A DNA stretch of 64,000 bases from Candidatus Poribacteria bacterium (GTDB lineage Bacteria > Poribacteria > WGA-4E > PCPOR2b). Numbering within the stretch: position 1 is the stretch's first letter; each line of letters begins with the position of its first letter. Location of the stretch: positions 1 to 64,000 of the forward strand of contig JAJDUM010000103.1 of NCBI GenBank assembly GCA_022826645.1, read 5' to 3'. The position numbers were made by a program, and so were the translations under genes. Below are positions 1 to 64,000 of the stretch, piece by piece. The notes under the pieces were generated by a model. The model was given only the letters and a program-made list of their open reading frames with translations, had not been told where the DNA came from and ran no database searches.

Positions 1-1380
1 CTCCAGCTGCAGATCCATTCTGCCAGCCTCAATTTTCGATAAGTCAAGAATATCGTTAATCATGGCAAGCAGGTGATTTCCGCTGGTACGGACATCAAGG
101 ACTAATTCTTTCTGCTCGTCGTTAAGGGTTCCCAGAATTTCATCTCGTAAGATTTCGGAAAATCCGATAATCGCGTTCAACGGGGTGCGGAGTTCATGAC
201 TCATGGTGGCAAGAAATTCACTTTTGGCACGGTTTGCATACTCGGCGGCATCCTTAGCTTCCTGCAATGCAATTTCGGCTTGTACCCGATCCGCAATGTT
301 AGTATTAATACCGACCCAATTGATGATTTCTCCCGCATCGTTTCGAACAGGGGTACCAATAAAAATAAATGTCTGATAGGAACCATCCTTGGCTTGGAAT
401 CGACATTCACCACTGTAGGTTTCGCCGTGGTTATACGCACTGTCCCATTTTGCGAGCACGTCCGGAAGATCTTCCGGATGCAACGCTTCTGCCCATCGAG
501 TACCCAGTGATTCTGCCTCTGTGCGTCCGGAAAATTCATGCCAGGCTTTGTTCAGAAGAGCGACCTGACCATCAGCGTCCGCAACCCAAATTACCTGTGG
601 CGCGGCTTCAATGAGTGTCCGATAGAGTGCTTCTTGGGCAGCCAATGCTCGTTCCGCTTCCTTCTGTTTGGTCACATCCCGCCATGTTGACCGACTTGCG
701 ACAATCTTGCCGGTTTCGTCGTGCATTGGTGTCGCTTGCAAAAGGACGTCAATGGTGCTACCGTCTGCCCGGCGGAGGGTCCGTTCTTGTCTAATGATTT
801 CGCCCGTTTCGACGAACGCTGAGGAGGTTTGTTGTGCAGCCTCTATAGATTCGGGAGCATATAGCTCCAGGAAGGAGTTGCCGGTAATCTCCTCTTTGCT
901 ACGCCCGATAACATCCGCAAGGGTTTGGTTGCATTCTAAGATGTTCCCACTAACTAAATCAACGACAGCCATCATATCCGGCGCGTTTTCGTATAGGTCA
1001 CGATAGTGGACTTCTGCTTGTTTACGTTCAGTAATGTCTCGAGCAACGGCATAATACAGTTGCTCTTCAAAGGATACTGTCGAACTCCATAAGAGCCACT
1101 TATACGATCCATCTTTGCATAGGTAACGATTTTCAAAGGAAACGACATCTTCGCCGGTTGTTATGATCTTCTGGGCTTCAGCAATTGTTGCTTCTTGGTC
1201 TTCAGGGTGAACAAACTCGATGAAGGGTTTTGTTTTGAGTTCCTCAACTGTAAAGCCGAGCGTTTTTTCCCACATCGGGTTCAGTTCTTTGAAGTAACCA
1301 TCGAAACCGGCGATACACAGCATATCCAGCGATAGCGTAAAAAAACGGTCGCGCTCTGTGGTATCGGCAGGAATAGTCAT
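1..1380 (-). CDS. multi-PAS sensor histidine kinase, C-terminus beyond window
   Basis: The first 460 residues of a cytoplasmic sensor kinase are visible; the ATPase domain lies off the left edge. Three consecutive PAS folds cover about residues 10-120, 130-245 and 255-375, each ending in a typical PAS/PAC junction such as ARDITERK. The HisKA dimerisation/phosphoacceptor helix follows, with the H box [18 protein letters not shown] (phospho-His about residue 395) and then [13 protein letters not shown]. No membrane segment or signal peptide is seen, so the signal is probably cytosolic. The start is ATG at 1380 behind GGAG. It lies downstream of the PP2C phosphatase gene on the same strand, about 300 bp away, and may be part of the same stress-signalling unit. 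The signal sensed cannot be read from the sequence. Confidence 0.9.
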
Positions 1381-1565
1381 AGTGGTTTATCTCCTTCATT
1401 TTTCGGTCTCGAATTTCGATCATCGGGGAAGGGATAGCCCGAACTCTTAAAGCCTTTTAAAAGAAACTAACGAAGTTCTTCAGAGATTGGTTAGAAAAAT
1501 TACTCTCTGCGTTCTCTGAGAGGCTTACTTTCAATATCTCGGGTTCCCGATTGTTCTCATTACCA

Positions 1566-1601
1566 AAAAAAAGAAAAGCAGAATTCTGAGACATACAGAA
1601 T
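1566..1601 (-). terminator. weak candidate terminator after the PP2C gene
   Basis: On the minus strand a 6-bp stem (ATTCTG/CAGAAT, arms 1596-1601 and 1583-1588) with a 7-nt loop is followed a few bases later by a T-rich run (complement of the A tract 1566-1579). It lies in the 305-bp gap between the phosphatase gene and the kinase gene. The stem is short, so termination may be partial. Nothing else recognisable is in the gap. Confidence 0.3.
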
Positions 1602-1685
1602 CGTGGATTCACGGTTTTACCAGTTTGAATCAGGGCAACGAAACCGGAACCGATCCTACTGGAATAAGCGGCAACTCAGGCAGCC

Positions 1686-3509
1686 TCATTTCTTCTTCAG
1701 CACCATTAAAGTTAAATCATCAAACCGCTGGGCCTCTCCTTGGAACTCCAACGTTGAGTTATAAATTTCGGCGCAGATTTCGCTAGCATCTGCGTTGCGG
1801 AGTTGCTTCACCAGTTCCTCTAGCCGTTCCTCTTCATACATCTCGTCGTGGATGTTCACCGTTTCGGTAACCCCATCGGTATAGAATAGAACTGTATCTC
1901 CACTGTAAAGTTGAATTGTTTCATCTTCATATTCCAACATTCGGCAAAGCATATCGTCAGGATACATGCCTATCATCAAGCCGCCTGCTTCCAGCCGTTG
2001 TATACTACCATCCTGCCGGATGACCAAAGGAGAGTTATGTCCGGCATTGAGCGAGGTAAGCCTACCTGTCTCTGGATGCAACCGTGCGTAACAGAGTGTT
2101 GCGTATTTGTCGATTGGGCTGCTCTCACGGATAAGGGCATTCAGTGCCATCGCCCTCGCTGGCAAATCCGCTTGTCTTGCGACCTCTGAGAGTAAAGCTG
2201 CACGAAGCGTTGCCACCAGTAAAGCTGCTTGCATGCCTTTCCCAGCAATATCAGCGATGACCAATCCCCACGATCCATCTGGTTCCTGTATATACCCATA
2301 GTAATCCCCTCCAACGCCATCATGGTGTGGTAGACTCATCCCAGCGATTTCATAGCCCGGAATCTCCGGCGGTGCCTTTGGAAGAAGGTTTTCCTGAATT
2401 TTTGCTGCTTCCTCCATTTCCGCCTGCAATCGCCGCTTCTCAATTGCTTCCTGATAAAGCCGTGCGTTTTCGATTGCGACACCAACTTGCGTGGCAAAGG
2501 CTTCAAGAAGAATTCCATCTTCATCTGTGAACTCCAGTGTTATACCGGCTCGACCCTCCTTACTGAGAACAACGAGTATACCCAGAATTTCATGCCCAAA
2601 AACTGGAGATGCTATCAGATTATTTCCACCAAATAGTGCCGCTAGCTCCTGATCGTTATGGATCTGGGTCCTGCCTTCGATTGCTACGTCACGAAGTATA
2701 GAAAGTGTAGGCTGTATTTCTTGGTCAGTTTCCAACGGAATAGAGAGGGTTTCCGCGCCTGGTGACAGTTGCAAGTCGAGCGCAAAAGAGTCTCTTAGCT
2801 CCAGCTGCTGTGTAGCCGGATTGATAAGCATCAAACAACCCGCGTTAGCGTCCAGCAAACTGACAGCATGATTGACGACCTCTTCCTCTAAGAGCTCTGT
2901 ATCTAACAACTTGGCAATTTGGGCAGTTGTGTCAGAAAGCATGAAGAGGCGGAATTTGGCGGCACGCATATCTTCTTGAGAACGTGAATGCGCAATTGCG
3001 ACTGAGATATGGTCGGCGAGGACATTTAGTAGTTCTCGCGTCCACCGTGAGTCTTCAGAATCATCAGGAAGCTCACCGAGACTGATAACACCTAGAAACT
3101 CTTCATGAATTGTTAGTGGTGCCCAAAGAGTTGCGCTTAGTACCTGCAGCTGTGGCTGAATCGCATTTAAGAACGATCTTAAGGGGGTAGGCGGTTTGGA
3201 AACATCAAGGAGGGAGGATTGCAGCATTGCATTGATTTCGTTAGACGTGATTGGAATGACCAACGATTCGCCCGCGGACTCGTCTGGAATATTAATTGAT
3301 GATTCGAGAGTAAGTAGACTCTCTGCAGGATTGAAGCGTAATATGGCGCCTCGGGTGACCTGCAATGTCTTGAGAACTATTCGCAGATAGGTCTGGCTTG
3401 ATGCACCAAAGTTGCTCTGCCCAGAAACGAGAGCTTTGCCCACCTCCTCAATCTCAGACAAACCCAGAATTAGCCGCTGCATGGTTTGTTCAATTGAAGC
3501 AGTCTGCAT
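1686..3509 (-). CDS. GAF-GAF-PP2C (SpoIIE/RsbU-type) serine phosphatase
   Basis: A 607-residue cytoplasmic PP2C phosphatase of the RsbU/SpoIIE type, whose family role is to dephosphorylate anti-anti-sigma (STAS) proteins. Two GAF sensor domains occupy about residues 35-175 and 205-350. A short helical linker (EAIEKRRLQAEMEEAAKIQ) leads into the phosphatase domain at about 395-605. Metal-binding aspartates are present in GGDYYGY, VIADIAGKG, LFYTDGVTE and RFDDLTL. The start ATG has only a weak AGG upstream. The gene for a small STAS protein, the natural substrate, lies immediately upstream on the same strand, which supports a partner-switching module. No anti-sigma kinase (RsbW-like) gene is in the window. 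Confidence 0.92.
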   Translation of the reverse strand: MQTASIEQTMQRLILGLSEIEEVGKALVSGQSNFGASSQTYLRIVLKTLQVTRGAILRFNPAESLLTLESSINIPDESAGESLVIPITSNEINAMLQSSLLDVSKPPTPLRSFLNAIQPQLQVLSATLWAPLTIHEEFLGVISLGELPDDSEDSRWTRELLNVLADHISVAIAHSRSQEDMRAAKFRLFMLSDTTAQIAKLLDTELLEEEVVNHAVSLLDANAGCLMLINPATQQLELRDSFALDLQLSPGAETLSIPLETDQEIQPTLSILRDVAIEGRTQIHNDQELAALFGGNNLIASPVFGHEILGILVVLSKEGRAGITLEFTDEDGILLEAFATQVGVAIENARLYQEAIEKRRLQAEMEEAAKIQENLLPKAPPEIPGYEIAGMSLPHHDGVGGDYYGYIQEPDGSWGLVIADIAGKGMQAALLVATLRAALLSEVARQADLPARAMALNALIRESSPIDKYATLCYARLHPETGRLTSLNAGHNSPLVIRQDGSIQRLEAGGLMIGMYPDDMLCRMLEYEDETIQLYSGDTVLFYTDGVTETVNIHDEMYEEERLEELVKQLRNADASEICAEIYNSTLEFQGEAQRFDDLTLMVLKKK

Positions 3510-3833
3510 TTAAAGACCTTTGTTTGATGTAACTGTTCACCTAGGGGACAGAAGCGGAGCCATTCACACCGGAACAAACGTATTTGTTCCGCAAAACCAC
3601 ATCAGTCAACGAGATAATGGTTAGTGCTTGGGGCGAGCTAAGGCCCTAACCGGTCTGGTTGCTTCCGGCTAAAGCCTTGGCAGCCGAGTACCTACTATTT
3701 GCACTGATCTGCAATTTTTTCGCGTTTACTTTGAAATTGAAGCTACAATCCCTCGACAGATCCGGAACGTAGGGAAGATCGATATGCGTTGTATCGCACG
3801 CCGGCTAACCTACTTCGGCAAGAAAGGTAATTG
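3510..3833. other. 324-bp gap between STAS and PP2C genes with small inverted repeats
   Basis: No gene is seen. Around 3650-3700 there are short nested inverted repeats (AACC/GGTT, then CGGCT/AGCCG with an inner GCC/GGC), which on the minus strand would lie in the leader of the phosphatase mRNA. They match no riboswitch I recognise. An internal minus-strand promoter was not identified. Confidence 0.4.
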
Positions 3834-4184
3834 CTATTCACTGGAAAGCGACGAAATTGCTTCGTCTTCACTCTCGAAATGTTCAAATGTGGAGATTAAT
3901 CGGCTTCTGATAATGAGACTCTTAACATTTTTCTCGCTGACGTTGATGACAGCAACCCGACCCCCCTTCTGAATAATAGATACATGTGCCCCTAATAGGG
4001 TTCCGAGCCCAGAACTGTCCATCACTGAAACATCGGCAAAGTCAAACAAAAATTTCGGCGCACCGGAAATTTTTGCACTTTCCTCATTAATCGCCTTGCT
4101 GAGATCGCGAACAGATCTTCCAATAATCTTGCCCTTAGGTTTTAAGATGACTATATCATCTCTTTGACGAACGTCGACAGCCAT
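3834..4184 (-). CDS. STAS-domain anti-sigma factor antagonist
   Basis: A 116-residue single-domain STAS protein of the SpoIIAA/RsbV type. The segment VSVMDSSGLGTLLGAHVSI holds the DSSG signature, whose serine is the conserved phosphorylation site. In this family the unphosphorylated form binds an anti-sigma kinase and frees a sigma factor; its phosphatase is typically a PP2C enzyme like the one encoded next. The start is well fixed by AGGAGG seven bases upstream of the ATG. It is the first gene of a minus-strand unit led by a strong promoter. The last residues (EDEAISSLSSE) are acidic and serine-rich. Confidence 0.92.
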   Translation of the reverse strand: MAVDVRQRDDIVILKPKGKIIGRSVRDLSKAINEESAKISGAPKFLFDFADVSVMDSSGLGTLLGAHVSIIQKGGRVAVINVSEKNVKSLIIRSRLISTFEHFESEDEAISSLSSE

Positions 4185-4446
4185 TGGTTTTCCTCCTATC
4201 TTTTAATCTCAATATATGCTGCACACCGTCAGAACTTGCGCCTTTCGCTTGCCATCCTGAGGTTTGAAATCCATCCTTGGACGAAGCGATGAATCTCAGT
4301 GTCAGAGATATTTCACGAAACGTATAACGACATGCAACGCGAGGTTTAACGGCCAAACGATACTTGTGCAAGCAATGATAATCACCCGCAAAAGCGCAAT
4401 ATCACCCGATGCCGGGTATGATTTGTTGCAACGCTAAGTGTTTTCT

Positions 4447-4475
4447 ATTCTAAAGGAGGTAGATTTTTTTGTCAA
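4447..4475 (-). promoter_or_regulatory. sigma70-type promoter for the STAS-PP2C-kinase unit
   Basis: On the minus strand TTGACA (4475-4470), a 17-bp spacer and TAGAAT (4452-4447) form a near-consensus promoter. The inferred start near 4440 leaves a 255-nt leader before the STAS gene. The rest of the divergent 540-bp gap (4185-4724) shows no gene. Confidence 0.6.
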
Positions 4476-4655
4476 GTGTTTAATTTTTCATCGTTATAGT
4501 GTTGGGAGGGTCCTGTTATGTGTTGAATTCTGATTCTTCGTACCGAAGTGTGAAGAGATCAGTATTGCTTCCGCATACTCTAAATGTTTCGAATTTTGAC
4601 CCAAAAGCCAACCTGTTAGGTTGCGTGACTACAACCTATCCCACAAGTATTCCGC

Positions 4656-4685
4656 TTGACAAGTCATTGTGAGGTATAATAAAAT
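4656..4685 (+). promoter_or_regulatory. candidate promoter for the cNMP-domain/AI-2E operon
   Basis: TTGACA at 4656-4661 and TAAAAT at 4680-4685 are separated by 18 bp. A better-looking TATAAT at 4675-4680 lies only 13 bp from the -35 and is a less likely partner. The gene starts 39 bp downstream. Confidence 0.4.
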
Positions 4686-4724
4686 TCAACGCATGAGGGA
4701 ACAGTTGGCAGAAGGGGAGACATT

Positions 4725-5402
4725 ATGGCCAAAATGAACCAAACTGACGCGACATGGGACGCTGTCGTTGACAGAAAGAGTAAAGCGAAGGTTGAGCGGA
4801 GTACTATTGATGTCCTCAAGGATGTCCCCATCTTTGAGGAACTGAGTAATCGAGAAATTCAAAACATCGCGCGTATTGCTTATCAGCGGTACTATAGTGC
4901 TGGGGAAGTCATTATCCATGAGGGACAGAATGCAGCAGGCATGTATATTATGGTGGACGGTCAGGCGGAGGTCACCAAAGCCCTGGAGGATGGTACAATT
5001 CTCCACTTGACAACCCTAGAAAATAGTGGACTGTTTGGTGACGTGGGGTTGTTGGATAGTTCTCCACGGACGGCCACGGTTAGAGCAACTCGCGACTCAA
5101 GTATCATTGGTTTTTTTCGTCCCGAACTACTTGAGCTAATGAATTCAGATCCAAGATTGGCATCCAAAGTAATTTTCAGATTGGGACAAATTCTCACGGC
5201 CCGTTTCCGGTTTATACACAACGAATTCGAAAAAGCGCAGGAAGAAATTGGTCGTTTGAAGGCAGAACTCGCAGCAGCCTCAGCCACAGACGAAGAGGGT
5301 GGAGATATAGTTTCCAGTACCCCATCTGTCACTGGATCACCTGTGGAAATCGAAACATCGGATTCCATCAATCCTGACACCTCTAGAGCAGGGGATAGCT
5401 GA
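4725..5402 (+). CDS. cyclic nucleotide-binding domain protein
   Basis: A 225-residue protein with one CAP_ED/cNMP-binding beta-roll at about residues 28-150 (VPIFEELSNREIQNIARIAY at its start; later GLFGDVGLLDSSPRTATVRA, the phosphate-binding cassette region with R). There is no DNA-binding HTH after the domain. Instead a short coiled coil (EFEKAQEEIGRLKAELAAA) is followed by a disordered Ser/Thr/Asp-rich tail, so it is probably a regulatory or scaffolding protein rather than a CRP-type activator. The ATG has AGGGGAG upstream. Its stop overlaps the start of the permease gene (TGATG), implying translational coupling and a shared function. Confidence 0.88.
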   Translation: MAKMNQTDATWDAVVDRKSKAKVERSTIDVLKDVPIFEELSNREIQNIARIAYQRYYSAGEVIIHEGQNAAGMYIMVDGQAEVTKALEDGTILHLTTLENSGLFGDVGLLDSSPRTATVRATRDSSIIGFFRPELLELMNSDPRLASKVIFRLGQILTARFRFIHNEFEKAQEEIGRLKAELAAASATDEEGGDIVSSTPSVTGSPVEIETSDSINPDTSRAGDS

Positions 5403-7021
5403 TGAATGAGCCTACCAATCAAAACGCGACACCGCATCGACCTAGTGAGGAGGTTAATTCGTCTGGGGCAGCTGATTCTGTCAGCCAAATCAATACGGAG
5501 AAGGCACGCGCACAGACGGCTACGCTCGCAAGAGAAACGGCCCTCCCACTGACACAAAATATTGAGACGATGACGTCGGACATCCGGTTGGTTGCGCGTG
5601 AAGCCCGTGAACAGACACGCCAAGCACGGGTAGCAAACGCCTCCCTGAAAATCATTGCCTTTGGCACAACGTTGCTTTCGCTTGCAATTCTCATTGGCGT
5701 TATCTACTTGCTTACAGATATTCTTGCACTGGTGGTAGTCTCGTTCCTAATGGCTTATATTATCAGTCCAGTCGTAGAATTAACTGAGCGAAAAGGAATT
5801 AACCGGACACTTGTAGTTATTGTCATAACACTCTTGATGCTCAGTGGCTTTGCGGTTCTTTCAACAGTGACCGTTAATAGCATCACGGGACAGATCTGGA
5901 AGTTTAGTGAAGTGCAGTTAACAGTGGAACTGGGGCACGAAGATGCTTTAGACAGCGGTGAAATCCCAGAGGCTTTACGACAGAAGTTTCTGGAGGAGGG
6001 TGTTACACTTTCTCCGAATACAGTGATTGCTGTTGAAGAGACGGGCAACAGTTGGAGACTGACTGACACAGGAAATCGCCGTGCATATAATATCACGAAA
6101 GAAGAAAACCAGCTCAACGTTAACAACACGCTTGCATATCTTGTTGATCTTGAACGTCTTGTCGATACAGCCACAACAGCGCTGAATCTCATTCCCAAGC
6201 CCCTCCGCATACCCGTATTCAATTATCTTGGGATAACTGAAGGTGTGGAAACATCAGGGACCGTGGTTGATAGAGATTCTGTTCAAACAATTGACCGTGA
6301 CCAAATCAACGCCCTCGTCGGACGGCTGCAAGACCAAATCTTGGGGTTTGTCATTGGACAATCGCAGTCAATCTTCAATGCAATTGGTACTTCTGCAAAG
6401 GGTGCCTTCTCAGTATTTACTACCGGTATCATTATCCTATTTTTGACATTTTTTCTTTTAAACAGTGGGCGGCAGATGAAGAAAGCTCTTATTCAGATTG
6501 TGCCGAACCGTTTTTTTGAAGTTGCTTTGGTACTAATTCAGGGGCTTGATCGGCAGCTAGGAGATTATCTTCGCAGCCGTTTGATTCAAACAATTATATT
6601 GTCTATAATTGCGGCAATTGGGTATTGGATTTTGGGCTTACGGTTTGCAATTATCATCGGGATTATTGCTGGATTGGCGAACCTGATCCCGTATATCGGT
6701 CCATTCATTGGGGCGATTCCTGCAATCATTGTTGTCTTCCTGGAATCCCGATTCGGGCTTGGTTGGAGCCTGCTGGCTGTTATCGTTCTGACGCTTGTGA
6801 TACAAATCATCGACAACGCGATTATTACACCCCTGGTAATAGGCAAAAGTGTTGAGTTGGGACCCGTGACAACAATTGTCGTGGTGTTACTTGGCGAACA
6901 ATTACTCGGCTTAATCGGTTTGTTACTGGCGGTTCCTATTGCAGCAATGTGTAAGCTAATTATAGAAGAAGTGTGGACGGAGTTTAAGGGCTACTCACAG
7001 TCTATTCTTGTGGGTCACTGA
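5402..7021 (+). CDS. AI-2E family transporter (UPF0118 permease)
   Basis: A 539-residue polytopic inner-membrane protein of the AI-2E/PerM family. Residues 1-80 are hydrophilic and cytosolic, a longer N-terminal extension than usual. Two or three membrane segments follow (about 85-165), then a soluble region of about 170 residues, then five C-terminal segments (about 330-525). The C-terminal half carries the typical glycine/proline-rich GLANLIPYIGPFIGAIPA stretch. Members export autoinducer-2 or act as Na+/H+ antiporters or unknown exporters, so the substrate is not assigned here. It starts inside the stop codon of the upstream cNMP-domain gene and is probably co-translated with it. Confidence 0.88.
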   Translation: MNEPTNQNATPHRPSEEVNSSGAADSVSQINTEKARAQTATLARETALPLTQNIETMTSDIRLVAREAREQTRQARVANASLKIIAFGTTLLSLAILIGVIYLLTDILALVVVSFLMAYIISPVVELTERKGINRTLVVIVITLLMLSGFAVLSTVTVNSITGQIWKFSEVQLTVELGHEDALDSGEIPEALRQKFLEEGVTLSPNTVIAVEETGNSWRLTDTGNRRAYNITKEENQLNVNNTLAYLVDLERLVDTATTALNLIPKPLRIPVFNYLGITEGVETSGTVVDRDSVQTIDRDQINALVGRLQDQILGFVIGQSQSIFNAIGTSAKGAFSVFTTGIIILFLTFFLLNSGRQMKKALIQIVPNRFFEVALVLIQGLDRQLGDYLRSRLIQTIILSIIAAIGYWILGLRFAIIIGIIAGLANLIPYIGPFIGAIPAIIVVFLESRFGLGWSLLAVIVLTLVIQIIDNAIITPLVIGKSVELGPVTTIVVVLLGEQLLGLIGLLLAVPIAAMCKLIIEEVWTEFKGYSQSILVGH

Positions 7022-7121
7022 ATTCGGCTGACTCGTCCTCCCTTGCAAAACGGTACTGCCGTGTCAATCGTGGCAACTTGAGCACCACCCACCAATTCAG
7101 ATTTGGCGGACGACTACTCAC

Positions 7122-8840
7122 ATGATGAACGACGAGGTAAAATCCGCACTACATCGCGGAATCGCTTTCTTAACGGAGCAGCAAAACTCAGAGGGCGGTT
7201 TTGAGGGGCAACTCTCCTCGAGCACCTTCCCTACTTGCGCCTATGCTTGGGTATCGCTTGCCCAAGATCGCCTGCCCGATGAAGGATTAATCGATTGGTT
7301 AATTGAACACCAGAATCCTGATGGCACCTGGGGGCTTGATGCAGCCAATCAGCCGAACCGTGAAGCTACACTGTTTGCACAGCTCATTTTAGAGCAAGTT
7401 TGGCAACGAAAGCCTAATCCGCAAATCGCGGGCGCCCTTGCACGCGTCCCTCCCCATCCACTGAACCTTGCCTTGATTAAGCTATCCTACGCAGCCTTTG
7501 GCGAATTTGATTGGAACAAGCTAACATTGCCGAAATATCTGCTCCCTGTGGTAGGATTGACAAAAAAACTGCTGACGACCTTTCCTCTTTTGCAATCGTT
7601 TCTCAAGCCACCAACCCACCTCCTTCCACCAGTTGACCTATTCAACACCCGAACCTTTGAGGCACTGTTCATCGCGGAGCAGCACACGTTGGTGCCAGTC
7701 TTCATCTTGATTGAACTAAACACCAAGCGGCGCCCGGAAATGATTGCTTCATTGGTCAGTTGGTTAATAGAACATAAACTTTCTGATAACAGTTGGTTCC
7801 GTGTGAATTACATCACGGCATTGTCGGTGTTAGCACTCATCGAACTTCAAAAGCATATAACAGATCACCAAGCTACTTTGAACCCAGAATCAACAGAACT
7901 TTCTCAATCAGCGGAGATTCAGGAGTTAATCGACGGCGGAATCGCATGGCTGCAGTCAACACGGAACCCGGATGGTGGTTGTCGAGAGGCATTAAATCTC
8001 AACATTTGGGATACGGCATTAAGTGTGCTTACGCTTATTGATATTGGCAATGGAGATAAGAATCACGCCGTTCAACGCGCTGGTAGATGGTTTATTGACA
8101 ACCAGAATCCGGATGGTGGTTGGGCATTTTCAGCGATGGGAAGAAGTGGCAGTCTTCTGAGTGATGCTGATGATACGGCGTTAGCCACACTCGCTTTACT
8201 GCGGACAAAGATGCCCGATCGCACTGAAGCGATTCAGCGGGGGCTCGATTGGTTGACAGCACACCAAAGCCCTGACGGGAGTTGTAGTACATACCTGCCC
8301 GGTCAAGGCGATGTTGGGTGCGTAAGTCTTACCGCTCACGCAGTCGAGGCATGGTGTGAAGCAACAGGGCTGGAAGTAGAGATCGACCAAGCCTGTCAGT
8401 GGCTGGAAGATCAAATGTCCAAAGAGGGATATTGGTCCGATCTTTGGCTTGCCAAACGGACGTATGGAACGGCTTGTGCCATTATCGGTCTAATCAAAGC
8501 GGGGAAAGTCACCTCTCCGGCGATTGCGCGGGGGGTTCGTTGGATTGAGTCAGTACAAAACAGTGATGGCGGCTGGGGTGAGGATATGTTCGGTAAACTG
8601 ACGGATAGCACAGTTGAGCAGACGGGTTGGTGTACTTACGCGCTACTCCTCGCTGATCACGAGAGTTCCGCTGCACGAAAGGGATTGGAGTTTCTTCTCA
8701 ACCACCAGCGCTCTGATGGCTCGTGGGAGGCTAGTTGTGTCGGCATCTATTGGGAGATCATCGGTGGTTACGCGGATCCGATTTACGCCGCCGTTTTTCC
8801 GCTGCTTGCCCTGAATCAGTATTTGAAAGCAGCTACATGA
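7122..8840 (+). CDS. squalene-hopene cyclase-like class II terpene cyclase
   Basis: A 572-residue alpha-alpha toroid protein built from prenyltransferase/squalene-oxidase repeats. Repeated QW-type motifs are visible (QNSEGGF, QNPDGTWG, QNPDGGWAF, QSPDGSC, QNSDGGWGEDM, QRSDGSW). The acid motif DADDTA at residues 348-353 matches the DXDDTA protonating motif of squalene-hopene cyclases. The C-terminal YADPIYAAVFPLLALNQY resembles the end of the family. It is some 60 residues shorter than usual hopene cyclases and lacks an obvious membrane helix, so the substrate may not be squalene. Downstream at 8912 is a glycosyltransferase on the same strand, which may modify the product. Class assignment is secure, substrate is not. 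Confidence 0.8.
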   Translation: MMNDEVKSALHRGIAFLTEQQNSEGGFEGQLSSSTFPTCAYAWVSLAQDRLPDEGLIDWLIEHQNPDGTWGLDAANQPNREATLFAQLILEQVWQRKPNPQIAGALARVPPHPLNLALIKLSYAAFGEFDWNKLTLPKYLLPVVGLTKKLLTTFPLLQSFLKPPTHLLPPVDLFNTRTFEALFIAEQHTLVPVFILIELNTKRRPEMIASLVSWLIEHKLSDNSWFRVNYITALSVLALIELQKHITDHQATLNPESTELSQSAEIQELIDGGIAWLQSTRNPDGGCREALNLNIWDTALSVLTLIDIGNGDKNHAVQRAGRWFIDNQNPDGGWAFSAMGRSGSLLSDADDTALATLALLRTKMPDRTEAIQRGLDWLTAHQSPDGSCSTYLPGQGDVGCVSLTAHAVEAWCEATGLEVEIDQACQWLEDQMSKEGYWSDLWLAKRTYGTACAIIGLIKAGKVTSPAIARGVRWIESVQNSDGGWGEDMFGKLTDSTVEQTGWCTYALLLADHESSAARKGLEFLLNHQRSDGSWEASCVGIYWEIIGGYADPIYAAVFPLLALNQYLKAAT

Positions 8841-8911
8841 AGTATTGTCTGAATAAATCTACAAGTCATATTCCTTAGTCTTTCGGGAGTTTTATCCACA
8901 GTTTACCTCAG

Positions 8912-9583
8912 ATGATCTCTGCTATTATCCCGGTTCTGAATGAATCTAAGATTTTGGATCAATCGCTATCTCGGCTCACACTTCAACTAAGAGACCATGA
9001 GTTGATTATCGTCGATGGCGGCAGCACCGACGACACCTCATTAATTGCAAAAGAATATGGACAGGTGATTTGCTCTGAACGCGGGAGAGCTCGTCAGTTA
9101 AATGCGGGTGCGGCAGCGGCAGGGGGTGATATTTTCCTTTTTCTGCACGCGGATGTGTGGCTTGACTCTGGTGCAATTGAAGCCGTTGAAACAGCAATCT
9201 CATCGGGTTATGTCGGCGGAGCGTTCAAGCAGCAAATTGACGGAGATGCCCCCCTATACCGACTAATCGAGTACGCTGCCAATTTCAGAGCGAAACGGCT
9301 GCGGATTTTCTACGGCGACGGCGGGATCTTTATTCGTCGTGCCGAGTTTAATCAGATCGGTGGTTTTCCAGAGATCCCGATTATGGAAGAAGTGGGGCTC
9401 TCTCGAAAACTGCGTCGGTGTGGCAAGGTAACACTTGTCGAGCCGGGGATTCACATTTCCGCACGCCGCTGGCAGAAGAACGGTATCCTCCGCACAACCC
9501 TAACAAACTGGCTCATCACCCTACTCTATCTGCTACGAGTTCCTCCAAATCATCTCGCAAAACTGTATCGCCACATTCGGTAA
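8912..9583 (+). CDS. family 2 glycosyltransferase, TIGR04283-like
   Basis: A 223-residue GT-A glycosyltransferase. The N-terminal ISAIIPVLNES and IIVDGGSTDDT are the nucleotide-sugar-binding start, and FLHAD holds the DXD-like metal site. GRARQLNAGAAAAGGD, GDGGIFIRR, GGFPEIPIMEEV and SARRWQKNGILRT closely follow the pattern of the TIGR04283 'transferase 2' subfamily often linked to selenium or arsenosugar clusters. A short hydrophobic C-terminal segment (LTNWLITLLYLLRV) may touch the membrane. It sits 71 bp after the terpene-cyclase-like gene on the same strand, so a joint role in lipid or terpenoid decoration is possible but not shown. Confidence 0.85.
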   Translation: MISAIIPVLNESKILDQSLSRLTLQLRDHELIIVDGGSTDDTSLIAKEYGQVICSERGRARQLNAGAAAAGGDIFLFLHADVWLDSGAIEAVETAISSGYVGGAFKQQIDGDAPLYRLIEYAANFRAKRLRIFYGDGGIFIRRAEFNQIGGFPEIPIMEEVGLSRKLRRCGKVTLVEPGIHISARRWQKNGILRTTLTNWLITLLYLLRVPPNHLAKLYRHIR

Positions 9584-9611
9584 TCCACAACCTGGCAACT
9601 TAATCTACCGA

Positions 9612-9631
9612 CACCGCTCTTGAGGGCGGTG
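9612..9631. terminator. stem-loop between convergent genes
   Basis: An 8-bp stem (CACCGCTC with GGGCGGTG, one G-U pair) closes a TTGA tetraloop, just after the ends of the converging glycosyltransferase and oxidoreductase genes. No T run follows on either strand, so it may be a factor-dependent terminator or an mRNA 3'-end barrier. Confidence 0.4.
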
Positions 9632-9634
9632 AAC

Positions 9635-10885
9635 TTACTCCCGAAACCCCTGTTTTGCCCAGACCTCTTTCGCATACGCGATTGTCGCCTCCGACGGCTC
9701 AATATCACCGAGGATACTACTTGGCGGTTGACCTTCTTTTTTACGCCTTGGATCTGGGGACCAGTCGTCATTTTCATACTGCTGGCGCGCCGACTCCACC
9801 CGAAAATCGGGGACTTCAACTGGGGTAGAATCGTTGAGGGCAGATCGCCAAGCGAGAATACCAACAATACTCATGTCGATCCCACGATAGACATCAAGAT
9901 ACGGTTGTTCGCCCGTCCGAATGGCGTCCGCGAAGTGGTAGGTAGTAAAGAAATCACCTCCACCATGCCCTGCGGTTGTCGCTCTGCTGTGATGGACGGG
10001 AAAATCGGGCTTGTAGACGATTTCGGTTGGTTCTCCTTCATCTTTTTCCCACGGCTCGCGCCAAACGCGCAGCCGGTGTTTATCCCCATGACGACTGTTT
10101 TCCATCAGCCCCTTATTTCCGTGGATACGGACGTAATTCCCGTGCCCGCGTAGCCCGCCATGAAGTGACTTCATTACTGCCCCGTTATCCATTCGACAAA
10201 TGATGACAGCGCAGGTGTCGCTGCGTTTCATGTGCATGGTCTGGGTCGGATCATTGAAGTCGTAGGGCACCACAAATCCGTTCACCTTCACGGGACGGGT
10301 GTCTGTAATGTACATCACCGGGGCAATGGAGTGGGTGCAGTAGTAGGTAGAGGGTATCCAATTCCGCCAGTGGTTGGTTCCGCAGCTTCGAGCCAGCTTG
10401 ACTTCGGCCGGGTCAGGATGCACATACTCGCCCTCACCGTACTTAAATTCACCGATTCTGCCCTCACTGTATAGCCGATGCATCTCCTGATTATAAACCA
10501 TATAGGGATAGTTTTCGGCGAAAAGATAGACCTTTCCACTTTTCTCAAACGCACGCGCCAATGCCACCCCTTCCGCTATAGTGTGACAGGCGGCACACTC
10601 ACTCATCACATGTTTGTCTGCGGCAAACGCCTTGATTGCGAAGGGCGCATGTTCGTGAAAATAGTTAGCGAGCACAACCGCATCCATGTCGTGTTCAAGG
10701 AATTTGTCGTAGTCAGTATAAGTTGTTACATCAAGTTGATCGCCGACATGTTGCAGCTTCTCCTCCCACGTATCACAGATGGCTACCAATTCGAGTCCGA
10801 CTGCCGTTGCAGATCGCATAAAGCTTTGCCCACGCCCCGCTCCGACAACCCCTACGCGGATGTGTTCATTCCCAGAAATCTCCAT
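9635..10885 (-). CDS. Gfo/Idh/MocA family oxidoreductase
   Basis: A 416-residue NAD(P)-dependent sugar-type dehydrogenase. The N-terminal Rossmann domain shows VGVVGAGRG, and the EKP-like region is represented by HVMSECAACHTIAEGVALA rather than the usual EKP. The C-terminal alpha/beta domain carries GTNHWRNWIPSTYYCTHSIA, where the catalytic His region is expected. The start is placed at the ATG at 10885 because GGAGG lies 8 bp upstream; an in-frame TTG at 10900 overlaps that site. It is not obviously in an operon: the dnaK terminator lies just upstream. Substrate unknown; likely a sugar or inositol derivative. Confidence 0.85.
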   Translation of the reverse strand: MEISGNEHIRVGVVGAGRGQSFMRSATAVGLELVAICDTWEEKLQHVGDQLDVTTYTDYDKFLEHDMDAVVLANYFHEHAPFAIKAFAADKHVMSECAACHTIAEGVALARAFEKSGKVYLFAENYPYMVYNQEMHRLYSEGRIGEFKYGEGEYVHPDPAEVKLARSCGTNHWRNWIPSTYYCTHSIAPVMYITDTRPVKVNGFVVPYDFNDPTQTMHMKRSDTCAVIICRMDNGAVMKSLHGGLRGHGNYVRIHGNKGLMENSRHGDKHRLRVWREPWEKDEGEPTEIVYKPDFPVHHSRATTAGHGGGDFFTTYHFADAIRTGEQPYLDVYRGIDMSIVGILAWRSALNDSTPVEVPDFRVESARQQYENDDWSPDPRRKKEGQPPSSILGDIEPSEATIAYAKEVWAKQGFRE

Positions 10886-10902
10886 ATCACATACCTCCAA
10901 TA

Positions 10903-10945
10903 GAAGAAAAAAAACCTTGCGAAGGCTCGAAACCTTCGCAAGGTT
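10903..10945 (-). terminator. intrinsic terminator of dnaK
   Basis: A perfect 13-bp inverted repeat (arms 10933-10945 and 10913-10925, 7-nt loop) is followed on the minus strand by TTTTTTTTC. It lies about 100 bp after the dnaK stop and just before the ribosome-binding site of the oxidoreductase gene, which therefore needs its own promoter or read-through. Confidence 0.85.
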
Positions 10946-11048
10946 GGGATTTTCAACTTAACTTGGTTTATCAAGTGCCTGACATTTGTGAGTTGGTAGA
11001 TCCCTATACAGCAAAAACACGAATATCGAAGCACTTGAGTCCAACGTT

Positions 11049-13007
11049 CTATTTCCTATTTTCGTCGGCTTTTTTGTCGTCATCAACAACTTCATAATCA
11101 GCGTCAATGACCTCACCATCAGGAGACGAGGAGGTGGACTGCGGTTCGTCGGTTGGTGCGCTGTGATGTTCTGGCCCCGCAGATGGGTCACCACCAGCCT
11201 CGGCGGTTTGCTTATAGAGCTCTTCCGAAGCCTGGTGCCATACCTGCATCAGACTCTCAGTTTTCGCCTTAATATCTTCAGTATCGCTGCTTTCGAGGGC
11301 TTTTTTGAGTTCCTCAACGGCACTTTCAACATTACTCTTGATTGCCGCATCAACCTGATCGCCAAACTCGCCGAGATTCTTTTCTGTTTCATAGATTAGC
11401 GAATCTGCTTGATTATGTACTTCCACCTCTTCGCGCTTCTGCTGGTCTTCGGCGGCATGGGTTTCGGCATCTTGCACCATCTGATCAATTTCGGCTTCGG
11501 ACAATCCCGACGAAGCGGTGATGGTGATGTGTTGTTCCTTACCCGTTGCCTGATCCTTTGCAGAAACATTGAGAATACCATTTGCGTCAATATCAAAAGC
11601 CACCTCAATCTGTGGCATACTGCGCGGTGCCGGTGGTATGCCATCGAGTTGGAAGCGACCAATCGTTTTGTTGTAGACAGCCTGCTCTCGCTCGCCCTGC
11701 AACACATGTACATCAACAGTGGTCTGACTGTCTTGCGACGTTGTGAAGATTTGTGACTTCTTGGCGGGAATGGTTGTGTTCCGTTCGATGAGTCGGGTGA
11801 AGATTCCGCCCAACGTTTCGACACCCAACGACAGGGGAGTTACGTCAAGCAGCAAGATGTCTTTTACACCTTCGTCGCCAGAGAGGACACCGCCTTGAAT
11901 TGCGGCACCAATCGCAACAACTTCGTCAGGATTTACCCCTTTATGGGGCTCCCTACCAAACAGTCGCTGTACGGCTTCTTGAACTTTCGGCATCCGTGTT
12001 TGTCCGCCGACCAAGATAACCTCTTCAATGTCATTCGCAGACACCCCTGCATCCGCAAGGGCTTTCCGACACGGCTCAAGTGATCGTTCAACCAGATCGT
12101 CGGTAATCTGCTCAAGTTTTGCACGGGTCAGATTGACATTAAGGTGTTTTGGTCCGCCTGCATCTGCGGTGATAAAGGGTAAATTAATATCGGTTTGCAT
12201 AGCAGTCGAGAGTTCGCATTTTGCCTTTTCCGCGGCCTCTTTCAGCCTTTGCAGTGCCATGTTATCCTTGCAGAGATCTATTCCCTGCTCCCGTTGAAAC
12301 TCTTCAGCAAGCCAATCAATGATCTTCTGATCGAAATCGTCACCACCCAAGTGGGTATCCCCATTGGTACTTTTGACTTCAAATACACCGTCCCCGATTT
12401 CAAGGATTGAGATGTCAAAAGTACCTCCGCCCAAGTCATAGACGGCGATATTTTTGTCCTTCTGGTTATCCAGTCCGTAAGCCAATGATGCAGCGGTTGG
12501 CTCGTTGATGATACGAAGCACTTCCAATCCCGCGATCCTGCCTGCGTCCTTCGTCGCCTGACGCTGCGAATCGTTAAAATAAGCAGGAACTGTGATGACC
12601 GCTTGTGTTACTGATTCACCGAGGTAGGATTCTGCAGTTTCTTTCATCTTCTGAAGAATCATCGCGGAAACTTCAGGTGGCGCATGTTCTTTATCCTCAA
12701 TTTTTATTGACACATCGCCATCTTTATCGCTCAGAGCCTCGTAGGGCACGCGATTTATCTCTTCGCTCACTTCTCTATACTTACGTCCCATAAATCGCTT
12801 GACGGAGAAAATCGTATTTTTCGGATTGGTAACAGCTTGCCTTTTGGCAACTTGTCCGACTAACCGCTCTCCCTCTTTCGTAACAGCAACAACGGATGGC
12901 GTTGTTCTAGTGCCTTCAGCGTTTTCAAGCACTTTCGGCTCACCACCATCTAAAAGGGCAACGCATGAATTTGTGGTCCCCAAATCAATTCCAATGACTT
13001 TACTCAT
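11049..13007 (-). CDS. dnaK: molecular chaperone DnaK (Hsp70)
   Basis: A 652-residue cytosolic Hsp70. Nucleotide-binding-domain signatures are present: [25 protein letters not shown] and [11 protein letters not shown]. The substrate-binding domain follows the [16 protein letters not shown] linker region, and the tail ends in the acidic [15 protein letters not shown] typical of bacterial DnaK. The start is placed at the ATG with GGAGGG 7 bp upstream; an in-frame ATG five codons earlier overlaps that site. No grpE, dnaJ or hrcA adjoins it, and no CIRCE-type inverted repeat (TTAGCACTC-N9-GAGTGCTAA) is seen upstream, so heat control must use another route. A response-regulator gene lies 63 bp upstream on the same strand. 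Confidence 0.98.
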
Positions 13008-13070
13008 CCTAAATCCCTCCATAAAATTAATGACAGTTGTTAATTGATTATTGATATAGGTATTTGCATA

Positions 13071-13565
13071 CTACTTGTGTCTGATAATTCGAATCCATCG
13101 GAAAATACTTAATCTCTTAATCTGAAGTGTCTGGGTGTCTCGACCTGTTGACCTCCGCTGCCCATCACCTTGATAACGTGGTCCTGGTTGTTGTTTGAGA
13201 TCTAACGCGCGGGAGACACATCCCAGCAGTTGCGGTAAGTCTATAGGTTTTGATATAAAGGTGTAGGCACCCGCGTCAAATACGTCAAACTTGACGCCCT
13301 GTGATGTGTTTGCACTCATGATGATAGCAGGCACACCCGGCTGAAATTGTTTAATCTGTTGAAATAATTCTGCGCCGGTTGTATCCGGCAGATTAAAATC
13401 TAGGAGCGCGAGATCTATCGTAGCCTCTCGAATAATTTCCAAAGCTTCGTATCCAGTCTCTGCGGACACAGCATCATAGCCGGCACGAGTCAAAACCTCG
13501 CCTAAGACTTCTAAAGAAGCCATATCATCATCCACTAGAAGAATTCTATAGCTGTGCCGGATCAT
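13071..13565 (-). CDS. single-domain response regulator
   Basis: A 164-residue protein with one receiver domain at about 6-125. The acidic pair is in LLVDDD, the phospho-acceptor Asp in LALLDFNLPD, the conserved Thr/Ser position in IIMSAN and the Lys in FISKPIDL. No output domain follows; the last 40 residues are basic and glutamine/arginine-rich (QQPGPRYQGDGQRRSTGRD), which could bind nucleic acid or be disordered. Such proteins usually act through phosphorelays or protein contacts. Whether it is cotranscribed with dnaK downstream is unknown. Confidence 0.88.
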   Translation of the reverse strand: MIRHSYRILLVDDDMASLEVLGEVLTRAGYDAVSAETGYEALEIIREATIDLALLDFNLPDTTGAELFQQIKQFQPGVPAIIMSANTSQGVKFDVFDAGAYTFISKPIDLPQLLGCVSRALDLKQQPGPRYQGDGQRRSTGRDTQTLQIKRLSIFRWIRIIRHK

Positions 13566-14008
13566 TTTTCAGTGCTCCTCTCCTTCCATTCCCGACGATA
13601 CATATTACTTTACGGACGAAGTCCGAGTTCACATCGCAGATTATCAGGCAATATATATGCCAACCCAAAGATCCTAGTCAGGAGCAGATTCAGCGGGCAG
13701 ATGAGCCTTGAAAATGCCAGAATGGCAATAATGCATTTCAGAGTCCTTGTCAATATGGCGCACACCCTTTGCTCAAATGCACAATATATCGTCCTCTACC
13801 TTGTATCGATCGAACGCAGAATTAAGTCTTCTACCAATAGTCACTCGACAAATTTACTAACAACAAAAATCCCACTCATTGTCCGGAGTTCAATTGACCG
13901 CATTCATAGGTAATAAACCGTACTGGACAAGCGAACAAAAATCAACCTGAAATTTCCCGTTTTCGGCAGACGAACAAGCATCTAACTGAAATAGAAAATA
14001 AACCGCCG
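13566..14008. other. 443-bp gap with no supported gene
   Basis: An open frame on the plus strand (13554-13913) overlaps the response-regulator start and has no ribosome-binding site, signal or recognisable domain; I judge it non-coding. No clear inverted repeat or strong promoter was found here. Confidence 0.5.
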
Positions 14009-16711
14009 TTACTTTGCTTCAAGCCAACTCGCGCCTGCATGGATATCAACCTTGATGGGCACATCAATCTGACAGGCATTTTCCATGAGGCGTTTGATTT
14101 CTGTTAAGACCTCACCTTGCTCGGATTTTGGCGCTTCAAATACCAGTTCGTCATGGACTTGCAGCAGTAGTTTCGTCTGCTTACCACTTTTCATGAGATA
14201 GTCATGAATTCCAAGCATAGCGAGTTTGATGAGTTCTGCGGCTGTGCCTTGCATCGGTGCATTAATAGCGACACGTTTTCCAAATTCCTGTGTATTACGG
14301 TCAGCGGCTCGGATCTCTGGAACATAGCAACGTCGTCCGAGGAGCGTCGTAACATATTCTTGCTCTTGGGCTTTTACCACGATCTTATCGAAATATTCCC
14401 TGACCCCAGCATAGGTGTGAAAGTAGTTGTCGATTAGTTGTTGCGCTTCACCAAACTCAATTTGAAGTTCGCTGGCAAGACGGAACGCCCCTACGCCGTA
14501 GACGATGCCGTAGTTCATTGTTTTCGCCTGCCGTCGCATATCGGCATCGATCTTACCCGACGGCAGTCCAAAGATAAGAGACGCAGATTGTGCGTGGATA
14601 TCCAGATCCTGTTCGAAGGCTTCCCGAAGACGATCGTCTCCGGAGAGATGAGCGAGGATACGCAATTCGATCTGTGAGTAATCCGCAACAATCAGTGTAT
14701 GTTCATCATCACTGGCAACGAATGCTCGGCGGATTTCCCGTCCTTCCGCGGTTCGCACAGGAATATTCTGCAGATTTGGATCACTGCTGCTGAGACGCCC
14801 CGTTCGGACACCGGCTTGATGAAACGATGTGTGGATGCGCCCAGTATCTGGGTTGATTAGTCCACCCAACGCATCGGTGTAGGTAGATTTGAGTTTGGCA
14901 AAGGAACGATACTCCAAAATCAGCTCTGGCAGTGGATGGTGTGGAGCCAACCTTTGTAAAACTCTAATATCGGTTGAATAACCTGTTTTCGTTCGACGCG
15001 TCAGATTCTTCGGCAGATTGAGTTCCTCAAACAGAATCTGTCCAAGCTGTTTTGGCGAATTAATATTAAATTCCTGTCCTGCCTCTCCGTAGATCTGATC
15101 CATTTTCTGATCAAGACGCTCTTGAAATTCTTGCGATAACTGTTTGAGATAATTACCGTCAACCTGAATCCCAGCCAACTCCATATCAGCAAGTACAGGA
15201 ATCAGTGGGATTTCAATATCCTGGAAAATATCGGTCAAGCCTTCCGCTGCCAACTCCGACTCAAACTTGTTCTTGAGCTGCAGCGTGACATCCACATCTT
15301 CGCAGGCGTACTCGGTGATCTGTGGGAGCGGGACAATGTCCATGGTTATCTGTTTCGAGCCTGTGCCGATCAGGTCTTTAATTGGAATCATTTTGTGGTT
15401 TAGATGCGTAAAGGCGAGGTCATTGAGACCGTGGCTGGATGACGCTGGATGCAGGAGTCCAGAAGCGACCATCGTGTCGAACGAGATGCCCTTCAATTCC
15501 ACCCCGTGACGTTTGGACACTTTCAGGTCATATTTTATATTTTGCCCCACTTTTTGATAGGAGGCATCTTCAAGAATAGGACGGAGAATCTCTAAAATTT
15601 GATCTTGGGGCAATAAAGATGGTGCATCAAGGAGGGAGTTCAGAGTCGGGATATAATATCCCTGATGTGGGTTAGTGGTGATGGCAATCCCAACGATCTG
15701 GGCTTCAATTGGGTTGGTTGAGGTGGTCTCCAAATCTACAGAAAGTTCCGTACTCTTCCTGAGTTCCTCAACGAGACGCTTCAAGTGGTTTTCATCCGTG
15801 ATCGTTTGATAGTCTGTGTCCGGCTTCGGAAGGTCGCTGTCTACTGTGATTTGATCGAGCAAGCTATGAAACTCAAGTTCGCGGAAAAGTGATAATAACG
15901 CTTCGTTGTTCCGATCTCCGACCTTGCACCCTTCCGGCGTAATGGGAAGCTCCAGAGCAGTTTCGAGGGTTGCCAACTTTTTGCTCAAGAGCGCATGGCT
16001 CTCGCCTGCTTCTAACTTGGTGCGAAATCGTTTCGGGACTTCGTCCAGCCGCTTAAGGAGGGTTTCGATTGTTCCAAATTCAGATAACAGTTTTGGACTG
16101 GTTTTTTCACCAATACCACTGACACCGGGAATTTGATCGACGCTATCACCCGCAAGTGCAAGGTAATCGGGGATCTGATACGGTTCAATCCCGTAACGCC
16201 TTTTGCACGCTGCTGCGTCGTAGATTTCATATCCACCACGCGGATTGACACGATGTACCTTAATCTTTGGAGAGATCAGCTGGAGCATATCTTTATCATT
16301 GGTCATAATCAACACGTCAAACCCTGCTGCCTCGGCCTGCTTCGCCAAGGTTCCGGCGACATCATCCGCTTCGTACTCTTTCATTTCCACGGTTGGAACG
16401 CCAAGTGCTTCTATGATTTTTCGCACATACGGAAATTGGGCAATGAGCGCGTCCGGGGTCGGGGGACGATCTGCCTTATAGGCAGCATAAAGTTCATCTC
16501 TCTTGCTTTTTCCCCCTCTATCAAAACAGATTGCTATGTACTGATTATTTTCATCCAGCAGTTTCAGGATCGTTCTTGTGAAGCTAAGTATTGCGGCTGT
16601 CGGTTGGCCTTGGGAATTGGTGAGTTGTTGTTGTGTTCCATAAAACGCGCGATAGACAAAGGCTGTACCGTCAATAATTAGCAGCTGTTTCGTGTCGTTT
16701 CGTTCTGCCAT
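14009..16711 (-). CDS. polA: DNA polymerase I
   Basis: A 900-residue three-domain Pol I for Okazaki-fragment processing and repair. The 5'-nuclease domain (about 1-295) has IDGTAFVYRAFYG, YEADDVAGTLA and TNDKDMLQL. The 3'-5' proofreading domain (about 305-490) keeps the metal-binding DLETT and CEDVDVTLQL, so it looks active, unlike in many Gram-positive and thermophile enzymes. The polymerase domain (about 520-900) has motif A DYSQIELRILAHLSGD, motif B RRQAKTMNYGIVYG and motif C QVHDELVFEAP. GGGAG lies upstream of the ATG. The gene stands alone with 140 bp before a membrane-protein pair. Confidence 0.98.
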   Translation of the reverse strand: MAERNDTKQLLIIDGTAFVYRAFYGTQQQLTNSQGQPTAAILSFTRTILKLLDENNQYIAICFDRGGKSKRDELYAAYKADRPPTPDALIAQFPYVRKIIEALGVPTVEMKEYEADDVAGTLAKQAEAAGFDVLIMTNDKDMLQLISPKIKVHRVNPRGGYEIYDAAACKRRYGIEPYQIPDYLALAGDSVDQIPGVSGIGEKTSPKLLSEFGTIETLLKRLDEVPKRFRTKLEAGESHALLSKKLATLETALELPITPEGCKVGDRNNEALLSLFRELEFHSLLDQITVDSDLPKPDTDYQTITDENHLKRLVEELRKSTELSVDLETTSTNPIEAQIVGIAITTNPHQGYYIPTLNSLLDAPSLLPQDQILEILRPILEDASYQKVGQNIKYDLKVSKRHGVELKGISFDTMVASGLLHPASSSHGLNDLAFTHLNHKMIPIKDLIGTGSKQITMDIVPLPQITEYACEDVDVTLQLKNKFESELAAEGLTDIFQDIEIPLIPVLADMELAGIQVDGNYLKQLSQEFQERLDQKMDQIYGEAGQEFNINSPKQLGQILFEELNLPKNLTRRTKTGYSTDIRVLQRLAPHHPLPELILEYRSFAKLKSTYTDALGGLINPDTGRIHTSFHQAGVRTGRLSSSDPNLQNIPVRTAEGREIRRAFVASDDEHTLIVADYSQIELRILAHLSGDDRLREAFEQDLDIHAQSASLIFGLPSGKIDADMRRQAKTMNYGIVYGVGAFRLASELQIEFGEAQQLIDNYFHTYAGVREYFDKIVVKAQEQEYVTTLLGRRCYVPEIRAADRNTQEFGKRVAINAPMQGTAAELIKLAMLGIHDYLMKSGKQTKLLLQVHDELVFEAPKSEQGEVLTEIKRLMENACQIDVPIKVDIHAGASWLEAK

Positions 16712-16850
16712 CGTATCTCCCTTACGCTTTTTCCATATATTATCCGAATATTGTTCGATAAATTATGATCACTTACAGTTAAGCCACACCGCAAGTGGTT
16801 TGCTTTATTAAGCAGCTTTCGATATTTTGATGCGTGCCAATGCGGAGCAG

Positions 16851-17483
16851 TTATAACGCTAACTGAAGCACCACTACCGTATTCGCAATAGCGATCGGTG
16901 CGGCAATGATAGTTTGAAGAAACGTGTGTCTCTTGCGGTGCACCCGTGCCCATGCAATGAACGGCAATAGGATGAACAGATAGATAAATTGGCTGCTGAT
17001 TAGCGTCGCAAGCCCTGTCATACACCCCGCGGCAACCCCGCTGTGGAAGCTGATCTTCCAGACCTGTGTGATTAAGGTAAGCACCAGTCCATTAATGACG
17101 CAGGCGATGCAGAGCCAGACGATCTCCTGTGGTACATTGAGAAGGTGTAAAATACCGCTGCCAACAAGCGCACTTACAAGCGAAAATATTAGGGGGTTGG
17201 CACGTTGTTCCCTGACAGTTAAACGAACATCGCTCAGTCGCCCCAGACGAAAAAGGATCAAAATATAAAGCATGGGCAGCACACCGGCAAACAGTATGAC
17301 AATCACCATCCACAACAATCCCTGCTGCATTGTCGCAACGGAGGCACGGACGATTAGTAGGATGGACGCAATCGGCAATAGGAATGGACTGAAGAGCACG
17401 GATATAGTAACCGCAATTCGATTGAGCATTTTTATGTTTAGTGTGTGACGTATTACTTTAGAGTCAGAACCGCTATCAGGCAT
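16851..17483 (-). CDS. membrane protein, possibly PAP2-phosphatase-like
   Basis: A 210-residue integral membrane protein with about six hydrophobic segments. The stretch WKISFHSGVAAGC, placed between helices, resembles the S-x-H core of the PAP2 phosphatase superfamily, and RLSDVRLTVREQR resembles the upstream basic motif (K-x6-RP) only loosely. It could act on polyprenyl or lipid phosphates, or be a degenerate relative. Its ATG overlaps the end of the upstream membrane-protein gene by 8 bp, so the two are co-translated and may form one complex. Confidence 0.6.
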   Translation of the reverse strand: MPDSGSDSKVIRHTLNIKMLNRIAVTISVLFSPFLLPIASILLIVRASVATMQQGLLWMVIVILFAGVLPMLYILILFRLGRLSDVRLTVREQRANPLIFSLVSALVGSGILHLLNVPQEIVWLCIACVINGLVLTLITQVWKISFHSGVAAGCMTGLATLISSQFIYLFILLPFIAWARVHRKRHTFLQTIIAAPIAIANTVVVLQLAL

Positions 17484-17832
17484 GATTAATTATTTCTGGA
17501 GATTTATTCTGGAGCCAAGGAATCTTGCTACTATTCCAATCTCGATAGAGCAGGAACGCGCCCAAGACCAACAAACCGTCTCGGAGCAACCCCATGAGTA
17601 ATTCATACAACATCAAGAACTCCTCGATTTTCATGGGTGGAGTCCACCAGTTCAGTTCCCCAACAACCCACTGGTCTACGTATAGCCTGAGAACATAGTT
17701 TTGAATCAAACCTAAGGTCGGAGGATAAACAAGCACCGCAGTAATAATTATCAAACCCTTTGAGCGTGTACGGATACACAGCAATACCAGCAAACCTGTG
17801 AATACTAACGTTAGTACTAAAGTAACACCCAA
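17476..17832 (-). CDS. small hypothetical membrane protein
   Basis: About 118 residues with three hydrophobic segments (residues 2-20, 25-45 and 80-98) and a charged tail. I do not recognise a family. The start is uncertain: TTG at 17832 is the first conventional start codon, but the frame stays open upstream to a good GAGGAG at 17871-17866, from which only an ATA codon (17859) is well spaced, and the nearby ATG is out of frame. A non-standard start or a base error are both possible. It overlaps the next membrane-protein gene by 8 bp, suggesting a functional pair. Confidence 0.6.
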   Translation of the reverse strand: MGVTLVLTLVFTGLLVLLCIRTRSKGLIIITAVLVYPPTLGLIQNYVLRLYVDQWVVGELNWWTPPMKIEEFLMLYELLMGLLRDGLLVLGAFLLYRDWNSSKIPWLQNKSPEIINHA

Positions 17833-17956
17833 AAGCGTGTGTTGTACAAAATCATATATCGGTAACTCCTCTCGTTCTTCGAGACATTAGGAAACAGGTG
17901 TTATCTATTGTATCATATTTACCCACATCAACGCACATCAAATGCGCTGTTTTCCC

Positions 17957-17986
17957 TTGACACACCCTCTTAATTTCTGCGACAAT
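17957..17986 (+). promoter_or_regulatory. candidate promoter for the ABC importer operon
   Basis: TTGACA at 17957-17962 and GACAAT at 17981-17986 are 18 bp apart, about 85 bp before the binding-protein gene. The -10 is only a 4/6 match. Confidence 0.35.
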
Positions 17987-18072
17987 GTTTTGATGGGAGC
18001 CTGTATCTTGAAGGTTCGCTGAATTGCTGATATGTTTGGACTTCAATTAGATAAATTTAGGAGCATACCTAC

Positions 18073-19647
18073 ATGAAACGATCATACCGATACATCTTCG
18101 CAATTTTTATGTTTTTGATGTCTGCCATCTACGTAGCAGACGCGCAAGTAATTGGGGGCACACTGATTTTTGGACGTGGCGGCGATTCTGTTGGACTCGA
18201 TCCTGCCCACGAAGAGGATGGCGAATCCTTCAAGGTGTGTGAGAACATCTATGATAGACTCGTACAATACAAAAACGAGAGTACGGAAATCGAGCCTGCG
18301 CTGGCAGAATCGTGGGAATCATCGGAGGATGGGTTGACGTGGCGATTTTATCTCCGCAAAGGGGTTAAGTTCCATGATGGCACACCTTTCAACGCGAACG
18401 CTGTGCTTTTTTCGCTCAACCGCCAGCACGATCCAAACCACCCCTTTCATAACGTTGGTGGTTCCTATACTTACTGGTCATATACCGGATTAGCCAAAAT
18501 CGTCGAGAAAATCACGGCACCGGATGCATACACAGTTGAAATCACTCTCAAACGCCCCTACGCCCCTTTCATCTACACCATCGCAATGCCACCTTTTTCA
18601 ATCGTCAGTCCAACCGCCCTTCAGAAATGGAAGGAGGATTTTACAAATCACCCGGTTGGCACAGGACCGTTCAAATTTGTACGTTGGGACCACGGGGATA
18701 AGGTTGTTTTAGAAGTAAACAAAGACTATTGGGAAGGACGTCCGCCGCTCGACCGAATTATTCTCCGATCCATCCCCGACAATTCGGCGCGCCTTATTGA
18801 GTTACAAAATGGGAGTATTCATGCAATGGAATTTCCGAATCCGGATGACCTATCTCAGATTCGTGCAGATGATCAACTCAGGATTATTGAACAACCGGGC
18901 ATGAACATCGGTTACCTCGCCATGAACTTCGACAAAAAGCCTTTCGATAATCTCAATGTTCGGCTCGCCATCAACCATGCGATTAACAAGCACGAGATTG
19001 TCAAAGAACTGTATCAAGGCATGGGCATCCCGGCTAAAAACCCCATTCCCCCGACGATGTGGAGCTATGACGACTCAATTGAAGAATACACCTACAATCC
19101 GGCAAAGGCAAAGGCGTTGCTTGCAGCGGCAGGTTACCCAGACGGTTTCGAGACAACGCTATGGGCATTGCCGGTGCCACGTCCATACATCCCCGACGGA
19201 AGCGCCCTTGCCGCAGCCATCCAGTCAGATTTGCGCCATGTTGGGATCAAGGCAAAGATTGTGACCTTCGATTGGGGAACATATTTGGATAAGGTAACAA
19301 ACGGTGAACACGATACAGCAATGCTCGGTTGGTCTGCTGACCTCGGCGATCCGGATAACTTCTTCTCTTATCTTTTGAGCAAGGAGGCAGCGAAAAAACC
19401 GGCGGGGAACATTGCATTCTACCGCAGCGATGAGATGCAGGAACTTCTGGACCAAGCACAATCAACTACGGATCAAGCCAAGCGGATCGAACTTTATAAA
19501 AAAGCCCAAGCAATTTTTCACCATGATGTGCCTTGGGTGCCCCTAGCACACGCCAAACAGATTCTAATCATCAACAAGCGGATTAAGAATCTCAAACTCC
19601 ATCCCACCTCGTGGAAATATTTTCGACAGATCTGGCTTGAAAAGTGA
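18073..19647 (+). CDS. ABC transporter substrate-binding protein, peptide/nickel family 5
   Basis: A 524-residue periplasmic binding protein of the DppA/OppA type. A signal peptide spans about residues 1-24 (hydrophobic IFAIFMFLMSAIYVADA). The mature part shows family features such as GLDPAHEEDGESF, AESWESSEDGLTWRFYLRKG, and FHDGTPFNANAVLFSL, followed by VGTGPFKFVRWDHGDKV. It probably delivers peptides or small organic solutes to the two permeases encoded next. AGGAG precedes the ATG. The stop is 8 bp before the first permease gene. No lipobox was seen, so it is probably soluble in the periplasm. Confidence 0.93.
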   Translation: MKRSYRYIFAIFMFLMSAIYVADAQVIGGTLIFGRGGDSVGLDPAHEEDGESFKVCENIYDRLVQYKNESTEIEPALAESWESSEDGLTWRFYLRKGVKFHDGTPFNANAVLFSLNRQHDPNHPFHNVGGSYTYWSYTGLAKIVEKITAPDAYTVEITLKRPYAPFIYTIAMPPFSIVSPTALQKWKEDFTNHPVGTGPFKFVRWDHGDKVVLEVNKDYWEGRPPLDRIILRSIPDNSARLIELQNGSIHAMEFPNPDDLSQIRADDQLRIIEQPGMNIGYLAMNFDKKPFDNLNVRLAINHAINKHEIVKELYQGMGIPAKNPIPPTMWSYDDSIEEYTYNPAKAKALLAAAGYPDGFETTLWALPVPRPYIPDGSALAAAIQSDLRHVGIKAKIVTFDWGTYLDKVTNGEHDTAMLGWSADLGDPDNFFSYLLSKEAAKKPAGNIAFYRSDEMQELLDQAQSTTDQAKRIELYKKAQAIFHHDVPWVPLAHAKQILIINKRIKNLKLHPTSWKYFRQIWLEK

Positions 19648-19655
19648 CGTGACGC

Positions 19656-20678
19656 ATGATTGTCTACATCCTGCATCGACTCCTTTCGATCGGACTATCG
19701 CTCTTTGGTGTCTCGCTGCTCGTCTTTTTCATGGTGCATCTGATCCCCGGTGATGCCGCGCTCGCAATTCTCGGTGAACGCGCCACGGAGGAAGCATTAA
19801 CGGAACTCCGTCGTGAAATGGGGTTAGATCAGCCGCTGTACAAGCAGTATGGGGTATTCCTGTGGGATTTAGCGCATTTAGACTTAGGACGCTCGTTTAA
19901 GACAAACCAGCCGGTTATTGACGAAATTCTCCGCAAATTTCCTGCGACAGTAGAACTGACACTTGCAGCGATGATTTTCTCGATCTTTTTCGGCATAACT
20001 GCCGGGATTATTGCTGCTGTCAACCGCGGGAAGTTTTGGGACTACACAACGATGTTCGGATCACTGGCAGGGATTTCCATGCCGATCTTCTGGCTTGGTT
20101 TGATGCTTATTTTACTGTTCGCTTACGCCCTACCGATTTTTCCTAGTTCACAGCGACTCGATGCCGTATTAGATCTCGACATTCAGCACCGCACCCATTT
20201 TTACCTCATTGATACTCTGCTTGCTGGCGACTTCAATGCTTTCCGAAATGCAATCATGCATCTCATCCTTCCTGCGATAACACTGGGCACGATACCGTTA
20301 GCCATTATCGCTCGCATGACACGGTCTAGCCTCTTAGAAATCCTCAACCAACAGTACATCGTCACCGCCTATGCAAAGGGGCTGCCCAAACGGATCGTAA
20401 TTCTCAAACATGCCCTAAAAAACAGTATCATTCCCGTTTTGACGGTAATAGGGCTTGAATTTGGCTATCTGATGGGCGGCGCGATCTTAACAGAACATAT
20501 TTTCTCTTGGCCTGGGTTGGGATCGTGGTTGCGTGCTGCTGTTGAAGCCCGTGATATCCGTCCCGTACAGGGTGGTGTTCTCTTTGTTGCCACAGTTTTT
20601 ATGATGGTGAACCTCATTGTCGATCTGCTCTACGCGTATTTTGATCCGCGTATCCGGATTGGAGGAGAGACGACATGA
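19656..20678 (+). CDS. ABC transporter permease, DppB type
   Basis: A 340-residue inner-membrane permease of the BPD_transp_1 family with six predicted helices. The N-terminal IVYILHRLLSIGLSLFGVS and FFMVHLIPGD are hallmarks of DppB/OppB. The EAA loop region is YIVTAYAKGLPKRIVILKHA, which contacts the ATPase. It overlaps the next permease gene by 4 bp (ATGA). Confidence 0.93.
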   Translation: MIVYILHRLLSIGLSLFGVSLLVFFMVHLIPGDAALAILGERATEEALTELRREMGLDQPLYKQYGVFLWDLAHLDLGRSFKTNQPVIDEILRKFPATVELTLAAMIFSIFFGITAGIIAAVNRGKFWDYTTMFGSLAGISMPIFWLGLMLILLFAYALPIFPSSQRLDAVLDLDIQHRTHFYLIDTLLAGDFNAFRNAIMHLILPAITLGTIPLAIIARMTRSSLLEILNQQYIVTAYAKGLPKRIVILKHALKNSIIPVLTVIGLEFGYLMGGAILTEHIFSWPGLGSWLRAAVEARDIRPVQGGVLFVATVFMMVNLIVDLLYAYFDPRIRIGGETT

Positions 20679-21517
20679 GAGAGCATCGTAGTCAATTCTA
20701 TCGGGAGCTGCTGCGTCAGAAATCAGCGTTGATTGGCGCATCGATCTTAATTTTCTTCATTGTCATCGCAATCTTTGCCCCGATAGTTGCAACACATGAT
20801 CCTCGGAACGTAGACGTCACAACACGTCTCCAAGGATGGTCTCAGGAGCATTACTTCGGGACCGATAAGGTTGGAAGGGATATTTTCAGCCGCATTGTTT
20901 ACGGTTCACGAATCTCGATCAAGGTCGGGTTGGTTGCGATGACATTTTCGATCTCAATTGGCGCACTGTTGGGTGTTCTCGCTGGCTATTACGGGGGCTG
21001 GATCGACAACACCATCATGCGAATAATGGATATGATGCTTGCCATGCCGAGTATCCTGTTAGCAATGGTCATTGTTACGATCTTGGGGCAGAGCCTGACA
21101 AATGCGATTATTGCTGTTTCGATTGTTTACATCCCACAATACGCGAGAATCTTGCGCGCATCTGTACTCACTATCCGTGAGCAGGATTATGTAACCGCTG
21201 CCCACGCCATCGGCATGAGCGACTTTCGCATTTTGACCCGTGCGATTTTGCCCAACTGTCTTGCCCCCCTGATTGTGCAGGCAACGCTCGGCATGGGCGC
21301 AGCTATTTTGGATGCCGCCGGTCTCAGCTTTCTCGGGCTCGGCGCTGAAATCGGCGAACCGGAGTGGGGCGCGATGCTCAACGAGAATCGAGCACTGATT
21401 CGTCGTGCACCGTGGACTGTTATGACGCCGGGGATTGCGATTTTTCTGATTGTTTTAGGATTCAATCTGTTAGGGGATGCCTTGAGGGATGTGTTGGATC
21501 CACAGGTGAAGACGTAA
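20675..21517 (+). CDS. ABC transporter permease, DppC type
   Basis: A 280-residue permease of the DppC/OppC type. FIVIAIFAPIVATHDP and HYFGTDKVGRDIFSRIVYGS form the typical N-terminal region, and the EAA loop is DYVTAAHAIGMSDFRILTRA. The protein pairs with the DppB-type permease. No ATP-binding subunit (DppD/DppF type) follows; the next gene is an enolase-superfamily enzyme, so the ATPase must be supplied from elsewhere in the genome. Confidence 0.93.
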   Translation: MREHRSQFYRELLRQKSALIGASILIFFIVIAIFAPIVATHDPRNVDVTTRLQGWSQEHYFGTDKVGRDIFSRIVYGSRISIKVGLVAMTFSISIGALLGVLAGYYGGWIDNTIMRIMDMMLAMPSILLAMVIVTILGQSLTNAIIAVSIVYIPQYARILRASVLTIREQDYVTAAHAIGMSDFRILTRAILPNCLAPLIVQATLGMGAAILDAAGLSFLGLGAEIGEPEWGAMLNENRALIRRAPWTVMTPGIAIFLIVLGFNLLGDALRDVLDPQVKT

Positions 21518-21596
21518 CGCAGCGTGAAGTGTAATTGGCTCATTCGTTGATTCGTTTATTTTTATACACAGACTCGTTATATAAGGAAGGTCAAAC

Positions 21597-22730
21597 ATGA
21601 AAATTACAGATGTGAAACCTTTGCCGGTATGGGGAGGTGCTAGGAATTTCTTCTTTGTCAAGGTCGAAACCGACGAAGGTATCTATGGAATTGGCGAAGG
21701 CGGGATCACTTGGCGGGAACTCGCAGCCACAGAATGTGTTAACCATCTGAAGTCCGTTTTAATTGGTGAAGATCCGCGTCGCATCGAACACCTATGGCAG
21801 GTGATGTTCCGTGGCGGTTTTTTCCCCGCCGGGCGGATTGCGTGCTCTGCGATCAGTGCTATCGATATTGCGCTCTGGGATATTCGTGGGAAAGCGTTGG
21901 GGGTTCCCGTCTATGATCTGCTTGGTGGACTTGTCCGTCAGAAGGCCGTGTGCTATCCTCACGCTGGTGGCAACTCCGCCGAACAACTCGCTGAACACGC
22001 ACGGTCACTCGTGGAAGATGGATGGAAATTTGTGCGTTGGGGTGTCCCTCAGCAGGGGGATGTTCTCGATCCATCGTGGGCGGTGCGGGAGACCATTAAG
22101 CAGTGCGAAGCGGTTCGGGACGCCGTTGGGGAGGAGATTGAACTCCTGATTGACGTTCATACGCGGCTTGACCCGCCCCATGTGATACCGCTCTGTCGTG
22201 CTTTGGAGGGTTATCGGCCCTATTTCATCGAAGATCCGTTGCGGTCTGAAAATATGTCCACGTACCATCAGCTGGCACGCCACGTTGCCGTGCCGTTGGC
22301 GGTGGGAGAGCAGTACGCCACAAAGTGGGAATTCCGTGAATTGGTTGAACAGGAACTAATGCAGTATGCGCGGATAGATCTCTGTATTGTTGGTGGGATT
22401 ACTGAAGCGAAGAAAATCGCCGGTTGGTGCGAGGCTCACTACATTGATCTGGCACCCCACAATCCGCTCGGTCCTGTTTCGACAGCGGCGTGTCTCCATC
22501 TGGATCTCGCTTCAACGAACTTCGGCGTACAAGAGCTGCCAAGCAAACCGGGGACAACGCTGCCCGATGTCTTTCCAGTACAGTTAGAGTGGGAGGACGG
22601 CTATCTACTGCCGCCGACAGCCCCGGGATTGGGGATTGACTTTGATGAGGAAGCGGCACTGGCTAATCCGTACCGCGAAGTTGAGGCACCGCAGTTGCGT
22701 AGGCCCGATGGAGCGTTTACGAATTGGTAG
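21597..22730 (+). CDS. mandelate racemase/muconate lactonizing enzyme family protein
   Basis: A 377-residue enolase-superfamily enzyme resembling galactonate-type sugar acid dehydratases. The N-terminal capping domain (1-115) is followed by a TIM barrel with metal-ligand positions in LLIDVHTRLD (Asp, with the neighbouring His), YFIEDPL (Glu) and AVGEQYA (Glu). The general-base His lies in DLAPHNPLGPVS. These support an acid-sugar dehydratase, but substrate cannot be fixed. AAGGAAGG precedes the ATG. It follows the ABC importer on the same strand by 80 bp, suggesting it processes the imported solute. Confidence 0.9.
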   Translation: MKITDVKPLPVWGGARNFFFVKVETDEGIYGIGEGGITWRELAATECVNHLKSVLIGEDPRRIEHLWQVMFRGGFFPAGRIACSAISAIDIALWDIRGKALGVPVYDLLGGLVRQKAVCYPHAGGNSAEQLAEHARSLVEDGWKFVRWGVPQQGDVLDPSWAVRETIKQCEAVRDAVGEEIELLIDVHTRLDPPHVIPLCRALEGYRPYFIEDPLRSENMSTYHQLARHVAVPLAVGEQYATKWEFRELVEQELMQYARIDLCIVGGITEAKKIAGWCEAHYIDLAPHNPLGPVSTAACLHLDLASTNFGVQELPSKPGTTLPDVFPVQLEWEDGYLLPPTAPGLGIDFDEEAALANPYREVEAPQLRRPDGAFTNW

Positions 22731-22824
22731 ATCCGAGAGTAGAGATAAAGCAACCACAAAGGTTGCCAATACAAAAGCTTGTCTTCTTTGCACGAATGCT
22801 TAACACGAGCGTTGACATTTACCT

Positions 22825-23676
22825 TCACTGTGTTTTTATTCGTGCCCAAGTTGCTGTTAGTTTGTCGGTTGGTTCAACTGCCAGCTTACCTGTGATGTTT
22901 TGGAGAAGCTCGTCTCGGCTTAACGGTCTGTCGTAAATACGAAGGATAGCGATTGAGCCGTTGAAGTTTCGATCCCTGTCATGTGAAGTAAATATTGAAA
23001 GCCACATAGGCTCCTCAGGGTCATAATCCTGATCCATATCAACCATCCCCACTTTTTCACCATCTTGGTAGGTTTCAACTGACTTCTGATCGGTGAAAAC
23101 AAATGCAAGCCAGTGCCACTCCTTTTTCTTAATGTCAATGCCGAGATCTTCCGGGATTAGCCATTTTCCTTTGTTATTAGCTCTACCCTTAAATCTTGCG
23201 ATGAGTTCACCGGTATCCGGCCCGTTGAGAGAAACTTGAAACTGTTGCAATTCCCTGTCACGCGCTCTAAATCCAAGGACTTGGGAGGCAACAACGAGAT
23301 CGGGCCATTTGGGACCGTTGCGTCTGATGAGAACCTCCATCGTCCAATCTTCAAGTTCCATTTTGGGTACTAGATCCGGTGGCCCACCAAAAGTCTCAGA
23401 CTTTCGCGTGGCGGTATACCATTTGGCGTCCTCATTGATACCGAGTGCGGGTATTCTGATTTTTCCCTCTTCAAATTCAGGCACTTCATCGTTGGCGGGC
23501 ATTTTTCCACCAGCTATGCCGAGATTTCTCCAAACTATCTCCCGCCTATTCTGTTCGCTGGCATCAAGATGGATTATCGCACCAGGGAGAACCTTCTTTT
23601 GTGCTGTGGCATCAAAACAGATAAGTCCTAACACGAAAACCACATTGAAAACTGCAATTCTGTTTATACACTTCAT
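22825..23676 (-). CDS. secreted LamG-domain protein 1
   Basis: A 283-residue exported protein. A signal peptide covers about residues 1-25 (RIAVFNVVFVLGLICFDATA). The rest is a concanavalin-A-like/LamG fold with motifs such as WHWLAFVFTDQKSVETYQDG and FNGSIAILRIYDRPLSRDEL. It is the most divergent of the four LamG proteins here and ends in the shared tail LAVEPTDKLTATWARIKTQ. The ATG at 23676 is preferred over an in-frame ATG 20 codons earlier because it begins the signal peptide and an AAGGGA lies upstream. No enzymatic residues are recognised; likely binds or covers surface glycans. Confidence 0.82.
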   Translation of the reverse strand: MKCINRIAVFNVVFVLGLICFDATAQKKVLPGAIIHLDASEQNRREIVWRNLGIAGGKMPANDEVPEFEEGKIRIPALGINEDAKWYTATRKSETFGGPPDLVPKMELEDWTMEVLIRRNGPKWPDLVVASQVLGFRARDRELQQFQVSLNGPDTGELIARFKGRANNKGKWLIPEDLGIDIKKKEWHWLAFVFTDQKSVETYQDGEKVGMVDMDQDYDPEEPMWLSIFTSHDRDRNFNGSIAILRIYDRPLSRDELLQNITGKLAVEPTDKLTATWARIKTQ

Positions 23677-23708
23677 TTGGAAATATCCCTTTGGCTGACG
23701 AATGGGGA

Positions 23709-24548
23709 TTAATGGTTCTTTTTGATCGTAGCCCATGAGGTGGCAAGCTTCCCTGATGGAGAAACTGCAAAGATTGCTATATCAAGTCCTTTTCCAAGCT
23801 GCTTTACATCAGCATCGCTCAATGCAACATTGAAGATCGCAAGTTCGTCGATTTGACTCTTACTGAACGAATCAAATCGCGCTGGCAATAATGCACCGAT
23901 GTACATCGGCTGTCCCAGTGGGGGTGCCAATCCCATCTTCTTTACCCCATCGCCGTGTTCAACAGGTTTCGACTCGCCATCAATATAGAGCGTTGGTGCC
24001 CTCTCTCCATCTTTGGCAACAACAACATAGTGGTGCCACTGATCGTCCTTTATACCGCTGGCACCCTGAAATCCATTTTCATACCAGAAATAAAACATAT
24101 TGTCAAAAACTTTGTGGAGCGCAATGCCGTATCCCGCGCCGTGCCACTGCCATTCTCCACCCCTATGTATAATAAAATAAGGTGCAACATCAGTCGCTTG
24201 CAGCCGTGGGGGTCGTTTCACCCAAACTGAAATAGAGATGACCTCCTCAAGGTTTAAGGCTACATCGTCCGGCACTTCCAAGTAGTTTTTTCTGGTATCA
24301 CTAAACTCTATTGCCCTACCGAACTTCCCGTCAACCAGCGCGGGTTTATTTATCAATTTCGCGTTATGACCGTTGCCCGTAATATCTGGGATCCCCTTCA
24401 TACCAGCCTCTTCGAATGTCCATATTGCAATAGCTTTCTCCAGAAATTTGCGCCCTGTCAATTGTGCATCACTTACTAGCGTGAACTCCAAATTCAAAAT
24501 GAGTAAACTAAGACTCATTGCAATAAATTTTACTGCAGAGATTCTCAT
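23709..24548 (-). CDS. secreted LamG-domain protein 2
   Basis: A 279-residue exported protein with a signal peptide (SLSLLILNLEFTLVSDA) and a LamG/concanavalin-like domain (about 45-255). It contains ISVWVKRPPRLQAT, DDQWHHYVVVAKDG, YIDGE and IDELAIFNVALSDADV, and ends in IFAVSPSGKLATSWATIKK. It is clearly a recent relative of the next protein, with near-identical blocks throughout. The ATG at 24548 starts the signal peptide; the ribosome-binding site AAGGA is upstream. It is 32 bp upstream of LamG protein 1 on the same strand, in one operon-like block. Confidence 0.88.
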   Translation of the reverse strand: MRISAVKFIAMSLSLLILNLEFTLVSDAQLTGRKFLEKAIAIWTFEEAGMKGIPDITGNGHNAKLINKPALVDGKFGRAIEFSDTRKNYLEVPDDVALNLEEVISISVWVKRPPRLQATDVAPYFIIHRGGEWQWHGAGYGIALHKVFDNMFYFWYENGFQGASGIKDDQWHHYVVVAKDGERAPTLYIDGESKPVEHGDGVKKMGLAPPLGQPMYIGALLPARFDSFSKSQIDELAIFNVALSDADVKQLGKGLDIAIFAVSPSGKLATSWATIKKNH

Positions 24549-24574
24549 GATTCGATAGTTCCTTCTTCGCCAAC

Positions 24575-25429
24575 TCATCGAGTCTGTTTCAGTATTGCCC
24601 ACGTTGTGGCAAGTTTGCCCGATGGAGAAACCGCGAAAATTGAGTTATCAACCCCTTTCCCAAGCCGTTCAACATCAGCTTGACTCAACGCAACGTTGAA
24701 AATGGCAAGATCATCTATGGCGTTATTAGACCACGAATCAAATCGCTCCGGGAACACCGCTCCAATATGTAGTGCGCGTCCCGGTGAGGGTTCTAATGCA
24801 ATCACTCGCTGACCATCGCGATGTTCGACCTCTTTTAATTCCCCATCAATATACATGGACGGATCTCTCTCCCTATCTTTAGCCACGACAACGTAGTGAT
24901 GCCACTGATCATCCTTTATCCCGTTTACTCCTTGGAATCCACCTTGATACCAGAAATAGAACATGTTGTTAAAAACCTTATGCAGCGCTATTCCAAAAGT
25001 GGGGCGTCCGTGCTGCCATTCTCCACCTTTTTCAAGAATAAAATAGGGAGCGATATCGGTCGCTTGCAAGCGAGGTGGCCTTTTCACCCATACTGAAATC
25101 GAAATGGCTTCATCAAGATCGAAATCCTCATGGTGTGGCACTTCCAAGTAATTTTTTCTTCCGGAATTAAACTCTACCGCTTTACCGAATTGCCCATCAA
25201 CCAGTGCAGGCTTATTCACCATCACCGCGTCATGACCGTTTCCAGAAACGTCCTCGACAAAAGGATCGTTATCCTTATTTCTTTCCGTCCCATCAAAAGT
25301 CCATATTGCAACCGCCGCTTCTAGAAGCTCAGGTCCTGTCAATCGGGCATGGCTTGTACCTGCCGACACCCAGTTTATGATAATTAAGCCGAGCACAATC
25401 CTGCCCAACCCCGTGATGAAGGTCTTCAT
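24575..25429 (-). CDS. secreted LamG-domain protein 3
   Basis: A 284-residue exported LamG protein, first of the tandem minus-strand set. Signal peptide is about residues 1-28 (IVLGLIIINWVSAGTSHA). The domain shows SVWVKRPPRLQATDIAPYF, KDDQWHHYVVVAKDR and IDDLAIFNVALSQADVERL, with the tail IFAVSPSGKLATTWAILK. Its similarity to LamG protein 2 indicates tandem duplication. AAGGAGG lies upstream of the ATG. No catalytic site is recognised. Confidence 0.9.
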   Translation of the reverse strand: MKTFITGLGRIVLGLIIINWVSAGTSHARLTGPELLEAAVAIWTFDGTERNKDNDPFVEDVSGNGHDAVMVNKPALVDGQFGKAVEFNSGRKNYLEVPHHEDFDLDEAISISVWVKRPPRLQATDIAPYFILEKGGEWQHGRPTFGIALHKVFNNMFYFWYQGGFQGVNGIKDDQWHHYVVVAKDRERDPSMYIDGELKEVEHRDGQRVIALEPSPGRALHIGAVFPERFDSWSNNAIDDLAIFNVALSQADVERLGKGVDNSIFAVSPSGKLATTWAILKQTR

Positions 25430-25562
25430 TCACATTGCCTCCTTGCCATCATTTTTCTGGTCCCCTGGAAAGTATACACCCACATATCAATGCGAGTTTG
25501 ATTGCCTTTACAGTGTATCCAGAAAAGGATTGGATGTCAACGCAAAAATGAATTCTTTGCGC

Positions 25563-25592
25563 TTGACTTGTTTAGCAGAAAAATGTTAATAT
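25563..25592 (+). promoter_or_regulatory. candidate promoter for LamG protein 4
   Basis: TTGACT at 25563-25568 is followed after 16-18 bp by overlapping -10-like hexamers (GTTAAT, TTAATA, TAATAT). It lies in the 373-bp divergent gap 25430-25802, leaving a leader of about 200 nt. No other element was recognised in the gap. Confidence 0.35.
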
Positions 25593-25802
25593 GTTTATGT
25601 TATCAAAACTGACTTTCCACAGGCTCTCCGAATCTTACAACGTTACGTAAAAATTGGATGCAGTTGTAGATCGGTTTTCTAACTTGACTACAACCTCTGC
25701 GCGACTGAAGTAGACTCAGATAGGAGCTTGGTCTACCGTCGTGGAATTTCTTGTAACAGCTCATCAGAGTCCAAAACCCATATTATAAGGAAGGATATTA
25801 CG

Positions 25803-26603
25803 ATGAAAAAAGGGCGATTAATCTCCATAGCCTTGGTTCTTGTATTTGTGTTCTCACTGACACACGTGGTTTTTGCTGCGCCAAAGAACTTCGCACTCAA
25901 ATTTGATGCAAAAAAGGATAGTGGTGAAAAAGGCACACGGGTCATTGTTGACCATAGCGAAGAGCTGAACCTCGCAGAGAAGTTAACGATCGAAGCGTGG
26001 ATTTACGCCACTGCCTTAGATTCCGGCGGCGGAAGAATGATGATTACTGGAAAAGCAGATACATGGATGCACGCTCTGCTCAACGATGGGGGTGCTTATC
26101 AAGGAGCGGTCAATGCTGCTCAGTGGAGTTGGGAAGGATCCGGCAAGGTAAGTTTAGAGAGATGGACACATGTTGCGCTGTCCTTTGATGGTCGTGCCTA
26201 CCTTCTCCACGTTGACGGTAAGTTGAAAGATGAAATTGAAGATCCAGGGAAGATTAACACCTCATTGTCTGATGTTTATATTGGTTGGCTTCCTCAGTGG
26301 AATGAAGCGTTTACTGGGCTAATCGATGAGGTCCGGATATCTAATATTCCCAGATACCCTGCGGCCAACTTTCCAAGACCGACGACCGAGTTTGAAGAAC
26401 GGGATCGCAATACCGTTCTCCTGATGCACTTTAATGAGGGCCAAGGTGGAGAAGCTAAGGATGCATCCGCTTTTGAGCATCACGGCTTAATTGATACTGC
26501 GACATGGGAAGAGGTGGCTGATGCCCCCTTTAAACCGTTAGCGGTCGAGCCGGGCGTAGGTAAGTTATCAACTACATGGGGCAAACTCAAACGTAAGTAT
26601 TAG
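25803..26603 (+). CDS. secreted LamG-domain protein 4
   Basis: A 266-residue exported protein diverging from the minus-strand LamG cluster. Signal peptide about 1-24 (ALVLVFVFSLTHVVFAAP). It is a LamG/laminin-G-like domain: LTIEAWIYATALD, ERWTHVALSFDGRAYLLHVD, and LIDEVRISNIPRYP. It is distant from the other three in the domain but keeps the tail VEPGVGKLSTTWGKLKRKY. The ATG with AAGGA upstream and signal peptide fixes the start; an earlier in-frame start is not needed. Confidence 0.88.
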   Translation: MKKGRLISIALVLVFVFSLTHVVFAAPKNFALKFDAKKDSGEKGTRVIVDHSEELNLAEKLTIEAWIYATALDSGGGRMMITGKADTWMHALLNDGGAYQGAVNAAQWSWEGSGKVSLERWTHVALSFDGRAYLLHVDGKLKDEIEDPGKINTSLSDVYIGWLPQWNEAFTGLIDEVRISNIPRYPAANFPRPTTEFEERDRNTVLLMHFNEGQGGEAKDASAFEHHGLIDTATWEEVADAPFKPLAVEPGVGKLSTTWGKLKRKY

Positions 26604-26655
26604 ACCGCCCCCTGGGTTGAGTAAACTTCTGTAACATAGGATTTCCCGATTATTT

Positions 26656-26716
26656 GCCTCCTGATTTCCCGATTGAATTAGCATATTTTCTCTCGGTGTC
26701 AGGAGGCTTTTCTTTT
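26656..26716 (+). terminator. terminator after LamG protein 4
   Basis: A 9-bp perfect inverted repeat (GCCTCCTGA at 26656-26664 and TCAGGAGGC at 26699-26707) flanks a 34-nt loop and is followed by TTTTCTTTTT. The loop is large, but the T tract is good. Confidence 0.55.
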
Positions 26717-26785
26717 TCGGTTTAAGCAGGATCCACCACCAAAATTATATCTGGATGTGGATAATCCAAAATTAAGAGGTGTCGT

Positions 26786-27670
26786 ATGATTTTAATGAGT
26801 CCGTCCGTGCGCTTGGGAAAAACATCGGAGGATCGAGCCGCCTTCCTACAAAAGGTCAAGTTAATGGAAGTGAAAACTGTGACCACGAATACGCCAGCTG
26901 ATTGGAGTGATGCGGACGTTGAAGAAGCCAAGCGGTTCCTCGATGACCATGGTATCCGGGTCGGCGAGTTTAGCGGGCATCAGGGAGGATTTGGCTCGGC
27001 GGATCCGGCTGAATACCGAGACGCCATTGAAGGACATCGGCGCCAATTGCGCCATGCGCACATCATAGGAGCACATTGCATCGCCTGCGCGGTACTCATT
27101 GGCAGGATCTGGATTGATGAGATGCCAAAGACCTTCGCAGAGCGGGGTGGAACCATTCCGGCTATGTGGTCTGAGGAGACTTGGAAACGATGTATTGGTG
27201 CAGTCGAGGAACTGATGCCTCATGCGGAAGAATTTGAAACGGACGTAGCGATACATCCTCATATCATCACTCCGGTCTACTCTGTCGAGCGATATCAGGA
27301 ACTCTTTGATGCAGTCTCGTCTCCACGCCTGAAAGCACTCTTCGATCCTGTGAATATGACAGGACCCCATATGTTTCTCAGAATGACAGACTTTACAAAT
27401 GAGATTTTCGATGGAATTGGGGATAAAATTGTCACGATGCACGCAAAAGATGCTACAATGTGGTCAGCGAAACCGATTAGCATTATTAGCCGTGTGGATG
27501 AAGCGGTTCCGGGCACCGGTATGATGGATTATGCAACAATACTTCGACGGTTGGATGCCTTAGACAATGATGTTCCAGTACATGTAGAGCACTTCCCTGA
27601 GTTGGAGACAATTGCGGGTCAGCAGTATATCCGTCATGTTGGACGGGAAATTGGTGTAACTATAGGTTAG
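26786..27670 (+). CDS. sugar phosphate isomerase/epimerase (xylose isomerase-like TIM barrel)
   Basis: A 294-residue AP-endonuclease-2/xylose-isomerase-like TIM barrel. Typical features are DHGIRVGEFSGHQGG, AVLIGRIW, VAIHPHIITPVYSVERYQEL, ALFDPVNMTGP, KIVTMHAKDATM, and VPVHVEHFPELE, with His/Asp/Glu residues suited to metal binding. Such enzymes isomerise or epimerise ketoses and are common in carbohydrate catabolism. AGAGGTG precedes the ATG. It begins a plus-strand set with a sulfatase-like gene, a ComA-like gene and an NHL-repeat gene. Confidence 0.82.
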   Translation: MILMSPSVRLGKTSEDRAAFLQKVKLMEVKTVTTNTPADWSDADVEEAKRFLDDHGIRVGEFSGHQGGFGSADPAEYRDAIEGHRRQLRHAHIIGAHCIACAVLIGRIWIDEMPKTFAERGGTIPAMWSEETWKRCIGAVEELMPHAEEFETDVAIHPHIITPVYSVERYQELFDAVSSPRLKALFDPVNMTGPHMFLRMTDFTNEIFDGIGDKIVTMHAKDATMWSAKPISIISRVDEAVPGTGMMDYATILRRLDALDNDVPVHVEHFPELETIAGQQYIRHVGREIGVTIG

Positions 27671-27777
27671 TAAGTGGCTTTCTTCAGTTCCTGACGATTT
27701 AGCCAATCTATTGATGGATATCAACCTATAAACGACCAGCCCTACATCAGTGACTGGTGAATGGACAAGGAGAGGTT

Positions 27778-29196
27778 ATGGCTGAAGAAGTGGCAAATGC
27801 AAGTCAACCGTGGAACGTTGTGGTTGTGGTTTCGGATACGCTTAGGACAGCGTATCTGGGTGCCTATGGGAATAAATGGATTCATACACCCAATCTCAAT
27901 AAGTTCGCTCAAGATAGCGTACGATTTACAAATGCACATCCAGAATGCTTGCCAACGATTCCGACGCGTCGTACCTTGCATAGTGGCCGCCGGGCGTTCC
28001 CATTTCGGGATTACCGTCCTGTACCTTGGGATAATGTCTATATCCCGGGGTGGCAGCCCTTATCATCGGAGGAAAGCACAATAGCGGAGGCACTTGTCCG
28101 CCAAGGTTATCACACCGGTTTCTTCGCAGATGTACCCCACTACTTTGTACCGGGGATGAACTTTACGCGCGGATTTTTGCAGTGGGAGTTCATCCGTGGT
28201 CAGGCGGAGGACCGGTATAATGCGATTGCACACGCGGATGAGACGTTGTTATCGCGCTACCGTGGTGGTGCGGATCGGATTCGGGCGCATTTAGTGAACG
28301 TGCAACCGGAGCAGCCAGAAGAGACTTGGCCCGCAGCGCGCACGTTCCGGGCTGCGATAAAATTTGTCGAGCAGAATTACAATAATAATCCCTTTTATCT
28401 CTACGTCGATAGCTTCACACCGCACGAGACTTGGGAAGCTCCGATTCACTATTACGACCTTTACGGGAATCGAGAAGACCGTGAACCGATTTATCTCTCC
28501 GCACCTTACGGACCAATAGATCGTAATCCTGAAGTCGAAGAACGTTTGCCGAGTATTCGAGCGAATTATGCTGGTCTGGTGACGATGGTGGACACATGGT
28601 TTGGAAAGTTGATAAATACCATCGACAGGCTGGGGTTAAAACAGAACACGCTCGTGATATTCCTGAGCGATCACGGAACCAACTTCGGTGAAAACCCGGA
28701 CCGTGTTACAGGAAAACCGGCGGATTTCATGTATCCGGGCACAATGGATATCCCGATGATGCTGCGGCATCCAGACGGGGTGCGTGCTGGAAGCACACGT
28801 GACGAATTCGTTTACAGCTTGGACGTACCAGCGACCGTCATTGCTGCCGCTGGGGTTGAACCGATCGGTAGAATAGAAGGGCAGAGCCTGCTCCCACTGG
28901 TAGAAGGCGGCATCGGATTTGAGGCACGAGATTATCTGACCTGTCGCTACGGTAACTCTGTGTGGTACAAAGATTCAAAGAATTGGTTCTTCAGTGGTGT
29001 TGATTCCCAGAATTCACGCCTTTTTGACCTGGAGGAAGATCCAATGTGTCAGCATAATATTGCAGCGAGTGCGGAAGATCGGTGCGCTCTTGCGCGAGAA
29101 CGCATATTGGCGGATGCGGGTGGTGAATTACAACGCTATGAACGGCAGGAAAAGACAGATGCGCTGGGCAGACCTGAGTTTGCTGAAGGAAGATAA
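27778..29196 (+). CDS. sulfatase-family hydrolase with Thr at the nucleophile position
   Basis: A 472-residue alkaline-phosphatase-superfamily hydrolase. The metal site starts in VVVVSDTLRTAYLGAYGN and further ligands are in FLSDHGTNFGEN. In normal sulfatases C/S-x-P-S-R is oxidised to formylglycine; here the best-aligned motif is TIPTRRTLHSG, giving Thr60 at the nucleophile position, with Cys57 three residues before as a poorer candidate. This may point to a formylglycine-independent phosphodiesterase or phosphonate-type hydrolase rather than a sulfatase. No signal peptide, so cytoplasmic. Start chosen at the ATG with AAGGAG upstream; a GTG seven codons before is the alternative. Confidence 0.85.
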   Translation: MAEEVANASQPWNVVVVVSDTLRTAYLGAYGNKWIHTPNLNKFAQDSVRFTNAHPECLPTIPTRRTLHSGRRAFPFRDYRPVPWDNVYIPGWQPLSSEESTIAEALVRQGYHTGFFADVPHYFVPGMNFTRGFLQWEFIRGQAEDRYNAIAHADETLLSRYRGGADRIRAHLVNVQPEQPEETWPAARTFRAAIKFVEQNYNNNPFYLYVDSFTPHETWEAPIHYYDLYGNREDREPIYLSAPYGPIDRNPEVEERLPSIRANYAGLVTMVDTWFGKLINTIDRLGLKQNTLVIFLSDHGTNFGENPDRVTGKPADFMYPGTMDIPMMLRHPDGVRAGSTRDEFVYSLDVPATVIAAAGVEPIGRIEGQSLLPLVEGGIGFEARDYLTCRYGNSVWYKDSKNWFFSGVDSQNSRLFDLEEDPMCQHNIAASAEDRCALARERILADAGGELQRYERQEKTDALGRPEFAEGR

Positions 29197-29268
29197 CTAT
29201 CTATCATCGTCTCATATATCTACAGAGCTTATAACCGAGCTTGTAGATGCAATGGAGTTATACGCCAA

Positions 29269-30060
29269 ATGAACCCACATTTCTTTGAAGGGATCGACGG
29301 AATCGAACGACAGCGGAAACCGAGAGACCGCGGGCTGACAATGGTTATCGATTGGGGTATTGGGATACGTGAACAGGAGGATCTGATCGAGACTGGAGCA
29401 GACCATTTCGATTTTTCAAAGATCGCTGTCGGTATCTCCCGTTTGTTGTCAAATGATGTATTGGAAGCAAAGTTGAAAAAGTATCGTCAACATCAGATTG
29501 AGCCATTTGCAGGAGGTATGTTTCTCGAATACGCAGAGGTATCCGGAAAAGCAGAGCTTTATTTTCCTGCGATCGTTCGGGCAGGCTATCGTTGGGTTGA
29601 GGTATCGGATAACCTCGGAGCGGTGTCGGTTGCATGGAAACGGCAGATGATTCGTCAAGCAGTCAAGGACCATGGCCTACAAGTTATGGGTGAGGTTGGT
29701 AAGAAGGAGGGATTGGCAAGCGAGATCCCTTTCCCTGACGATGCGCAGGGCTGCCTCGACGCTGGTGCAGCGCTGGTACTCTTAGAAGCCGCTGAGTTGG
29801 TCAGTGAAGATGTTGACACAGCGAAGGCGGTTGAAGAAGTTGTAGACCTCGTTGGTCTGGAGAAAGTCATGTTTGAATTACCCGGTCCCTGGATTGCTGG
29901 GGTAACTGCACATGGCATCCATCACCTTCGCCGCCAGCTCATAGATCGATATGGTAGAGAAGTGAATTTAGGTAACGTCGCGCCAGCCGATCTCGTGTCA
30001 TTGGAAGCGTATCGCCGAGGGTTAGGGGTCAATGCCGGCGAGGTTAAGGGTGATGTCTGA
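29269..30060 (+). CDS. phosphosulfolactate synthase (ComA)-like protein
   Basis: A 263-residue TIM-barrel protein resembling ComA (PF02679). Matching family features are RKPRDRGLTMVIDWGIG near the N-terminus, HFDFSKIAVG, GGMFLEYAEVSG, WVEVSDNLGAV, VMGEVGKKEGLA and the C-terminal GREVNLGNVAPADLVSLEAY. Known ComA condenses phosphoenolpyruvate with sulfite to make phosphosulfolactate for coenzyme M. Here it sits after a sulfatase-like gene and no other coenzyme M genes were seen, so it may handle sulfonates or another compound. The ATG has a GGAG 11 bp upstream. Confidence 0.75.
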   Translation: MNPHFFEGIDGIERQRKPRDRGLTMVIDWGIGIREQEDLIETGADHFDFSKIAVGISRLLSNDVLEAKLKKYRQHQIEPFAGGMFLEYAEVSGKAELYFPAIVRAGYRWVEVSDNLGAVSVAWKRQMIRQAVKDHGLQVMGEVGKKEGLASEIPFPDDAQGCLDAGAALVLLEAAELVSEDVDTAKAVEEVVDLVGLEKVMFELPGPWIAGVTAHGIHHLRRQLIDRYGREVNLGNVAPADLVSLEAYRRGLGVNAGEVKGDV

Positions 30061-30120
30061 AACGGTTAGAGGCGCATCAGTTCATTAGTCATTGGTTCAT
30101 TATAAGGAGGGACAATCATT

Positions 30121-30966
30121 ATGGTTTACGGAAGTGGTGATTATCGATATGAGGTTGTAGAGGGTTGGGGACAGATCCCGCAGTTGGGGCTTGCTTCTGC
30201 CGTCGCTTGTGATTCCCAAGATCGGGTTTATGTGTTCAATCGGAGTCCTAATCCTGCCATGCTCGTTTATGAACGAGATGGTCGATTCATTGGCTCTTGG
30301 GGCGAAGATATCTTCAAAGCACCGCACGGCATTTGGATAAGTTCTGACGATGAAATCTACACTACAGACACCGAAGACCACACCGTCCGGAAGTTTTCGC
30401 TTTCTGGAGAACTTTTGCAGACGTGGGGAACTGTGGATGAGCCGGGCGCACCGGGGCAGCCATTCAATCAGCCAACCCGTGCCGTTTTATCCGAATCTGG
30501 CGATATGTACGTCTCAGATGGATACGGACAATCGCGGGTTCACCGCATGACCCCTGATGGCGAGGTCATTGTTTCGTGGGGCGCCCCTGGATCAGGACCT
30601 AGCGAGTTTAACCTACCGCATGATGTCACCGTAGACAAAAATGATCGGGTCTACATCTTAGACCGAGGGAACCTGAGGTGTCAGATTTTCAATTCAAACG
30701 GAGAATACCTAACAGAATGGGGAAACCTCCGCTCTCCCAACGATCTGTTCATCGATTCGGATGATGTTATCCATATCGCAGAGGGTGGGCAGCGTGTAAC
30801 CGTTATGACGCTTGACGGTGAGATTATCACCCAGTGGGGCGAAAAAGGCGAGCAACCCGGACAGTTTAGCAATTCGCCGCACGGTATATGGGTCGACTCT
30901 CATGGCGATGTCTATATCAGCGAGGTCATCGCGGATAAACGGTTCCAGAAGTTTGCGCGAGTTTAA
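30121..30966 (+). CDS. NHL-repeat beta-propeller protein
   Basis: A 281-residue protein of repeated NHL blades, giving a six-bladed propeller. Repeats include DSQDRVYVFNRS, SSDDEIYTTDTEDHTVRKFS, SESGDMYVSDGYGQSRVHRM, DKNDRVYILDRGNLRCQIF and DSHGDVYISEV. It resembles peptidyl-alpha-hydroxyglycine amidating lyase and similar NHL proteins but catalytic residues are not certain. No signal peptide. AAGGAGGG lies upstream of the ATG. It ends the plus-strand catabolic-looking run and converges on malate synthase. Confidence 0.82.
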   Translation: MVYGSGDYRYEVVEGWGQIPQLGLASAVACDSQDRVYVFNRSPNPAMLVYERDGRFIGSWGEDIFKAPHGIWISSDDEIYTTDTEDHTVRKFSLSGELLQTWGTVDEPGAPGQPFNQPTRAVLSESGDMYVSDGYGQSRVHRMTPDGEVIVSWGAPGSGPSEFNLPHDVTVDKNDRVYILDRGNLRCQIFNSNGEYLTEWGNLRSPNDLFIDSDDVIHIAEGGQRVTVMTLDGEIITQWGEKGEQPGQFSNSPHGIWVDSHGDVYISEVIADKRFQKFARV

Positions 30967-30978
30967 TTTGCGAAGTCG

Positions 30979-31002
30979 AAGCGACGCACTATTGCGTCGC
31001 TT
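30979..31002. terminator. stem-loop at converging gene ends
   Basis: A perfect 10-bp inverted repeat (AAGCGACGCA, loop CTAT, TGCGTCGCTT) overlaps the malate synthase stop codon and lies 13 bp after the NHL gene. T runs are only three bases on either side, so it may act as a bidirectional but weak terminator. Confidence 0.45.
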
Positions 31003-33169
31003 TGACCTCTCTCCGACGAGCGTGCAGCACAGGTTCAGTATAACCGTTGGGTACTGTGCCCCCTTTGAAAACCAGATCTAGTGCTGCCTGAAAGGTAATG
31101 CTTTTGTCAAATTCGGGTGCCATGTTTCGATAGTTGGTATCCCCTGCATTCTGTTCATCAACAACCGCAGCCATCCGTTCAAAGGTTTCTATGATCTGTT
31201 CTCTCGTCACAACGCCGTGATGTAGCCAGTTGGCAATATGTTGACTCGATATACGCAGCGTCGCCCGGTCTTCCATCAATCCAACGTTATGGATGTCCGG
31301 CACCTTTGAGCAGCCAATCCCCTGATCAACCCAGCGTACCACATAACCTAAGATTCCTTGAGCATTATTATCCAGTTCCTGCTGAATTTCCTCCTCGCTG
31401 AATTCCCCATCCGATAACGGCGGCGTTAGGATATCTGACAGACTAGCGCGTCCCCTGCTTGCAAGTTCCGCATGCCTGTTTTTGACGTTTACTTCATGGT
31501 AATGTACGGCATGGAGTGTGGCAGCTCTTGGTGAAGGCACCCAAGCGGTCGTCGCGCCGGCTTGCGGATGAGCTACCTTCTGCTCCATCATCGCTGCCAT
31601 TTCATCCGGCATCGCCCACATCCCTTTACCAATCTGCGCCTTACCGGGAAGTCCGGTCTCAATGCCTATATCCACATTCCAGTCTTCATAGGCGAGCATC
31701 CACGGTTGGCTTTTGATGTCCGGCTTGCGTATCATCGGTCCCGCTTCCATGCTAGTGTGAATCTCATCGCCTGTCCGATCTAGAAATCCGGTATTGATAA
31801 ACACAACCCGTTCCTTCGCTGCGCGGATGGCCTCTTTCAGGTTAATGGTGGTTCGACGCTCCTCGTCCATAATGCCCATCTTCAGCGTATTGCGTTCAAG
31901 CCCAAGCGCGCGCTCTACACGTTCAAACAGTTCGACTGTTGCTGCAGCCTCTTCGGGACCGTGGAGTTTGGGTTTGACGATATAGATGCTGCCCGTCTGG
32001 CTATTGACGCATTGTCCATTTCTTTTGAGATCGTGTATGGCTGCCAACGATGTGACCATCGCATCCAGAAAGCCCTCAGGGATCTCCTGATTATCTGCCG
32101 TGGTGACTGCATCGGTGTACATGTGAATTCCAACGTTCCGAATTAGCAGAAGACTTCTGCCTGGGAGCGTCAGTGTTGACCCATCTGGCGCCGTAAAGGT
32201 CCTATCTACATTTAGCCGACGGGTCATCTGCTGCCCATCCTTCTCAAAAGAAGCTTCTAGCGTCCCCTGCATAATGCCGTTCCAGTTGCTATACACCCTC
32301 ATCTTGTCCTCGGCATCAACCGCCGCCACAGAATCTTCGCAATCTTGAATTGTGGTGATGGCAGACTCGAGGATCACGTCTTTTACGCCCGCAGGATGGG
32401 CTTTTCCAACAGGATGAGCGCGGTCAATTTGGATTTCAATGTGTAACCCATTATTTCTGAGCAAAACAGTGCACAGTTCACCATCTTTTTCATGAAACCC
32501 AACAAATTTACTGGGGTCGGCTAAACCTACCTCGCTGCCATCGTTAAGCCTTATAACCAATTGATTAGTTCCATCAACATCTTTGAGTGAGTATTGCGTG
32601 ACTTCTCGGAAGTTTCCCCGTTCAAGCTCCGCCATCTCATCTAAGAACACCTCCACCTGGGCGATGACAGCCGCGCCGCGCATAGGGTTGTAACCTGCAT
32701 CCTTTTGCTCGCGCCCCTCTTCCGTAATCAGATAGGTACCGTACAACGCATCATACAAACTCCCCCAACGGGCATTGGCAGCATTTAAGGCATAGCGGGC
32801 ATTATCCAAGGGAACCACCAGTTGGGGTCCTGAGACTTCCGCGATTTCGGGGTCCACATCCGTCGTGGTTGCTTGGAAATCTGCACCTTCAGGGAGGAGG
32901 TATCCAATCTCTGCAAGAAAATCTTGATATTCATTTGGCTCAACCGGTTCGTCTTTTGTCGACAAATACCATTCGTCGATCCGCTGCTGCAGTGCATCAC
33001 GTCTGTCCAGAAGTGCTTGGTTTTTTGGTGCAAGATCTGCAACAATTTGACCCAAGGATGTCCAAAAGGCATCCGCATCTACACCTGTGCCGGGGGCGAT
33101 CTCGTCTTGTACCAGACGATACAATCCTTCGTCAATCTTGAGTTGACCAATTTCAATTCTATCTGCCAT
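30989..33169 (-). CDS. glcB: malate synthase G
   Basis: A 726-residue cytosolic malate synthase of isoform G, which condenses glyoxylate and acetyl-CoA. The family signature is [20 protein letters not shown] followed by [19 protein letters not shown], and [20 protein letters not shown] and [10 protein letters not shown] are further G-form features. The length fits the G isoform (about 720), longer than form A. Start at the ATG beginning MADRIE is supported by GGAGG upstream; a GTG six codons earlier overlaps that site. No isocitrate lyase or glyoxylate-forming gene adjoins, so it may use glycolate-derived glyoxylate. Confidence 0.96.
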
Positions 33170-33416
33170 TCGTTCATGTGCCTCCACGTTTTAGGACTTT
33201 CAAAGAGAGCAATTTTGTAACAGTTCCGTATCTTATTTCCATTTTAACTCGATCTGTCTCAACCTGTCAAGATGCTTGCGCTTGAGCAGGGCGTTTTTGT
33301 TATGCATGTGACCAACTCTCGCAGCACATGGAACGCGCGATCCGAGTGCCTTCAAACGAGATCAAGGCATGTGAACTCAATGGATACATCGCGTGACGCG
33401 CCTTTTTCTTTCGCTT

Positions 33417-33445
33417 TTGACAATACAGATGGAGTATGGTATCAT
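33417..33445 (+). promoter_or_regulatory. strong sigma70-type promoter upstream of hisG
   Basis: TTGACA (33417-33422), 17 bp, TATCAT (33440-33445), followed by ATCGTATCC. It lies in the 671-bp gap 33170-33840. The leader would carry the dispersed repeat at 33507-33605 before hisG. The open frame 33494-33844 across this leader translates the repeat and is not thought to be a gene. Confidence 0.6.
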
Positions 33446-33506
33446 ATCGTATCCTATACTATGGTAGATTTTAGAATTACTTAGACACTCCCAGTGCACA
33501 ACCACG

Positions 33507-33605
33507 TCCCTAAATCCCCAACCCCTCTGATAAGAGAGGAAAGACAGGGAGAAGACCCCTCTTATCTTCTCCCCTTGTCAGGGGAGTTACAGGGGGGCTT
33601 TGGAA
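33507..33605 (+). repeat. dispersed hairpin-rich repeat (copy 1)
   Basis: The segment begins TCCCTAAATCCCC and ends GGGGGGCTTTGG, imperfect inverted ends of a type seen again at 63376. Inside are several small hairpins such as CCTCT/AGAGG and CTCCCC/GGGGAG. It looks like a non-coding miniature transposon-like or REP-type repeat. Confidence 0.6.
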
Positions 33606-33840
33606 ATCCCGTGAGGGTCGGAGTCATTGGTAAATTTCCACTTACTTCCCTAATTCATCATAATCGTTACAGACAGCAGAGAAAGTATGGCAGGAAGCCT
33701 GCCCGTAGCGCATCCACAGATGAAATGAAGCAAATACAGCAAAAGGGATTCCACTACAAAGCAATCGCTTTAACAATGGGACTTGAATTTAGTGTCAGAG
33801 AAAACAATCGAAAAAACTTGGAGACAGGACATAGAAATCG

Positions 33841-34713
33841 ATGAACAAACTGAAATTAGGTATTCCTAAAGGATCTCTACAGGAATTCACCATTGACCTT
33901 TTCAAACGGGCAGGCTACACAATTACAATCAGCGGTAGATCATACTATCCGCACATTGATGACAATGAGATTGAGGTGATGCTGCTGCGTCCACAGGAGA
34001 TGGCGCTTTACGTAGAACGCGGTGTTATTGATGTGGGGTTAGCGGGGCGAGATTGGGTCCGCGAATGCGAAGCAGATGTATTGGAAGTTGCATCGCTTAT
34101 CTATGGCAAGCAGACCACGCAGCCAGCACGATGGGTGCTGGCGGTTGCAGAAGATTCCCCCATCCAGTCCGTCGCAGATCTTGAAGGCAAAGTCATTTTC
34201 ACCGAATTGGTTGGGGCAACAAAATCATACCTCAAGGATAATGGCGTTAATGCGACTGTCAAATTCTCACACGGTGCAACAGAGGTAAAGATTCCCCACC
34301 TCTGCGATGCGATTGTAGAGATTACGGAGACTGGAAGCACCTTGCACGCGAACCAACTAAGAATTGTTGATGTCGTCATTGAATCGGTAACGATGCTGAT
34401 CGCAAATAAGGAGAGTTGGGCAGATCAATGGAAACGGGACAAGGCGGAAAGTTTGCATATACTCCTATCCGGAGCATTGGCGGCACAGAACAAAGTTGGA
34501 CTCAAAATGAACATTGCTCAAGAAAACCTACAATCCTTGCTCGCGATTTTGCCAGCGATGAGGAATCCAACGATTTCCCAACTGAGCCAAGATGGCTGGC
34601 ATGCTGTCGAAACGATTGTTGATGAACATATTGTCCGAGACTTCATCCCAGAACTCATGAATGCAGGCGCAGAAGGGATTATTGAATACCCCTTGAGCAA
34701 AGTAATTCCGTGA
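33841..34713 (+). CDS. hisG: ATP phosphoribosyltransferase, long form
   Basis: A 290-residue HisG catalysing the first step of histidine synthesis, joining ATP and PRPP. The catalytic two-lobe domain includes [29 protein letters not shown] and [18 protein letters not shown] (the PRPP-binding E-x-GxT-L region). The C-terminal about 70 residues form the HisG_C regulatory domain of the long form, the histidine-sensing part. No other his gene is nearby, so regulation is not operon-linked here. The upstream ribosome-binding site is weak (AGGACA). Confidence 0.96.
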
Positions 34714-34796
34714 TAAGTTCATCACGCAACACGCGTTAAATCGGCACACTATTTGGACGTGGTTGTTGCTTGTGTATTAAACGGAGGATAAATCGA

Positions 34797-35867
34797 ATGA
34801 AACTTCAAATCAGTTTATGCTTTTTTCTTCTTCTGATTTGGACGATTACTGGTCTAGGCTGCGGTGAGGATTCATCCTCGACTTCTGTCGAGCCTGGCGA
34901 AGAATCCGAGCAAATAGTAGACTTAGAAGGAGAGGATAACTCGCAATCAGGAATGGTATCAGGAATTATCACTAACATCAAGACGGGGGAACCGATACCG
35001 GGGGTAACCATCAGTCTGTTAGGCAAGACGGTGGAAACCGATGCAGAGGGCAGATATGCTTTCACAGAGATCCGTTATTCAGATAGCCATAATTTGATCG
35101 TTATGGACCTTGATTACCAGCCCAAAATGAAGAAATTTAAACTTAGGACTGAACAGGTACAGTTGAATGTTCCTCTCTCTCCAAAGCTTGGTGCGGTGTC
35201 GGGGGTTATCACCGATGGCACAACAGGGAACCCGATCCCGGGCGCAACTATCACTCTATTGGATCAGATGCAAACAACCGAAATAGATGGTAGATATAAC
35301 TTTACGGGAGTTCCCTATTCGCAGACAATTAGTTTAATGATTACAGCTGCCGATTATCAGTCCAAAACCGAGAACTTTGAACTTAGGACGGGTCGCGTTG
35401 GAGTGAGCATTCAACTCATGCCCACGACGAATCCCGAGACGGAGATTCCTCAGTTCTTGGAACGCTTTTCCGCACTAATTGAGTCGTTGGATATAGGGAA
35501 ATTGAAGACAATCCAAGAACTCTTTTCGGAAACCTACGTTGCAGGGGATGATCCCATTACACTTCTTGGATTAGCGACAGGCGTTATTCCCGCAATGTTC
35601 GATGACGTTAATCCAACAATCACTAAAGTGTTTGGAAAGTACGATGCCCTCCAATTTGAGTTTAATAAAATTCAGGTGGAGGTGACTAATACACGCAAGG
35701 CATCTGCACGACTTACTCTACACATCATCAGCGAGGAGGGGGCGGGCCCCGACAAACCACGAGCCGAAAAAAGAGAGATTATTGTTGATTGTCAAATAGA
35801 TTTCCGCAAAGAAGACACATTGTGGAAAATCGTTTTTTGGCAACTTTTCAACGTAGAATTCCTTTGA
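34797..35867 (+). CDS. lipoprotein with two carboxypeptidase-regulatory-like domains
   Basis: A 356-residue exported protein. The N-terminus is a signal with a Cys at ITGLGC, a slightly atypical lipobox. Two tandem CarboxypepD_reg-like beta domains follow (about 50-125 and 130-210), each with TGxPIPG and TxxxGRYxFT. The C-terminal half (about 215-350) looks like an NTF2/SnoaL-like alpha+beta fold with FRKEDTLWKIVFWQLF. Such proteins often organise cell surfaces or bind sugars. Start ATG at 34797 has GGAGG upstream; the TTG at 34770 is not needed. Confidence 0.78.
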   Translation: MKLQISLCFFLLLIWTITGLGCGEDSSSTSVEPGEESEQIVDLEGEDNSQSGMVSGIITNIKTGEPIPGVTISLLGKTVETDAEGRYAFTEIRYSDSHNLIVMDLDYQPKMKKFKLRTEQVQLNVPLSPKLGAVSGVITDGTTGNPIPGATITLLDQMQTTEIDGRYNFTGVPYSQTISLMITAADYQSKTENFELRTGRVGVSIQLMPTTNPETEIPQFLERFSALIESLDIGKLKTIQELFSETYVAGDDPITLLGLATGVIPAMFDDVNPTITKVFGKYDALQFEFNKIQVEVTNTRKASARLTLHIISEEGAGPDKPRAEKREIIVDCQIDFRKEDTLWKIVFWQLFNVEFL

Positions 35868-35963
35868 TTTGATGGATTGAACTCTAACATCAGGTAAGAT
35901 ATGAGTTCCCCACTTGGACAGGAACACAATAGACGGCTAGCCTAACGGAATTGGCAACTGTAA

Positions 35964-37985
<2,022 letters not shown>

Positions 37986-37993
37986 AGGAAATT

Positions 37994-38027
37994 TTGACTT
38001 TCAATCTATCGGCTTCTATGCTATACT
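37994..38027 (+). promoter_or_regulatory. candidate promoter after ligA
   Basis: TTGACT (37994-37999) is followed after 17 bp by TATGCT (38017-38022) and overlapping TATACT. It would transcribe the small basic gene, the structured RNA and the AddA-like gene. The leader to 38286 contains a perfect palindrome-like ACTTTTTTGAAAAAGT. The 300-bp gap 37986-38285 holds no recognised gene. Confidence 0.45.
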
Positions 38028-38285
38028 CACAATAGCTTTTTAAAGATAGATCGAACTTTTTTGAAAAAGTAGATTTTACAGAATCGTCTCGTCCACCACA
38101 AACCTACCGGTTTAGATATTTGAACCGAAAACTGAGTTATGGCTGGACAAAAGTTGTATTTGAACTGGTCTTGTTCAAGTATCTGTAGAATCTCAAGAAC
38201 GGTTGTTCTGAAACAGGCTTGCGAGGTGGGAGATGGTTCCTTGCATTCTAATTCATCAGCTGTTAACAGAATAGGAGAACATAAA

Positions 38286-38423
38286 ATGAGAGGTAATCGG
38301 GGAAAAGGCAGCAAATCACTCGATAGCGCAAATAAAGGTGTTGTCAAAAAGACTGCCACTAAAAAAGGACGTAAAGAGAAAAAACTCGCTAAACAGGAAA
38401 AACGGGCGAAAAAGACGTATTAA
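38286..38423 (+). CDS. small lysine-rich basic protein
   Basis: A 45-residue protein with about 16 Lys/Arg, most in the second half (KKTATKKGRKEKKLAKQEKR). TAGGAG lies 6 bp upstream of the ATG. It has no hydrophobic segment and no recognised domain. It could be a nucleic-acid-binding or ribosome-associated peptide, or a chance frame. It precedes the predicted structured RNA and the AddA-like helicase gene. The longer frame starting at 38139 lacks a ribosome-binding site. Confidence 0.5.
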   Translation: MRGNRGKGSKSLDSANKGVVKKTATKKGRKEKKLAKQEKRAKKTY

Positions 38424-38430
38424 ACAGATA

Positions 38431-38558
38431 GGGCGATAGCTCACAGACGAACAGACCCGCGCTCAATAGGGGTTCATTAAGACTGCCTCTGCATTCTGCG
38501 CCACGATACGATTGAAACCCGCATCACGGTCTGTTGCTTGTGCTATCGCCCTTTTTTT
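38431..38558 (+). ncRNA. predicted structured RNA or attenuator ahead of the AddA-like gene
   Basis: Outer arms GGGCGATAGC (38431-38440) and GCTATCGCCC (38542-38551) are perfectly complementary. A second pair nests inside (AACAGACC at 38450-38457 with GGTCTGTT at 38528-38535), and a third is nearly perfect (GGGGTTCA with TGAAACCC, one mismatch). The right outer arm is followed by seven Ts and then directly by the AGGGAGG ribosome-binding site of the helicase gene. This is a long-range hairpin ending like an intrinsic terminator. It matches no tRNA, SRP RNA or known riboswitch I could recognise. Confidence 0.5.
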
Positions 38559-38574
38559 AGGGAGGCGCCGCATC

Positions 38575-41500
38575 GTGCAATTTACACAGAATCAAAAAAA
38601 AGCTCATGACCTCAATCGTCACATCAGTGTAACCGCTGGTGCTGGATCAGGGAAAACAGCGGTATTGGTCCACCGCTACCTTAAGATTCTGCTTGAAACA
38701 GATCTGCCTCCCAATCAAGTGGTTGCAATCACGTTCACAAGGAAAGCTGCGGCAGAGCTTAAGCAGCGCATTATCCAGGAACTTGACGTAAAGCTGGAGG
38801 AAAAACCTCGCAGTACACAATTACAGAGAATCAAGACCGGAATGCTCTCCGCACAGATCTCAACCATTCACTCATTTTGCGCGCGAATTCTGCGGGAATA
38901 TCCGGTTGAAGCGGGAGTGGATGCAGGTTTTGGTGAATTACAAGGGATACAACAGCGGTTGGCTCTCCATAACACCATTGATTCCACGCTCCGGGAAATT
39001 GCTAACCGTCCCGAAGAAGATGAGATACGTGAGAAACTGGTAGACTTGCTGCGCATTTTTGGCAAGAGTCAGCTCGAACAACACTTACACGAGTTGATCG
39101 ATCAGCGGGATGGGGTGGATCGCCTAATGCGCGGTTTATACAGCCGCACAGATTCAGAGGTGGTGGAGTATTGGCGCGAGCATGTACAGTCGCAATTATT
39201 TCGGAGTTTAGAAAATCAGTTCTCTGTCGGAAATTGGTTACGCTCTCTGGACAATGTCTTAGAAGTTGCTACAGGGAAAAATGCTTCAATAGTCCTAGGA
39301 CTGGTAGGGCTTATTTTACCACAAATGGCAATAGTAACGGTCATTTCGATTTTCCTCCAACTTGGTCCACAGATCTTCGCGGAAGATGGACCAATCAGCG
39401 AGAGGGAGGCCCTTGACTCACATGCCGAGACCGACACAACCATGGAGAATGTCGGTTTTCTTATTCGTGCAGCGAACTATTTCCAATCCTCTCCATCAGT
39501 TACCAACGCTTCAATAGCCTTAGAATTGCTGGCGTATATTGTTCCACAAGTGGCAATACTAACGGCTATTCCAACCCTCATCGAGCTTGCTCCACTGATC
39601 GTAACGAAAGACGGAAACATTAGCAAAAGAGATTTTCTTGGCTCAAAAACCGAGACTGACCCAATCCAGGAGGAGATTGATTTTCTTGTCCCCGCAGCAA
39701 ACTACTTCAAATCCTCCGCATCAATTACCGCTGATGATGAGCTACTTATTAGTGTGACACGCCCTTTGTTAGCTGTTTACGACGAGGTTCAACGTGCATA
39801 CGAACAACATAAAACCCAGACGGGACAACTCGATTTCGATGATCTTCAGATTAAGGTTAGGGATCTATTGCAGCAAGAATCTATCCATGAACAACTCGCC
39901 CAAAGATATCCTTATATCATGGTTGATGAGTACCAAGATACCGACCAGCTACAATACGAGATCCTCGACTTACTCGCTGTTATCAACAAGAATACCCGCG
40001 GAAAAAAACCCTCGGATTCTAAATTGGATAACCTGTTTATCGTTGGTGATCAGAAACAGAGTATCTATGGGTTCCGCGGGGCGGATGTGCGCGTATTTAA
40101 TAAAACACGACAGGATATAACCGACTTGCAGGAGGCACTCGGCGAAGACTTTTCTTGGGCGGAGCAGAAACTTGACGCAAGCGATTCAGAGAAACGCGGC
40201 GAGCTCCAATTCTCGGAAAATTTCCGTTTATTACGAAATCTCGTAGGCTTCGTCAATTCAGTTTTCGAGCCACTCATGAAGGGGCGAAATGAATTTGAAG
40301 TCAAGTATGAGCCGTTGGTCCAGGGTCGAATCGCTGATTCACATGGCGACGTAGAGCTGCTCCTCGGCTCAAAGGAAGAGACAGAGAGCGATTTGCAACT
40401 TTCCGCTGACGAATACGATCTGATTGTCGCCCGCATCCACCACTTAGTCAACACCGAGGAGACGATTTGGCTGGACACTGACGACGGTAAAACGCCCCGA
40501 CCTATTCACTACAGTGATATTGCCATCCTAATCCGCAGTCGGACGCACTTGCCGGAAATTGAATCTGCCTTAACCGAAGCAGAGATCCCATACAAAATCA
40601 CAGGGGGTATCGGATTTTATCAGTGTCAAGAAATTTATGACATTAGTAATTATCTGCAATTTCTCATAGATCCTACCAGCGACGTTGCACTCGCCGGAAT
40701 TCTTCGCGCGCCATTCTTCGGTGTGTCGGATGTAGAACTATATGAAATAGCACAGCCATCGTCCAAAAAGACATTCTGGGAGAAGGTCCAAGATTACCTC
40801 GCTCAACCAGATCAGTCTTCAACTCCTCTAATAGGTCATGCAGCTCAAATACTGCAGAGCCATCTCGAAATATGCCACCGTACTCCACCGAGCGAACTTA
40901 TTCGAAAAATCGTTAACGACACTGGAATAGTCGGGGTGCTTCCCGTTGGGAAGAACGGCGAACAACGGTGGGCAAATTATGAAAAGCTCTTAGGGATTGC
41001 AAGGGAGATTGAAAGATCGGAATCTACAAACCTCTTCGATTTCTTGGAACGCCTGAACCTACTCATTGAGGAAGAAGAGAGTGAAGGCCAAGCGACCACA
41101 CAATTGACAGCGGACGCTGTTGAGGTAATGACCATCCATGCGGCGAAAGGCCTTGAGTTTCCAGTTGTTATCCTTCCTAACCTAGATCAACGATTCAGAT
41201 ATGATCAAGAACCGTTCATTGACGATCGATTAGGTATTGGCTTTAGGCCCGCAAATCCAGAAAAAAACTACGAACAGAGCGATCCGGGGGCGACACAGTT
41301 GATGAGGGAACGTGCGAGAAACCGGACAGAGGCAGAGGAGCAGCGCCTCTTTTACGTAGCTACAACCCGCGCTCGTGATCATCTGATCTTGTCAGGAACA
41401 GCCGAGAAGATAGGAAATGCGCCGTGTTGGTTGAAGTGGCTGCTCAATGCTTTAGAAATTTCGGAAATACCTTCGGAGGACGCGGTTTTAAATCGGAAGA

Positions 41501-42303
41501 CGACCATTCAAGTCTTGTCGGGAGAGCAAACCACACAGGTCACCTTCGATCTTCCAATTCGAATCGTTAGACCTTCCAGCGAACTCGGTTATACTGAAGA
41601 AGGACCAGTCGCCCCGCTATCGCCAGCCGAATTTCCCGCCTTCCATATCGAACCGTTGCGTGCTGCCGCTGTTAGCCAAACCTTCTCCGTGTCGGATCTT
41701 ACGGCGTATACTCAGTGTCCAACGCGGTTTTATTTACAGCACCAGATTCAGGTGCCGCTATCGGAACTCCAATCCGAGGAATCCCCTGAGACTGCGCGTG
41801 AAGATGTTAATAGCATTTTGGACTCAAGAGTTAGGGAGATAGCGTTAGACGCAGATGAGGTTTACCGTGAACGGCATATTCACGCCGAAATTGGTTCTCA
41901 TATAGTCGACGGAATTGCAAATCGGCTCTTCAAAGACTCAGAGGGGATATGGCAGGTTATCAGCTACGAAACAGATGGAATTAATTGGGAAGAAATCGGC
42001 GATATAGCTGACTACTATCGACTACAGATTGAGCTATACGCCCTGCTAATCCATCGGCTCTATCCTGAACAGCAGGTCATACCGGTAACAATCTACTCAA
42101 CAGATCTCACCTTATCGCATTCAGTGAAGGTAACAAAGGAAGAATTAATAGATGTTGAGAGCGCATGGATAGAACGAATTGAGGCAATACAGGATGCTTT
42201 GAGTTCTGATGCAATCGGGCTGGGAAGATTTGAGAAGAATAGAGAACATTGTCGATTATGTCCCTATTTTGTTGATGAGGAGTGTATGGTCACCGATCAA
42301 TAG
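38575..42303 (+). CDS. AddA/UvrD-like helicase with tandem-repeat insert
   Basis: A 1242-residue superfamily 1 helicase related to AddA of double-strand-break repair. Helicase motifs: VTAGAGSGKTAVL (Walker A), VDEYQDTDQLQYEIL (Walker B), VGDQKQSIYGFRGADV, VMTIHAAKGLEFPVV and RLFYVATTRARDHL. Residues about 236-385, within the 1B region, are two 75-residue hydrophobic repeats not expected here. The C-terminal RecB-type nuclease region keeps Fe-S-like cysteines (C1048, C1226, C1229, C1237), but GxxD is GIAN and DYKT is SYET, so cleavage is probably lost. Start is GTG with GGAGG upstream. No addB gene follows. Confidence 0.88.
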   Translation: MQFTQNQKKAHDLNRHISVTAGAGSGKTAVLVHRYLKILLETDLPPNQVVAITFTRKAAAELKQRIIQELDVKLEEKPRSTQLQRIKTGMLSAQISTIHSFCARILREYPVEAGVDAGFGELQGIQQRLALHNTIDSTLREIANRPEEDEIREKLVDLLRIFGKSQLEQHLHELIDQRDGVDRLMRGLYSRTDSEVVEYWREHVQSQLFRSLENQFSVGNWLRSLDNVLEVATGKNASIVLGLVGLILPQMAIVTVISIFLQLGPQIFAEDGPISEREALDSHAETDTTMENVGFLIRAANYFQSSPSVTNASIALELLAYIVPQVAILTAIPTLIELAPLIVTKDGNISKRDFLGSKTETDPIQEEIDFLVPAANYFKSSASITADDELLISVTRPLLAVYDEVQRAYEQHKTQTGQLDFDDLQIKVRDLLQQESIHEQLAQRYPYIMVDEYQDTDQLQYEILDLLAVINKNTRGKKPSDSKLDNLFIVGDQKQSIYGFRGADVRVFNKTRQDITDLQEALGEDFSWAEQKLDASDSEKRGELQFSENFRLLRNLVGFVNSVFEPLMKGRNEFEVKYEPLVQGRIADSHGDVELLLGSKEETESDLQLSADEYDLIVARIHHLVNTEETIWLDTDDGKTPRPIHYSDIAILIRSRTHLPEIESALTEAEIPYKITGGIGFYQCQEIYDISNYLQFLIDPTSDVALAGILRAPFFGVSDVELYEIAQPSSKKTFWEKVQDYLAQPDQSSTPLIGHAAQILQSHLEICHRTPPSELIRKIVNDTGIVGVLPVGKNGEQRWANYEKLLGIAREIERSESTNLFDFLERLNLLIEEEESEGQATTQLTADAVEVMTIHAAKGLEFPVVILPNLDQRFRYDQEPFIDDRLGIGFRPANPEKNYEQSDPGATQLMRERARNRTEAEEQRLFYVATTRARDHLILSGTAEKIGNAPCWLKWLLNALEISEIPSEDAVLNRKTTIQVLSGEQTTQVTFDLPIRIVRPSSELGYTEEGPVAPLSPAEFPAFHIEPLRAAAVSQTFSVSDLTAYTQCPTRFYLQHQIQVPLSELQSEESPETAREDVNSILDSRVREIALDADEVYRERHIHAEIGSHIVDGIANRLFKDSEGIWQVISYETDGINWEEIGDIADYYRLQIELYALLIHRLYPEQQVIPVTIYSTDLTLSHSVKVTKEELIDVESAWIERIEAIQDALSSDAIGLGRFEKNREHCRLCPYFVDEECMVTDQ
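39280..39729 (+). repeat. two 225-bp tandem repeats inside the AddA-like gene
   Basis: Codons for NASIVLGLVGLILPQMAIV... and NASIALELLAYIVPQVAIL... begin repeats of exactly 75 codons each, 39280-39504 and 39505-39729. They share blocks such as LILPQMAIVT/YIVPQVAILT, ETDTTMENVGFL/ETDPIQEEIDFL and AANYFQSSPSVT/AANYFKSSASIT. Nucleotide identity is moderate, so the duplication is old and maintained. Confidence 0.85.
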
Positions 42304-42351
42304 TAGTGAATAGCGTAATCCTCACCGTGCTGTATTTGCTGGATTCTCTTC

Positions 42352-42591
42352 TTACTGAACTACATCTCCCTCAATCGGCTCAACTTCCACCTTGACGTTC
42401 TGGAGATGCTCGACAACCCGTTCAAGTTCGTCTGGCTCACCTCTAATTTCCAAAACAACCCACCCTCTATCAGACGTGACATCAGCGCGTCGAATGCTCG
42501 TAATCACATTATACTGCTGACCGATGTTGTGGATGATGGGTTCAGTGATCAGATCCGGCGGGAAAGTCAAACGAAGTCTTAAGAATGCCAT
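42352..42591 (-). CDS. NIL-domain protein
   Basis: A 79-residue single NIL domain, a ferredoxin-like fold with the pattern LRLTFPPDLITEPIIHNIGQ, VTSDRGWVVLEIRGEPDELE. NIL domains are best known in methionine ABC transporters and in sulfur-transfer clusters. No iron-sulfur cysteines are attached here. AGGAG precedes the ATG by 8 bp; a GTG three codons earlier overlaps that site. Last gene of the sulfur unit. Confidence 0.85.
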   Translation of the reverse strand: MAFLRLRLTFPPDLITEPIIHNIGQQYNVITSIRRADVTSDRGWVVLEIRGEPDELERVVEHLQNVKVEVEPIEGDVVQ

Positions 42592-42624
42592 ATCTGCCAC
42601 TCCTTTCTGAATTAACCAATCGTA

Positions 42625-43110
42625 TTATGTCTCGCGGTTCACCTCTATCGGCACTTCTTCGAAATCCATATCAGTTTCGTTCCAAGCGAAAGCCTTAATT
42701 GCTTTAACTTCGTGATCATAGATAGAGATTACAATATATGCTGCTCCAGGATACACCGGTTCGTCCCAAGCCGTTGCATCCGCTTTGTCTTTGTCGGAAA
42801 AGTACGCATCGTGATCTGGGTGTGAATGATAAAGTGCCTTAATTGGTCGATTTTGGGTTTCAGCTTCTTTATGCACACGGATTAGATCGTTCGGATCTAT
42901 TAAATAAGCGGTACGCGCGTCACGAGGATAAGTATCCGGATCTTCGGCATGCCGTTCATTTTGTATATTCCGGCACTCTCGGACGAATTCCCGAGTCCCA
43001 TCGCTCAAAATGATGCCACAGCACTCATCGGGAAATTCGCCCTTCGCGTGCGCGTAGATTTGATTCAGAGTCTCGGTATGTAACTCTAACACTTCAGTCT
43101 CTTTCACCAT
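42625..43110 (-). CDS. JAMM/MPN+ metalloprotease acting on sulfur carrier
   Basis: A 161-residue zinc metallopeptidase of the Mec/JAB family. The JAMM catalytic set is complete: Glu29 in FPDECCGIIL, and H95-S-H97-x7-S105-x2-D108. Family members remove cysteine or extra residues from a ThiS-like carrier protein (Mec+ of Mycobacterium, HcyD of Wolinella). Its start overlaps the end of the carrier-protein gene by 17 bp, so the two are co-translated. No membrane segment; cytosolic. Confidence 0.93.
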   Translation of the reverse strand: MVKETEVLELHTETLNQIYAHAKGEFPDECCGIILSDGTREFVRECRNIQNERHAEDPDTYPRDARTAYLIDPNDLIRVHKEAETQNRPIKALYHSHPDHDAYFSDKDKADATAWDEPVYPGAAYIVISIYDHEVKAIKAFAWNETDMDFEEVPIEVNRET

Positions 43111-43390
43111 CTAACGACCCGCCTGCAATTGCAGGTATAATTGAGATGTCGTCACCATCGTTAACTGCCGTTGCACTACCATCTAAGAAACGAATATCTT
43201 CGTCGTTGAGGTAAATATTAACAAAACGTCGAACATTACCGGATTCATCGCAGATGCGTTCTTTGAGTCCCGGGTAGCTTGCCTCAAGGTTTTCGATGAG
43301 GCTTTCAATAGTGTCTCCCTCCGCTTCAACTTCCGCCTGATTCTGCGTGAGTCTTCTGAGAGGGGTTGGAATACGTACGGTAACAGCCAT
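43094..43390 (-). CDS. ThiS/MoaD-like sulfur carrier with C-terminal extension after GG
   Basis: A 98-residue ubiquitin-like beta-grasp protein of the CysO/MoaD type. The C-terminal diglycine is at 90-91, but seven residues (SLDGERD) follow, so the GG is not terminal. A carrier must end in GG to be activated as thiocarboxylate; the co-translated JAMM protease is the natural candidate to trim it, as in the Wolinella HcyS/HcyD pair. AAGGGAG precedes the ATG. No ThiF/MoeB-like activating enzyme is in the window. Together with cysH and cysK this suggests carrier-based cysteine or homocysteine synthesis. Confidence 0.9.
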   Translation of the reverse strand: MAVTVRIPTPLRRLTQNQAEVEAEGDTIESLIENLEASYPGLKERICDESGNVRRFVNIYLNDEDIRFLDGSATAVNDGDDISIIPAIAGGSLDGERD

Positions 43391-43506
43391 TGCAAAACTC
43401 CCTTCTTTAGTAAGGTGAAATAAAACGAGACCACGAATGTTTTGGTCTTAATTGTGCAAGTTTCTATATTTAAACAGTAAAACTTAGGTACTTTACGTTT
43501 TAGGTT

Positions 43507-44271
43507 CTATATTGCGTAGTGAATCCCGCATTCTTTTTTATTATCTTCATCGGCCGATGGTGCGTTTTGCCAACGCCACCGTCCTGCTCTTTTTGGTTCA
43601 CCGGGCACGATCGGCGTTGTGCATATGACACATCCGAGTGACTCATAGTATTGCCCGTACTGTTGGGGTTCCATCAGCGGATTCACGGGCACATCGTGTC
43701 TGTGAATGTATTCCCAAATCTGTGCCTCGGACCAATCTGCCAGCGGGTTAACTTTTAGTATAGAACGCCCTTTGTGCTCGATGATATCCGCTTTGGGTGT
43801 GCTTTGCCGATTACTGGATTGATCTCGTCGCAAGCCGGAAAACCAGACATCCAGTGTGTCTAACAATCGCTGCATCGGCTCTACTTTCCTGATGTTGCAG
43901 CAATATTCCTGTTTCTGTTTGCTGTCGAAGAACAAGAACTCTCCGTGATTTGCAACCATTTGATTCACCGCTGCTGCGTCTGGAGTAATCCGCTCAATCT
44001 GAATGTTGTAACGTGCTTCAACGCGCTCAAGGAATTGATAGGTCTCAGGGAATAGACGCAGCGTGTCAATTGTGCAGGCTCTAAATGGCAGCTTATTTTC
44101 GTAAGCCATGTGGAGCAGAACCATTCCAGACAACTGCCCGCTTGTAACAATTGCGGCACGCTCTTTAAAACGTTTAATAAGATTGAACAAGATTTCCTGC
44201 GGTTCTTCGAGCAAACGAACTTCGTAGCAAAGCTCTTCATTTATCAGATCTTGATTTGTTAATTCATTCAA
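43507..44271 (-). CDS. cysH: adenylylsulfate (APS) reductase, thioredoxin-dependent
   Basis: A 254-residue CysH-family reductase making sulfite. The Fe-S-binding cysteines are all present: CC at 124-125 and C-x2-C at 214-217, the APS-reductase pattern absent in PAPS-specific enzymes. The catalytic Cys is in the C-terminal KKECGIHYAI. The nucleotide-binding part carries VTSGQLSGMVLLHM. It lies between the cysteine synthase gene and the sulfur-carrier genes on the same strand, supplying reduced sulfur. No ATP sulfurylase or sulfite reductase is nearby. Confidence 0.93.
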   Translation of the reverse strand: MNELTNQDLINEELCYEVRLLEEPQEILFNLIKRFKERAAIVTSGQLSGMVLLHMAYENKLPFRACTIDTLRLFPETYQFLERVEARYNIQIERITPDAAAVNQMVANHGEFLFFDSKQKQEYCCNIRKVEPMQRLLDTLDVWFSGLRRDQSSNRQSTPKADIIEHKGRSILKVNPLADWSEAQIWEYIHRHDVPVNPLMEPQQYGQYYESLGCVICTTPIVPGEPKRAGRWRWQNAPSADEDNKKECGIHYAI

Positions 44272-44365
44272 GGGATACCCAGTCCTTCCTGTATAGCATG
44301 GAACGTGATTAATGAGGGATGATCGAATTGGTGGACCAAGGAACCTTCGCGCTCATGTTCCCATT

Positions 44366-45316
44366 TCACTCAAAATCGGTTTCCAATCCGATTTCCGATT
44401 CAAAATACCGGGCGAGGCTAAAATAGCGATCCCCTGTATCCGGTAAAATCGTGACGACAGTTTTATCCCTCCCAAGTCCTCGCGCCACTTCTAATGCGGC
44501 GTGGACATTTGCCCCTGACGACATTCCAACGAGCAAGCCCTCTGCTTTGGAAATCCGTCTCATCATCTGATAAGCCTGTGGGTCGGACACAGTAGTCACC
44601 TGATCGATAACATTAACGTTCAACACATCTGGAATTCTGCCAGCCCCAATACCATCAATACGGGTCGGTCCCGGTTGTCCACCGGACAAAACTGGAGAGA
44701 TGCTCGGCTCCACCGCAACTACCTGGGTCTTCGACCGATGGGTCTTGAGTACCTCTCCAACGCCCGTTAGAGTTCCACCCGTGCCCACACCAACCACAAA
44801 AAAATCAATCTCCCGGTCAATATCGTCTAAAATCTCGCGCGCTGTCGTTTGCCGGTGAATTTCAGGATTCACAGGGTTTTCAAATTGATTGGGCATAAAG
44901 CTATGTGGATTCCGTGAGACGACTTCCTTAGCTTCCCAAATTGCGCCACCCATCCCGGCGTCTTCAGGTGTTAATATAATTTTCGCACCAAAAGAAGCGA
45001 GCAGCGTATACTTTTCTTGGCTGACGTTCTCTGGCATAGTCAAGGTAACGTGATATCCTTTTGCAATCGCAACAATGGACAGTCCGATTCCTGTATTGCC
45101 CGCCGTGGGTTCAACTATTGTGCAGCCTGGCTTGAGTAATCCGCGTTCTTCGGCATCAGCTATCATGGCATAGCCAATCCGATCTTTGATGCTGCCACCG
45201 GGGTTATACGATTCCAGCTTTGCCAAGATTGTAGCGTCATCCGGTCCGGGTAGGTAGTTCAGATAAACCAGTGGGGTATTGCCGATGAGGCCGATGAGGT
45301 TTTCAGCAATCTTCAT
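44366..45316 (-). CDS. cysK: cysteine synthase (O-acetylserine sulfhydrylase)
   Basis: A 316-residue fold-type II PLP enzyme. Lys44 in NPGGSIKDRIGYAMI is the PLP lysine, and PTAGNTGIGLSIVA binds the substrate. GTGGTLTGVGEVL is the phosphate-binding loop. It could be CysK or a CysM-like form that accepts sulfur from the carrier protein encoded downstream. First gene of the sulfur unit, with a candidate promoter just upstream. Confidence 0.95.
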   Translation of the reverse strand: MKIAENLIGLIGNTPLVYLNYLPGPDDATILAKLESYNPGGSIKDRIGYAMIADAEERGLLKPGCTIVEPTAGNTGIGLSIVAIAKGYHVTLTMPENVSQEKYTLLASFGAKIILTPEDAGMGGAIWEAKEVVSRNPHSFMPNQFENPVNPEIHRQTTAREILDDIDREIDFFVVGVGTGGTLTGVGEVLKTHRSKTQVVAVEPSISPVLSGGQPGPTRIDGIGAGRIPDVLNVNVIDQVTTVSDPQAYQMMRRISKAEGLLVGMSSGANVHAALEVARGLGRDKTVVTILPDTGDRYFSLARYFESEIGLETDFE

Positions 45317-45410
45317 GTTTCTCTTCGCTTAGCGTTCAAAAAACAGGACGAAAAGTGTGCCTCCATAACTCTTAGGATTGGTAGCGTTAGCCGCTTTCAG
45401 ACAACCTATA

Positions 45411-45440
45411 ACTTTAGCACACTTTATCTTGGTGCGTCAA
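45411..45440 (-). promoter_or_regulatory. candidate promoter for the cysteine/sulfur operon
   Basis: On the minus strand TTGACG (45440-45435), 18 bp, TAAAGT (45416-45411), about 95 bp before the cysteine synthase ATG. No riboswitch-like element was recognised in the leader. Confidence 0.45.
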
Positions 45441-45462
45441 GTTTATTTACTCTCCTGCGGTC

Positions 45463-47073
45463 TCACAGATTTTCTTCCGATGTTTTTCGCTCTTCTTTCG
45501 ACTTTGCCGTGTAGGAGTCGCGGATCCAACGCTCAAGCATAACATCTGGCTCGTCCACCACCGCTTCAGTAAAGGTGAACACAGACTGCCCGGTATTTTG
45601 CTTTATAAGGTTCAGACCGTGTTGGTAACTCTGTAGTAATTCATCACAAATCTCCTTCGGTGATCGTCCCTGATCAATCGCCTTTTGGCATAACAGTTCA
45701 GTCGCCTCATAGTCAAATTGGATCTGCATCTGATGTTCACGCTGGAAATCCTCTTCATACCGGCGAACTCGTTCACGCATTACAACTTGGCAGTTATAGT
45801 CTGTATCTTCCAGAATTCGCTGCAACTCGCCGGCCGGATTCTCAATAACTTCATCCGTCACGACAAACTCTCGAATACTAGAGGACGGCAGCTCAAACTT
45901 ATACTCTCGCAGCGTTTTTTCGCAGACCGTCATCAATGCGCGAGCACCGGTCTCTTGGCTGTATGCCTGCTCCGCGATTCGATGGAGCCCTTTATCCGAA
46001 AACAGCACCTCAATGCCATAAGCCCTGAATGCCCGTTCATACTGACGGATGATGGATCCCTCGGAGTGTTTTAGAATATAGTAAAGATCATCAGCGGAAA
46101 GATTTTGGCACACAACATGGACAGGCAGACGACCAATCAATTCAGGTTCAAATCCGAACTCGATGAAATCTTGCGGCGTAACAAACTGAAAGCAATCTCC
46201 TAACTCCGTTTGACTCTTCACTGTTGCATTGAAGCCAATATTGCCCTGATTCATTCGTTTATTGATAATCTCTTTTAGCCCGTTAAATGCTCCGCTGATA
46301 ATAAAGAGAATATGACGCGTATTGATGATACGCTTTTCCACCACCCCTTTTTGCTGAAACTCCATCATGGCTTGCATCTGAGAGGCTGCATCGTAACCGG
46401 CGCGGAGATCGACCTCTGTTTCCTCCATTAGTTTGAGGAGACCAATCTGCACTCCCCGTCCGCTGACATCACGTCCGATGATATTTGGTGGCGTCGCAAT
46501 CTTGTCCACTTCATCAAGGTAAATAATACCGTATTGTGCAAGCTCAATATCGTCGTCTGCCTGTGTTACAAGATCCCGAATCATATCATCAACGTTTGCG
46601 CCAACGTAACCAGTTTCACTGAACCGGGTGGCGTCTGCTTTGACGAAGGGCACACCGATCAATTTGGCAATATGGCGAATAAGGTAAGTCTTACCAACGC
46701 CTGTTGGTCCAAGCATGACCACATTCTGTTTCGAGTAATCGGTGTCCGCAACTTTCGGGTTTTCGTGTACCTCGCGCACATGATTGTAGTGATCACACAC
46801 AGCAATTGCCAAAGCTTTCTTCGCGTCATCCTGTTTAATAACATATCGGTCAAGGTACTGCTTAACCTCCTTCGGCTTGAGGTCAAATTTCAGATCGAAC
46901 GCCTCTTCTTCAGGTGCGGTGGTGTTTGTATCATCGGCAGCGGTTGTCTCCGGCGTCGCCTGCGACATTGTAAAGTTGACAGTCCCGCCATACTTCCGTT
47001 TAACGAAATCCTCGAACTCTTTCTGAATTTCCTCAATAGTAGGGATTTTTTTGTTTAGCCTTTGGTTGGACAT
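45463..47073 (-). CDS. ClpX-like AAA+ unfoldase lacking the zinc domain
   Basis: A 536-residue AAA+ ATPase. Walker A GPTGVGKT (122-129) and Walker B IIYLDEVD (183-190) are intact. The ClpP-docking IGF tripeptide is conserved at 279-281 (QGNIGFNATVKS), so it may dock ClpP. The N-terminal Cys4 zinc-binding domain of standard ClpX is missing and replaced by a Thr/Glu-rich segment; the C-terminus is longer, with a coiled helical extension (about 400-536). Residues 200-245 carry an insertion relative to ClpX. No clpP gene adjoins. Substrate recognition is probably altered. Confidence 0.86.
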   Translation of the reverse strand: MSNQRLNKKIPTIEEIQKEFEDFVKRKYGGTVNFTMSQATPETTAADDTNTTAPEEEAFDLKFDLKPKEVKQYLDRYVIKQDDAKKALAIAVCDHYNHVREVHENPKVADTDYSKQNVVMLGPTGVGKTYLIRHIAKLIGVPFVKADATRFSETGYVGANVDDMIRDLVTQADDDIELAQYGIIYLDEVDKIATPPNIIGRDVSGRGVQIGLLKLMEETEVDLRAGYDAASQMQAMMEFQQKGVVEKRIINTRHILFIISGAFNGLKEIINKRMNQGNIGFNATVKSQTELGDCFQFVTPQDFIEFGFEPELIGRLPVHVVCQNLSADDLYYILKHSEGSIIRQYERAFRAYGIEVLFSDKGLHRIAEQAYSQETGARALMTVCEKTLREYKFELPSSSIREFVVTDEVIENPAGELQRILEDTDYNCQVVMRERVRRYEEDFQREHQMQIQFDYEATELLCQKAIDQGRSPKEICDELLQSYQHGLNLIKQNTGQSVFTFTEAVVDEPDVMLERWIRDSYTAKSKEERKTSEENL

Positions 47074-47132
47074 AGTTCACCTCGGAACCTAATTTCACGA
47101 TTTTCCTGTGAGATGCAACGAACTGGCCAATT

Positions 47133-48680
47133 TCATTGAACGTTGACGTAAAGGAATGGTGGCATTGTTAAAGCAACAACGTCATCCTCGCCGGAGATCT
47201 CCTTCGCTACTTCCAGCGCGTGATCCAGATTTCTTGCCCAATCTACGCCTAATCGCTTGGCAACATGATCATCTTTGGGACCAACCAAAATGACCCTGGA
47301 CAAATATTTGAGTGCATATGTCGCCCAATACCAAACAGTGAATGGATGAAATCCGTGATACGCAAACCTATTGCGATAGCAGTCTATGAGATAGGAGTCA
47401 TAGGCATATTGTTCTTGAAACTGCTGCTGCATTTCAAACGGCTTGGTTGTTTCGGCGAGGACTTCATCGAAGAACCTCTTGTAGGGAACGTGATATTCTT
47501 GGTGGAAGACTTCAAAGGTTGGATTCATGATAATCACGACACCCCCTTCCTTGATCAGTGGTTTATTATAAAACCAGTTGAAAACGTACCCCAATATATC
47601 ACTTACAACCAATACGGGGTTAATCCGAGCACCGATAGCATACGGGCTCATATCGGGCAATCCAAACACCAAAGTGCTGAACTGTTTTGGAACGTCTATC
47701 ATCAACTGATTTTTCATGGCTTCAAGGGTTTTGGAGTGCACATCGTCAATGGCACCGGCGTTAATCTCAATCGGTTCATAATCCGTTCGGATGCCTTTGA
47801 AGATTTTGTATCGCAGCGCTTCCGGAAGCAGTGACAGTGCAGGTGGCGTTAAGGCTTTTAACATTTTTTCAAAGCCGTTGCACTGCACATTTGGTTTACC
47901 TAACTGCCGAAAACCTGTAGGATAGATCTGATTATTCATGGCAGCTTCAATCACCATGATTTTGCTGTGATTCTGAATAACGCGGCTCATCCGCTCGATG
48001 CAGGCGTGCATGTTTGAGCCCCCAGGTTGCATAACGTGTGGACTCTCCGCGGTCATGTGTGGTGAATGATGAGGAGAAATTGATTTATACGTCCCCATCC
48101 CAACAGCAACTGACTTGTGTCCCCCGTTAAGGGGGATCTGGATGGTATCAACATAGATTACCAGATCGCATTCCACAACTTCACGTTCGACTTCGACAAT
48201 TTCGTCCTGCTCCGTCTTCCCCAAGTCGACGATATTATTGGAATCCTCCGCATCAAAGTTTCTCAACTGATACGGATAGAATTCGTTCATAATTCTTTTG
48301 CCTAACATATATGCTAACTCATGTGTCTTCATTTTACGATGAAGTCCACCGGCACAGATGAGCTGTATGTTCTGCTTTTCAACTCCGTAGGAGTAAAGTA
48401 TGGGCAGCAATGTTTCGAGCATAACCTGCCGCATGTCAGGCTTTTTCGTCATTGGAAAAGGCTGGCAGTTATTATCAAAAGCGATTAGGATCTTACTGTT
48501 CCCGTCAACAAGTTCTTTCAGCGGAGGCATCCCCTGTGGATTTTCCACCGCCCTTTTGACGTGTTCTGGAATTGCGGCACGGCTGACCCCAGGTTTAGCC
48601 GGTTGTGGGTAGTAGATCTCGGAGTTATCAGGCAATTTTGCATTAATCAGATGGTTGCCAGAGTAAGTTAAATATTTCAT
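47133..48680 (-). CDS. LarA-like (DUF2088 family) protein
   Basis: A 515-residue protein of the lactate racemase LarA superfamily. The N-terminal domain has ICAGGLHRKMKTHELAYMLG, equivalent to the GTHR region, and the middle has VDTIQIPLNGGHKSVAVGMG, the substrate/cofactor loop. LarA itself uses a nickel-pincer nucleotide; residues here partly match (histidines and a lysine in the GGHKS loop), but other family members have unknown functions. No larB, larC or larE maturation genes are in the window. It is downstream of no clear partner. Confidence 0.78.
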   Translation of the reverse strand: MKYLTYSGNHLINAKLPDNSEIYYPQPAKPGVSRAAIPEHVKRAVENPQGMPPLKELVDGNSKILIAFDNNCQPFPMTKKPDMRQVMLETLLPILYSYGVEKQNIQLICAGGLHRKMKTHELAYMLGKRIMNEFYPYQLRNFDAEDSNNIVDLGKTEQDEIVEVEREVVECDLVIYVDTIQIPLNGGHKSVAVGMGTYKSISPHHSPHMTAESPHVMQPGGSNMHACIERMSRVIQNHSKIMVIEAAMNNQIYPTGFRQLGKPNVQCNGFEKMLKALTPPALSLLPEALRYKIFKGIRTDYEPIEINAGAIDDVHSKTLEAMKNQLMIDVPKQFSTLVFGLPDMSPYAIGARINPVLVVSDILGYVFNWFYNKPLIKEGGVVIIMNPTFEVFHQEYHVPYKRFFDEVLAETTKPFEMQQQFQEQYAYDSYLIDCYRNRFAYHGFHPFTVWYWATYALKYLSRVILVGPKDDHVAKRLGVDWARNLDHALEVAKEISGEDDVVALTMPPFLYVNVQ

Positions 48681-48749
48681 GTGCAGTTTTCCTTTATAGA
48701 TAGTAACTATTCAATCTTTAACAAATGTATATTTTTATCAGTTTGGGGG

Positions 48750-48778
48750 TTGACTTTACTCAAATTATGTCGTATTAT
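48750..48778 (+). promoter_or_regulatory. strong sigma70-type promoter for the MarR-fusion gene
   Basis: TTGACT (48750-48755), 17 bp, TATTAT (48773-48778), followed by ATCGTACACTATGG. The start lies about 60 bp upstream of the gene. The downstream sequence resembles that at 33446. Confidence 0.6.
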
Positions 48779-48846
48779 ATCGTACACTATGGAATTATGT
48801 TCGTTATGCGACGTAATTTCAAACATCTGAAAGAGATATAGAGGAC

Positions 48847-49713
48847 ATGTCCAAGTACGCTGAAAATGCGATGTTAATCATGCGCGTGATGCGCCACGCG
48901 CAGGCTGCGGTAAAATCACGATTTGTGCAACAGGTTGTACCGAAGAAGCTCACAATCGTGCAGTTTAACGCTTTATTGCACCTCCATTGGTATGGCGGTG
49001 AGTCCGGTATGACCATTGGAGAACTGGGAGAGCATCTTGGGCTCGCACACAGTACCGTTTCCGGTCTTGTCGACCGCTTAGAGCGCGATGGGTGGACTGT
49101 TCGCCGTAAATGCGACACGGATCGTCGGCAGAACCGGATACAACTGACGGAAAAGTCACAGCAGCTTTTTCAGGATCGAGCAGAGGATGCGACTGATTTC
49201 TGGCACCAGACGATTGGACAGTTGACTTCTGAAGAACAGGACGAACTGATCAAAACTTTGACACGCTTGAAAGAGGTGATGGAGAAGCCGGTTTGGCCAA
49301 GCTACGACCAACTCCATCCCCGTGATCCCGGGCATGTAAAAAAACGTCTGGAAGCCGAGTTGGACGAATTGGCACATGCAAAATTGACATCAATTGGCAC
49401 GCGGTTTATCCTAGCGCAGATGGCGGAACAGCAAAACCAACATGAACTCGCCGCTTATTTAAAACAAGTGGCGTCGGAAGAGATCCGCCATGCCAACCAG
49501 ATCTTTGAACTACTTGGACACGAACACAGCCTCAAAACAGCATTGTCTAATCTGATTCGTCAAGATAGGATTGTGCTCGAAGAAGTCTTAGATCTCGTGG
49601 ATACGGCACAGACTGCAAATCACAAAGAGAGTTTAGAACTTTTACAGCAAATAGTTCAAGATAATAAAAGATATAAACGCTGGTTTTCTAATATGTTCAA
49701 ACAGATCGATTAA
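48847..49713 (+). CDS. MarR-type regulator fused to ferritin-like domain
   Basis: A 288-residue two-domain protein. The MarR winged-helix domain (about 30-135) includes MTIGELGEHLGLAHSTVSGL and VDRLERDGWTVRR, a good recognition helix and wing. From about 155 to 285 it continues as a long helical bundle with ASEEIRHANQIFELL, the E-x-x-H signature of rubrerythrin/ferritin-like proteins. Other di-iron ligands are not all visible: the expected helix A Glu aligns with Lys, so the metal site may be incomplete. It may sense peroxide, iron or oxygen. GAGAT-type leader is weak. A good promoter lies upstream. Confidence 0.85.
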   Translation: MSKYAENAMLIMRVMRHAQAAVKSRFVQQVVPKKLTIVQFNALLHLHWYGGESGMTIGELGEHLGLAHSTVSGLVDRLERDGWTVRRKCDTDRRQNRIQLTEKSQQLFQDRAEDATDFWHQTIGQLTSEEQDELIKTLTRLKEVMEKPVWPSYDQLHPRDPGHVKKRLEAELDELAHAKLTSIGTRFILAQMAEQQNQHELAAYLKQVASEEIRHANQIFELLGHEHSLKTALSNLIRQDRIVLEEVLDLVDTAQTANHKESLELLQQIVQDNKRYKRWFSNMFKQID

Positions 49714-49858
49714 TCGGTATTAGACTATCCCTTCAGTCTACTATTACTCAAAACTTAGTTATCAATCAACCGTTCGCGATCGATAATTAAATGCGCCGAT
49801 TTTGTCATAATCCCCAAAGGGAGATGTGTCAACTGCGGCATTTTTCGTGGAAGACAAA

Positions 49859-50473
49859 ATGCAAGAAGACGATTATCAGAAAATATTACCGCGATGTATC
49901 CAAGCGTTTCCCGATGACGCGAAGCTGATTGAGCAGTTTCAACAGGGAGATAAATCGGTTTTTGACGAATTGGTGGTGCGCTACCATGACCGTACCTACC
50001 GACTCGCTCAACGTTTTGTTCCGAATTCCGAAGATGCCCTAGATATTACTCAGGATGCTTTTATCAGAGCCTATCAAGGACTCTCAGATTTTAAGAGAAA
50101 GTCTCAGTTTTATAGCTGGCTTTATCGTATTACGGTCAATCTTTGCATTGATTTCTTGCGTAAGAACGCCCGGCGTGAAACGGTGAATTATGCCCTGGAG
50201 TCCGATGACCTGCCGATGATGAACATCCCGGATGTCAACCTGAGACCTCCAACGCAAGCGGTTGAAGACAAAGAGCTATTGACCTATCTTCGCAGGGCAA
50301 TCATGCAATTGGCTCCTAAACAGCGTGAAATTTTCATTCTCCGCCACTGGGAAGGCCTTTCGCTCAAAGAGATTGCTAATACTTTGGGGCGTTCGAGCGG
50401 TACTGTGAAAGCACATCTCTTCCACGCACACCGGAATTTGAGAAAATTGCTTCGCCATTACCTTCAAGCCTAA
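49859..50473 (+). CDS. ECF-type RNA polymerase sigma factor
   Basis: A 204-residue ECF sigma factor. Region 2 includes YHDRTYRLAQRFVPNSEDAL and DITQDAFIRAYQGL (core-binding and -10 recognition), and region 4 has IFILRHWEGLSLKEIANTLG and RSSGTVKAHLFHAHRNLRKLL. No anti-sigma gene follows. The start is uncertain: ATG at 49859 has GGAAG 5 bp upstream; GTG at 49826 would add 11 residues but its ribosome-binding site is too close. Could be fed by the STAS/PP2C system at the left end, but this is a guess. Confidence 0.9.
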   Translation: MQEDDYQKILPRCIQAFPDDAKLIEQFQQGDKSVFDELVVRYHDRTYRLAQRFVPNSEDALDITQDAFIRAYQGLSDFKRKSQFYSWLYRITVNLCIDFLRKNARRETVNYALESDDLPMMNIPDVNLRPPTQAVEDKELLTYLRRAIMQLAPKQREIFILRHWEGLSLKEIANTLGRSSGTVKAHLFHAHRNLRKLLRHYLQA

Positions 50474-50884
50474 CCTATTCGACGGTGTGCGAATTATCAA
50501 ATTGGATCGGTAAGCACTACGGATCACCCTCCCTCTGTTTTAGGCTCAAGCACTTTCTTGTCATGCTCGACTGTTTCGCCTGTATTATCCCTCCTCTAAC
50601 CTATCCTGCTTCTGGATTAATAGACACCACTCCATTAACATAACATCTTCATTTCGTTTTAACAACTTATAAGCTCCCTTAGCACATTCCTACATAATCA
50701 AACAGGAGCCCACAAATGCCCTCATTGCGCCGATTTATCGGGTGCTGATCGAGCAGTTTGAAGGTCGCTCAGTATGTATTGGATTTCGATCTTGTAGGAA
50801 CGATGCAAGCATATCAAAAAGAAGACCGTGTGTCAAGATGAAAAATCTACTTTACTCCTTAAACTCCGCACACAGTTTTTTCAG

Positions 50885-50913
50885 TTGACCGCGTTAGGCG
50901 AGTGATGTATCAT
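50885..50913 (+). promoter_or_regulatory. candidate promoter for gnd
   Basis: TTGACC (50885-50890), 17 bp, TATCAT (50908-50913), in the 483-bp gap 50474-50956. The start would be about 37 bp before gnd. Nothing else was recognised in the gap. Confidence 0.5.
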
Positions 50914-50956
50914 ATCCGAATCATTTGATGCTGCTTATTTATAGGAGGAGCCAAAG

Positions 50957-52423
50957 ATGGCAAAAGCTGACATTGGGCTCATTGGATTAGCCGTGATGGG
51001 CGAAAATTTAACCCTCAATATGGAGGGTCAAGGGTTTCGGGTCTCGGTATTCAATCGGACTGTTTCAAAGGTGGATGATTTCATCACAGGAGGGGCAAAA
51101 GATAAGAATGTTGTTGGAACACATTCAATTGAAGAATTCATTGAGTCGTTGAGCACCCCAAGGAAAATGATCTTAATGGTGCAGGCTGGTGCCGCGGTTG
51201 ACGCATGTATCAGCGAATTAACACCACATCTCTCAGAAGGCGATCTGATTATTGATGGAGGAAACTCGAATTTCCAAGACACCATCCGCCGTAGCAGGAA
51301 TCTCACAACTAAGGGAATAAGGTTTATGGGAACCGGAATATCGGGTGGTGAGGAAGGTGCTCGATATGGTCCCGCGATGATGCCCGGTGGTGATCTTGAA
51401 GCTTATGCGCTTGTTGAACCTATTTTCACAAAGATTGCGGCCCAAGTCGATGGTACTCCGTGTGTCTCTCACATCGGTCCTGACGGTGCAGGACACTATG
51501 TCAAAATGGTGCATAATGGCATAGAATACGGAGACATGCAGATCATCTGTGAAGCGTACGCCCTGATGAAACAGGTCCTTGGCATGAGTGCCGAAGAAAT
51601 GCATCAAACTTTCAAGAAATGGAATGAAGGTGAACTGGATTCGTACCTAATCGAGATTACGGCTGATATTTTTACACAGGCGGATAAATCGGGTGCACCT
51701 CTCGTGGAAGTTATCCTCGATGCTGCGGGACAAAAGGGAACCGGAAAATGGACAAGTATCTCTGCTCTAGATACCGGCATTGCTGCTCCAACCATCGCAG
51801 AGGCGGTCTTCGCGCGTTGTATCTCGGCGGTTAAGGATGAGCGGGTCAAAGCCTCGAAAATTATCCGTGGTCCCAGTGGACAGTATGAAGGTGACAAATC
51901 GGCGCTATTAGAGGCTATTCACGATGCTATGTATGCCTCCAAAATCTGCTCCTACGCTCAAGGATTTGCGTTGATGCGTGAAGCGAGCAGCGAGTATAAT
52001 TGGGATCTCGATCTTGGAACAATCGCTCTCGGTTGGCGCGGTGGGTGTATCATTCGCGCCCGTTTCCTTCATCGCATCACCGATGCTTATGAGAACGACC
52101 CTGACTTGCCAAATCTGTTACTTGATCCCTACTTCCTTGAGGTTATTGAAAGGACTCAGGACAACTGGCGTCATGTGGTCGCAACCGCTATGCAGCTCGG
52201 TATTCCAATACCTGCATGTAGCTCAGCATTAGCTTACTTCGATAGTTACCGCAGCGCTCGTGTATCCGCCAACCTCATCCAAGCGCAACGGGATTACTTT
52301 GGCGCACACACGTACAACCGGATCGATGCCGATGGTGAAACAGTTGTAGGGGCGGATGGGCAGCCCACCGTCTTCCACACGGAATGGATGGTGGAAGGCA
52401 GACCAGAAGTGGTTGTTGAATAA
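50957..52423 (+). CDS. gnd: 6-phosphogluconate dehydrogenase, decarboxylating
   Basis: A 488-residue oxidative pentose phosphate enzyme. The NADP-binding fold is [20 protein letters not shown], the catalytic region [14 protein letters not shown] holds the Lys and the substrate Glu, and [14 protein letters not shown] and RGGCIIRA are the C-terminal family marks. The length matches the long dimeric form. AGGAGGAG precedes the ATG. No zwf or pgl adjoins. The next plus-strand gene is a HAD hydrolase. Confidence 0.97.
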
Positions 52424-52498
52424 AATAGGATCCAGGGATTCATGAGTAAACTTAAACGCATGGTCCTCCCATAGTCCAAATTGAAGGGAGAGAATTGA

Positions 52499-53395
52499 AT
52501 GGCTCAAGATGCAGCGGCAGCGTTAAGGAATTTCCAACCGAAGCATGACTATTTTGTCGGAATTGATTCGGACGGCTGTGCGTTCAATTCGATGGAAGTT
52601 AAGCACAACGACTGCTTCAGCGTCAGCTTGATTAAACACTTCGGGCTTCCTGCTGTTTCGAGACAAGTTCATCAAGCGTGGGATTTTGTGAATCTTTACT
52701 CCCAAACGCGCGGTTGTAATCGGTTCAAAGCAATCCTCCTTGTTTGCGATTTTCTTAGGGAAATGCCGAAGGTGCAACGGGCAGGTGTTTCAGTGCCAGA
52801 TTTTCCATATCTTAGAAAATGGGCAGAAACAGAAACTAAACTCGGTAATCCGACACTGAAAATGGTGGTTGAAAATGCCACGGGCGCACAACGGGATGAG
52901 TTGAGCCGAGTCCTTGAGTGGAGCCTTGCTGTGAATGAAACCATCTCTGAGATCGTCCACAACTTACCTCCCTTCCCCGGCGTGCGTGAGACGCTGCAAA
53001 GCCTACGGGGGCGCGCTGATGCGATTGTGGTTTCAGCAACTCCCAACGAGGCACTCGAACGGGAGTGGACTGAACACAATATCGATCAATATGTCGCAGT
53101 GATTGCAGGACAGGAGATGGGTTCAAAGACGGAGCATCTCACGCTAACAGCAAAAGGAAGGTATCCATCAAATCACATCTTGATGATTGGCGATGCTCCG
53201 GGTGATCTGAAAGCTGCACGGGATGTTGGTGCTCTCTTTTTTCCCGTCAATCCGGGACACGAGGAGGAATCGTGGGAACGTCTCGTGGATGTAGGCATGG
53301 ATAAATTCTTTAACAACGAATATGCTGGAACGTATGAGACCGAGTTGATTGAGGAGTTTGAAGCGTTGTTACCTGAAGTTCCACCGTGGAAATAA
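52499..53395 (+). CDS. HAD-superfamily hydrolase
   Basis: A 298-residue HAD phosphatase. Motif I is GIDSDGC, with DxD, motif II is VVSATPN, and motif III/IV is KGRYPSNHILMIGDAPGDLK. A helical cap lies between about residues 30 and 150. It probably dephosphorylates a small sugar or organic phosphate; the substrate is not apparent. AAGGGAG precedes the ATG. It lies 75 bp after gnd and may be co-transcribed. Confidence 0.86.
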   Translation: MAQDAAAALRNFQPKHDYFVGIDSDGCAFNSMEVKHNDCFSVSLIKHFGLPAVSRQVHQAWDFVNLYSQTRGCNRFKAILLVCDFLREMPKVQRAGVSVPDFPYLRKWAETETKLGNPTLKMVVENATGAQRDELSRVLEWSLAVNETISEIVHNLPPFPGVRETLQSLRGRADAIVVSATPNEALEREWTEHNIDQYVAVIAGQEMGSKTEHLTLTAKGRYPSNHILMIGDAPGDLKAARDVGALFFPVNPGHEEESWERLVDVGMDKFFNNEYAGTYETELIEEFEALLPEVPPWK

Positions 53396-53477
53396 AGCAG
53401 AAAGAAAATGTTGGAAAATGGGAAATTGCTTTTTTTCTATTTTATTGGTTTTTTGATTTTTTCAACGGAGGCAGTAC

Positions 53478-54425
53478 ATGAAAATTTTGGTACAAAGACC
53501 AAATTCAAATGAAGAACTGAATCAAATTATCCGGGATGCTGCGGGTGAGGAAGATACTGTTGTATTTGCAAACTCTGAAGAAGAATATGTTAGGGAAGCT
53601 GCAGACGCAGAAATTCTTTTTGGCGGTTGTAGCGAGGAATTGTTTAAGCAGATACCGCAACTGAAGTGGATCCAATCCTCTAGCGCAGGGATGGATAGCA
53701 CACTGCATCCTGCACTTATAAATAGCGATGTTATTCTGACCAATGCGGCGGGGCTGTATGGCTCTCACGTCGCGGATCAAGGCTTCGCCCTGCTACTTGC
53801 GATCGCAAGGGGCATCGACCAATTCACTCGGAATCAGGACCAACGTAAATGGGGCGGTGGAAGACCCATGATCGAACTTGGCGGCTTCACGATTGGCATT
53901 GTTGGTATGGGTGGGATTGGCCAGCATATGGCAAGACGCGCCAAAGGTTTTGAGATGTACGTCCTCTCCGTTGATGCCTACCGCACAGATAAACCCGATG
54001 TGGTTGACGAACTGATGCCGATTGATCAACTACCAGATCTTATGAGTCGTTCCGACGTGGTGATGATTGCATGCCCACTCACAGATGAGACACGAGGCTT
54101 AATTAACGCTGAAAATCTCGCTCTAATGAAGCCGAGTGCTTATTTCATCAATGTTGCTCGCGGTCCAATTGTTGATGAACCTGCCCTCATTGAAGTTCTC
54201 AAACAGGGAAAGATTGCTGCCGCAGGATTGGATGTCACCGAAATTGAACCGCTTCCGCAGGATAGTCCTTTGTGGGACATGGAAAACGTGATTCTCACGC
54301 CGCACGCTGCTGGCGGGTCACAGCACCGCCCACGTCGTACTATCGAGTTTTTCTGCGATAATATCAGGCGGTATAAAGCGGGTGAACCACTACAGAATGT
54401 GGTCAGGAAGACACTCGGATTTTAG
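53478..54425 (+). CDS. D-2-hydroxyacid dehydrogenase
   Basis: A 315-residue NAD-dependent dehydrogenase of the D-isomer 2-hydroxyacid family. The NAD fold shows TIGIVGMGGIGQHMARRAKG, and substrate/catalytic residues lie in FINVARGPIVDEPAL (Arg), DVTEIEPLPQDSPLW (Glu) and LTPHAAGGSQ (His). It most likely reduces a glyoxylate- or pyruvate-like keto acid. GGAGG precedes the ATG. A good terminator follows. Confidence 0.93.
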   Translation: MKILVQRPNSNEELNQIIRDAAGEEDTVVFANSEEEYVREAADAEILFGGCSEELFKQIPQLKWIQSSSAGMDSTLHPALINSDVILTNAAGLYGSHVADQGFALLLAIARGIDQFTRNQDQRKWGGGRPMIELGGFTIGIVGMGGIGQHMARRAKGFEMYVLSVDAYRTDKPDVVDELMPIDQLPDLMSRSDVVMIACPLTDETRGLINAENLALMKPSAYFINVARGPIVDEPALIEVLKQGKIAAAGLDVTEIEPLPQDSPLWDMENVILTPHAAGGSQHRPRRTIEFFCDNIRRYKAGEPLQNVVRKTLGF

Positions 54426-54433
54426 GAAAGATA

Positions 54434-54461
54434 AAGGGACTGGGAAAAACAGTCCTTTTTT
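54434..54461 (+). terminator. intrinsic terminator after the hydroxyacid dehydrogenase
   Basis: GGACTG (54437-54442) pairs with CAGTCC (54450-54455), extended by A-T pairs, and is followed by TTTTTTC. It closes the gnd-HAD-dehydrogenase run. Confidence 0.75.
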
Positions 54462-54518
54462 CTTGGCACAAAAACGTTACTTGCCAATCACTAAGTTCAA
54501 TTGATAGAGATATGACTC

Positions 54519-55262
54519 ATGTCCCAAGCGAAAAATGAATATGACGACATTGCTGAAGCCTATAGGGACTCCAAACAGCTATCATTTCGGAAGTATCTTG
54601 AAGAATATTCTCTTTTTGAAATGCTAGGGGAGGTTCGAGGGAAAAGCGTCTTAGACTTGGCTTGTGGTGAGGGATTTTATACTCGGAAGATTAAGCAGGC
54701 AGAGGCTGCTGAAGTTACAGGTGTTGATATCTCCGCTGAAATGATCCAATTGGCGGAAAAGGAAGAAAAGGACTACCCTTTAGGGTGCAAATATGTAAAT
54801 CGAGATGTGGCGGAACTTGAACGAGCTGAACCGGTTGATTTCGTTGTGGCAATGTACCTCTTGAATTACGCTAAAACGAAAGAAGAACTCCTTCGCTTTT
54901 GCCAAGTCAGCTATAATGTACTACGCTCGGCAGGGCGATTTGTTGGGGTTAATGACAACGTTCGGAATCCCCCTAAAGGCACAGCTTCTTTTGCCAAATA
55001 TGGATTTGAAAAAGAGTGCACATCTCCTCCCAAGGAAGGAGATGCAATCTTATATAAGCTTATCAATGAAGACGGGAAGCAGTTTGAGTTCAAGAATTTT
55101 TACCTCGCGCCAGAGACCTATCAATGGGCTTTTCAAGAGGCAGGGTTTACCGATTTTAAATGGGTAGATCTCCAGCTAGCACCCATTCAGCGGGGCAACT
55201 TATTTTGGGATGAGTTCCTGTCCAACCCTCCGCTAATCGGTCTTATGGCATTTAAACGCTAA
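54519..55262 (+). CDS. class I SAM-dependent methyltransferase
   Basis: A 247-residue methyltransferase with motif I VLDLACGEGFYTRKI and the acidic motif TGVDISAEMIQLA. A later post-motif region is VDFVVAMYLLNYAKTKEELL. The substrate is unknown. No signal or membrane segment. Possible start at 54519 has only a weak ribosome-binding site. Gene is separated from neighbours by a terminator upstream and 150 bp downstream. Confidence 0.85.
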   Translation: MSQAKNEYDDIAEAYRDSKQLSFRKYLEEYSLFEMLGEVRGKSVLDLACGEGFYTRKIKQAEAAEVTGVDISAEMIQLAEKEEKDYPLGCKYVNRDVAELERAEPVDFVVAMYLLNYAKTKEELLRFCQVSYNVLRSAGRFVGVNDNVRNPPKGTASFAKYGFEKECTSPPKEGDAILYKLINEDGKQFEFKNFYLAPETYQWAFQEAGFTDFKWVDLQLAPIQRGNLFWDEFLSNPPLIGLMAFKR

Positions 55263-55412
55263 ATCATCACTCATAGAGAAGAACGAAATCCCGATGGTTT
55301 GTACTTCCACTAGTGAGTCTCTGATGGGAAGTGAGAACAGGTTGAGCCATGAAGAACGGTCCCATACAACGTTACTTAATATTGGCAAGCTGTAGGAAAG
55401 GGGTTGTGTGCC

Positions 55413-56198
55413 GTGGCATTGGCATCAGCGCAATGTGAATTTTTCAATTTGTTCGGTTATCTCTATCTTCCCAACCTATTAACGGCAGAGATCAAGTGGA
55501 TGACCGAGGAACATCGAGCAGTCTTTGAAAAGAAGGGCGTGGTGCATGATGGAACAGGGCGATCCCAGATCGTTCCCTTTATCGATCAGAGCGAGCGACT
55601 CTGTACTCTTTTGGACCACCCGAAAGTGCTTGAAGTGATTGGGGCACTGTTAGGGAAGGATTTTAACTATGTAGGTGGTGATGGGAACTACTACAGTGGG
55701 GATACCGGCTGGCATTCCGACGGAGCACACAGGGTTGGACTCTACGCCAAGTTTCATCTCTATCTTGATCCACTTACACGCGATACAGGATGCATTCGCG
55801 TGATACCGGGAAGTCATTTGTTTGGGGAATGGCGGGAGCGTATTGAGGAGGTGCGTCACGCAAACGAGGCATTGGGTATTGATGGAAACGATGTTCCGTG
55901 CGTCGCGGTTGAAACCGAACCGGGTGACGTTGTCGTTTTCAACCATAATATTTACCACGCATCATTCGGTGGTGGACGTAGCCGTCGCCATTTTGACCTC
56001 AACGTGGCAAGTCGAGCTAAAACAGACACCGAGATTGCTGAACTGGACGGTTACCTCCAGCGGGATGGGAAGCCGCGATACTACCCAAGATCGCATAGTG
56101 TCCACTCCGAGATCATGCGCCAGACCGCTTCGGCTGAAAGAATGTACCACCTGGAGCAGGTCGTCGAACGGGAGAGATATCTAACACAATATACTTAG
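55413..56198 (+). CDS. phytanoyl-CoA dioxygenase-like (PhyH) protein
   Basis: A 261-residue Fe(II)/2-oxoglutarate oxygenase of the PhyH family. The HxD iron ligand is in GWHSDGAHR, and the distal His and 2-oxoglutarate Arg fit NHNIYHAS and GGGRSRRHFDLNV. The middle RVIPGSHLFGEW is typical. The natural substrate is unknown; the family hydroxylates lipids and small metabolites. GTG at 55413 was chosen with AAAGGGG 9 bp upstream; TTG at 55404 is the alternative. Confidence 0.84.
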   Translation: MALASAQCEFFNLFGYLYLPNLLTAEIKWMTEEHRAVFEKKGVVHDGTGRSQIVPFIDQSERLCTLLDHPKVLEVIGALLGKDFNYVGGDGNYYSGDTGWHSDGAHRVGLYAKFHLYLDPLTRDTGCIRVIPGSHLFGEWRERIEEVRHANEALGIDGNDVPCVAVETEPGDVVVFNHNIYHASFGGGRSRRHFDLNVASRAKTDTEIAELDGYLQRDGKPRYYPRSHSVHSEIMRQTASAERMYHLEQVVERERYLTQYT

Positions 56199-56239
56199 CA
56201 GTAAAAATATTGAAACCATTTAATACAGAGGAGCCAATA

Positions 56240-57661
56240 GTGAAATTCATTTTAGTTTTAATAACACTTATATATGTCAGCCTTACTCTATGTTTGTTCG
56301 GTTGCGGCGGGGATGATGAAATTCAAGATGAAATCGCAGCAATCATTCCAATCAATTTCTCAAACCTAAAAGAAGCAGGGGAATACGCGGTACGAATTAC
56401 AATTACCGGACCCAATGTGGAAACAATCACGACGGAAGAAAATCTGTCTATCGAGCCGACAAACCAGCCAGTTGAGGAAATTACTCTTAGTGAAGTTCAT
56501 TATGGACCGAGTCAGATAGTAACAGTCGAAGTGCTAAAAGATGGAACGGCTTTGTATCAAGGAGAAGGTGAGGCTGGTTTTGTTAGGAACTCCTCGAACA
56601 GAACACTAGAGATTGTAGTCAATCCACTTGGACATGAACTGATTGCAATATTTGAAGTTGCCGCCGAAGATGTGGGCGATCTGTTAGGCGGACAGATAAC
56701 GGTTGATGCCAGTCAATCCAGCGATACACATTACGGGATTTCCGAATTAAAATGGGAGTGGGGAGACGGACAGCAGACAAAACCTGGCGAGGAACTCACG
56801 GCATCACACACTTACGAGCGCGTTGGGGAGTATACAATTACCCTAACGGTACGCAATGGTGCTCCGAGCCCTATCTCAGTGGAAGAAGAAAAAGTGATAA
56901 GTATCACTGCCGAACCAGAGATTGTATCCGAAAACGATGGTACAACAATGCTGCTGATTCCCACCGGCACGTTTGAGATGGGGGATCCCTTTGGGGAAGG
57001 TTTACCTCACGAGCTACCGGTTCACATGGTTACTGTTAATTCTTTCTATATAGATACGACTGAAGTAACTAATGCTGCATACAAACAGTTCCTTGACGCT
57101 ACGGGACACAAGGCACCAGACTTTTGGGACGACCCCGCCTTCAATGCACCTGACCAACCCGTCGTGGGTGTGGCGTGGCTGGATGCTGCTGCCTATGCCC
57201 AATGGGCTGGCAAACGACTGCCGACTGAGGCAGAATGGGAATACGCCGCTCGCGGTGGGCGCCCTGGAGCGCGTTATCCCTGGGGTGATACAATCACCCA
57301 CGACGACGCCAACTATAAAGGCAAAGGTGGTAAAGATATATGGGACAATTCTGCTCCTGTTGGCAACTTCCCTCCAAACGACTACGGCTTGTATGATATG
57401 GGAGGAAATGTCTGGGAATGGTGTGCTGATGAATACGATGCTAAGTTTTACGCTGTGAGTGAGGAAAGCAACCCGTTAGCTGGTAAGTTGATTACATTTA
57501 TGAATGACGATTTCGTAAATGTTGACAATCCTCGCGTAACGCGTGGTGGCTCGTGGAGCAGCGCAGATAACAAATTACGAGTCGCGAGTCGCAACCTTTT
57601 TGATGCCCCAGCCATGAGCAAAACTACAGGTTTTCGCTGTGCGAAGACACCGGGACCGTAA
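56240..57661 (+). CDS. lipoprotein with PKD and formylglycine-generating-like domains
   Basis: A 473-residue exported protein. The signal peptide has a good lipobox (LFGC), followed by an Asp/Glu-rich linker, then a PKD-like beta domain near 145-225 (WEWGDGQQTKPGEELTASHT). The C-terminal half (about 235-470) is an FGE/SUMF1 domain: IPTGTFEMGDPF, FYIDTTEVTNAAYKQF, KRLPTEAEWEYAARGG, PWGD and GNVWEWCADEYD. The catalytic cysteine pair expected near RGGSF-C-S is replaced (RGGSWSSADNKLRVASR), so it is probably not a sulfatase activator. It may be a scaffold or ligand binder. Start GTG at 56240 has GAGGAG upstream. Confidence 0.85.
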   Translation: MKFILVLITLIYVSLTLCLFGCGGDDEIQDEIAAIIPINFSNLKEAGEYAVRITITGPNVETITTEENLSIEPTNQPVEEITLSEVHYGPSQIVTVEVLKDGTALYQGEGEAGFVRNSSNRTLEIVVNPLGHELIAIFEVAAEDVGDLLGGQITVDASQSSDTHYGISELKWEWGDGQQTKPGEELTASHTYERVGEYTITLTVRNGAPSPISVEEEKVISITAEPEIVSENDGTTMLLIPTGTFEMGDPFGEGLPHELPVHMVTVNSFYIDTTEVTNAAYKQFLDATGHKAPDFWDDPAFNAPDQPVVGVAWLDAAAYAQWAGKRLPTEAEWEYAARGGRPGARYPWGDTITHDDANYKGKGGKDIWDNSAPVGNFPPNDYGLYDMGGNVWEWCADEYDAKFYAVSEESNPLAGKLITFMNDDFVNVDNPRVTRGGSWSSADNKLRVASRNLFDAPAMSKTTGFRCAKTPGP

Positions 57662-57869
57662 TTTCTGTGCTATCATTGCTAGGAATGCTCTTTCGGAGCA
57701 GGCGATCCGCTTTTTCTGGGAATTGTGCGGGACATGCTCGTATGAATGAATTCAATCATGATACAGGTTCTCGACCAATCCCTATTCTAAAGGGCAGCGA
57801 TGACAGTACAGCGCGTTTTCGGGACAGCCGTCCATGTATGCGTGGCTTAAACTATGGGGAGAAAAATCT

Positions 57870-58670
57870 ATGGGCGATCGCTTAAAAGACAAGGTGGCAA
57901 TTGTAACCGGCGCGGGGTCAGTTGGACCGGGTTGGGGAAACGGCAAGGCGACCGCTGTACTTTTCGCACGCGAAGGCGCGAAAGTCTTTGCAGTTGACAT
58001 TAACCTTGCCGCCGCCGAAGAGACAAAGGAAATCATCGACCAAGAAGGAGGGGACTGCGCTGCTCATCAGACAGATGTCTCCAATTCTGAAGCGGTTGAG
58101 GGAATGGTGGAACGCTGCCTTGAAACCTATGGACGCATTGACATCCTCCACAATAACGTTGGTATCCTTGAAGTTGGCGGTCCTGTTGAGGCGAGCGAAG
58201 AGAGTTGGGATCTGGTCAACAATGTCAATCTCAAGAGTATTTTCTTGACCTGCAAATATGTACTTCCCCAGATGGAAAAACAGGGCGGTGGTGCTATCGT
58301 GAACATCTCTTCTATCGCTGGTATCCGATGGCTGGGGGTGCCCTACATCTCTTACAGTACAACCAAAGGAGCAATCAGGCAGTTCACCCAGAGCATTGCC
58401 ATCCAGTATGCAAAACAGAACATCCGAGCCAACAGTATTCTGCCCGGTTTCATGAACACACCGATGGTCGTTAAGTCGCTTGTCGACACCTACGCGGATG
58501 GGGATGTAGAGAAAATGATCGAGGTCCGGAATGCTCTCTGTCCAACGGGAAAGATGGGGGACGCCTGGGATGTGGCGTACGCGGCTCTGTTCCTCGCCTC
58601 GGATGAAGCGAAATACATCACTGGAACGGAACTGGTCGTCGATGGTGGAGCGAGTTGTAAATGCGTCTGA
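57870..58670 (+). CDS. SDR-family oxidoreductase
   Basis: A 266-residue short-chain dehydrogenase. NAD-binding TGAGSVGPGWGNG replaces the common TGxxxGIG with an insertion, then NNVGI (NAG-type), NISSIAG (catalytic Ser), YSTTKGA (Tyr-x3-Lys) and the C-terminal GTELVVDGG. It likely oxidises a sugar or polyol. GGGGAG upstream of ATG 57870 supports this start. It is 13 bp before a Gfo/Idh/MocA oxidoreductase gene on the same strand, implying one operon. Confidence 0.92.
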   Translation: MGDRLKDKVAIVTGAGSVGPGWGNGKATAVLFAREGAKVFAVDINLAAAEETKEIIDQEGGDCAAHQTDVSNSEAVEGMVERCLETYGRIDILHNNVGILEVGGPVEASEESWDLVNNVNLKSIFLTCKYVLPQMEKQGGGAIVNISSIAGIRWLGVPYISYSTTKGAIRQFTQSIAIQYAKQNIRANSILPGFMNTPMVVKSLVDTYADGDVEKMIEVRNALCPTGKMGDAWDVAYAALFLASDEAKYITGTELVVDGGASCKCV

Positions 58671-58683
58671 GAGGGAGAGGGAC

Positions 58684-59787
58684 ATGTCAAAGTACCGCGC
58701 CGGGGTTATCGGATTGGGTTGGATGGGAATGCTGTCCGACCTTGCCGGGCGGATCTGGGATCCATACCATGTCGATGATGTAGATCGCCCCACGCCTGAA
58801 CTCGATATACACCGCAAATTTCACCTTCATGAGTATTACAGAGACGGGAATGTGCCTCATAGCTGGGCGGAAGCGATATGGGATCGACCGGAGACAGACT
58901 TAGTCGCTGGCACAGACCGAGATGGAAAACGGTTGAAAGCATTTGGTGAACGCTACGGCGAGGTGACACTTTATACCGACGCCGCTGAGATGTTGCACGC
59001 GGAAGCACTTGACATTGTCGCCATTGCCACTAACACGAAAGGTCGTTCTGATTTGACCTGTTTAGCAGTTGACTGCGGCGTGAAGGGCATCGCAACGGAA
59101 AAACCGATGGCGCATACGTTAGAGGAAGCCGACCGGATGGTCGAGACATGTGCCAGTGCTAGTGTACCACTCTGCTGCGGTGCTATCCCAGTGAACCATC
59201 CCTCCTATGCTAAAGCAAAGGAACTCGTCAACGGTGGTGCGATTGGCGCGCTGCTCTCCATTGAGACAGAAACACTAACGTCACAGAAGCAATATTGGTC
59301 CTACTTTGTTGACAGTCCACCTGCATGGGTTATCGGTGTCGGCGACCAACCGCAACGTGAATCGGGTAGTAACGAGTTCACTGGACAAGGAATGGCGGTT
59401 ACTGTGGAGGGCACATCGATCCATTTCAGAGCGGGTGCGGGTGTCATTCGGTTGACCGGTACTGATGGCGAGATTCAATTTCATTCAGGGCATCCGAGCG
59501 GTTGGCGGTTATGGCAGGACATTGATACCCCCGAAGGAACGCGGCGTGTAGAGATGCCGTGGCCCTCACCCCAATTTGTTGGCGGATATAACGCCGTCTA
59601 TGGTTTAGCTGATGTCATAGACTGCCTCGAAGGTAGGCTTGATGAACCAAAGAATTCGGGCAGACGGGTCGCGATGGCGCTTGAGGTTGAGCTCGGACTG
59701 AAGGAGTCCTCCGCACAAGGAGGGACGCGGGTTGACCTGCCGCTCAAAGACCGCTCATTGGGACTTCATTATGATTGGTTCAGATAG
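58684..59787 (+). CDS. Gfo/Idh/MocA family oxidoreductase
   Basis: A 367-residue NAD(P)-dependent oxidoreductase. The N-terminal Rossmann domain has AGVIGLGWMGML, the TEKPMAHTLEEADRMV block includes the EKP catalytic motif, and the C-terminal alpha/beta domain follows. Between them an extended segment DLAGRIWDPYHVDDVDRPTP is inserted. Start ATG 58684 has AGGGAG upstream and follows the SDR gene by 13 bp; the pair may act in one sugar-related pathway. Confidence 0.9.
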   Translation: MSKYRAGVIGLGWMGMLSDLAGRIWDPYHVDDVDRPTPELDIHRKFHLHEYYRDGNVPHSWAEAIWDRPETDLVAGTDRDGKRLKAFGERYGEVTLYTDAAEMLHAEALDIVAIATNTKGRSDLTCLAVDCGVKGIATEKPMAHTLEEADRMVETCASASVPLCCGAIPVNHPSYAKAKELVNGGAIGALLSIETETLTSQKQYWSYFVDSPPAWVIGVGDQPQRESGSNEFTGQGMAVTVEGTSIHFRAGAGVIRLTGTDGEIQFHSGHPSGWRLWQDIDTPEGTRRVEMPWPSPQFVGGYNAVYGLADVIDCLEGRLDEPKNSGRRVAMALEVELGLKESSAQGGTRVDLPLKDRSLGLHYDWFR

Positions 59788-59917
59788 GTCCCGTGCTCGG
59801 GTGCGACTATTGTGAATTAAGCTGTGGCAGTATGTTGGACTTCTGTTTGGCTGGAGCAATGGTGCTCTATCCGCTCAGAGATGTATGAAAATTAGCATTA
59901 AAAGGAAGTGGGTAAAG

Positions 59918-61519
59918 ATGATGAAATCTTTATTTCAGACACGCCGCAACCTACCGCATGGTTTATTAATTTGCGTTTGTGCGAGTATTATACTGTGGGC
60001 AATCAGCAGTAGCGTTGAGGGACGGATTTGGTCTGGCACGAAGCATTTAGATCGACATATTGATGCCCGGTTGAAAGAGCAAGAGATTAAACCATCGAAA
60101 CAGTCCAGTGACGCTGAATTTTTGCGGCGCGTACATCTCGATCTGACGGGTAAAATTCCTACCGTTGAAGCGGTTGTCGGTTTCCTCGAAGATGGTTCTA
60201 AGAATAAACGTAAAAAAAAGATTGACGAACTAATTGGAAGTGAACTTTATCTCGACTACTGGACACGCCTGTGGACCAACTGGCTCATTGGGAGAGACGA
60301 TAGTAACAGAGAGGAACGCATGGGATTGGAGGGGTGGATACGTGAAAGTCTCGCGCAAAACATGCCTTATAACCAATTTGTTACAGCCCTCATCACAGCG
60401 GAGGGTAGTGTAGAGGAGAATGGTGCGGGGAACTATCTGCTACGCTACAATCTCTCGCCGGTGGATCTCGCCTCTCACACATCCCGGTTGTTCCTTGGGT
60501 TGCCGATGCAGTGTGCGCAATGTCATGACCACAAGACTGAAGCGTGGTATCAGGAGGACTTCTACGGGCTGGCAGCGTTTTTTGCCAACACCCGCCTCGA
60601 AAGAATCTACGAAGCGGAAGAGGATGGCGGAAGGCGCGTCGTAGACCGTATCTTGAAAAATGTCCCTAGGGGATCGGTCCGTATACCGGGAACTCATGAA
60701 CGCATCCCACCAAGTTTCCTTGACGGCAAGCAGCCCAAGACACAACCAACTAAACAACGGTTTGCCTTGAGTGAATGGATAACCGCTAAGGATAATCCGC
60801 ACTTCTGCCACGCCATCGTCAATCGGATTTGGGCACACTTCATGGGGAAAGGGTTTGTAGAACCGTTAGACGGATTCGGAGAGGAGTATCCGCCATCGCA
60901 TCCCAAATTGCTCGACTGGTTGGCGGAAGATTTTATGATCCACGGATATGATCTCCGATACCTGACGCGAACCATCCTCAACACCAAAGCCTATCAACGC
61001 ACCTCTGAGACGAACAAAAGCAATCAGTATGACGATCTTTACTATTCGCATGCCTACGTTAAACCGTTGACCGCGGAGCAGTTCTTCTATTCGATGCTTG
61101 AATCAACAGGATTTGAACGTTTGCAAAAACGGCGAGATCGTGGCCAACTGGAGAATATGAAACAGCGCTATTTGGAACGATTTCTTTTTCTGATTGATAA
61201 CGGAGAGATGGAAGAGGTCGAAGCGTTTAACGGCACGGTGCCGCAAGCATTGATGATGATTAATGGATCGTTGGTCAATGATAGTGGAAACCACAAAGCG
61301 CGGGGTGGTCTACTCCACCACATCCTCAAAACCCAGCGCAGCAAACGGGCTCGACTCGATCAGATTTACCTTACCACCCTTTCACGTTACCCCCGGACTT
61401 CAGAAAGGACCTATTTCGACCGATACCTGCGGTCAAGCCTATATCGCAACGACGCGCTCGCGTATGAAGATCTCTACTGGGCACTGCTCAATTCTGCCGA
61501 ATTTGCGCTGAATCATTAG
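59918..61519 (+). CDS. DUF1549/DUF1553 protein (planctomycete cytochrome-like)
   Basis: A 533-residue exported protein. The N-terminus has a signal/anchor (LLICVCASIILWAISSSVEG). The first half is DUF1549, with RRVHLDLTGKIPT, MPYNQFV and a CxxCH heme-type motif in QCAQCHDHKTEAW. The second half is DUF1553 (HFMGKGFVEPLDGFGEEYPP, then PLTAEQFFYSM). Start at ATG 59918 has AAGGAAG upstream; ATG 59885 would add 11 residues. Such genes are paired with DUF1501 genes, as here. The function is unknown. Confidence 0.87.
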   Translation: MMKSLFQTRRNLPHGLLICVCASIILWAISSSVEGRIWSGTKHLDRHIDARLKEQEIKPSKQSSDAEFLRRVHLDLTGKIPTVEAVVGFLEDGSKNKRKKKIDELIGSELYLDYWTRLWTNWLIGRDDSNREERMGLEGWIRESLAQNMPYNQFVTALITAEGSVEENGAGNYLLRYNLSPVDLASHTSRLFLGLPMQCAQCHDHKTEAWYQEDFYGLAAFFANTRLERIYEAEEDGGRRVVDRILKNVPRGSVRIPGTHERIPPSFLDGKQPKTQPTKQRFALSEWITAKDNPHFCHAIVNRIWAHFMGKGFVEPLDGFGEEYPPSHPKLLDWLAEDFMIHGYDLRYLTRTILNTKAYQRTSETNKSNQYDDLYYSHAYVKPLTAEQFFYSMLESTGFERLQKRRDRGQLENMKQRYLERFLFLIDNGEMEEVEAFNGTVPQALMMINGSLVNDSGNHKARGGLLHHILKTQRSKRARLDQIYLTTLSRYPRTSERTYFDRYLRSSLYRNDALAYEDLYWALLNSAEFALNH

Positions 61520-61690
61520 ATGTGCAATGCGAGACATCAATCAGTTTATAGTGAATTATAAAAATATGTAGACACTTTCGCTCCCCATGTTTGGTAGGCG
61601 CAGTTACAAACAGCACCGGTACAGCGTGTCCAAGTAATTCTAAAGTTCACCATAATTAGTAAAATAAAGGCAACAGGAGAACTACTTATC

Positions 61691-62014
61691 ATGGAAATCA
61701 ATCCCGAAACAACTGAACTCAAAAATATGGTTCAAAACCTCAGCGATCTGGTGGTACAAGTGTCCAAAGATGTTAATCAAATGCGCGGTGAGTTGAACCA
61801 GATTAACGAGCGTCTCGGTTCGTTAGAAGGACGGATGAGTGCACTGGAAACACGACTTGAGACACGGATGAGTGCACTGGAAACACGGATGAGTGCACTG
61901 GAAACACGACTCGAAAGACGAATCACAGATGTTTTCAAGTGGATGGTCGGTATGATGGTGCCGGTCTGGATCACCCTCCTCGTGCTCATCATCACTCAGT
62001 TTACCAAGGGATAG
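61691..62014 (+). CDS. small coiled-coil membrane protein
   Basis: A 107-residue protein. Residues 10-78 form a heptad-rich coiled coil, including three copies of RMSALET-type units, followed by one hydrophobic segment (MVGMMVPVWITLLVLIITQF) at the end. It is a tail-anchored membrane protein of unknown role. AGGAG lies upstream of the ATG. It sits between the DUF1549/1553 and DUF1501 genes, four bases before the latter. Confidence 0.75.
   Translation: MEINPETTELKNMVQNLSDLVVQVSKDVNQMRGELNQINERLGSLEGRMSALETRLETRMSALETRMSALETRLERRITDVFKWMVGMMVPVWITLLVLIITQFTKG
61832..61906 (+). repeat. three 21-bp coding repeats
   Basis: CGGATGAGTGCACTGGAAACA occurs at 61832-61852, 61865-61885 and 61886-61906, the first two separated by a related 12-bp unit. 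Copies are identical and encode heptads of the coiled coil, so the number may vary between strains. Confidence 0.9.
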
Positions 62015-62018
62015 AAAG

Positions 62019-63323
62019 ATGAACACACAAGTTGGAGTACATGAATGTGAAACACTTGATCCCCAGCAGAAAGATGTTTCAAGACGCTATTTCCTTAAAG
62101 TTGGGGTGAGCAGTTTCTTAGGGCTGATTGCGATGCGGCATCTGCAATCGTTGGCGTGGACCCCAGTTGAGGGGATAACAGCGAGCGCCAAACATTGTAT
62201 CGTCCTGTTCATGAATGGTGGTGCGAGTCAATTGGATACCTTTGACCCGAAACCGGATACGCTTAACGCTGGACCATTCGCAGCGATTCCCACAAGCGTG
62301 GAAGGTATTCAGTTTTCCGAACATCTGCCTCAACTCGCGGAACAAGCCCACCATCTGTCGATTATCCGATCGATGGTTACGCGTGAGGGAAATCATGAAC
62401 GGGCGCGCTATCTGCTCCACACCGGTTACGCGCCAACCGGCTCTGTGACGCACCCAACCTTGGGTTCTATCGCCTCGCACTATCTGAACGATGAAGATTT
62501 TGAACTCCCGAACTGCGTCAATATCAACGCTCCCGCTTTTACGAGCGGGTTTCTCAGTGCTGAACATGACCCCTTTGTTGTTAGCGATCCGATGAAACCG
62601 ATTGAGGACATCAAATATCCCCCGCAGATGGATGCGCGTCGATTTGAGCAGCGGCTCCGGATGTTGACAGACCTGGAAAAGGATTTCCTCAAGAAACATG
62701 CGAATAGGAGCACAGAAGCGCATCAAGCTATCTACAAAAAAGCGGACAAGTTGATTAATTCTCCAAACGTGAAGGCGTTCGATCTCTCACAGGAACCGTT
62801 AGCCATCAGAGAAGCCTACGGTATGAATCAATTCGGAGATGGCTGCCTGATGGCACGGCGATTGGTTGAGGCAGGCACGAAATTTGTCGAAGTTTCGCTT
62901 GATGGCTGGGATACCCATAACAATAACTTTGAGCGCAGCAAAAACCTGCTCGAAACACTCGACCCCGCCTTCTCAATGCTTGTGAAAGATCTTGCCGATC
63001 GGGACTTGCTGGATGAAACTATCGTTCTATGGCTCGGTGAGTTTGGGCGGACTCCGAAAATTAACGAGAATGACGGGCGAGACCATTTCCCTAACGGTTG
63101 GTCCGTTGTCCTTGGGGGAGGCGGAATTCGTGGAGGACAGGTGATTGGTGCTACCAGTGAAGATGGGTTGGAGGTTGTGGACCGGCCTGTTTCTGTTCCC
63201 GACCTGTTTGCATCGCTCTGCTTTTCGCTCGGCATTGATTCGGAGGATCAAAACTATTCCAGAGGCGGGCGCCCGATTCGGGTGGTGAATGATGGGAGTG
63301 TTATTGAGGAGTTGTTTGATTAG
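62019..63323 (+). CDS. DUF1501 family protein with Tat-type signal
   Basis: A 434-residue DUF1501 protein with an RR signal (SRRYFLKVGVSSFLGLIA), so it is exported folded through Tat. The core belongs to the alkaline-phosphatase/sulfatase-like superfamily (CIVLFMNGGASQLDTFDPKP, SIIRSMVTREGNHERARYLL, WLGEFGRTPKINENDGRDHF). It pairs with the DUF1549/DUF1553 gene upstream. AAGGGA precedes the ATG. Substrate unknown. Confidence 0.9.
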   Translation: MNTQVGVHECETLDPQQKDVSRRYFLKVGVSSFLGLIAMRHLQSLAWTPVEGITASAKHCIVLFMNGGASQLDTFDPKPDTLNAGPFAAIPTSVEGIQFSEHLPQLAEQAHHLSIIRSMVTREGNHERARYLLHTGYAPTGSVTHPTLGSIASHYLNDEDFELPNCVNINAPAFTSGFLSAEHDPFVVSDPMKPIEDIKYPPQMDARRFEQRLRMLTDLEKDFLKKHANRSTEAHQAIYKKADKLINSPNVKAFDLSQEPLAIREAYGMNQFGDGCLMARRLVEAGTKFVEVSLDGWDTHNNNFERSKNLLETLDPAFSMLVKDLADRDLLDETIVLWLGEFGRTPKINENDGRDHFPNGWSVVLGGGGIRGGQVIGATSEDGLEVVDRPVSVPDLFASLCFSLGIDSEDQNYSRGGRPIRVVNDGSVIEELFD

Positions 63324-63375
63324 ACCTCCGTATAGTAGATGTTAGAATTACTGACACATTTTCGATAATGTACAG

Positions 63376-63476
63376 ATCCCCCCTAAATCCCCTCCGTTCC
63401 GTGAGTCCGAGACCCACCCCGAAGGATCGGGATGCAAACACAAGCAGGGGGACTTTGGCAACTTTGCGGGGGCCAA
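63376..63476 (+). repeat. dispersed hairpin-rich repeat (copy 2)
   Basis: Starts with ATCCCCCCTAAATCCCC and contains AGGGGGACTTTGG, the same flank arrangement as the repeat at 33507. The middle differs. It lies in the 246-bp gap after the DUF1501 gene, with no gene recognised there. Confidence 0.55.
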
Positions 63477-63569
63477 AGTTACTGGTATTTGAACAAAAAT
63501 ACTTGTCTTAACGTCCAAGATTTGTAGTCCAAATTAACGTTGGCACTTCAGATCGAAGTGGATAATATG

Positions 63570-63938
63570 TCATTCTAATCTGCTGATAACAAATGCTTGG
63601 GTGAAGGTCCAGCATTCAAAATCGGCGTCACGCATTGCGTAGATTTTGAGTTTTTTGCCTTCATTTGTTACAAAGTCCCAACTGTGTGAGTATGGAAGGA
63701 TTTCTTCGTTTGTTACTTCCCATTTTAAGAATCCCAGTGGCTCAAGCGATTTTAAGGCGGTGTTGAAGGGATGGCTGTGATAGAGTGTGAATCCGATGGA
63801 GTACCCGTCACGATAAGTAACTTTAAGACGTGAACCATCATCAAGGAGATAATTTGTATGCTGAAGTTGCTCAGTATCTATGATAGTTTGGGTGTCCAGG
63901 TGTTGTAAATGCCTGTCTATGTAGCTGGGACTGTGCAT
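63570..63938 (-). CDS. hypothetical protein
   Basis: A 122-residue frame of ordinary composition (DDGSRLKVTYRDGYSIGF, FLKWEVTNEEILPYSHSW, KLKIYAMRDADFECW), suggesting a small soluble beta-rich protein. No Shine-Dalgarno is visible before the ATG and no family is recognised. It may be real or a chance frame. Confidence 0.45.
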   Translation of the reverse strand: MHSPSYIDRHLQHLDTQTIIDTEQLQHTNYLLDDGSRLKVTYRDGYSIGFTLYHSHPFNTALKSLEPLGFLKWEVTNEEILPYSHSWDFVTNEGKKLKIYAMRDADFECWTFTQAFVISRLE

Positions 63939-64000
63939 AATTAGTGGAATAATATCAATTGTTGTCCGGTTTACGTAATCTGAGCAAAGACTCGGGCTTT

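Follow-up and report, generated by a model that had tools for sequence, protein, structure and literature searches.

Why would proteins whose bodies have drifted apart keep one and the same short C-terminal end? The question is raised by a contig of a Candidatus Poribacteria bacterium (Poribacteria; WGA-4E; PCPOR2b; assembly GCA_022826645.1, contig JAJDUM010000103.1), of which we analysed positions 1 to 64,000 of the forward strand, a stretch of 64,000 nucleotides termed here the window. Between positions 22,825 and 26,603, the region under study, four genes, the fourth on the plus strand and the others on the minus strand, code for proteins that each contain LamG (PF13385, E 2e-10 to 8e-20). 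These proteins had been predicted to share a C-terminal tail, and all their open reading frames and tails were confirmed (Table 1). The tail comprises roughly 20 residues, with the C-terminal consensus [FL][AS]V[ES]Px(G/D)KL(A/T)TxW(G/A)x(I/L)Kxx(x). The motif first proposed, V-x-P...K-L-x-T-x-W, describes the four tails save at one position: protein 1 reads EPTDKLTATWARIK, with Ala, not Thr, two residues before the Trp. The extra residue announced for protein 4 is there. Judging from the sequence, the likelier start of protein 1 is the Met at residue 21 (~23676), with MKCINRIAVFNVVFVLGLICFDATAQ as signal peptide; that of protein 2 is Met19 (~24548).

Table 1. Positions in the window of the four LamG genes and of the segments coding for their C-terminal tails.
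Feature	Position	Strand	Description
LamG protein 1	22825..23736	-	303 aa as called; PF13385 E 2.4e-10
Protein 1 C-terminal tail, LAVEPTDKLTATWARIKTQ	22828..22890	-	tail profile E 4.5e-8
LamG protein 2	23709..24602	-	PF13385 E 2.9e-15
Protein 2 C-terminal tail, FAVSPSGKLATSWATIKKNH	23715..23774	-	tail profile E 3.7e-9
LamG protein 3	24575..25429	-	284 aa, N-terminal signal peptide; PF13385 E 8.6e-15; AlphaFold2 pLDDT 83.7
Protein 3 C-terminal tail, FAVSPSGKLATTWAILKQTR	24578..24643	-	tail profile E 3.7e-10
LamG protein 4	25803..26603	+	266 aa from MKKGRL, signal peptide; PF13385 E 7.9e-20
Protein 4 C-terminal tail, LAVEPGVGKLSTTWGKLKRKY	26532..26597	+	one extra residue; tail profile E 5.2e-9

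The tail is more than a fortuitous resemblance. A profile of it, run with hmmsearch against 118 related loci, gave 168 matches at E<1e-3, and none at E<1 in the reversed open reading frames of the same loci; by this measure the matches exceed chance. Genome-wide, the profile matches the four window tails at E 3.7e-10 to 4.5e-8. Position, too, is strict: almost all matches with E<0.1 sit at most eight residues from the stop, and 70 of the 93 tail proteins of the genome set end 7-8 residues after the Trp. Relative to this residue, V(-10) is kept in 96% of the 93 proteins, K(-5) in 88%, G(+1) in 91% and K(+4) in 99%, while the Trp itself is found in 267 of 269 terminal copies. That the tail is kept while bodies diverge, as had been claimed, is borne out by 78 LamG proteins, with a pairwise identity of 52% in the tail against 27% in the body. 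The tail is their best-conserved 15-residue stretch, and its V, W and K are the only invariant columns.

A simple account would be homology, the tail being the ordinary C-terminal strand of one duplicated LamG family. In the window, three of the four genes do lie side by side on the same strand, and two of the products, proteins 2 and 3, are closely related paralogues. The rest of the genome says otherwise. It codes for at least 93 tail proteins (genome counts rest on searches and retrieved regions), which fall into 12 body groups without mutual BLAST similarity at 1e-3 (40, 32, 8, 4 and 2 members, and seven singletons), and 61 of them lie outside the LamG group. Pfam recognizes in their bodies PD40, LamG, kelch, 3-keto-disaccharide hydrolase(-like), CBM9(-like) and DUF3108-like domains, or no family at all. 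A single LamG duplication family is ruled out by these figures. The tail is not a part of the LamG jelly roll either, since propellers and other folds bear it too. AlphaFold2 models protein 3 with the LamG fold complete ahead of the tail (last strand at 237-244, helix at 250-256); the tail is predicted as a disordered linker (268-271) and a helix (273-282), a block with pLDDT 54-61, that is, a detached, low-confidence C-terminal helix outside the fold. No Ig-like beta-sandwich is seen at the C-terminus of this model, and no hydrophobic transmembrane span can be read in the tail sequences. We give homology alone practically no credit. In a fold search, protein 3 resembled many carbohydrate-binding proteins in their ConA/LamG-like domains (11-20% identity), and domains of toxins and sialidases were among the matches; we take these matches as similarity of predicted folds only, without functional claim.

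The original prediction, that the tail is an export, anchoring, sorting or docking tag, was to be abandoned if the tail proved limited to one LamG family or part of its fold. Both refutations fail, and the proposal gains support. Signal-peptide-like N-termini are carried by 84 of the 93 tail proteins, against 74 of 234 control open reading frames. The tail ends all 32 intact LamG proteins found, the single tail-less exception being a broken fragment of 109 aa, and approximately 45 of the 50 PD40-type open reading frames collected terminate in it or in a variant. A C-terminal sorting signal is generally expected to recur, as one short motif, at the ends of many exported proteins of a genome that are not homologous to one another, and the tail does so. 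At the level of sequence, these data demonstrate both a conserved C-terminal tag independent of the body and its association with signal peptides.

Extending the search to relatives, as had been suggested, retrieved the tail in 84 of 84 Poribacteria genomes, from 21 genera, with 17 to more than 104 copies per genome, showing by profile matching that its presence is phylum-wide. The few matches in MAGs labelled Pseudomonadota, Planctomycetota or Deltaproteobacteria are probably binning errors, though this is not proven, since they lie on few small contigs and 148 of 149 genomes from the phylum of the Planctomycetota-labelled MAG that had tail matches lack the tail, the remaining one having a single weak match. 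A co-occurring partner gene, also looked for at the instigation of the original prediction, did not appear: no neighbour recurs consistently at the 118 loci, and the commonest ones (an oxidoreductase-like family at 17 loci, FG-GAP-like and PhyH-like genes at 14 each, names read from sequence) look generic. Nor has the tail a name. It matches no Pfam or NCBIfam model, TIGR04183 and the other known C-terminal signal models included, and only one PDB sequence, at chance level (E 0.13); its motif strings are not described in the literature searched. The original prediction knew of no family with this tail, and the tail is undescribed in any database entry or paper that we found.

The same genome offers a lead. 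About 75 of its other proteins bear a C-terminal domain (CTD, ~85 residues) of the type IX secretion system (T9SS), matching TIGR04183 / Por_Secre_tail. Directly ahead of this domain, 13 of 51 CTD segments, about a quarter, display a tail-like module; nine of the 13 score at least 5 bits, where shuffles would yield 0.05. When BLAST aligns a PD40 protein carrying a CTD with tail-bearing ones, the alignments extend through the tail to a few residues from the ends of the latter. Alignments and profile scores together establish the tail as homologous to the segment just before the CTD, with one consistent difference: the position of the Trp is occupied by Leu or Phe in 16 of 16 pre-CTD copies.

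It might be argued from this homology that the tail is no more than a functionless linker left over from lost CTDs, and one recent-looking truncation, ending FTTLGAVKRGALSED, speaks in favour of this. A leftover would hardly be the most conserved 15-residue stretch of LamG proteins, kept in 84 of 84 genomes and endowed with a residue of its own, the Trp absent from pre-CTD linkers. As far as conservation can tell, this view is already contradicted, and we deem it scarcely tenable. More subtly, a T9SS-type sortase might cut tail+CTD proteins behind the tail-like segment; the tail would then correspond to the mature end of such proteins, tail proteins being born 'already cut', with that end itself functional, for example as a site of surface linkage. 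The module does end at the CTD border, where PorU cleaves in known systems (PMC11969387, PMC5562754), and the AlphaFold2 model of a tail+CTD protein places it within the disordered linker before the CTD, in a region of low confidence (mean pLDDT 46.3, the model being usable for the CTD only). Against this, terminal and pre-CTD ends would not be alike, because the Trp, invariant in the former, is missing in the latter; moreover, some three quarters of CTD proteins have no such module, and the export of tail proteins would be left unexplained. We consider this improbable.

What, then, could read the tail? T9SS-type CTDs had been seen in Poribacteria without any secretion genes being found (Kamke et al., 2014; PMC3909097), and we found no literature on a poribacterial T9SS beyond that work. 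Homologues of the three components that we searched for are present in 13 of 13 Poribacteria genomes: a SprA homologue (a partial, low-scoring SprA_N match, seven being above cut-off), the PorV family (14-26 matches per genome) and C25 (PorU-like) proteins, with a C25 gene near a PorV gene, by coordinates, in at least nine of the 13. Every Poribacteria genome examined has both the tail and the T9SS-like genes; therefore, their co-occurrence cannot separate the two.

We propose that the tail is a body-independent C-terminal sorting signal of Poribacteria, probably read by a T9SS-like surface pathway and replacing the CTD, a proposal whose chances we see as evenly balanced. An N-terminal signal peptide would send tail proteins through Sec, however much their beta-rich bodies differ (LamG, which is lectin-like, propellers of the PD40/WD40-like and kelch types, and others). 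A receptor encoded elsewhere would then recognize the final ~20 residues, in which V-x-P-x-G forms a flexible stretch and a short amphipathic helix comes next, carrying the invariant Trp and Lys; the chain ends freely 3-4 residues later. The likeliest reader is the T9SS-like outer-membrane pathway, with SprA as translocon, PorV-family proteins as shuttles and a C25/PorU-like protein as sortase, and it would place the tail proteins on the cell surface. The tail would then be a minimal alternative to the ~85-residue CTD, while the tail-like segment ahead of a CTD, its Trp lost, may be a linker only. In a more specific form, which we advance as speculation, a second, minimal type IX signal would exist: a 20-residue, Trp-anchored helical tag, derived from or ancestral to the pre-CTD segment, replacing the beta-sandwich CTD; members of the expanded PorV family would read it, and the bacterial surface would thereby be coated with lectin and propeller proteins. 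Several facts stand against the proposal. The tail has neither a TIGR04183, Pfam or NCBIfam match nor the CTD motifs B, D and E; tail genes have no recurrent neighbour; and Porphyromonas gingivalis has its export signal within the final 22 CTD residues and not in the preceding linker (PMC4804311), the place where the tail-like module is found.

The tail may tentatively be seen, instead, as a tag for retention rather than export: after crossing by some route, the protein would dock, dockerin-like, on a scaffold shared by all, be it a barrel of the PorV family, a component of the cell wall or of an S-layer-like structure, or a partner protein. Body independence and strict C-terminal position suit such a role, as do bodies that are binding folds (lectin-like, propellers) and the 14-26 PorV-family matches per genome, so many possible receptors; a short, detached helix with invariant Trp and Lys, as modelled with low confidence, would fit a docking peptide. 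However, no dedicated partner gene adjoins the tail genes, and CTD-exported proteins, to which docking after export would still be useful, keep no intact tag because their pre-CTD homologue has lost the Trp. To return to the sorting signal that we favour, the tag itself is established from sequence, while its sorting role and its reading by a T9SS-like system, including any dependence of secretion on SprA and PorV, are inferred. The tail is probably a cell-surface address label; whether it serves export, anchoring or docking is not shown, in the absence of experiment or complex prediction.

If this is right, the consequences reach beyond one locus. An undescribed address label would be borne by about 100 proteins per genome in a whole uncultured, largely sponge-associated phylum. 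With SprA, PorV-family and PorU-like homologues in all 13 genomes tested, the matter that Kamke et al. (2014; PMC3909097) left unresolved would be reopened. Pairs of tail and CTD proteins would offer a natural experiment on the minimal size of a type IX signal. A single motif would also list the likely surface proteins of Poribacteria, and with them the lectin-like and propeller proteins, possible points of contact with the sponge host.

Several known systems resemble the tail in part. PEP-CTERM, GlyGly-CTERM and LPXTG are likewise short C-terminal tags on many unrelated exported proteins of one genome. These and similar signals comprise a transmembrane helix and a basic end, whereas the tail has no hydrophobic span. 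The peptides that target proteins to encapsulins and microcompartments are, like the tail, short, C-terminal and amphipathic, but they load cytosolic cargo, while tail proteins have signal peptides. The T9SS CTD (TIGR04183 / PF18962 Por_Secre_tail, a FlgD-like beta-sandwich) is, like the tail, C-terminal, independent of the body, present on Sec-exported proteins and in many copies per genome, and the tail module stands ahead of it in part of the CTD proteins of this genome. It differs in length (~70-85 residues against ~20), in its beta-sandwich and in its motifs, while the tail matches no model and has an invariant Trp. Known CTDs, long and short, contain motifs B (Gly, Tyr), D (GxY) and E (PMC11969387). 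The short ones of Prevotella intermedia (43-55 residues, three strands) keep all three motifs, and that genome, too, combines C-terminal signals of both lengths (PMC11969387). The tail does not qualify as one of them, being half as long, without GxY in its consensus or any of motifs B, D and E, and aligning with the region before the CTD, not with the CTD.

Four open reading frames (ORFs), each with a LamG domain, three on the minus strand and one on the plus strand, were confirmed where the original prediction had placed them in the window, which is contig C117 of a genome of 6.04 Mb in 127 contigs (G000). As foreseen, they share a C-terminal tail of about 20 residues, [FL][AS]V[ES]Px(G/D)KL(A/T)TxW(G/A)x(I/L)Kxx(x). 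The motif first proposed holds for the tails overall and fails at a single position of protein 1, where alanine stands for the threonine two residues before the tryptophan. The N-termini of all four proteins are hydrophobic and read like signal peptides. As called, the minus-strand ORFs overlap (window 24575-24602 and 23709-23736), the downstream ORF starting where the upstream gene encodes its tail; either an artefactual start call or translational coupling could account for this. Neighbouring genes (window 19656-30060) encode binding-protein-dependent ABC permeases, a mandelate-racemase-type enzyme, a TIM-barrel isomerase-like protein, a sulfatase and a homologue of ComA-type sulfolactate synthase, surroundings that suggest a sulfated sugar or sulfonate theme.

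Window LamG proteins with their tails, and T9SS-like genes elsewhere in the same genome (G000; C, contig; L, fetched locus)
Feature	Location	Strand	Remark
Protein 1	window 22825-23736	-	tail LAVEPTDKLTATWARIKTQ
Protein 2	window 23709-24602	-	tail FAVSPSGKLATSWATIKKNH
Protein 3	window 24575-25429	-	tail FAVSPSGKLATTWAILKQTR
Protein 4	window 25803-26603	+	tail LAVEPGVGKLSTTWGKLKRKY
SprA-like protein	L248:12037-18618 = G000:C24	-	partial SprA_N match; also in 12 relatives
C25 gene and nearby PorV-family gene	G000 C110:25046-26173 and C110:21006-21938		region C110:21006-28300 (L225)
CTD on C25 ORF	G000 C110:22088-22300		TIGR04183-type match

The tail extends far beyond these four proteins. The DNA pattern K-L-x-T-x-W occurs at 79 places in the genome, against 59 for a reversed control, with clear runs in arrays, and the ORFs read at the true places terminate in the tail. 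A profile of 23 columns, built from 34 tails, had 97 genomic matches at E<=10; in the fetched regions, matches with E <0.1 lay nearly all at the very C-terminus, and reversed sequences of those regions gave none at E <1. This genome-wide search of C-termini, proposed with the original prediction, collected 93 distinct tail proteins. Their bodies, compared after removal of the tail, form 12 groups without a BLAST link at 1e-3 (40, 32, 8, 4 and 2 members, and seven singletons). Pfam assigns them to PD40 propellers (40), LamG (32) and kelch (8), as well as to 3-keto-disaccharide hydrolase-like, CBM9-like and DUF3108-like bodies; three proteins have no Pfam family. That the tail belongs only to a LamG duplication family is ruled out, PD40, kelch and other bodies carrying it too.

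Within these families the tail is kept strictly. It is present in 32/32 intact LamG proteins of the genome, the sole LamG match without it being a broken fragment of 109 aa (C83:14734; L036:8550-8930). The 50 PD40-type ORFs gathered comprise about 45 with the tail, or a recognisable variant of it, at the end, two with a T9SS-type C-terminal domain (CTD) there, and three (TolB-like or similar) with neither. The variant SVSPLGLVPKRWGEIKSN was seen in the PD40 proteins of loci L252, L256 and L011, some copies having a further Pro/Gly-rich end. Counted from the Trp, conservation is 96% for V(-10), 74% for P(-8), 88% for K(-5), 80% for T(-2), 91% for G(+1) and 99% for both I/L/V(+3) and K(+4), and 70/93 tail proteins stop 7 or 8 residues past the Trp. 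By a rough, simple rule, 84/93 tail proteins have a signal peptide, against 74/234 other ORFs; of the nine that fail it, most seem to be truncated frames or internal starts.

Tail and body were also compared: an alignment of 78 LamG tail proteins drawn from many genomes averages 52% pairwise identity across the tail and 27% across the body, and its only invariant columns, V267, W277 and K281, all fall within the tail. In an AlphaFold2 model of protein 3 built from this alignment (mean pLDDT 83.7), the LamG jelly roll is well predicted; after it come residues 268-271 at pLDDT <50, then a short helix spanning 273-282 (block means 54-61). Because the tail is placed beyond the jelly roll, it is, on this model, outside the LamG fold, and its being a piece of that known fold is ruled out. 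Judging from spacing, one face of the helix would bear Leu, Trp and Ile/Leu.

Public named genomes matching the tail are almost all Candidatus Poribacteria. It was found in 39/39 close relatives and in 84/84 genomes of the phylum (21 genera, 10 families), with 17 to >104 copies per genome at E<=0.001 among the matches listed; counts in relatives are at least these. Outside Poribacteria, a single other phylum was compared, that of a Planctomycetota-labelled genome with a match: 148/149 genomes had no tail, and the remaining one a single weak match. Tails also occur on few small contigs of MAGs labelled Pseudomonadota, Planctomycetota and Deltaproteobacteria (L097, L119, L147), probably Poribacteria contigs wrongly binned. 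The tail has no match among NCBIfam or Pfam models, in keeping with the initial statement that no family with it was known; PDB sequences gave only a chance-level match, and the motif strings were not found in the literature searched.

A relation to another C-terminal element came to light. About 75 proteins of the genome end in a TIGR04183-type CTD, and 13/51 of the segments upstream (about a quarter of CTD proteins) hold a tail-like module directly before it, in fixed register, as in AVEPKGKLLTSLGLVKQTRLLQ-NYPNPFNPETW and SVEPQSKRFTTLGDIKRTSLMQ-NFPNPFNPETW. Nine such modules score >=5 bits with the tail profile, against 0.05 on average for shuffled segments. BLAST alignments between one CTD-bearing PD40 protein and tail-bearing ones run unbroken through the tail (RSVEPQSKRFTTLGDIKR versus SVSPTGKKFTMWGWIKQ) to a few residues from the end of the tail proteins, and the CTD starts directly after. 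With the Trp position left open, terminal copies have Trp in 267/269 cases and pre-CTD copies Leu or Phe in 16/16. The former count is biased upward, since queries containing Trp had retrieved those loci; for most pre-CTD loci the CTD itself served as the query. Of the two terminal exceptions, one (L058, ending FTTLGAVKRGALSED) looks like a CTD protein after CTD loss. As the alignments cross the tail, the register is fixed and the Trp divides the two sets, we infer from sequence that a single module exists in two versions, tail and pre-CTD segment, the Trp belonging to the terminal one.

CTDs of this type had been seen in Poribacteria without the structural genes of the system (Kamke et al., 2014; PMC3909097). 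By contrast with that report of no Por secretion genes, one SprA-like translocon protein of ~2,190 aa, with a partial SprA_N match, is present per genome in 13/13 Poribacteria. PorV-family barrels also occur in 13/13, with 14-26 matches each, a large number, as do C25 (gingipain/PorU-type) proteins; the latter, of ~2,100 aa, have a CTD at the end where checked. Compared by coordinates, a C25 gene lies near a PorV-family gene in at least 9/13 genomes. In Porphyromonas gingivalis, PorU and PorV belong to one complex (PMC5562754).

For a short C-terminal motif kept across a whole phylum on exported but unrelated bodies, the best reading is a sorting or attachment signal, in line with the export, anchoring, sorting or docking role first suggested, its machinery being unproven. 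Whether it feeds a T9SS-like surface route in place of the CTD, a reading favoured because the module borders the CTD, keeps its Trp only when no CTD follows and coexists with SprA, PorV and C25 homologues, is to us an evenly balanced inference, this machinery also being unproven. Against it, motifs B, D and E, known from both long and short CTDs (PMC11969387), are absent from the tail, and the export signal of P. gingivalis occupies the distal end of the CTD and not the linker (PMC4804311). The main rival, a docking or retention tag, is possible, if distinctly less probable. A co-occurring partner gene, suggested at the outset as a check, was sought among the neighbours of tail genes and no linked one was found; the tail would therefore be read by a factor encoded elsewhere, acting in trans. 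Since motifs B, D and E are missing, the P. gingivalis signal lies at the far CTD end and no partner is linked, we do not class the tail among T9SS CTDs; it acts in the manner of a C-terminal sorting signal, with machinery as yet unproven.

Follow-up and report, generated by a model that had tools for sequence, protein, structure and literature searches.

The closest known counterparts of the locus studied here include the RecBCD and the AddAB enzymes. The arm domain of RecB lies near duplex DNA and is bound by gp5.9 and Gam (PMC9836394). AddA of the Bacillus subtilis AddAB (PDB 3u44, 4cei) has its domain order and helicase motifs in common with the protein reported below, and it holds a single segment homologous to the repeat unit at residues ~250-328, as counted from the printed alignment and assigned to the 1B region by position, before domain 1A resumes. 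In the window, the whole stretch of 64,000 nucleotides that was analysed from a Candidatus Poribacteria genome (G000), an AddA-like protein carries this segment twice, with hydrophobic first halves. It also differs from B. subtilis AddA in the substituted residues of its nuclease motifs and in a C-terminal CxxCx7C cysteine cluster. The likeness of the unit to the RecB arm (1B) of RecBCD is one of position in the 1B subdomain; RecB gave no sequence match over the unit. We know of no duplication of the RecB arm of RecBCD.

The GTG start of the helicase frame is preceded by a GGGAGG-like ribosome site, and a longer in-frame reading is possible from the TTG at 38512. The protein matches AddA above UvrD, PcrA or RecB, as evident from TIGR02785 being the top of 15 families and 3u44 the top PDB chain, and SF1A UvrD-like helicase motifs are present (PF00580, E=4.9e-58; PF13361, E=4.7e-37). 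The scores for TIGR02785 (addA_Gpos, 382 bits) and addA_alphas (331 bits) are under the NCBIfam equivalog cut-offs of 707.65 and 860.75, respectively, and the protein is therefore named AddA-like, a divergent relative and no equivalog by the NCBIfam rule. Every helicase motif is intact and the frame is open in three species. The intact motifs, together with purifying selection (dN/dS 0.12-0.18 over the helicase), make it very likely that the protein is an active helicase. The features of the locus are listed in Table 1.

Table 1. Location of the AddA-like helicase, its motifs and the repeat units in the window
Feature	Position	Strand	Remarks
AddA-like helicase, 1242 aa	38575..42303	+	GTG start; TIGR02785 E=6.2e-114; PF00580, PF13361; 3u44 E=6.6e-63
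Walker A (GAGSGKT), motif I	38638..38658	+	residues 22-28; read in translation; invariant in 19 aligned AddA
Repeat unit copy 1	39280..39504	+	residues 236-310; more derived copy; missing from single-copy relatives
Hydrophobic stretch of copy 1	39289..39363	+	residues 239-263; zero charged residues; KD19 2.48
Repeat unit copy 2	39505..39729	+	residues 311-385; nearest to single ancestral copy
Hydrophobic stretch of copy 2	39514..39606	+	residues 314-344; two Glu, three Pro; KD19 2.01
Walker B (VDEYQDT), motif II	39922..39942	+	residues 450-456; read in translation; acidic pair (DE) invariant
PD-(D/E)XK nuclease motifs, substituted	41920..41970	+	GIAN for AddA GIID; SYE for DYK; alignments with relatives and 3u44

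A RecB-type C-terminal nuclease domain was detected in the protein (PF12705, 32 bits). The acidic residues and the lysine of its site are replaced (GIAN, SYE), so that an intact D and (D/E)XK are both lacking. Other Poribacteria AddA display partial losses (INYERD, IDYETD, LNFITN), and IDYKTD is intact in one genome (G030). The alignments indicate that one nuclease in the AddA/AddB pair has decayed repeatedly across Poribacteria. The substitutions are not tied to the duplication, because related Poribacteria whose AddA has a single unit show them too (INYERD, IDYETD). An AddB-like frame of 1082 aa lies on another contig of the window genome (C53); it matches addB_Gpos at E=5.8e-20, below the cut-off, and the AddB chain of 3u44 at E=4.3e-5, and its nuclease motifs are intact (GRIDRI...DYKTG).

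Further features were recorded elsewhere in the window. Two divergent LamG-like secreted proteins are encoded at 24575-25429 (-) and 25728-26603 (+), and both C-termini read GKL(A/S)TTWxxLKxx, a possible tail signal common to the two. A lipoprotein-like protein at 34770-35867 has two tandem carboxypeptidase-regulatory-like repeats (SGIITNIKTGEPIPGVTISLL / SGVITDGTTGNPIPGATITLL). A short coiled-coil protein at 61598-62011, with a hydrophobic segment at its C-terminus, carries heptads like ETRMSAL, which are encoded by a 21-bp tandem repeat of 2.6 copies at 61855-61908.

The repeat units of the helicase are direct repeats of 225 bp each without a spacer, the period being exactly 225 bp. The two copies are 71% identical in DNA (ungapped) and 51% identical in protein over 75 residues without a gap, and copy 2 as query retrieves copy 1 at E = 4.7e-17, far beyond chance. 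The preliminary description had reported abutting repeats at 39280-39729; its coordinates are correct, and the motifs LILPQMAIVT, YIVPQVAILT and two AANYF are all found in the translation. It placed the repeats in the 1B region of an AddA-like helicase, with Walker A before and Walker B after them, which agrees with the TIGR02785 and 3u44 matches and the motif positions, 1B being assigned by position. An assembly artefact, which it had also considered, is ruled out as the source of the doubling, since the block is present in three independent assemblies: that of the window, that of a near relative (G003, Candidatus Poribacteria, JAJECO010000048.1) and that of G002. A foreign insert is likewise ruled out by the single-copy homologues across the order, and protein and DNA searches of the window's own genome found no second source of the unit.

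A profile built from 12 units located the unit inside AddA frames of 63 out of 85 Poribacteria genomes. Two abutting copies occur only in G000, G002 and G003, and the other 60 genomes with the unit have a single one. The same-genus genomes G001, G004 and G005 hold one unit (e.g., in G001, NAPKVQELTDQIQPDMEPQDAVLLLTEIAPLIVTQGGTISKRDFLGSGVDMDAVNEEIDFLVCAANYFRSLP) in place of the two of the window protein; their AddA proteins are 71-72% identical to the window protein outside the repeat, and matching sequence flanks the segment. A single orthologous segment that aligns end to end, as in these three, is also present in G007 of another genus. Furthermore, over the segment described above, B. subtilis AddA could be aligned to the single-copy AddA profile with good posterior confidence. 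These comparisons indicate that the unit normally belongs to AddA and that the anomaly lies in one extra copy. The proposal that the repeats were inserted thus holds for one copy, which is extra, and fails for the other, which is native and single in most relatives. The repeats had been taken for an insert of unexpected membrane-like modules, with a duplicated ordinary 1B domain as the contrary possibility; it is the latter that the sequences point to, for part of 1B. No orthologue of the window AddA was found in G006, G008 and G016; as G006 is 96% complete, its AddA may truly be lost. Another helicase of ~1060-1090 residues is held by G001, G007 and G008.

The hydropathy of the unit was examined in its first 34 residues. 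GRAVY values are 1.41-1.84 in all six duplicated copies; the single-copy forms range from -0.31 to 0.72, with 0.01-0.14 in the charged, amphipathic single units of G001, G004 and G005. Nearly all charge is lost from this part of both window copies. The Kyte-Doolittle (KD) 19-residue maximum is 2.48 for copy 1 and 2.01 for copy 2, whereas the 16 other presumed soluble proteins of the window that were checked reach at most 1.73; the repeats are therefore unusually hydrophobic, as had been described. Membrane tendency was judged by hydropathy scales, and real membrane segments of the window mostly give 2.2-2.9, a range that includes copy 1 and leaves copy 2 borderline at its lower edge. Helix a has a mean hydrophobicity of -0.43 to 0.02 and a moment of 0.45-0.59 in single-copy forms, and of 0.68-0.93 and 0.17-0.35, respectively, in duplicated copies. 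An amphipathic helix has become uniformly hydrophobic, with the polar face replaced in unchanged register, and anchor residues are kept in register through the hydrophobic half (NA..EL..I.P......A...L.E.APLIVT). A frameshift as the origin of this half is ruled out, the shifted frames scoring at chance and many containing stops; so is an inversion, for no match to the reverse complement was consistent across the 12 pairs, of which one came near z 3.4. The hydropathy values and the homologues together indicate that the hydrophobicity is real and derived. Because both copies share the hydrophobic state, the change most likely predates the duplication, or conversion carried it between the copies.

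The AddA tree calculated without the repeat is ((G000,G003),G002) with a support of 1.0. Trees of the units unite all three copy 1s in a single group; the copy 2s group together by DNA (support 0.86) and weakly by protein (0.20). As copy 1s cluster and, by DNA, copy 2s cluster too, one duplication before the split of the three species is the simplest reading. The 3' half of copy 2 retains 67-72% nucleotide identity to G001, G004 and G005, and copy 1 of the window 59-61%. Between G000 and G003, dN/dS is 0.36 for copy 1, 0.19 for copy 2 and 0.18 for the rest of the helicase; between G000 and G002 the value of copy 1 is 0.58. As judged from these ratios, the repeats are under purifying selection, which is looser in copy 1.

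Synonymous divergence (pS) of G002 from G000 and G003 is 0.34 and 0.26 in residues 176-427 or 292-427, compared with 0.61 and 0.56 outside. This low-pS block (39100-39855 for residues 176-427) covers the repeats, copy 2 included, and was reached by none of 200 permutations in a simple, post hoc test that assumes exchangeable codons. It does not appear to reflect simple constraint, because over most of its length G000 and G003 show an ordinary level of synonymous change; this disfavours synonymous constraint or an overlapping gene as its cause, and the overlapping frames are short (68-127 codons). The pattern suggests that this part of the AddA gene was swapped by recombination between the lineages of G002 and of G000/G003. 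Another possible exchange block lies at 41638-41925 (residues 1022-1117), where pS is 0.30 vs 0.60 in G000 vs G005; residues 1028-1099 give 0.09 vs 0.38 in G004 vs G005.

The probable explanation of these observations is that a native, helical 75-residue 1B segment of AddA was duplicated internally in tandem, giving a soluble helicase with an enlarged 1B arm in which the greasy faces are buried. In the ancestor of the window species, G003 and G002, the polar face of two short amphipathic helices (the first ~34 residues) turned hydrophobic, and the complete 75-residue unit was doubled once, in frame. The helicase would stay soluble and have an AddB-like partner whose gene lies elsewhere, and the doubled unit would serve as a larger 1B arm. 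Since the polar faces of the charged helix pair turned hydrophobic in both copies, the units may pack together or against a partner subunit, e.g. the AddB-like protein of C53. Copy 2 would retain the ancestral role, leaving copy 1 freer to change. AlphaFold models gave a confident 1A core and pLDDT below 50 for the 1B region (residues ~157-384) with both 34-row and 2-row alignments; the best Foldseek match of the 1A-1B model was AddA 4cei, resting on the confident 1A part.

The hydropathy of copy 1, typical of the real membrane segments of the window and unusual for a soluble helix, counts against a duplicated soluble arm and in favour of a membrane hairpin, in which residues 239-263 and about 314-338 would span the inner membrane and tether the helicase to it, an acidic linker of 50 residues lying outside. 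Doubling supplies an even number of crossings, so that both halves of domain 1A can remain cytoplasmic, copy 1 has 25 residues without charge, and all three species keep the hydrophobicity. The charge distribution fits the positive-inside rule loosely, with two Lys/Arg and eight Asp/Glu in the linker and four Lys/Arg in the stretch after segment 2, but that stretch is also net acidic (4 vs 7). Moreover, copy 2 is weaker, with KD 1.8-2.0 and a summed insertion cost of 3.8-4.3 kcal/mol (unweighted scale). A proline lies halfway along each segment, and the homologous segment of the relatives is charged and amphipathic. No membrane-spanning AddA or RecB came up in a full-text literature search, and nothing relevant on a duplicated or membrane-bound AddA emerged from the literature searches. 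Such a hairpin is unlikely, and the wider proposition that a clade of Poribacteria made a DNA-end-processing helicase membrane-tethered by doubling a 1B segment with a transmembrane-like first half, as an even-numbered hairpin, is decidedly so. A protein-packing role of the repeats is favoured over membrane anchoring.

A selective cause compatible with the duplicated 1B arm would be an arms race, in which the segment was altered, doubled and passed between lineages as an escape from a phage inhibitor. Phage inhibitors of RecBCD bind to the 1B arm, the part that contacts incoming DNA, the low-pS block that includes copy 2 suggests recombination, and dN/dS of copy 1 is raised between G000 and G002. 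However, dN/dS nowhere exceeds 1, no phage inhibitor is known for Poribacteria, the unit is equated with the RecB arm by position only, and the block test has the post hoc character and codon assumption already given. This cause is very unlikely. Decay of the AddA gene, with the duplication as neutral junk, would accord with the substituted nuclease motifs, the less constrained copy 1 and the three genomes without an AddA orthologue, though two of these are fragmented assemblies. The intact helicase motifs, the frame open in three species, the low dN/dS of the helicase and the retention of both copies and of their hydrophobicity since before the three-species split had already disfavoured decay, which is highly improbable.

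The duplicated 1B segment represents a remodelling of AddA, a known enzyme, in a single small group of Poribacteria. Duplication of a native segment is combined here with an unusual hydrophobic shift; as an AddA with a doubled segment of its own, the protein is a modest variation. It offers a datable natural experiment on change of the 1B arm in helicases of the AddAB/RecB type, a soluble, charged helix pair having become hydrophobic and doubled while the helicase was kept. If the hydrophobic faces do bind a partner or the membrane, this would be an unrecognised way of positioning break repair in these bacteria.
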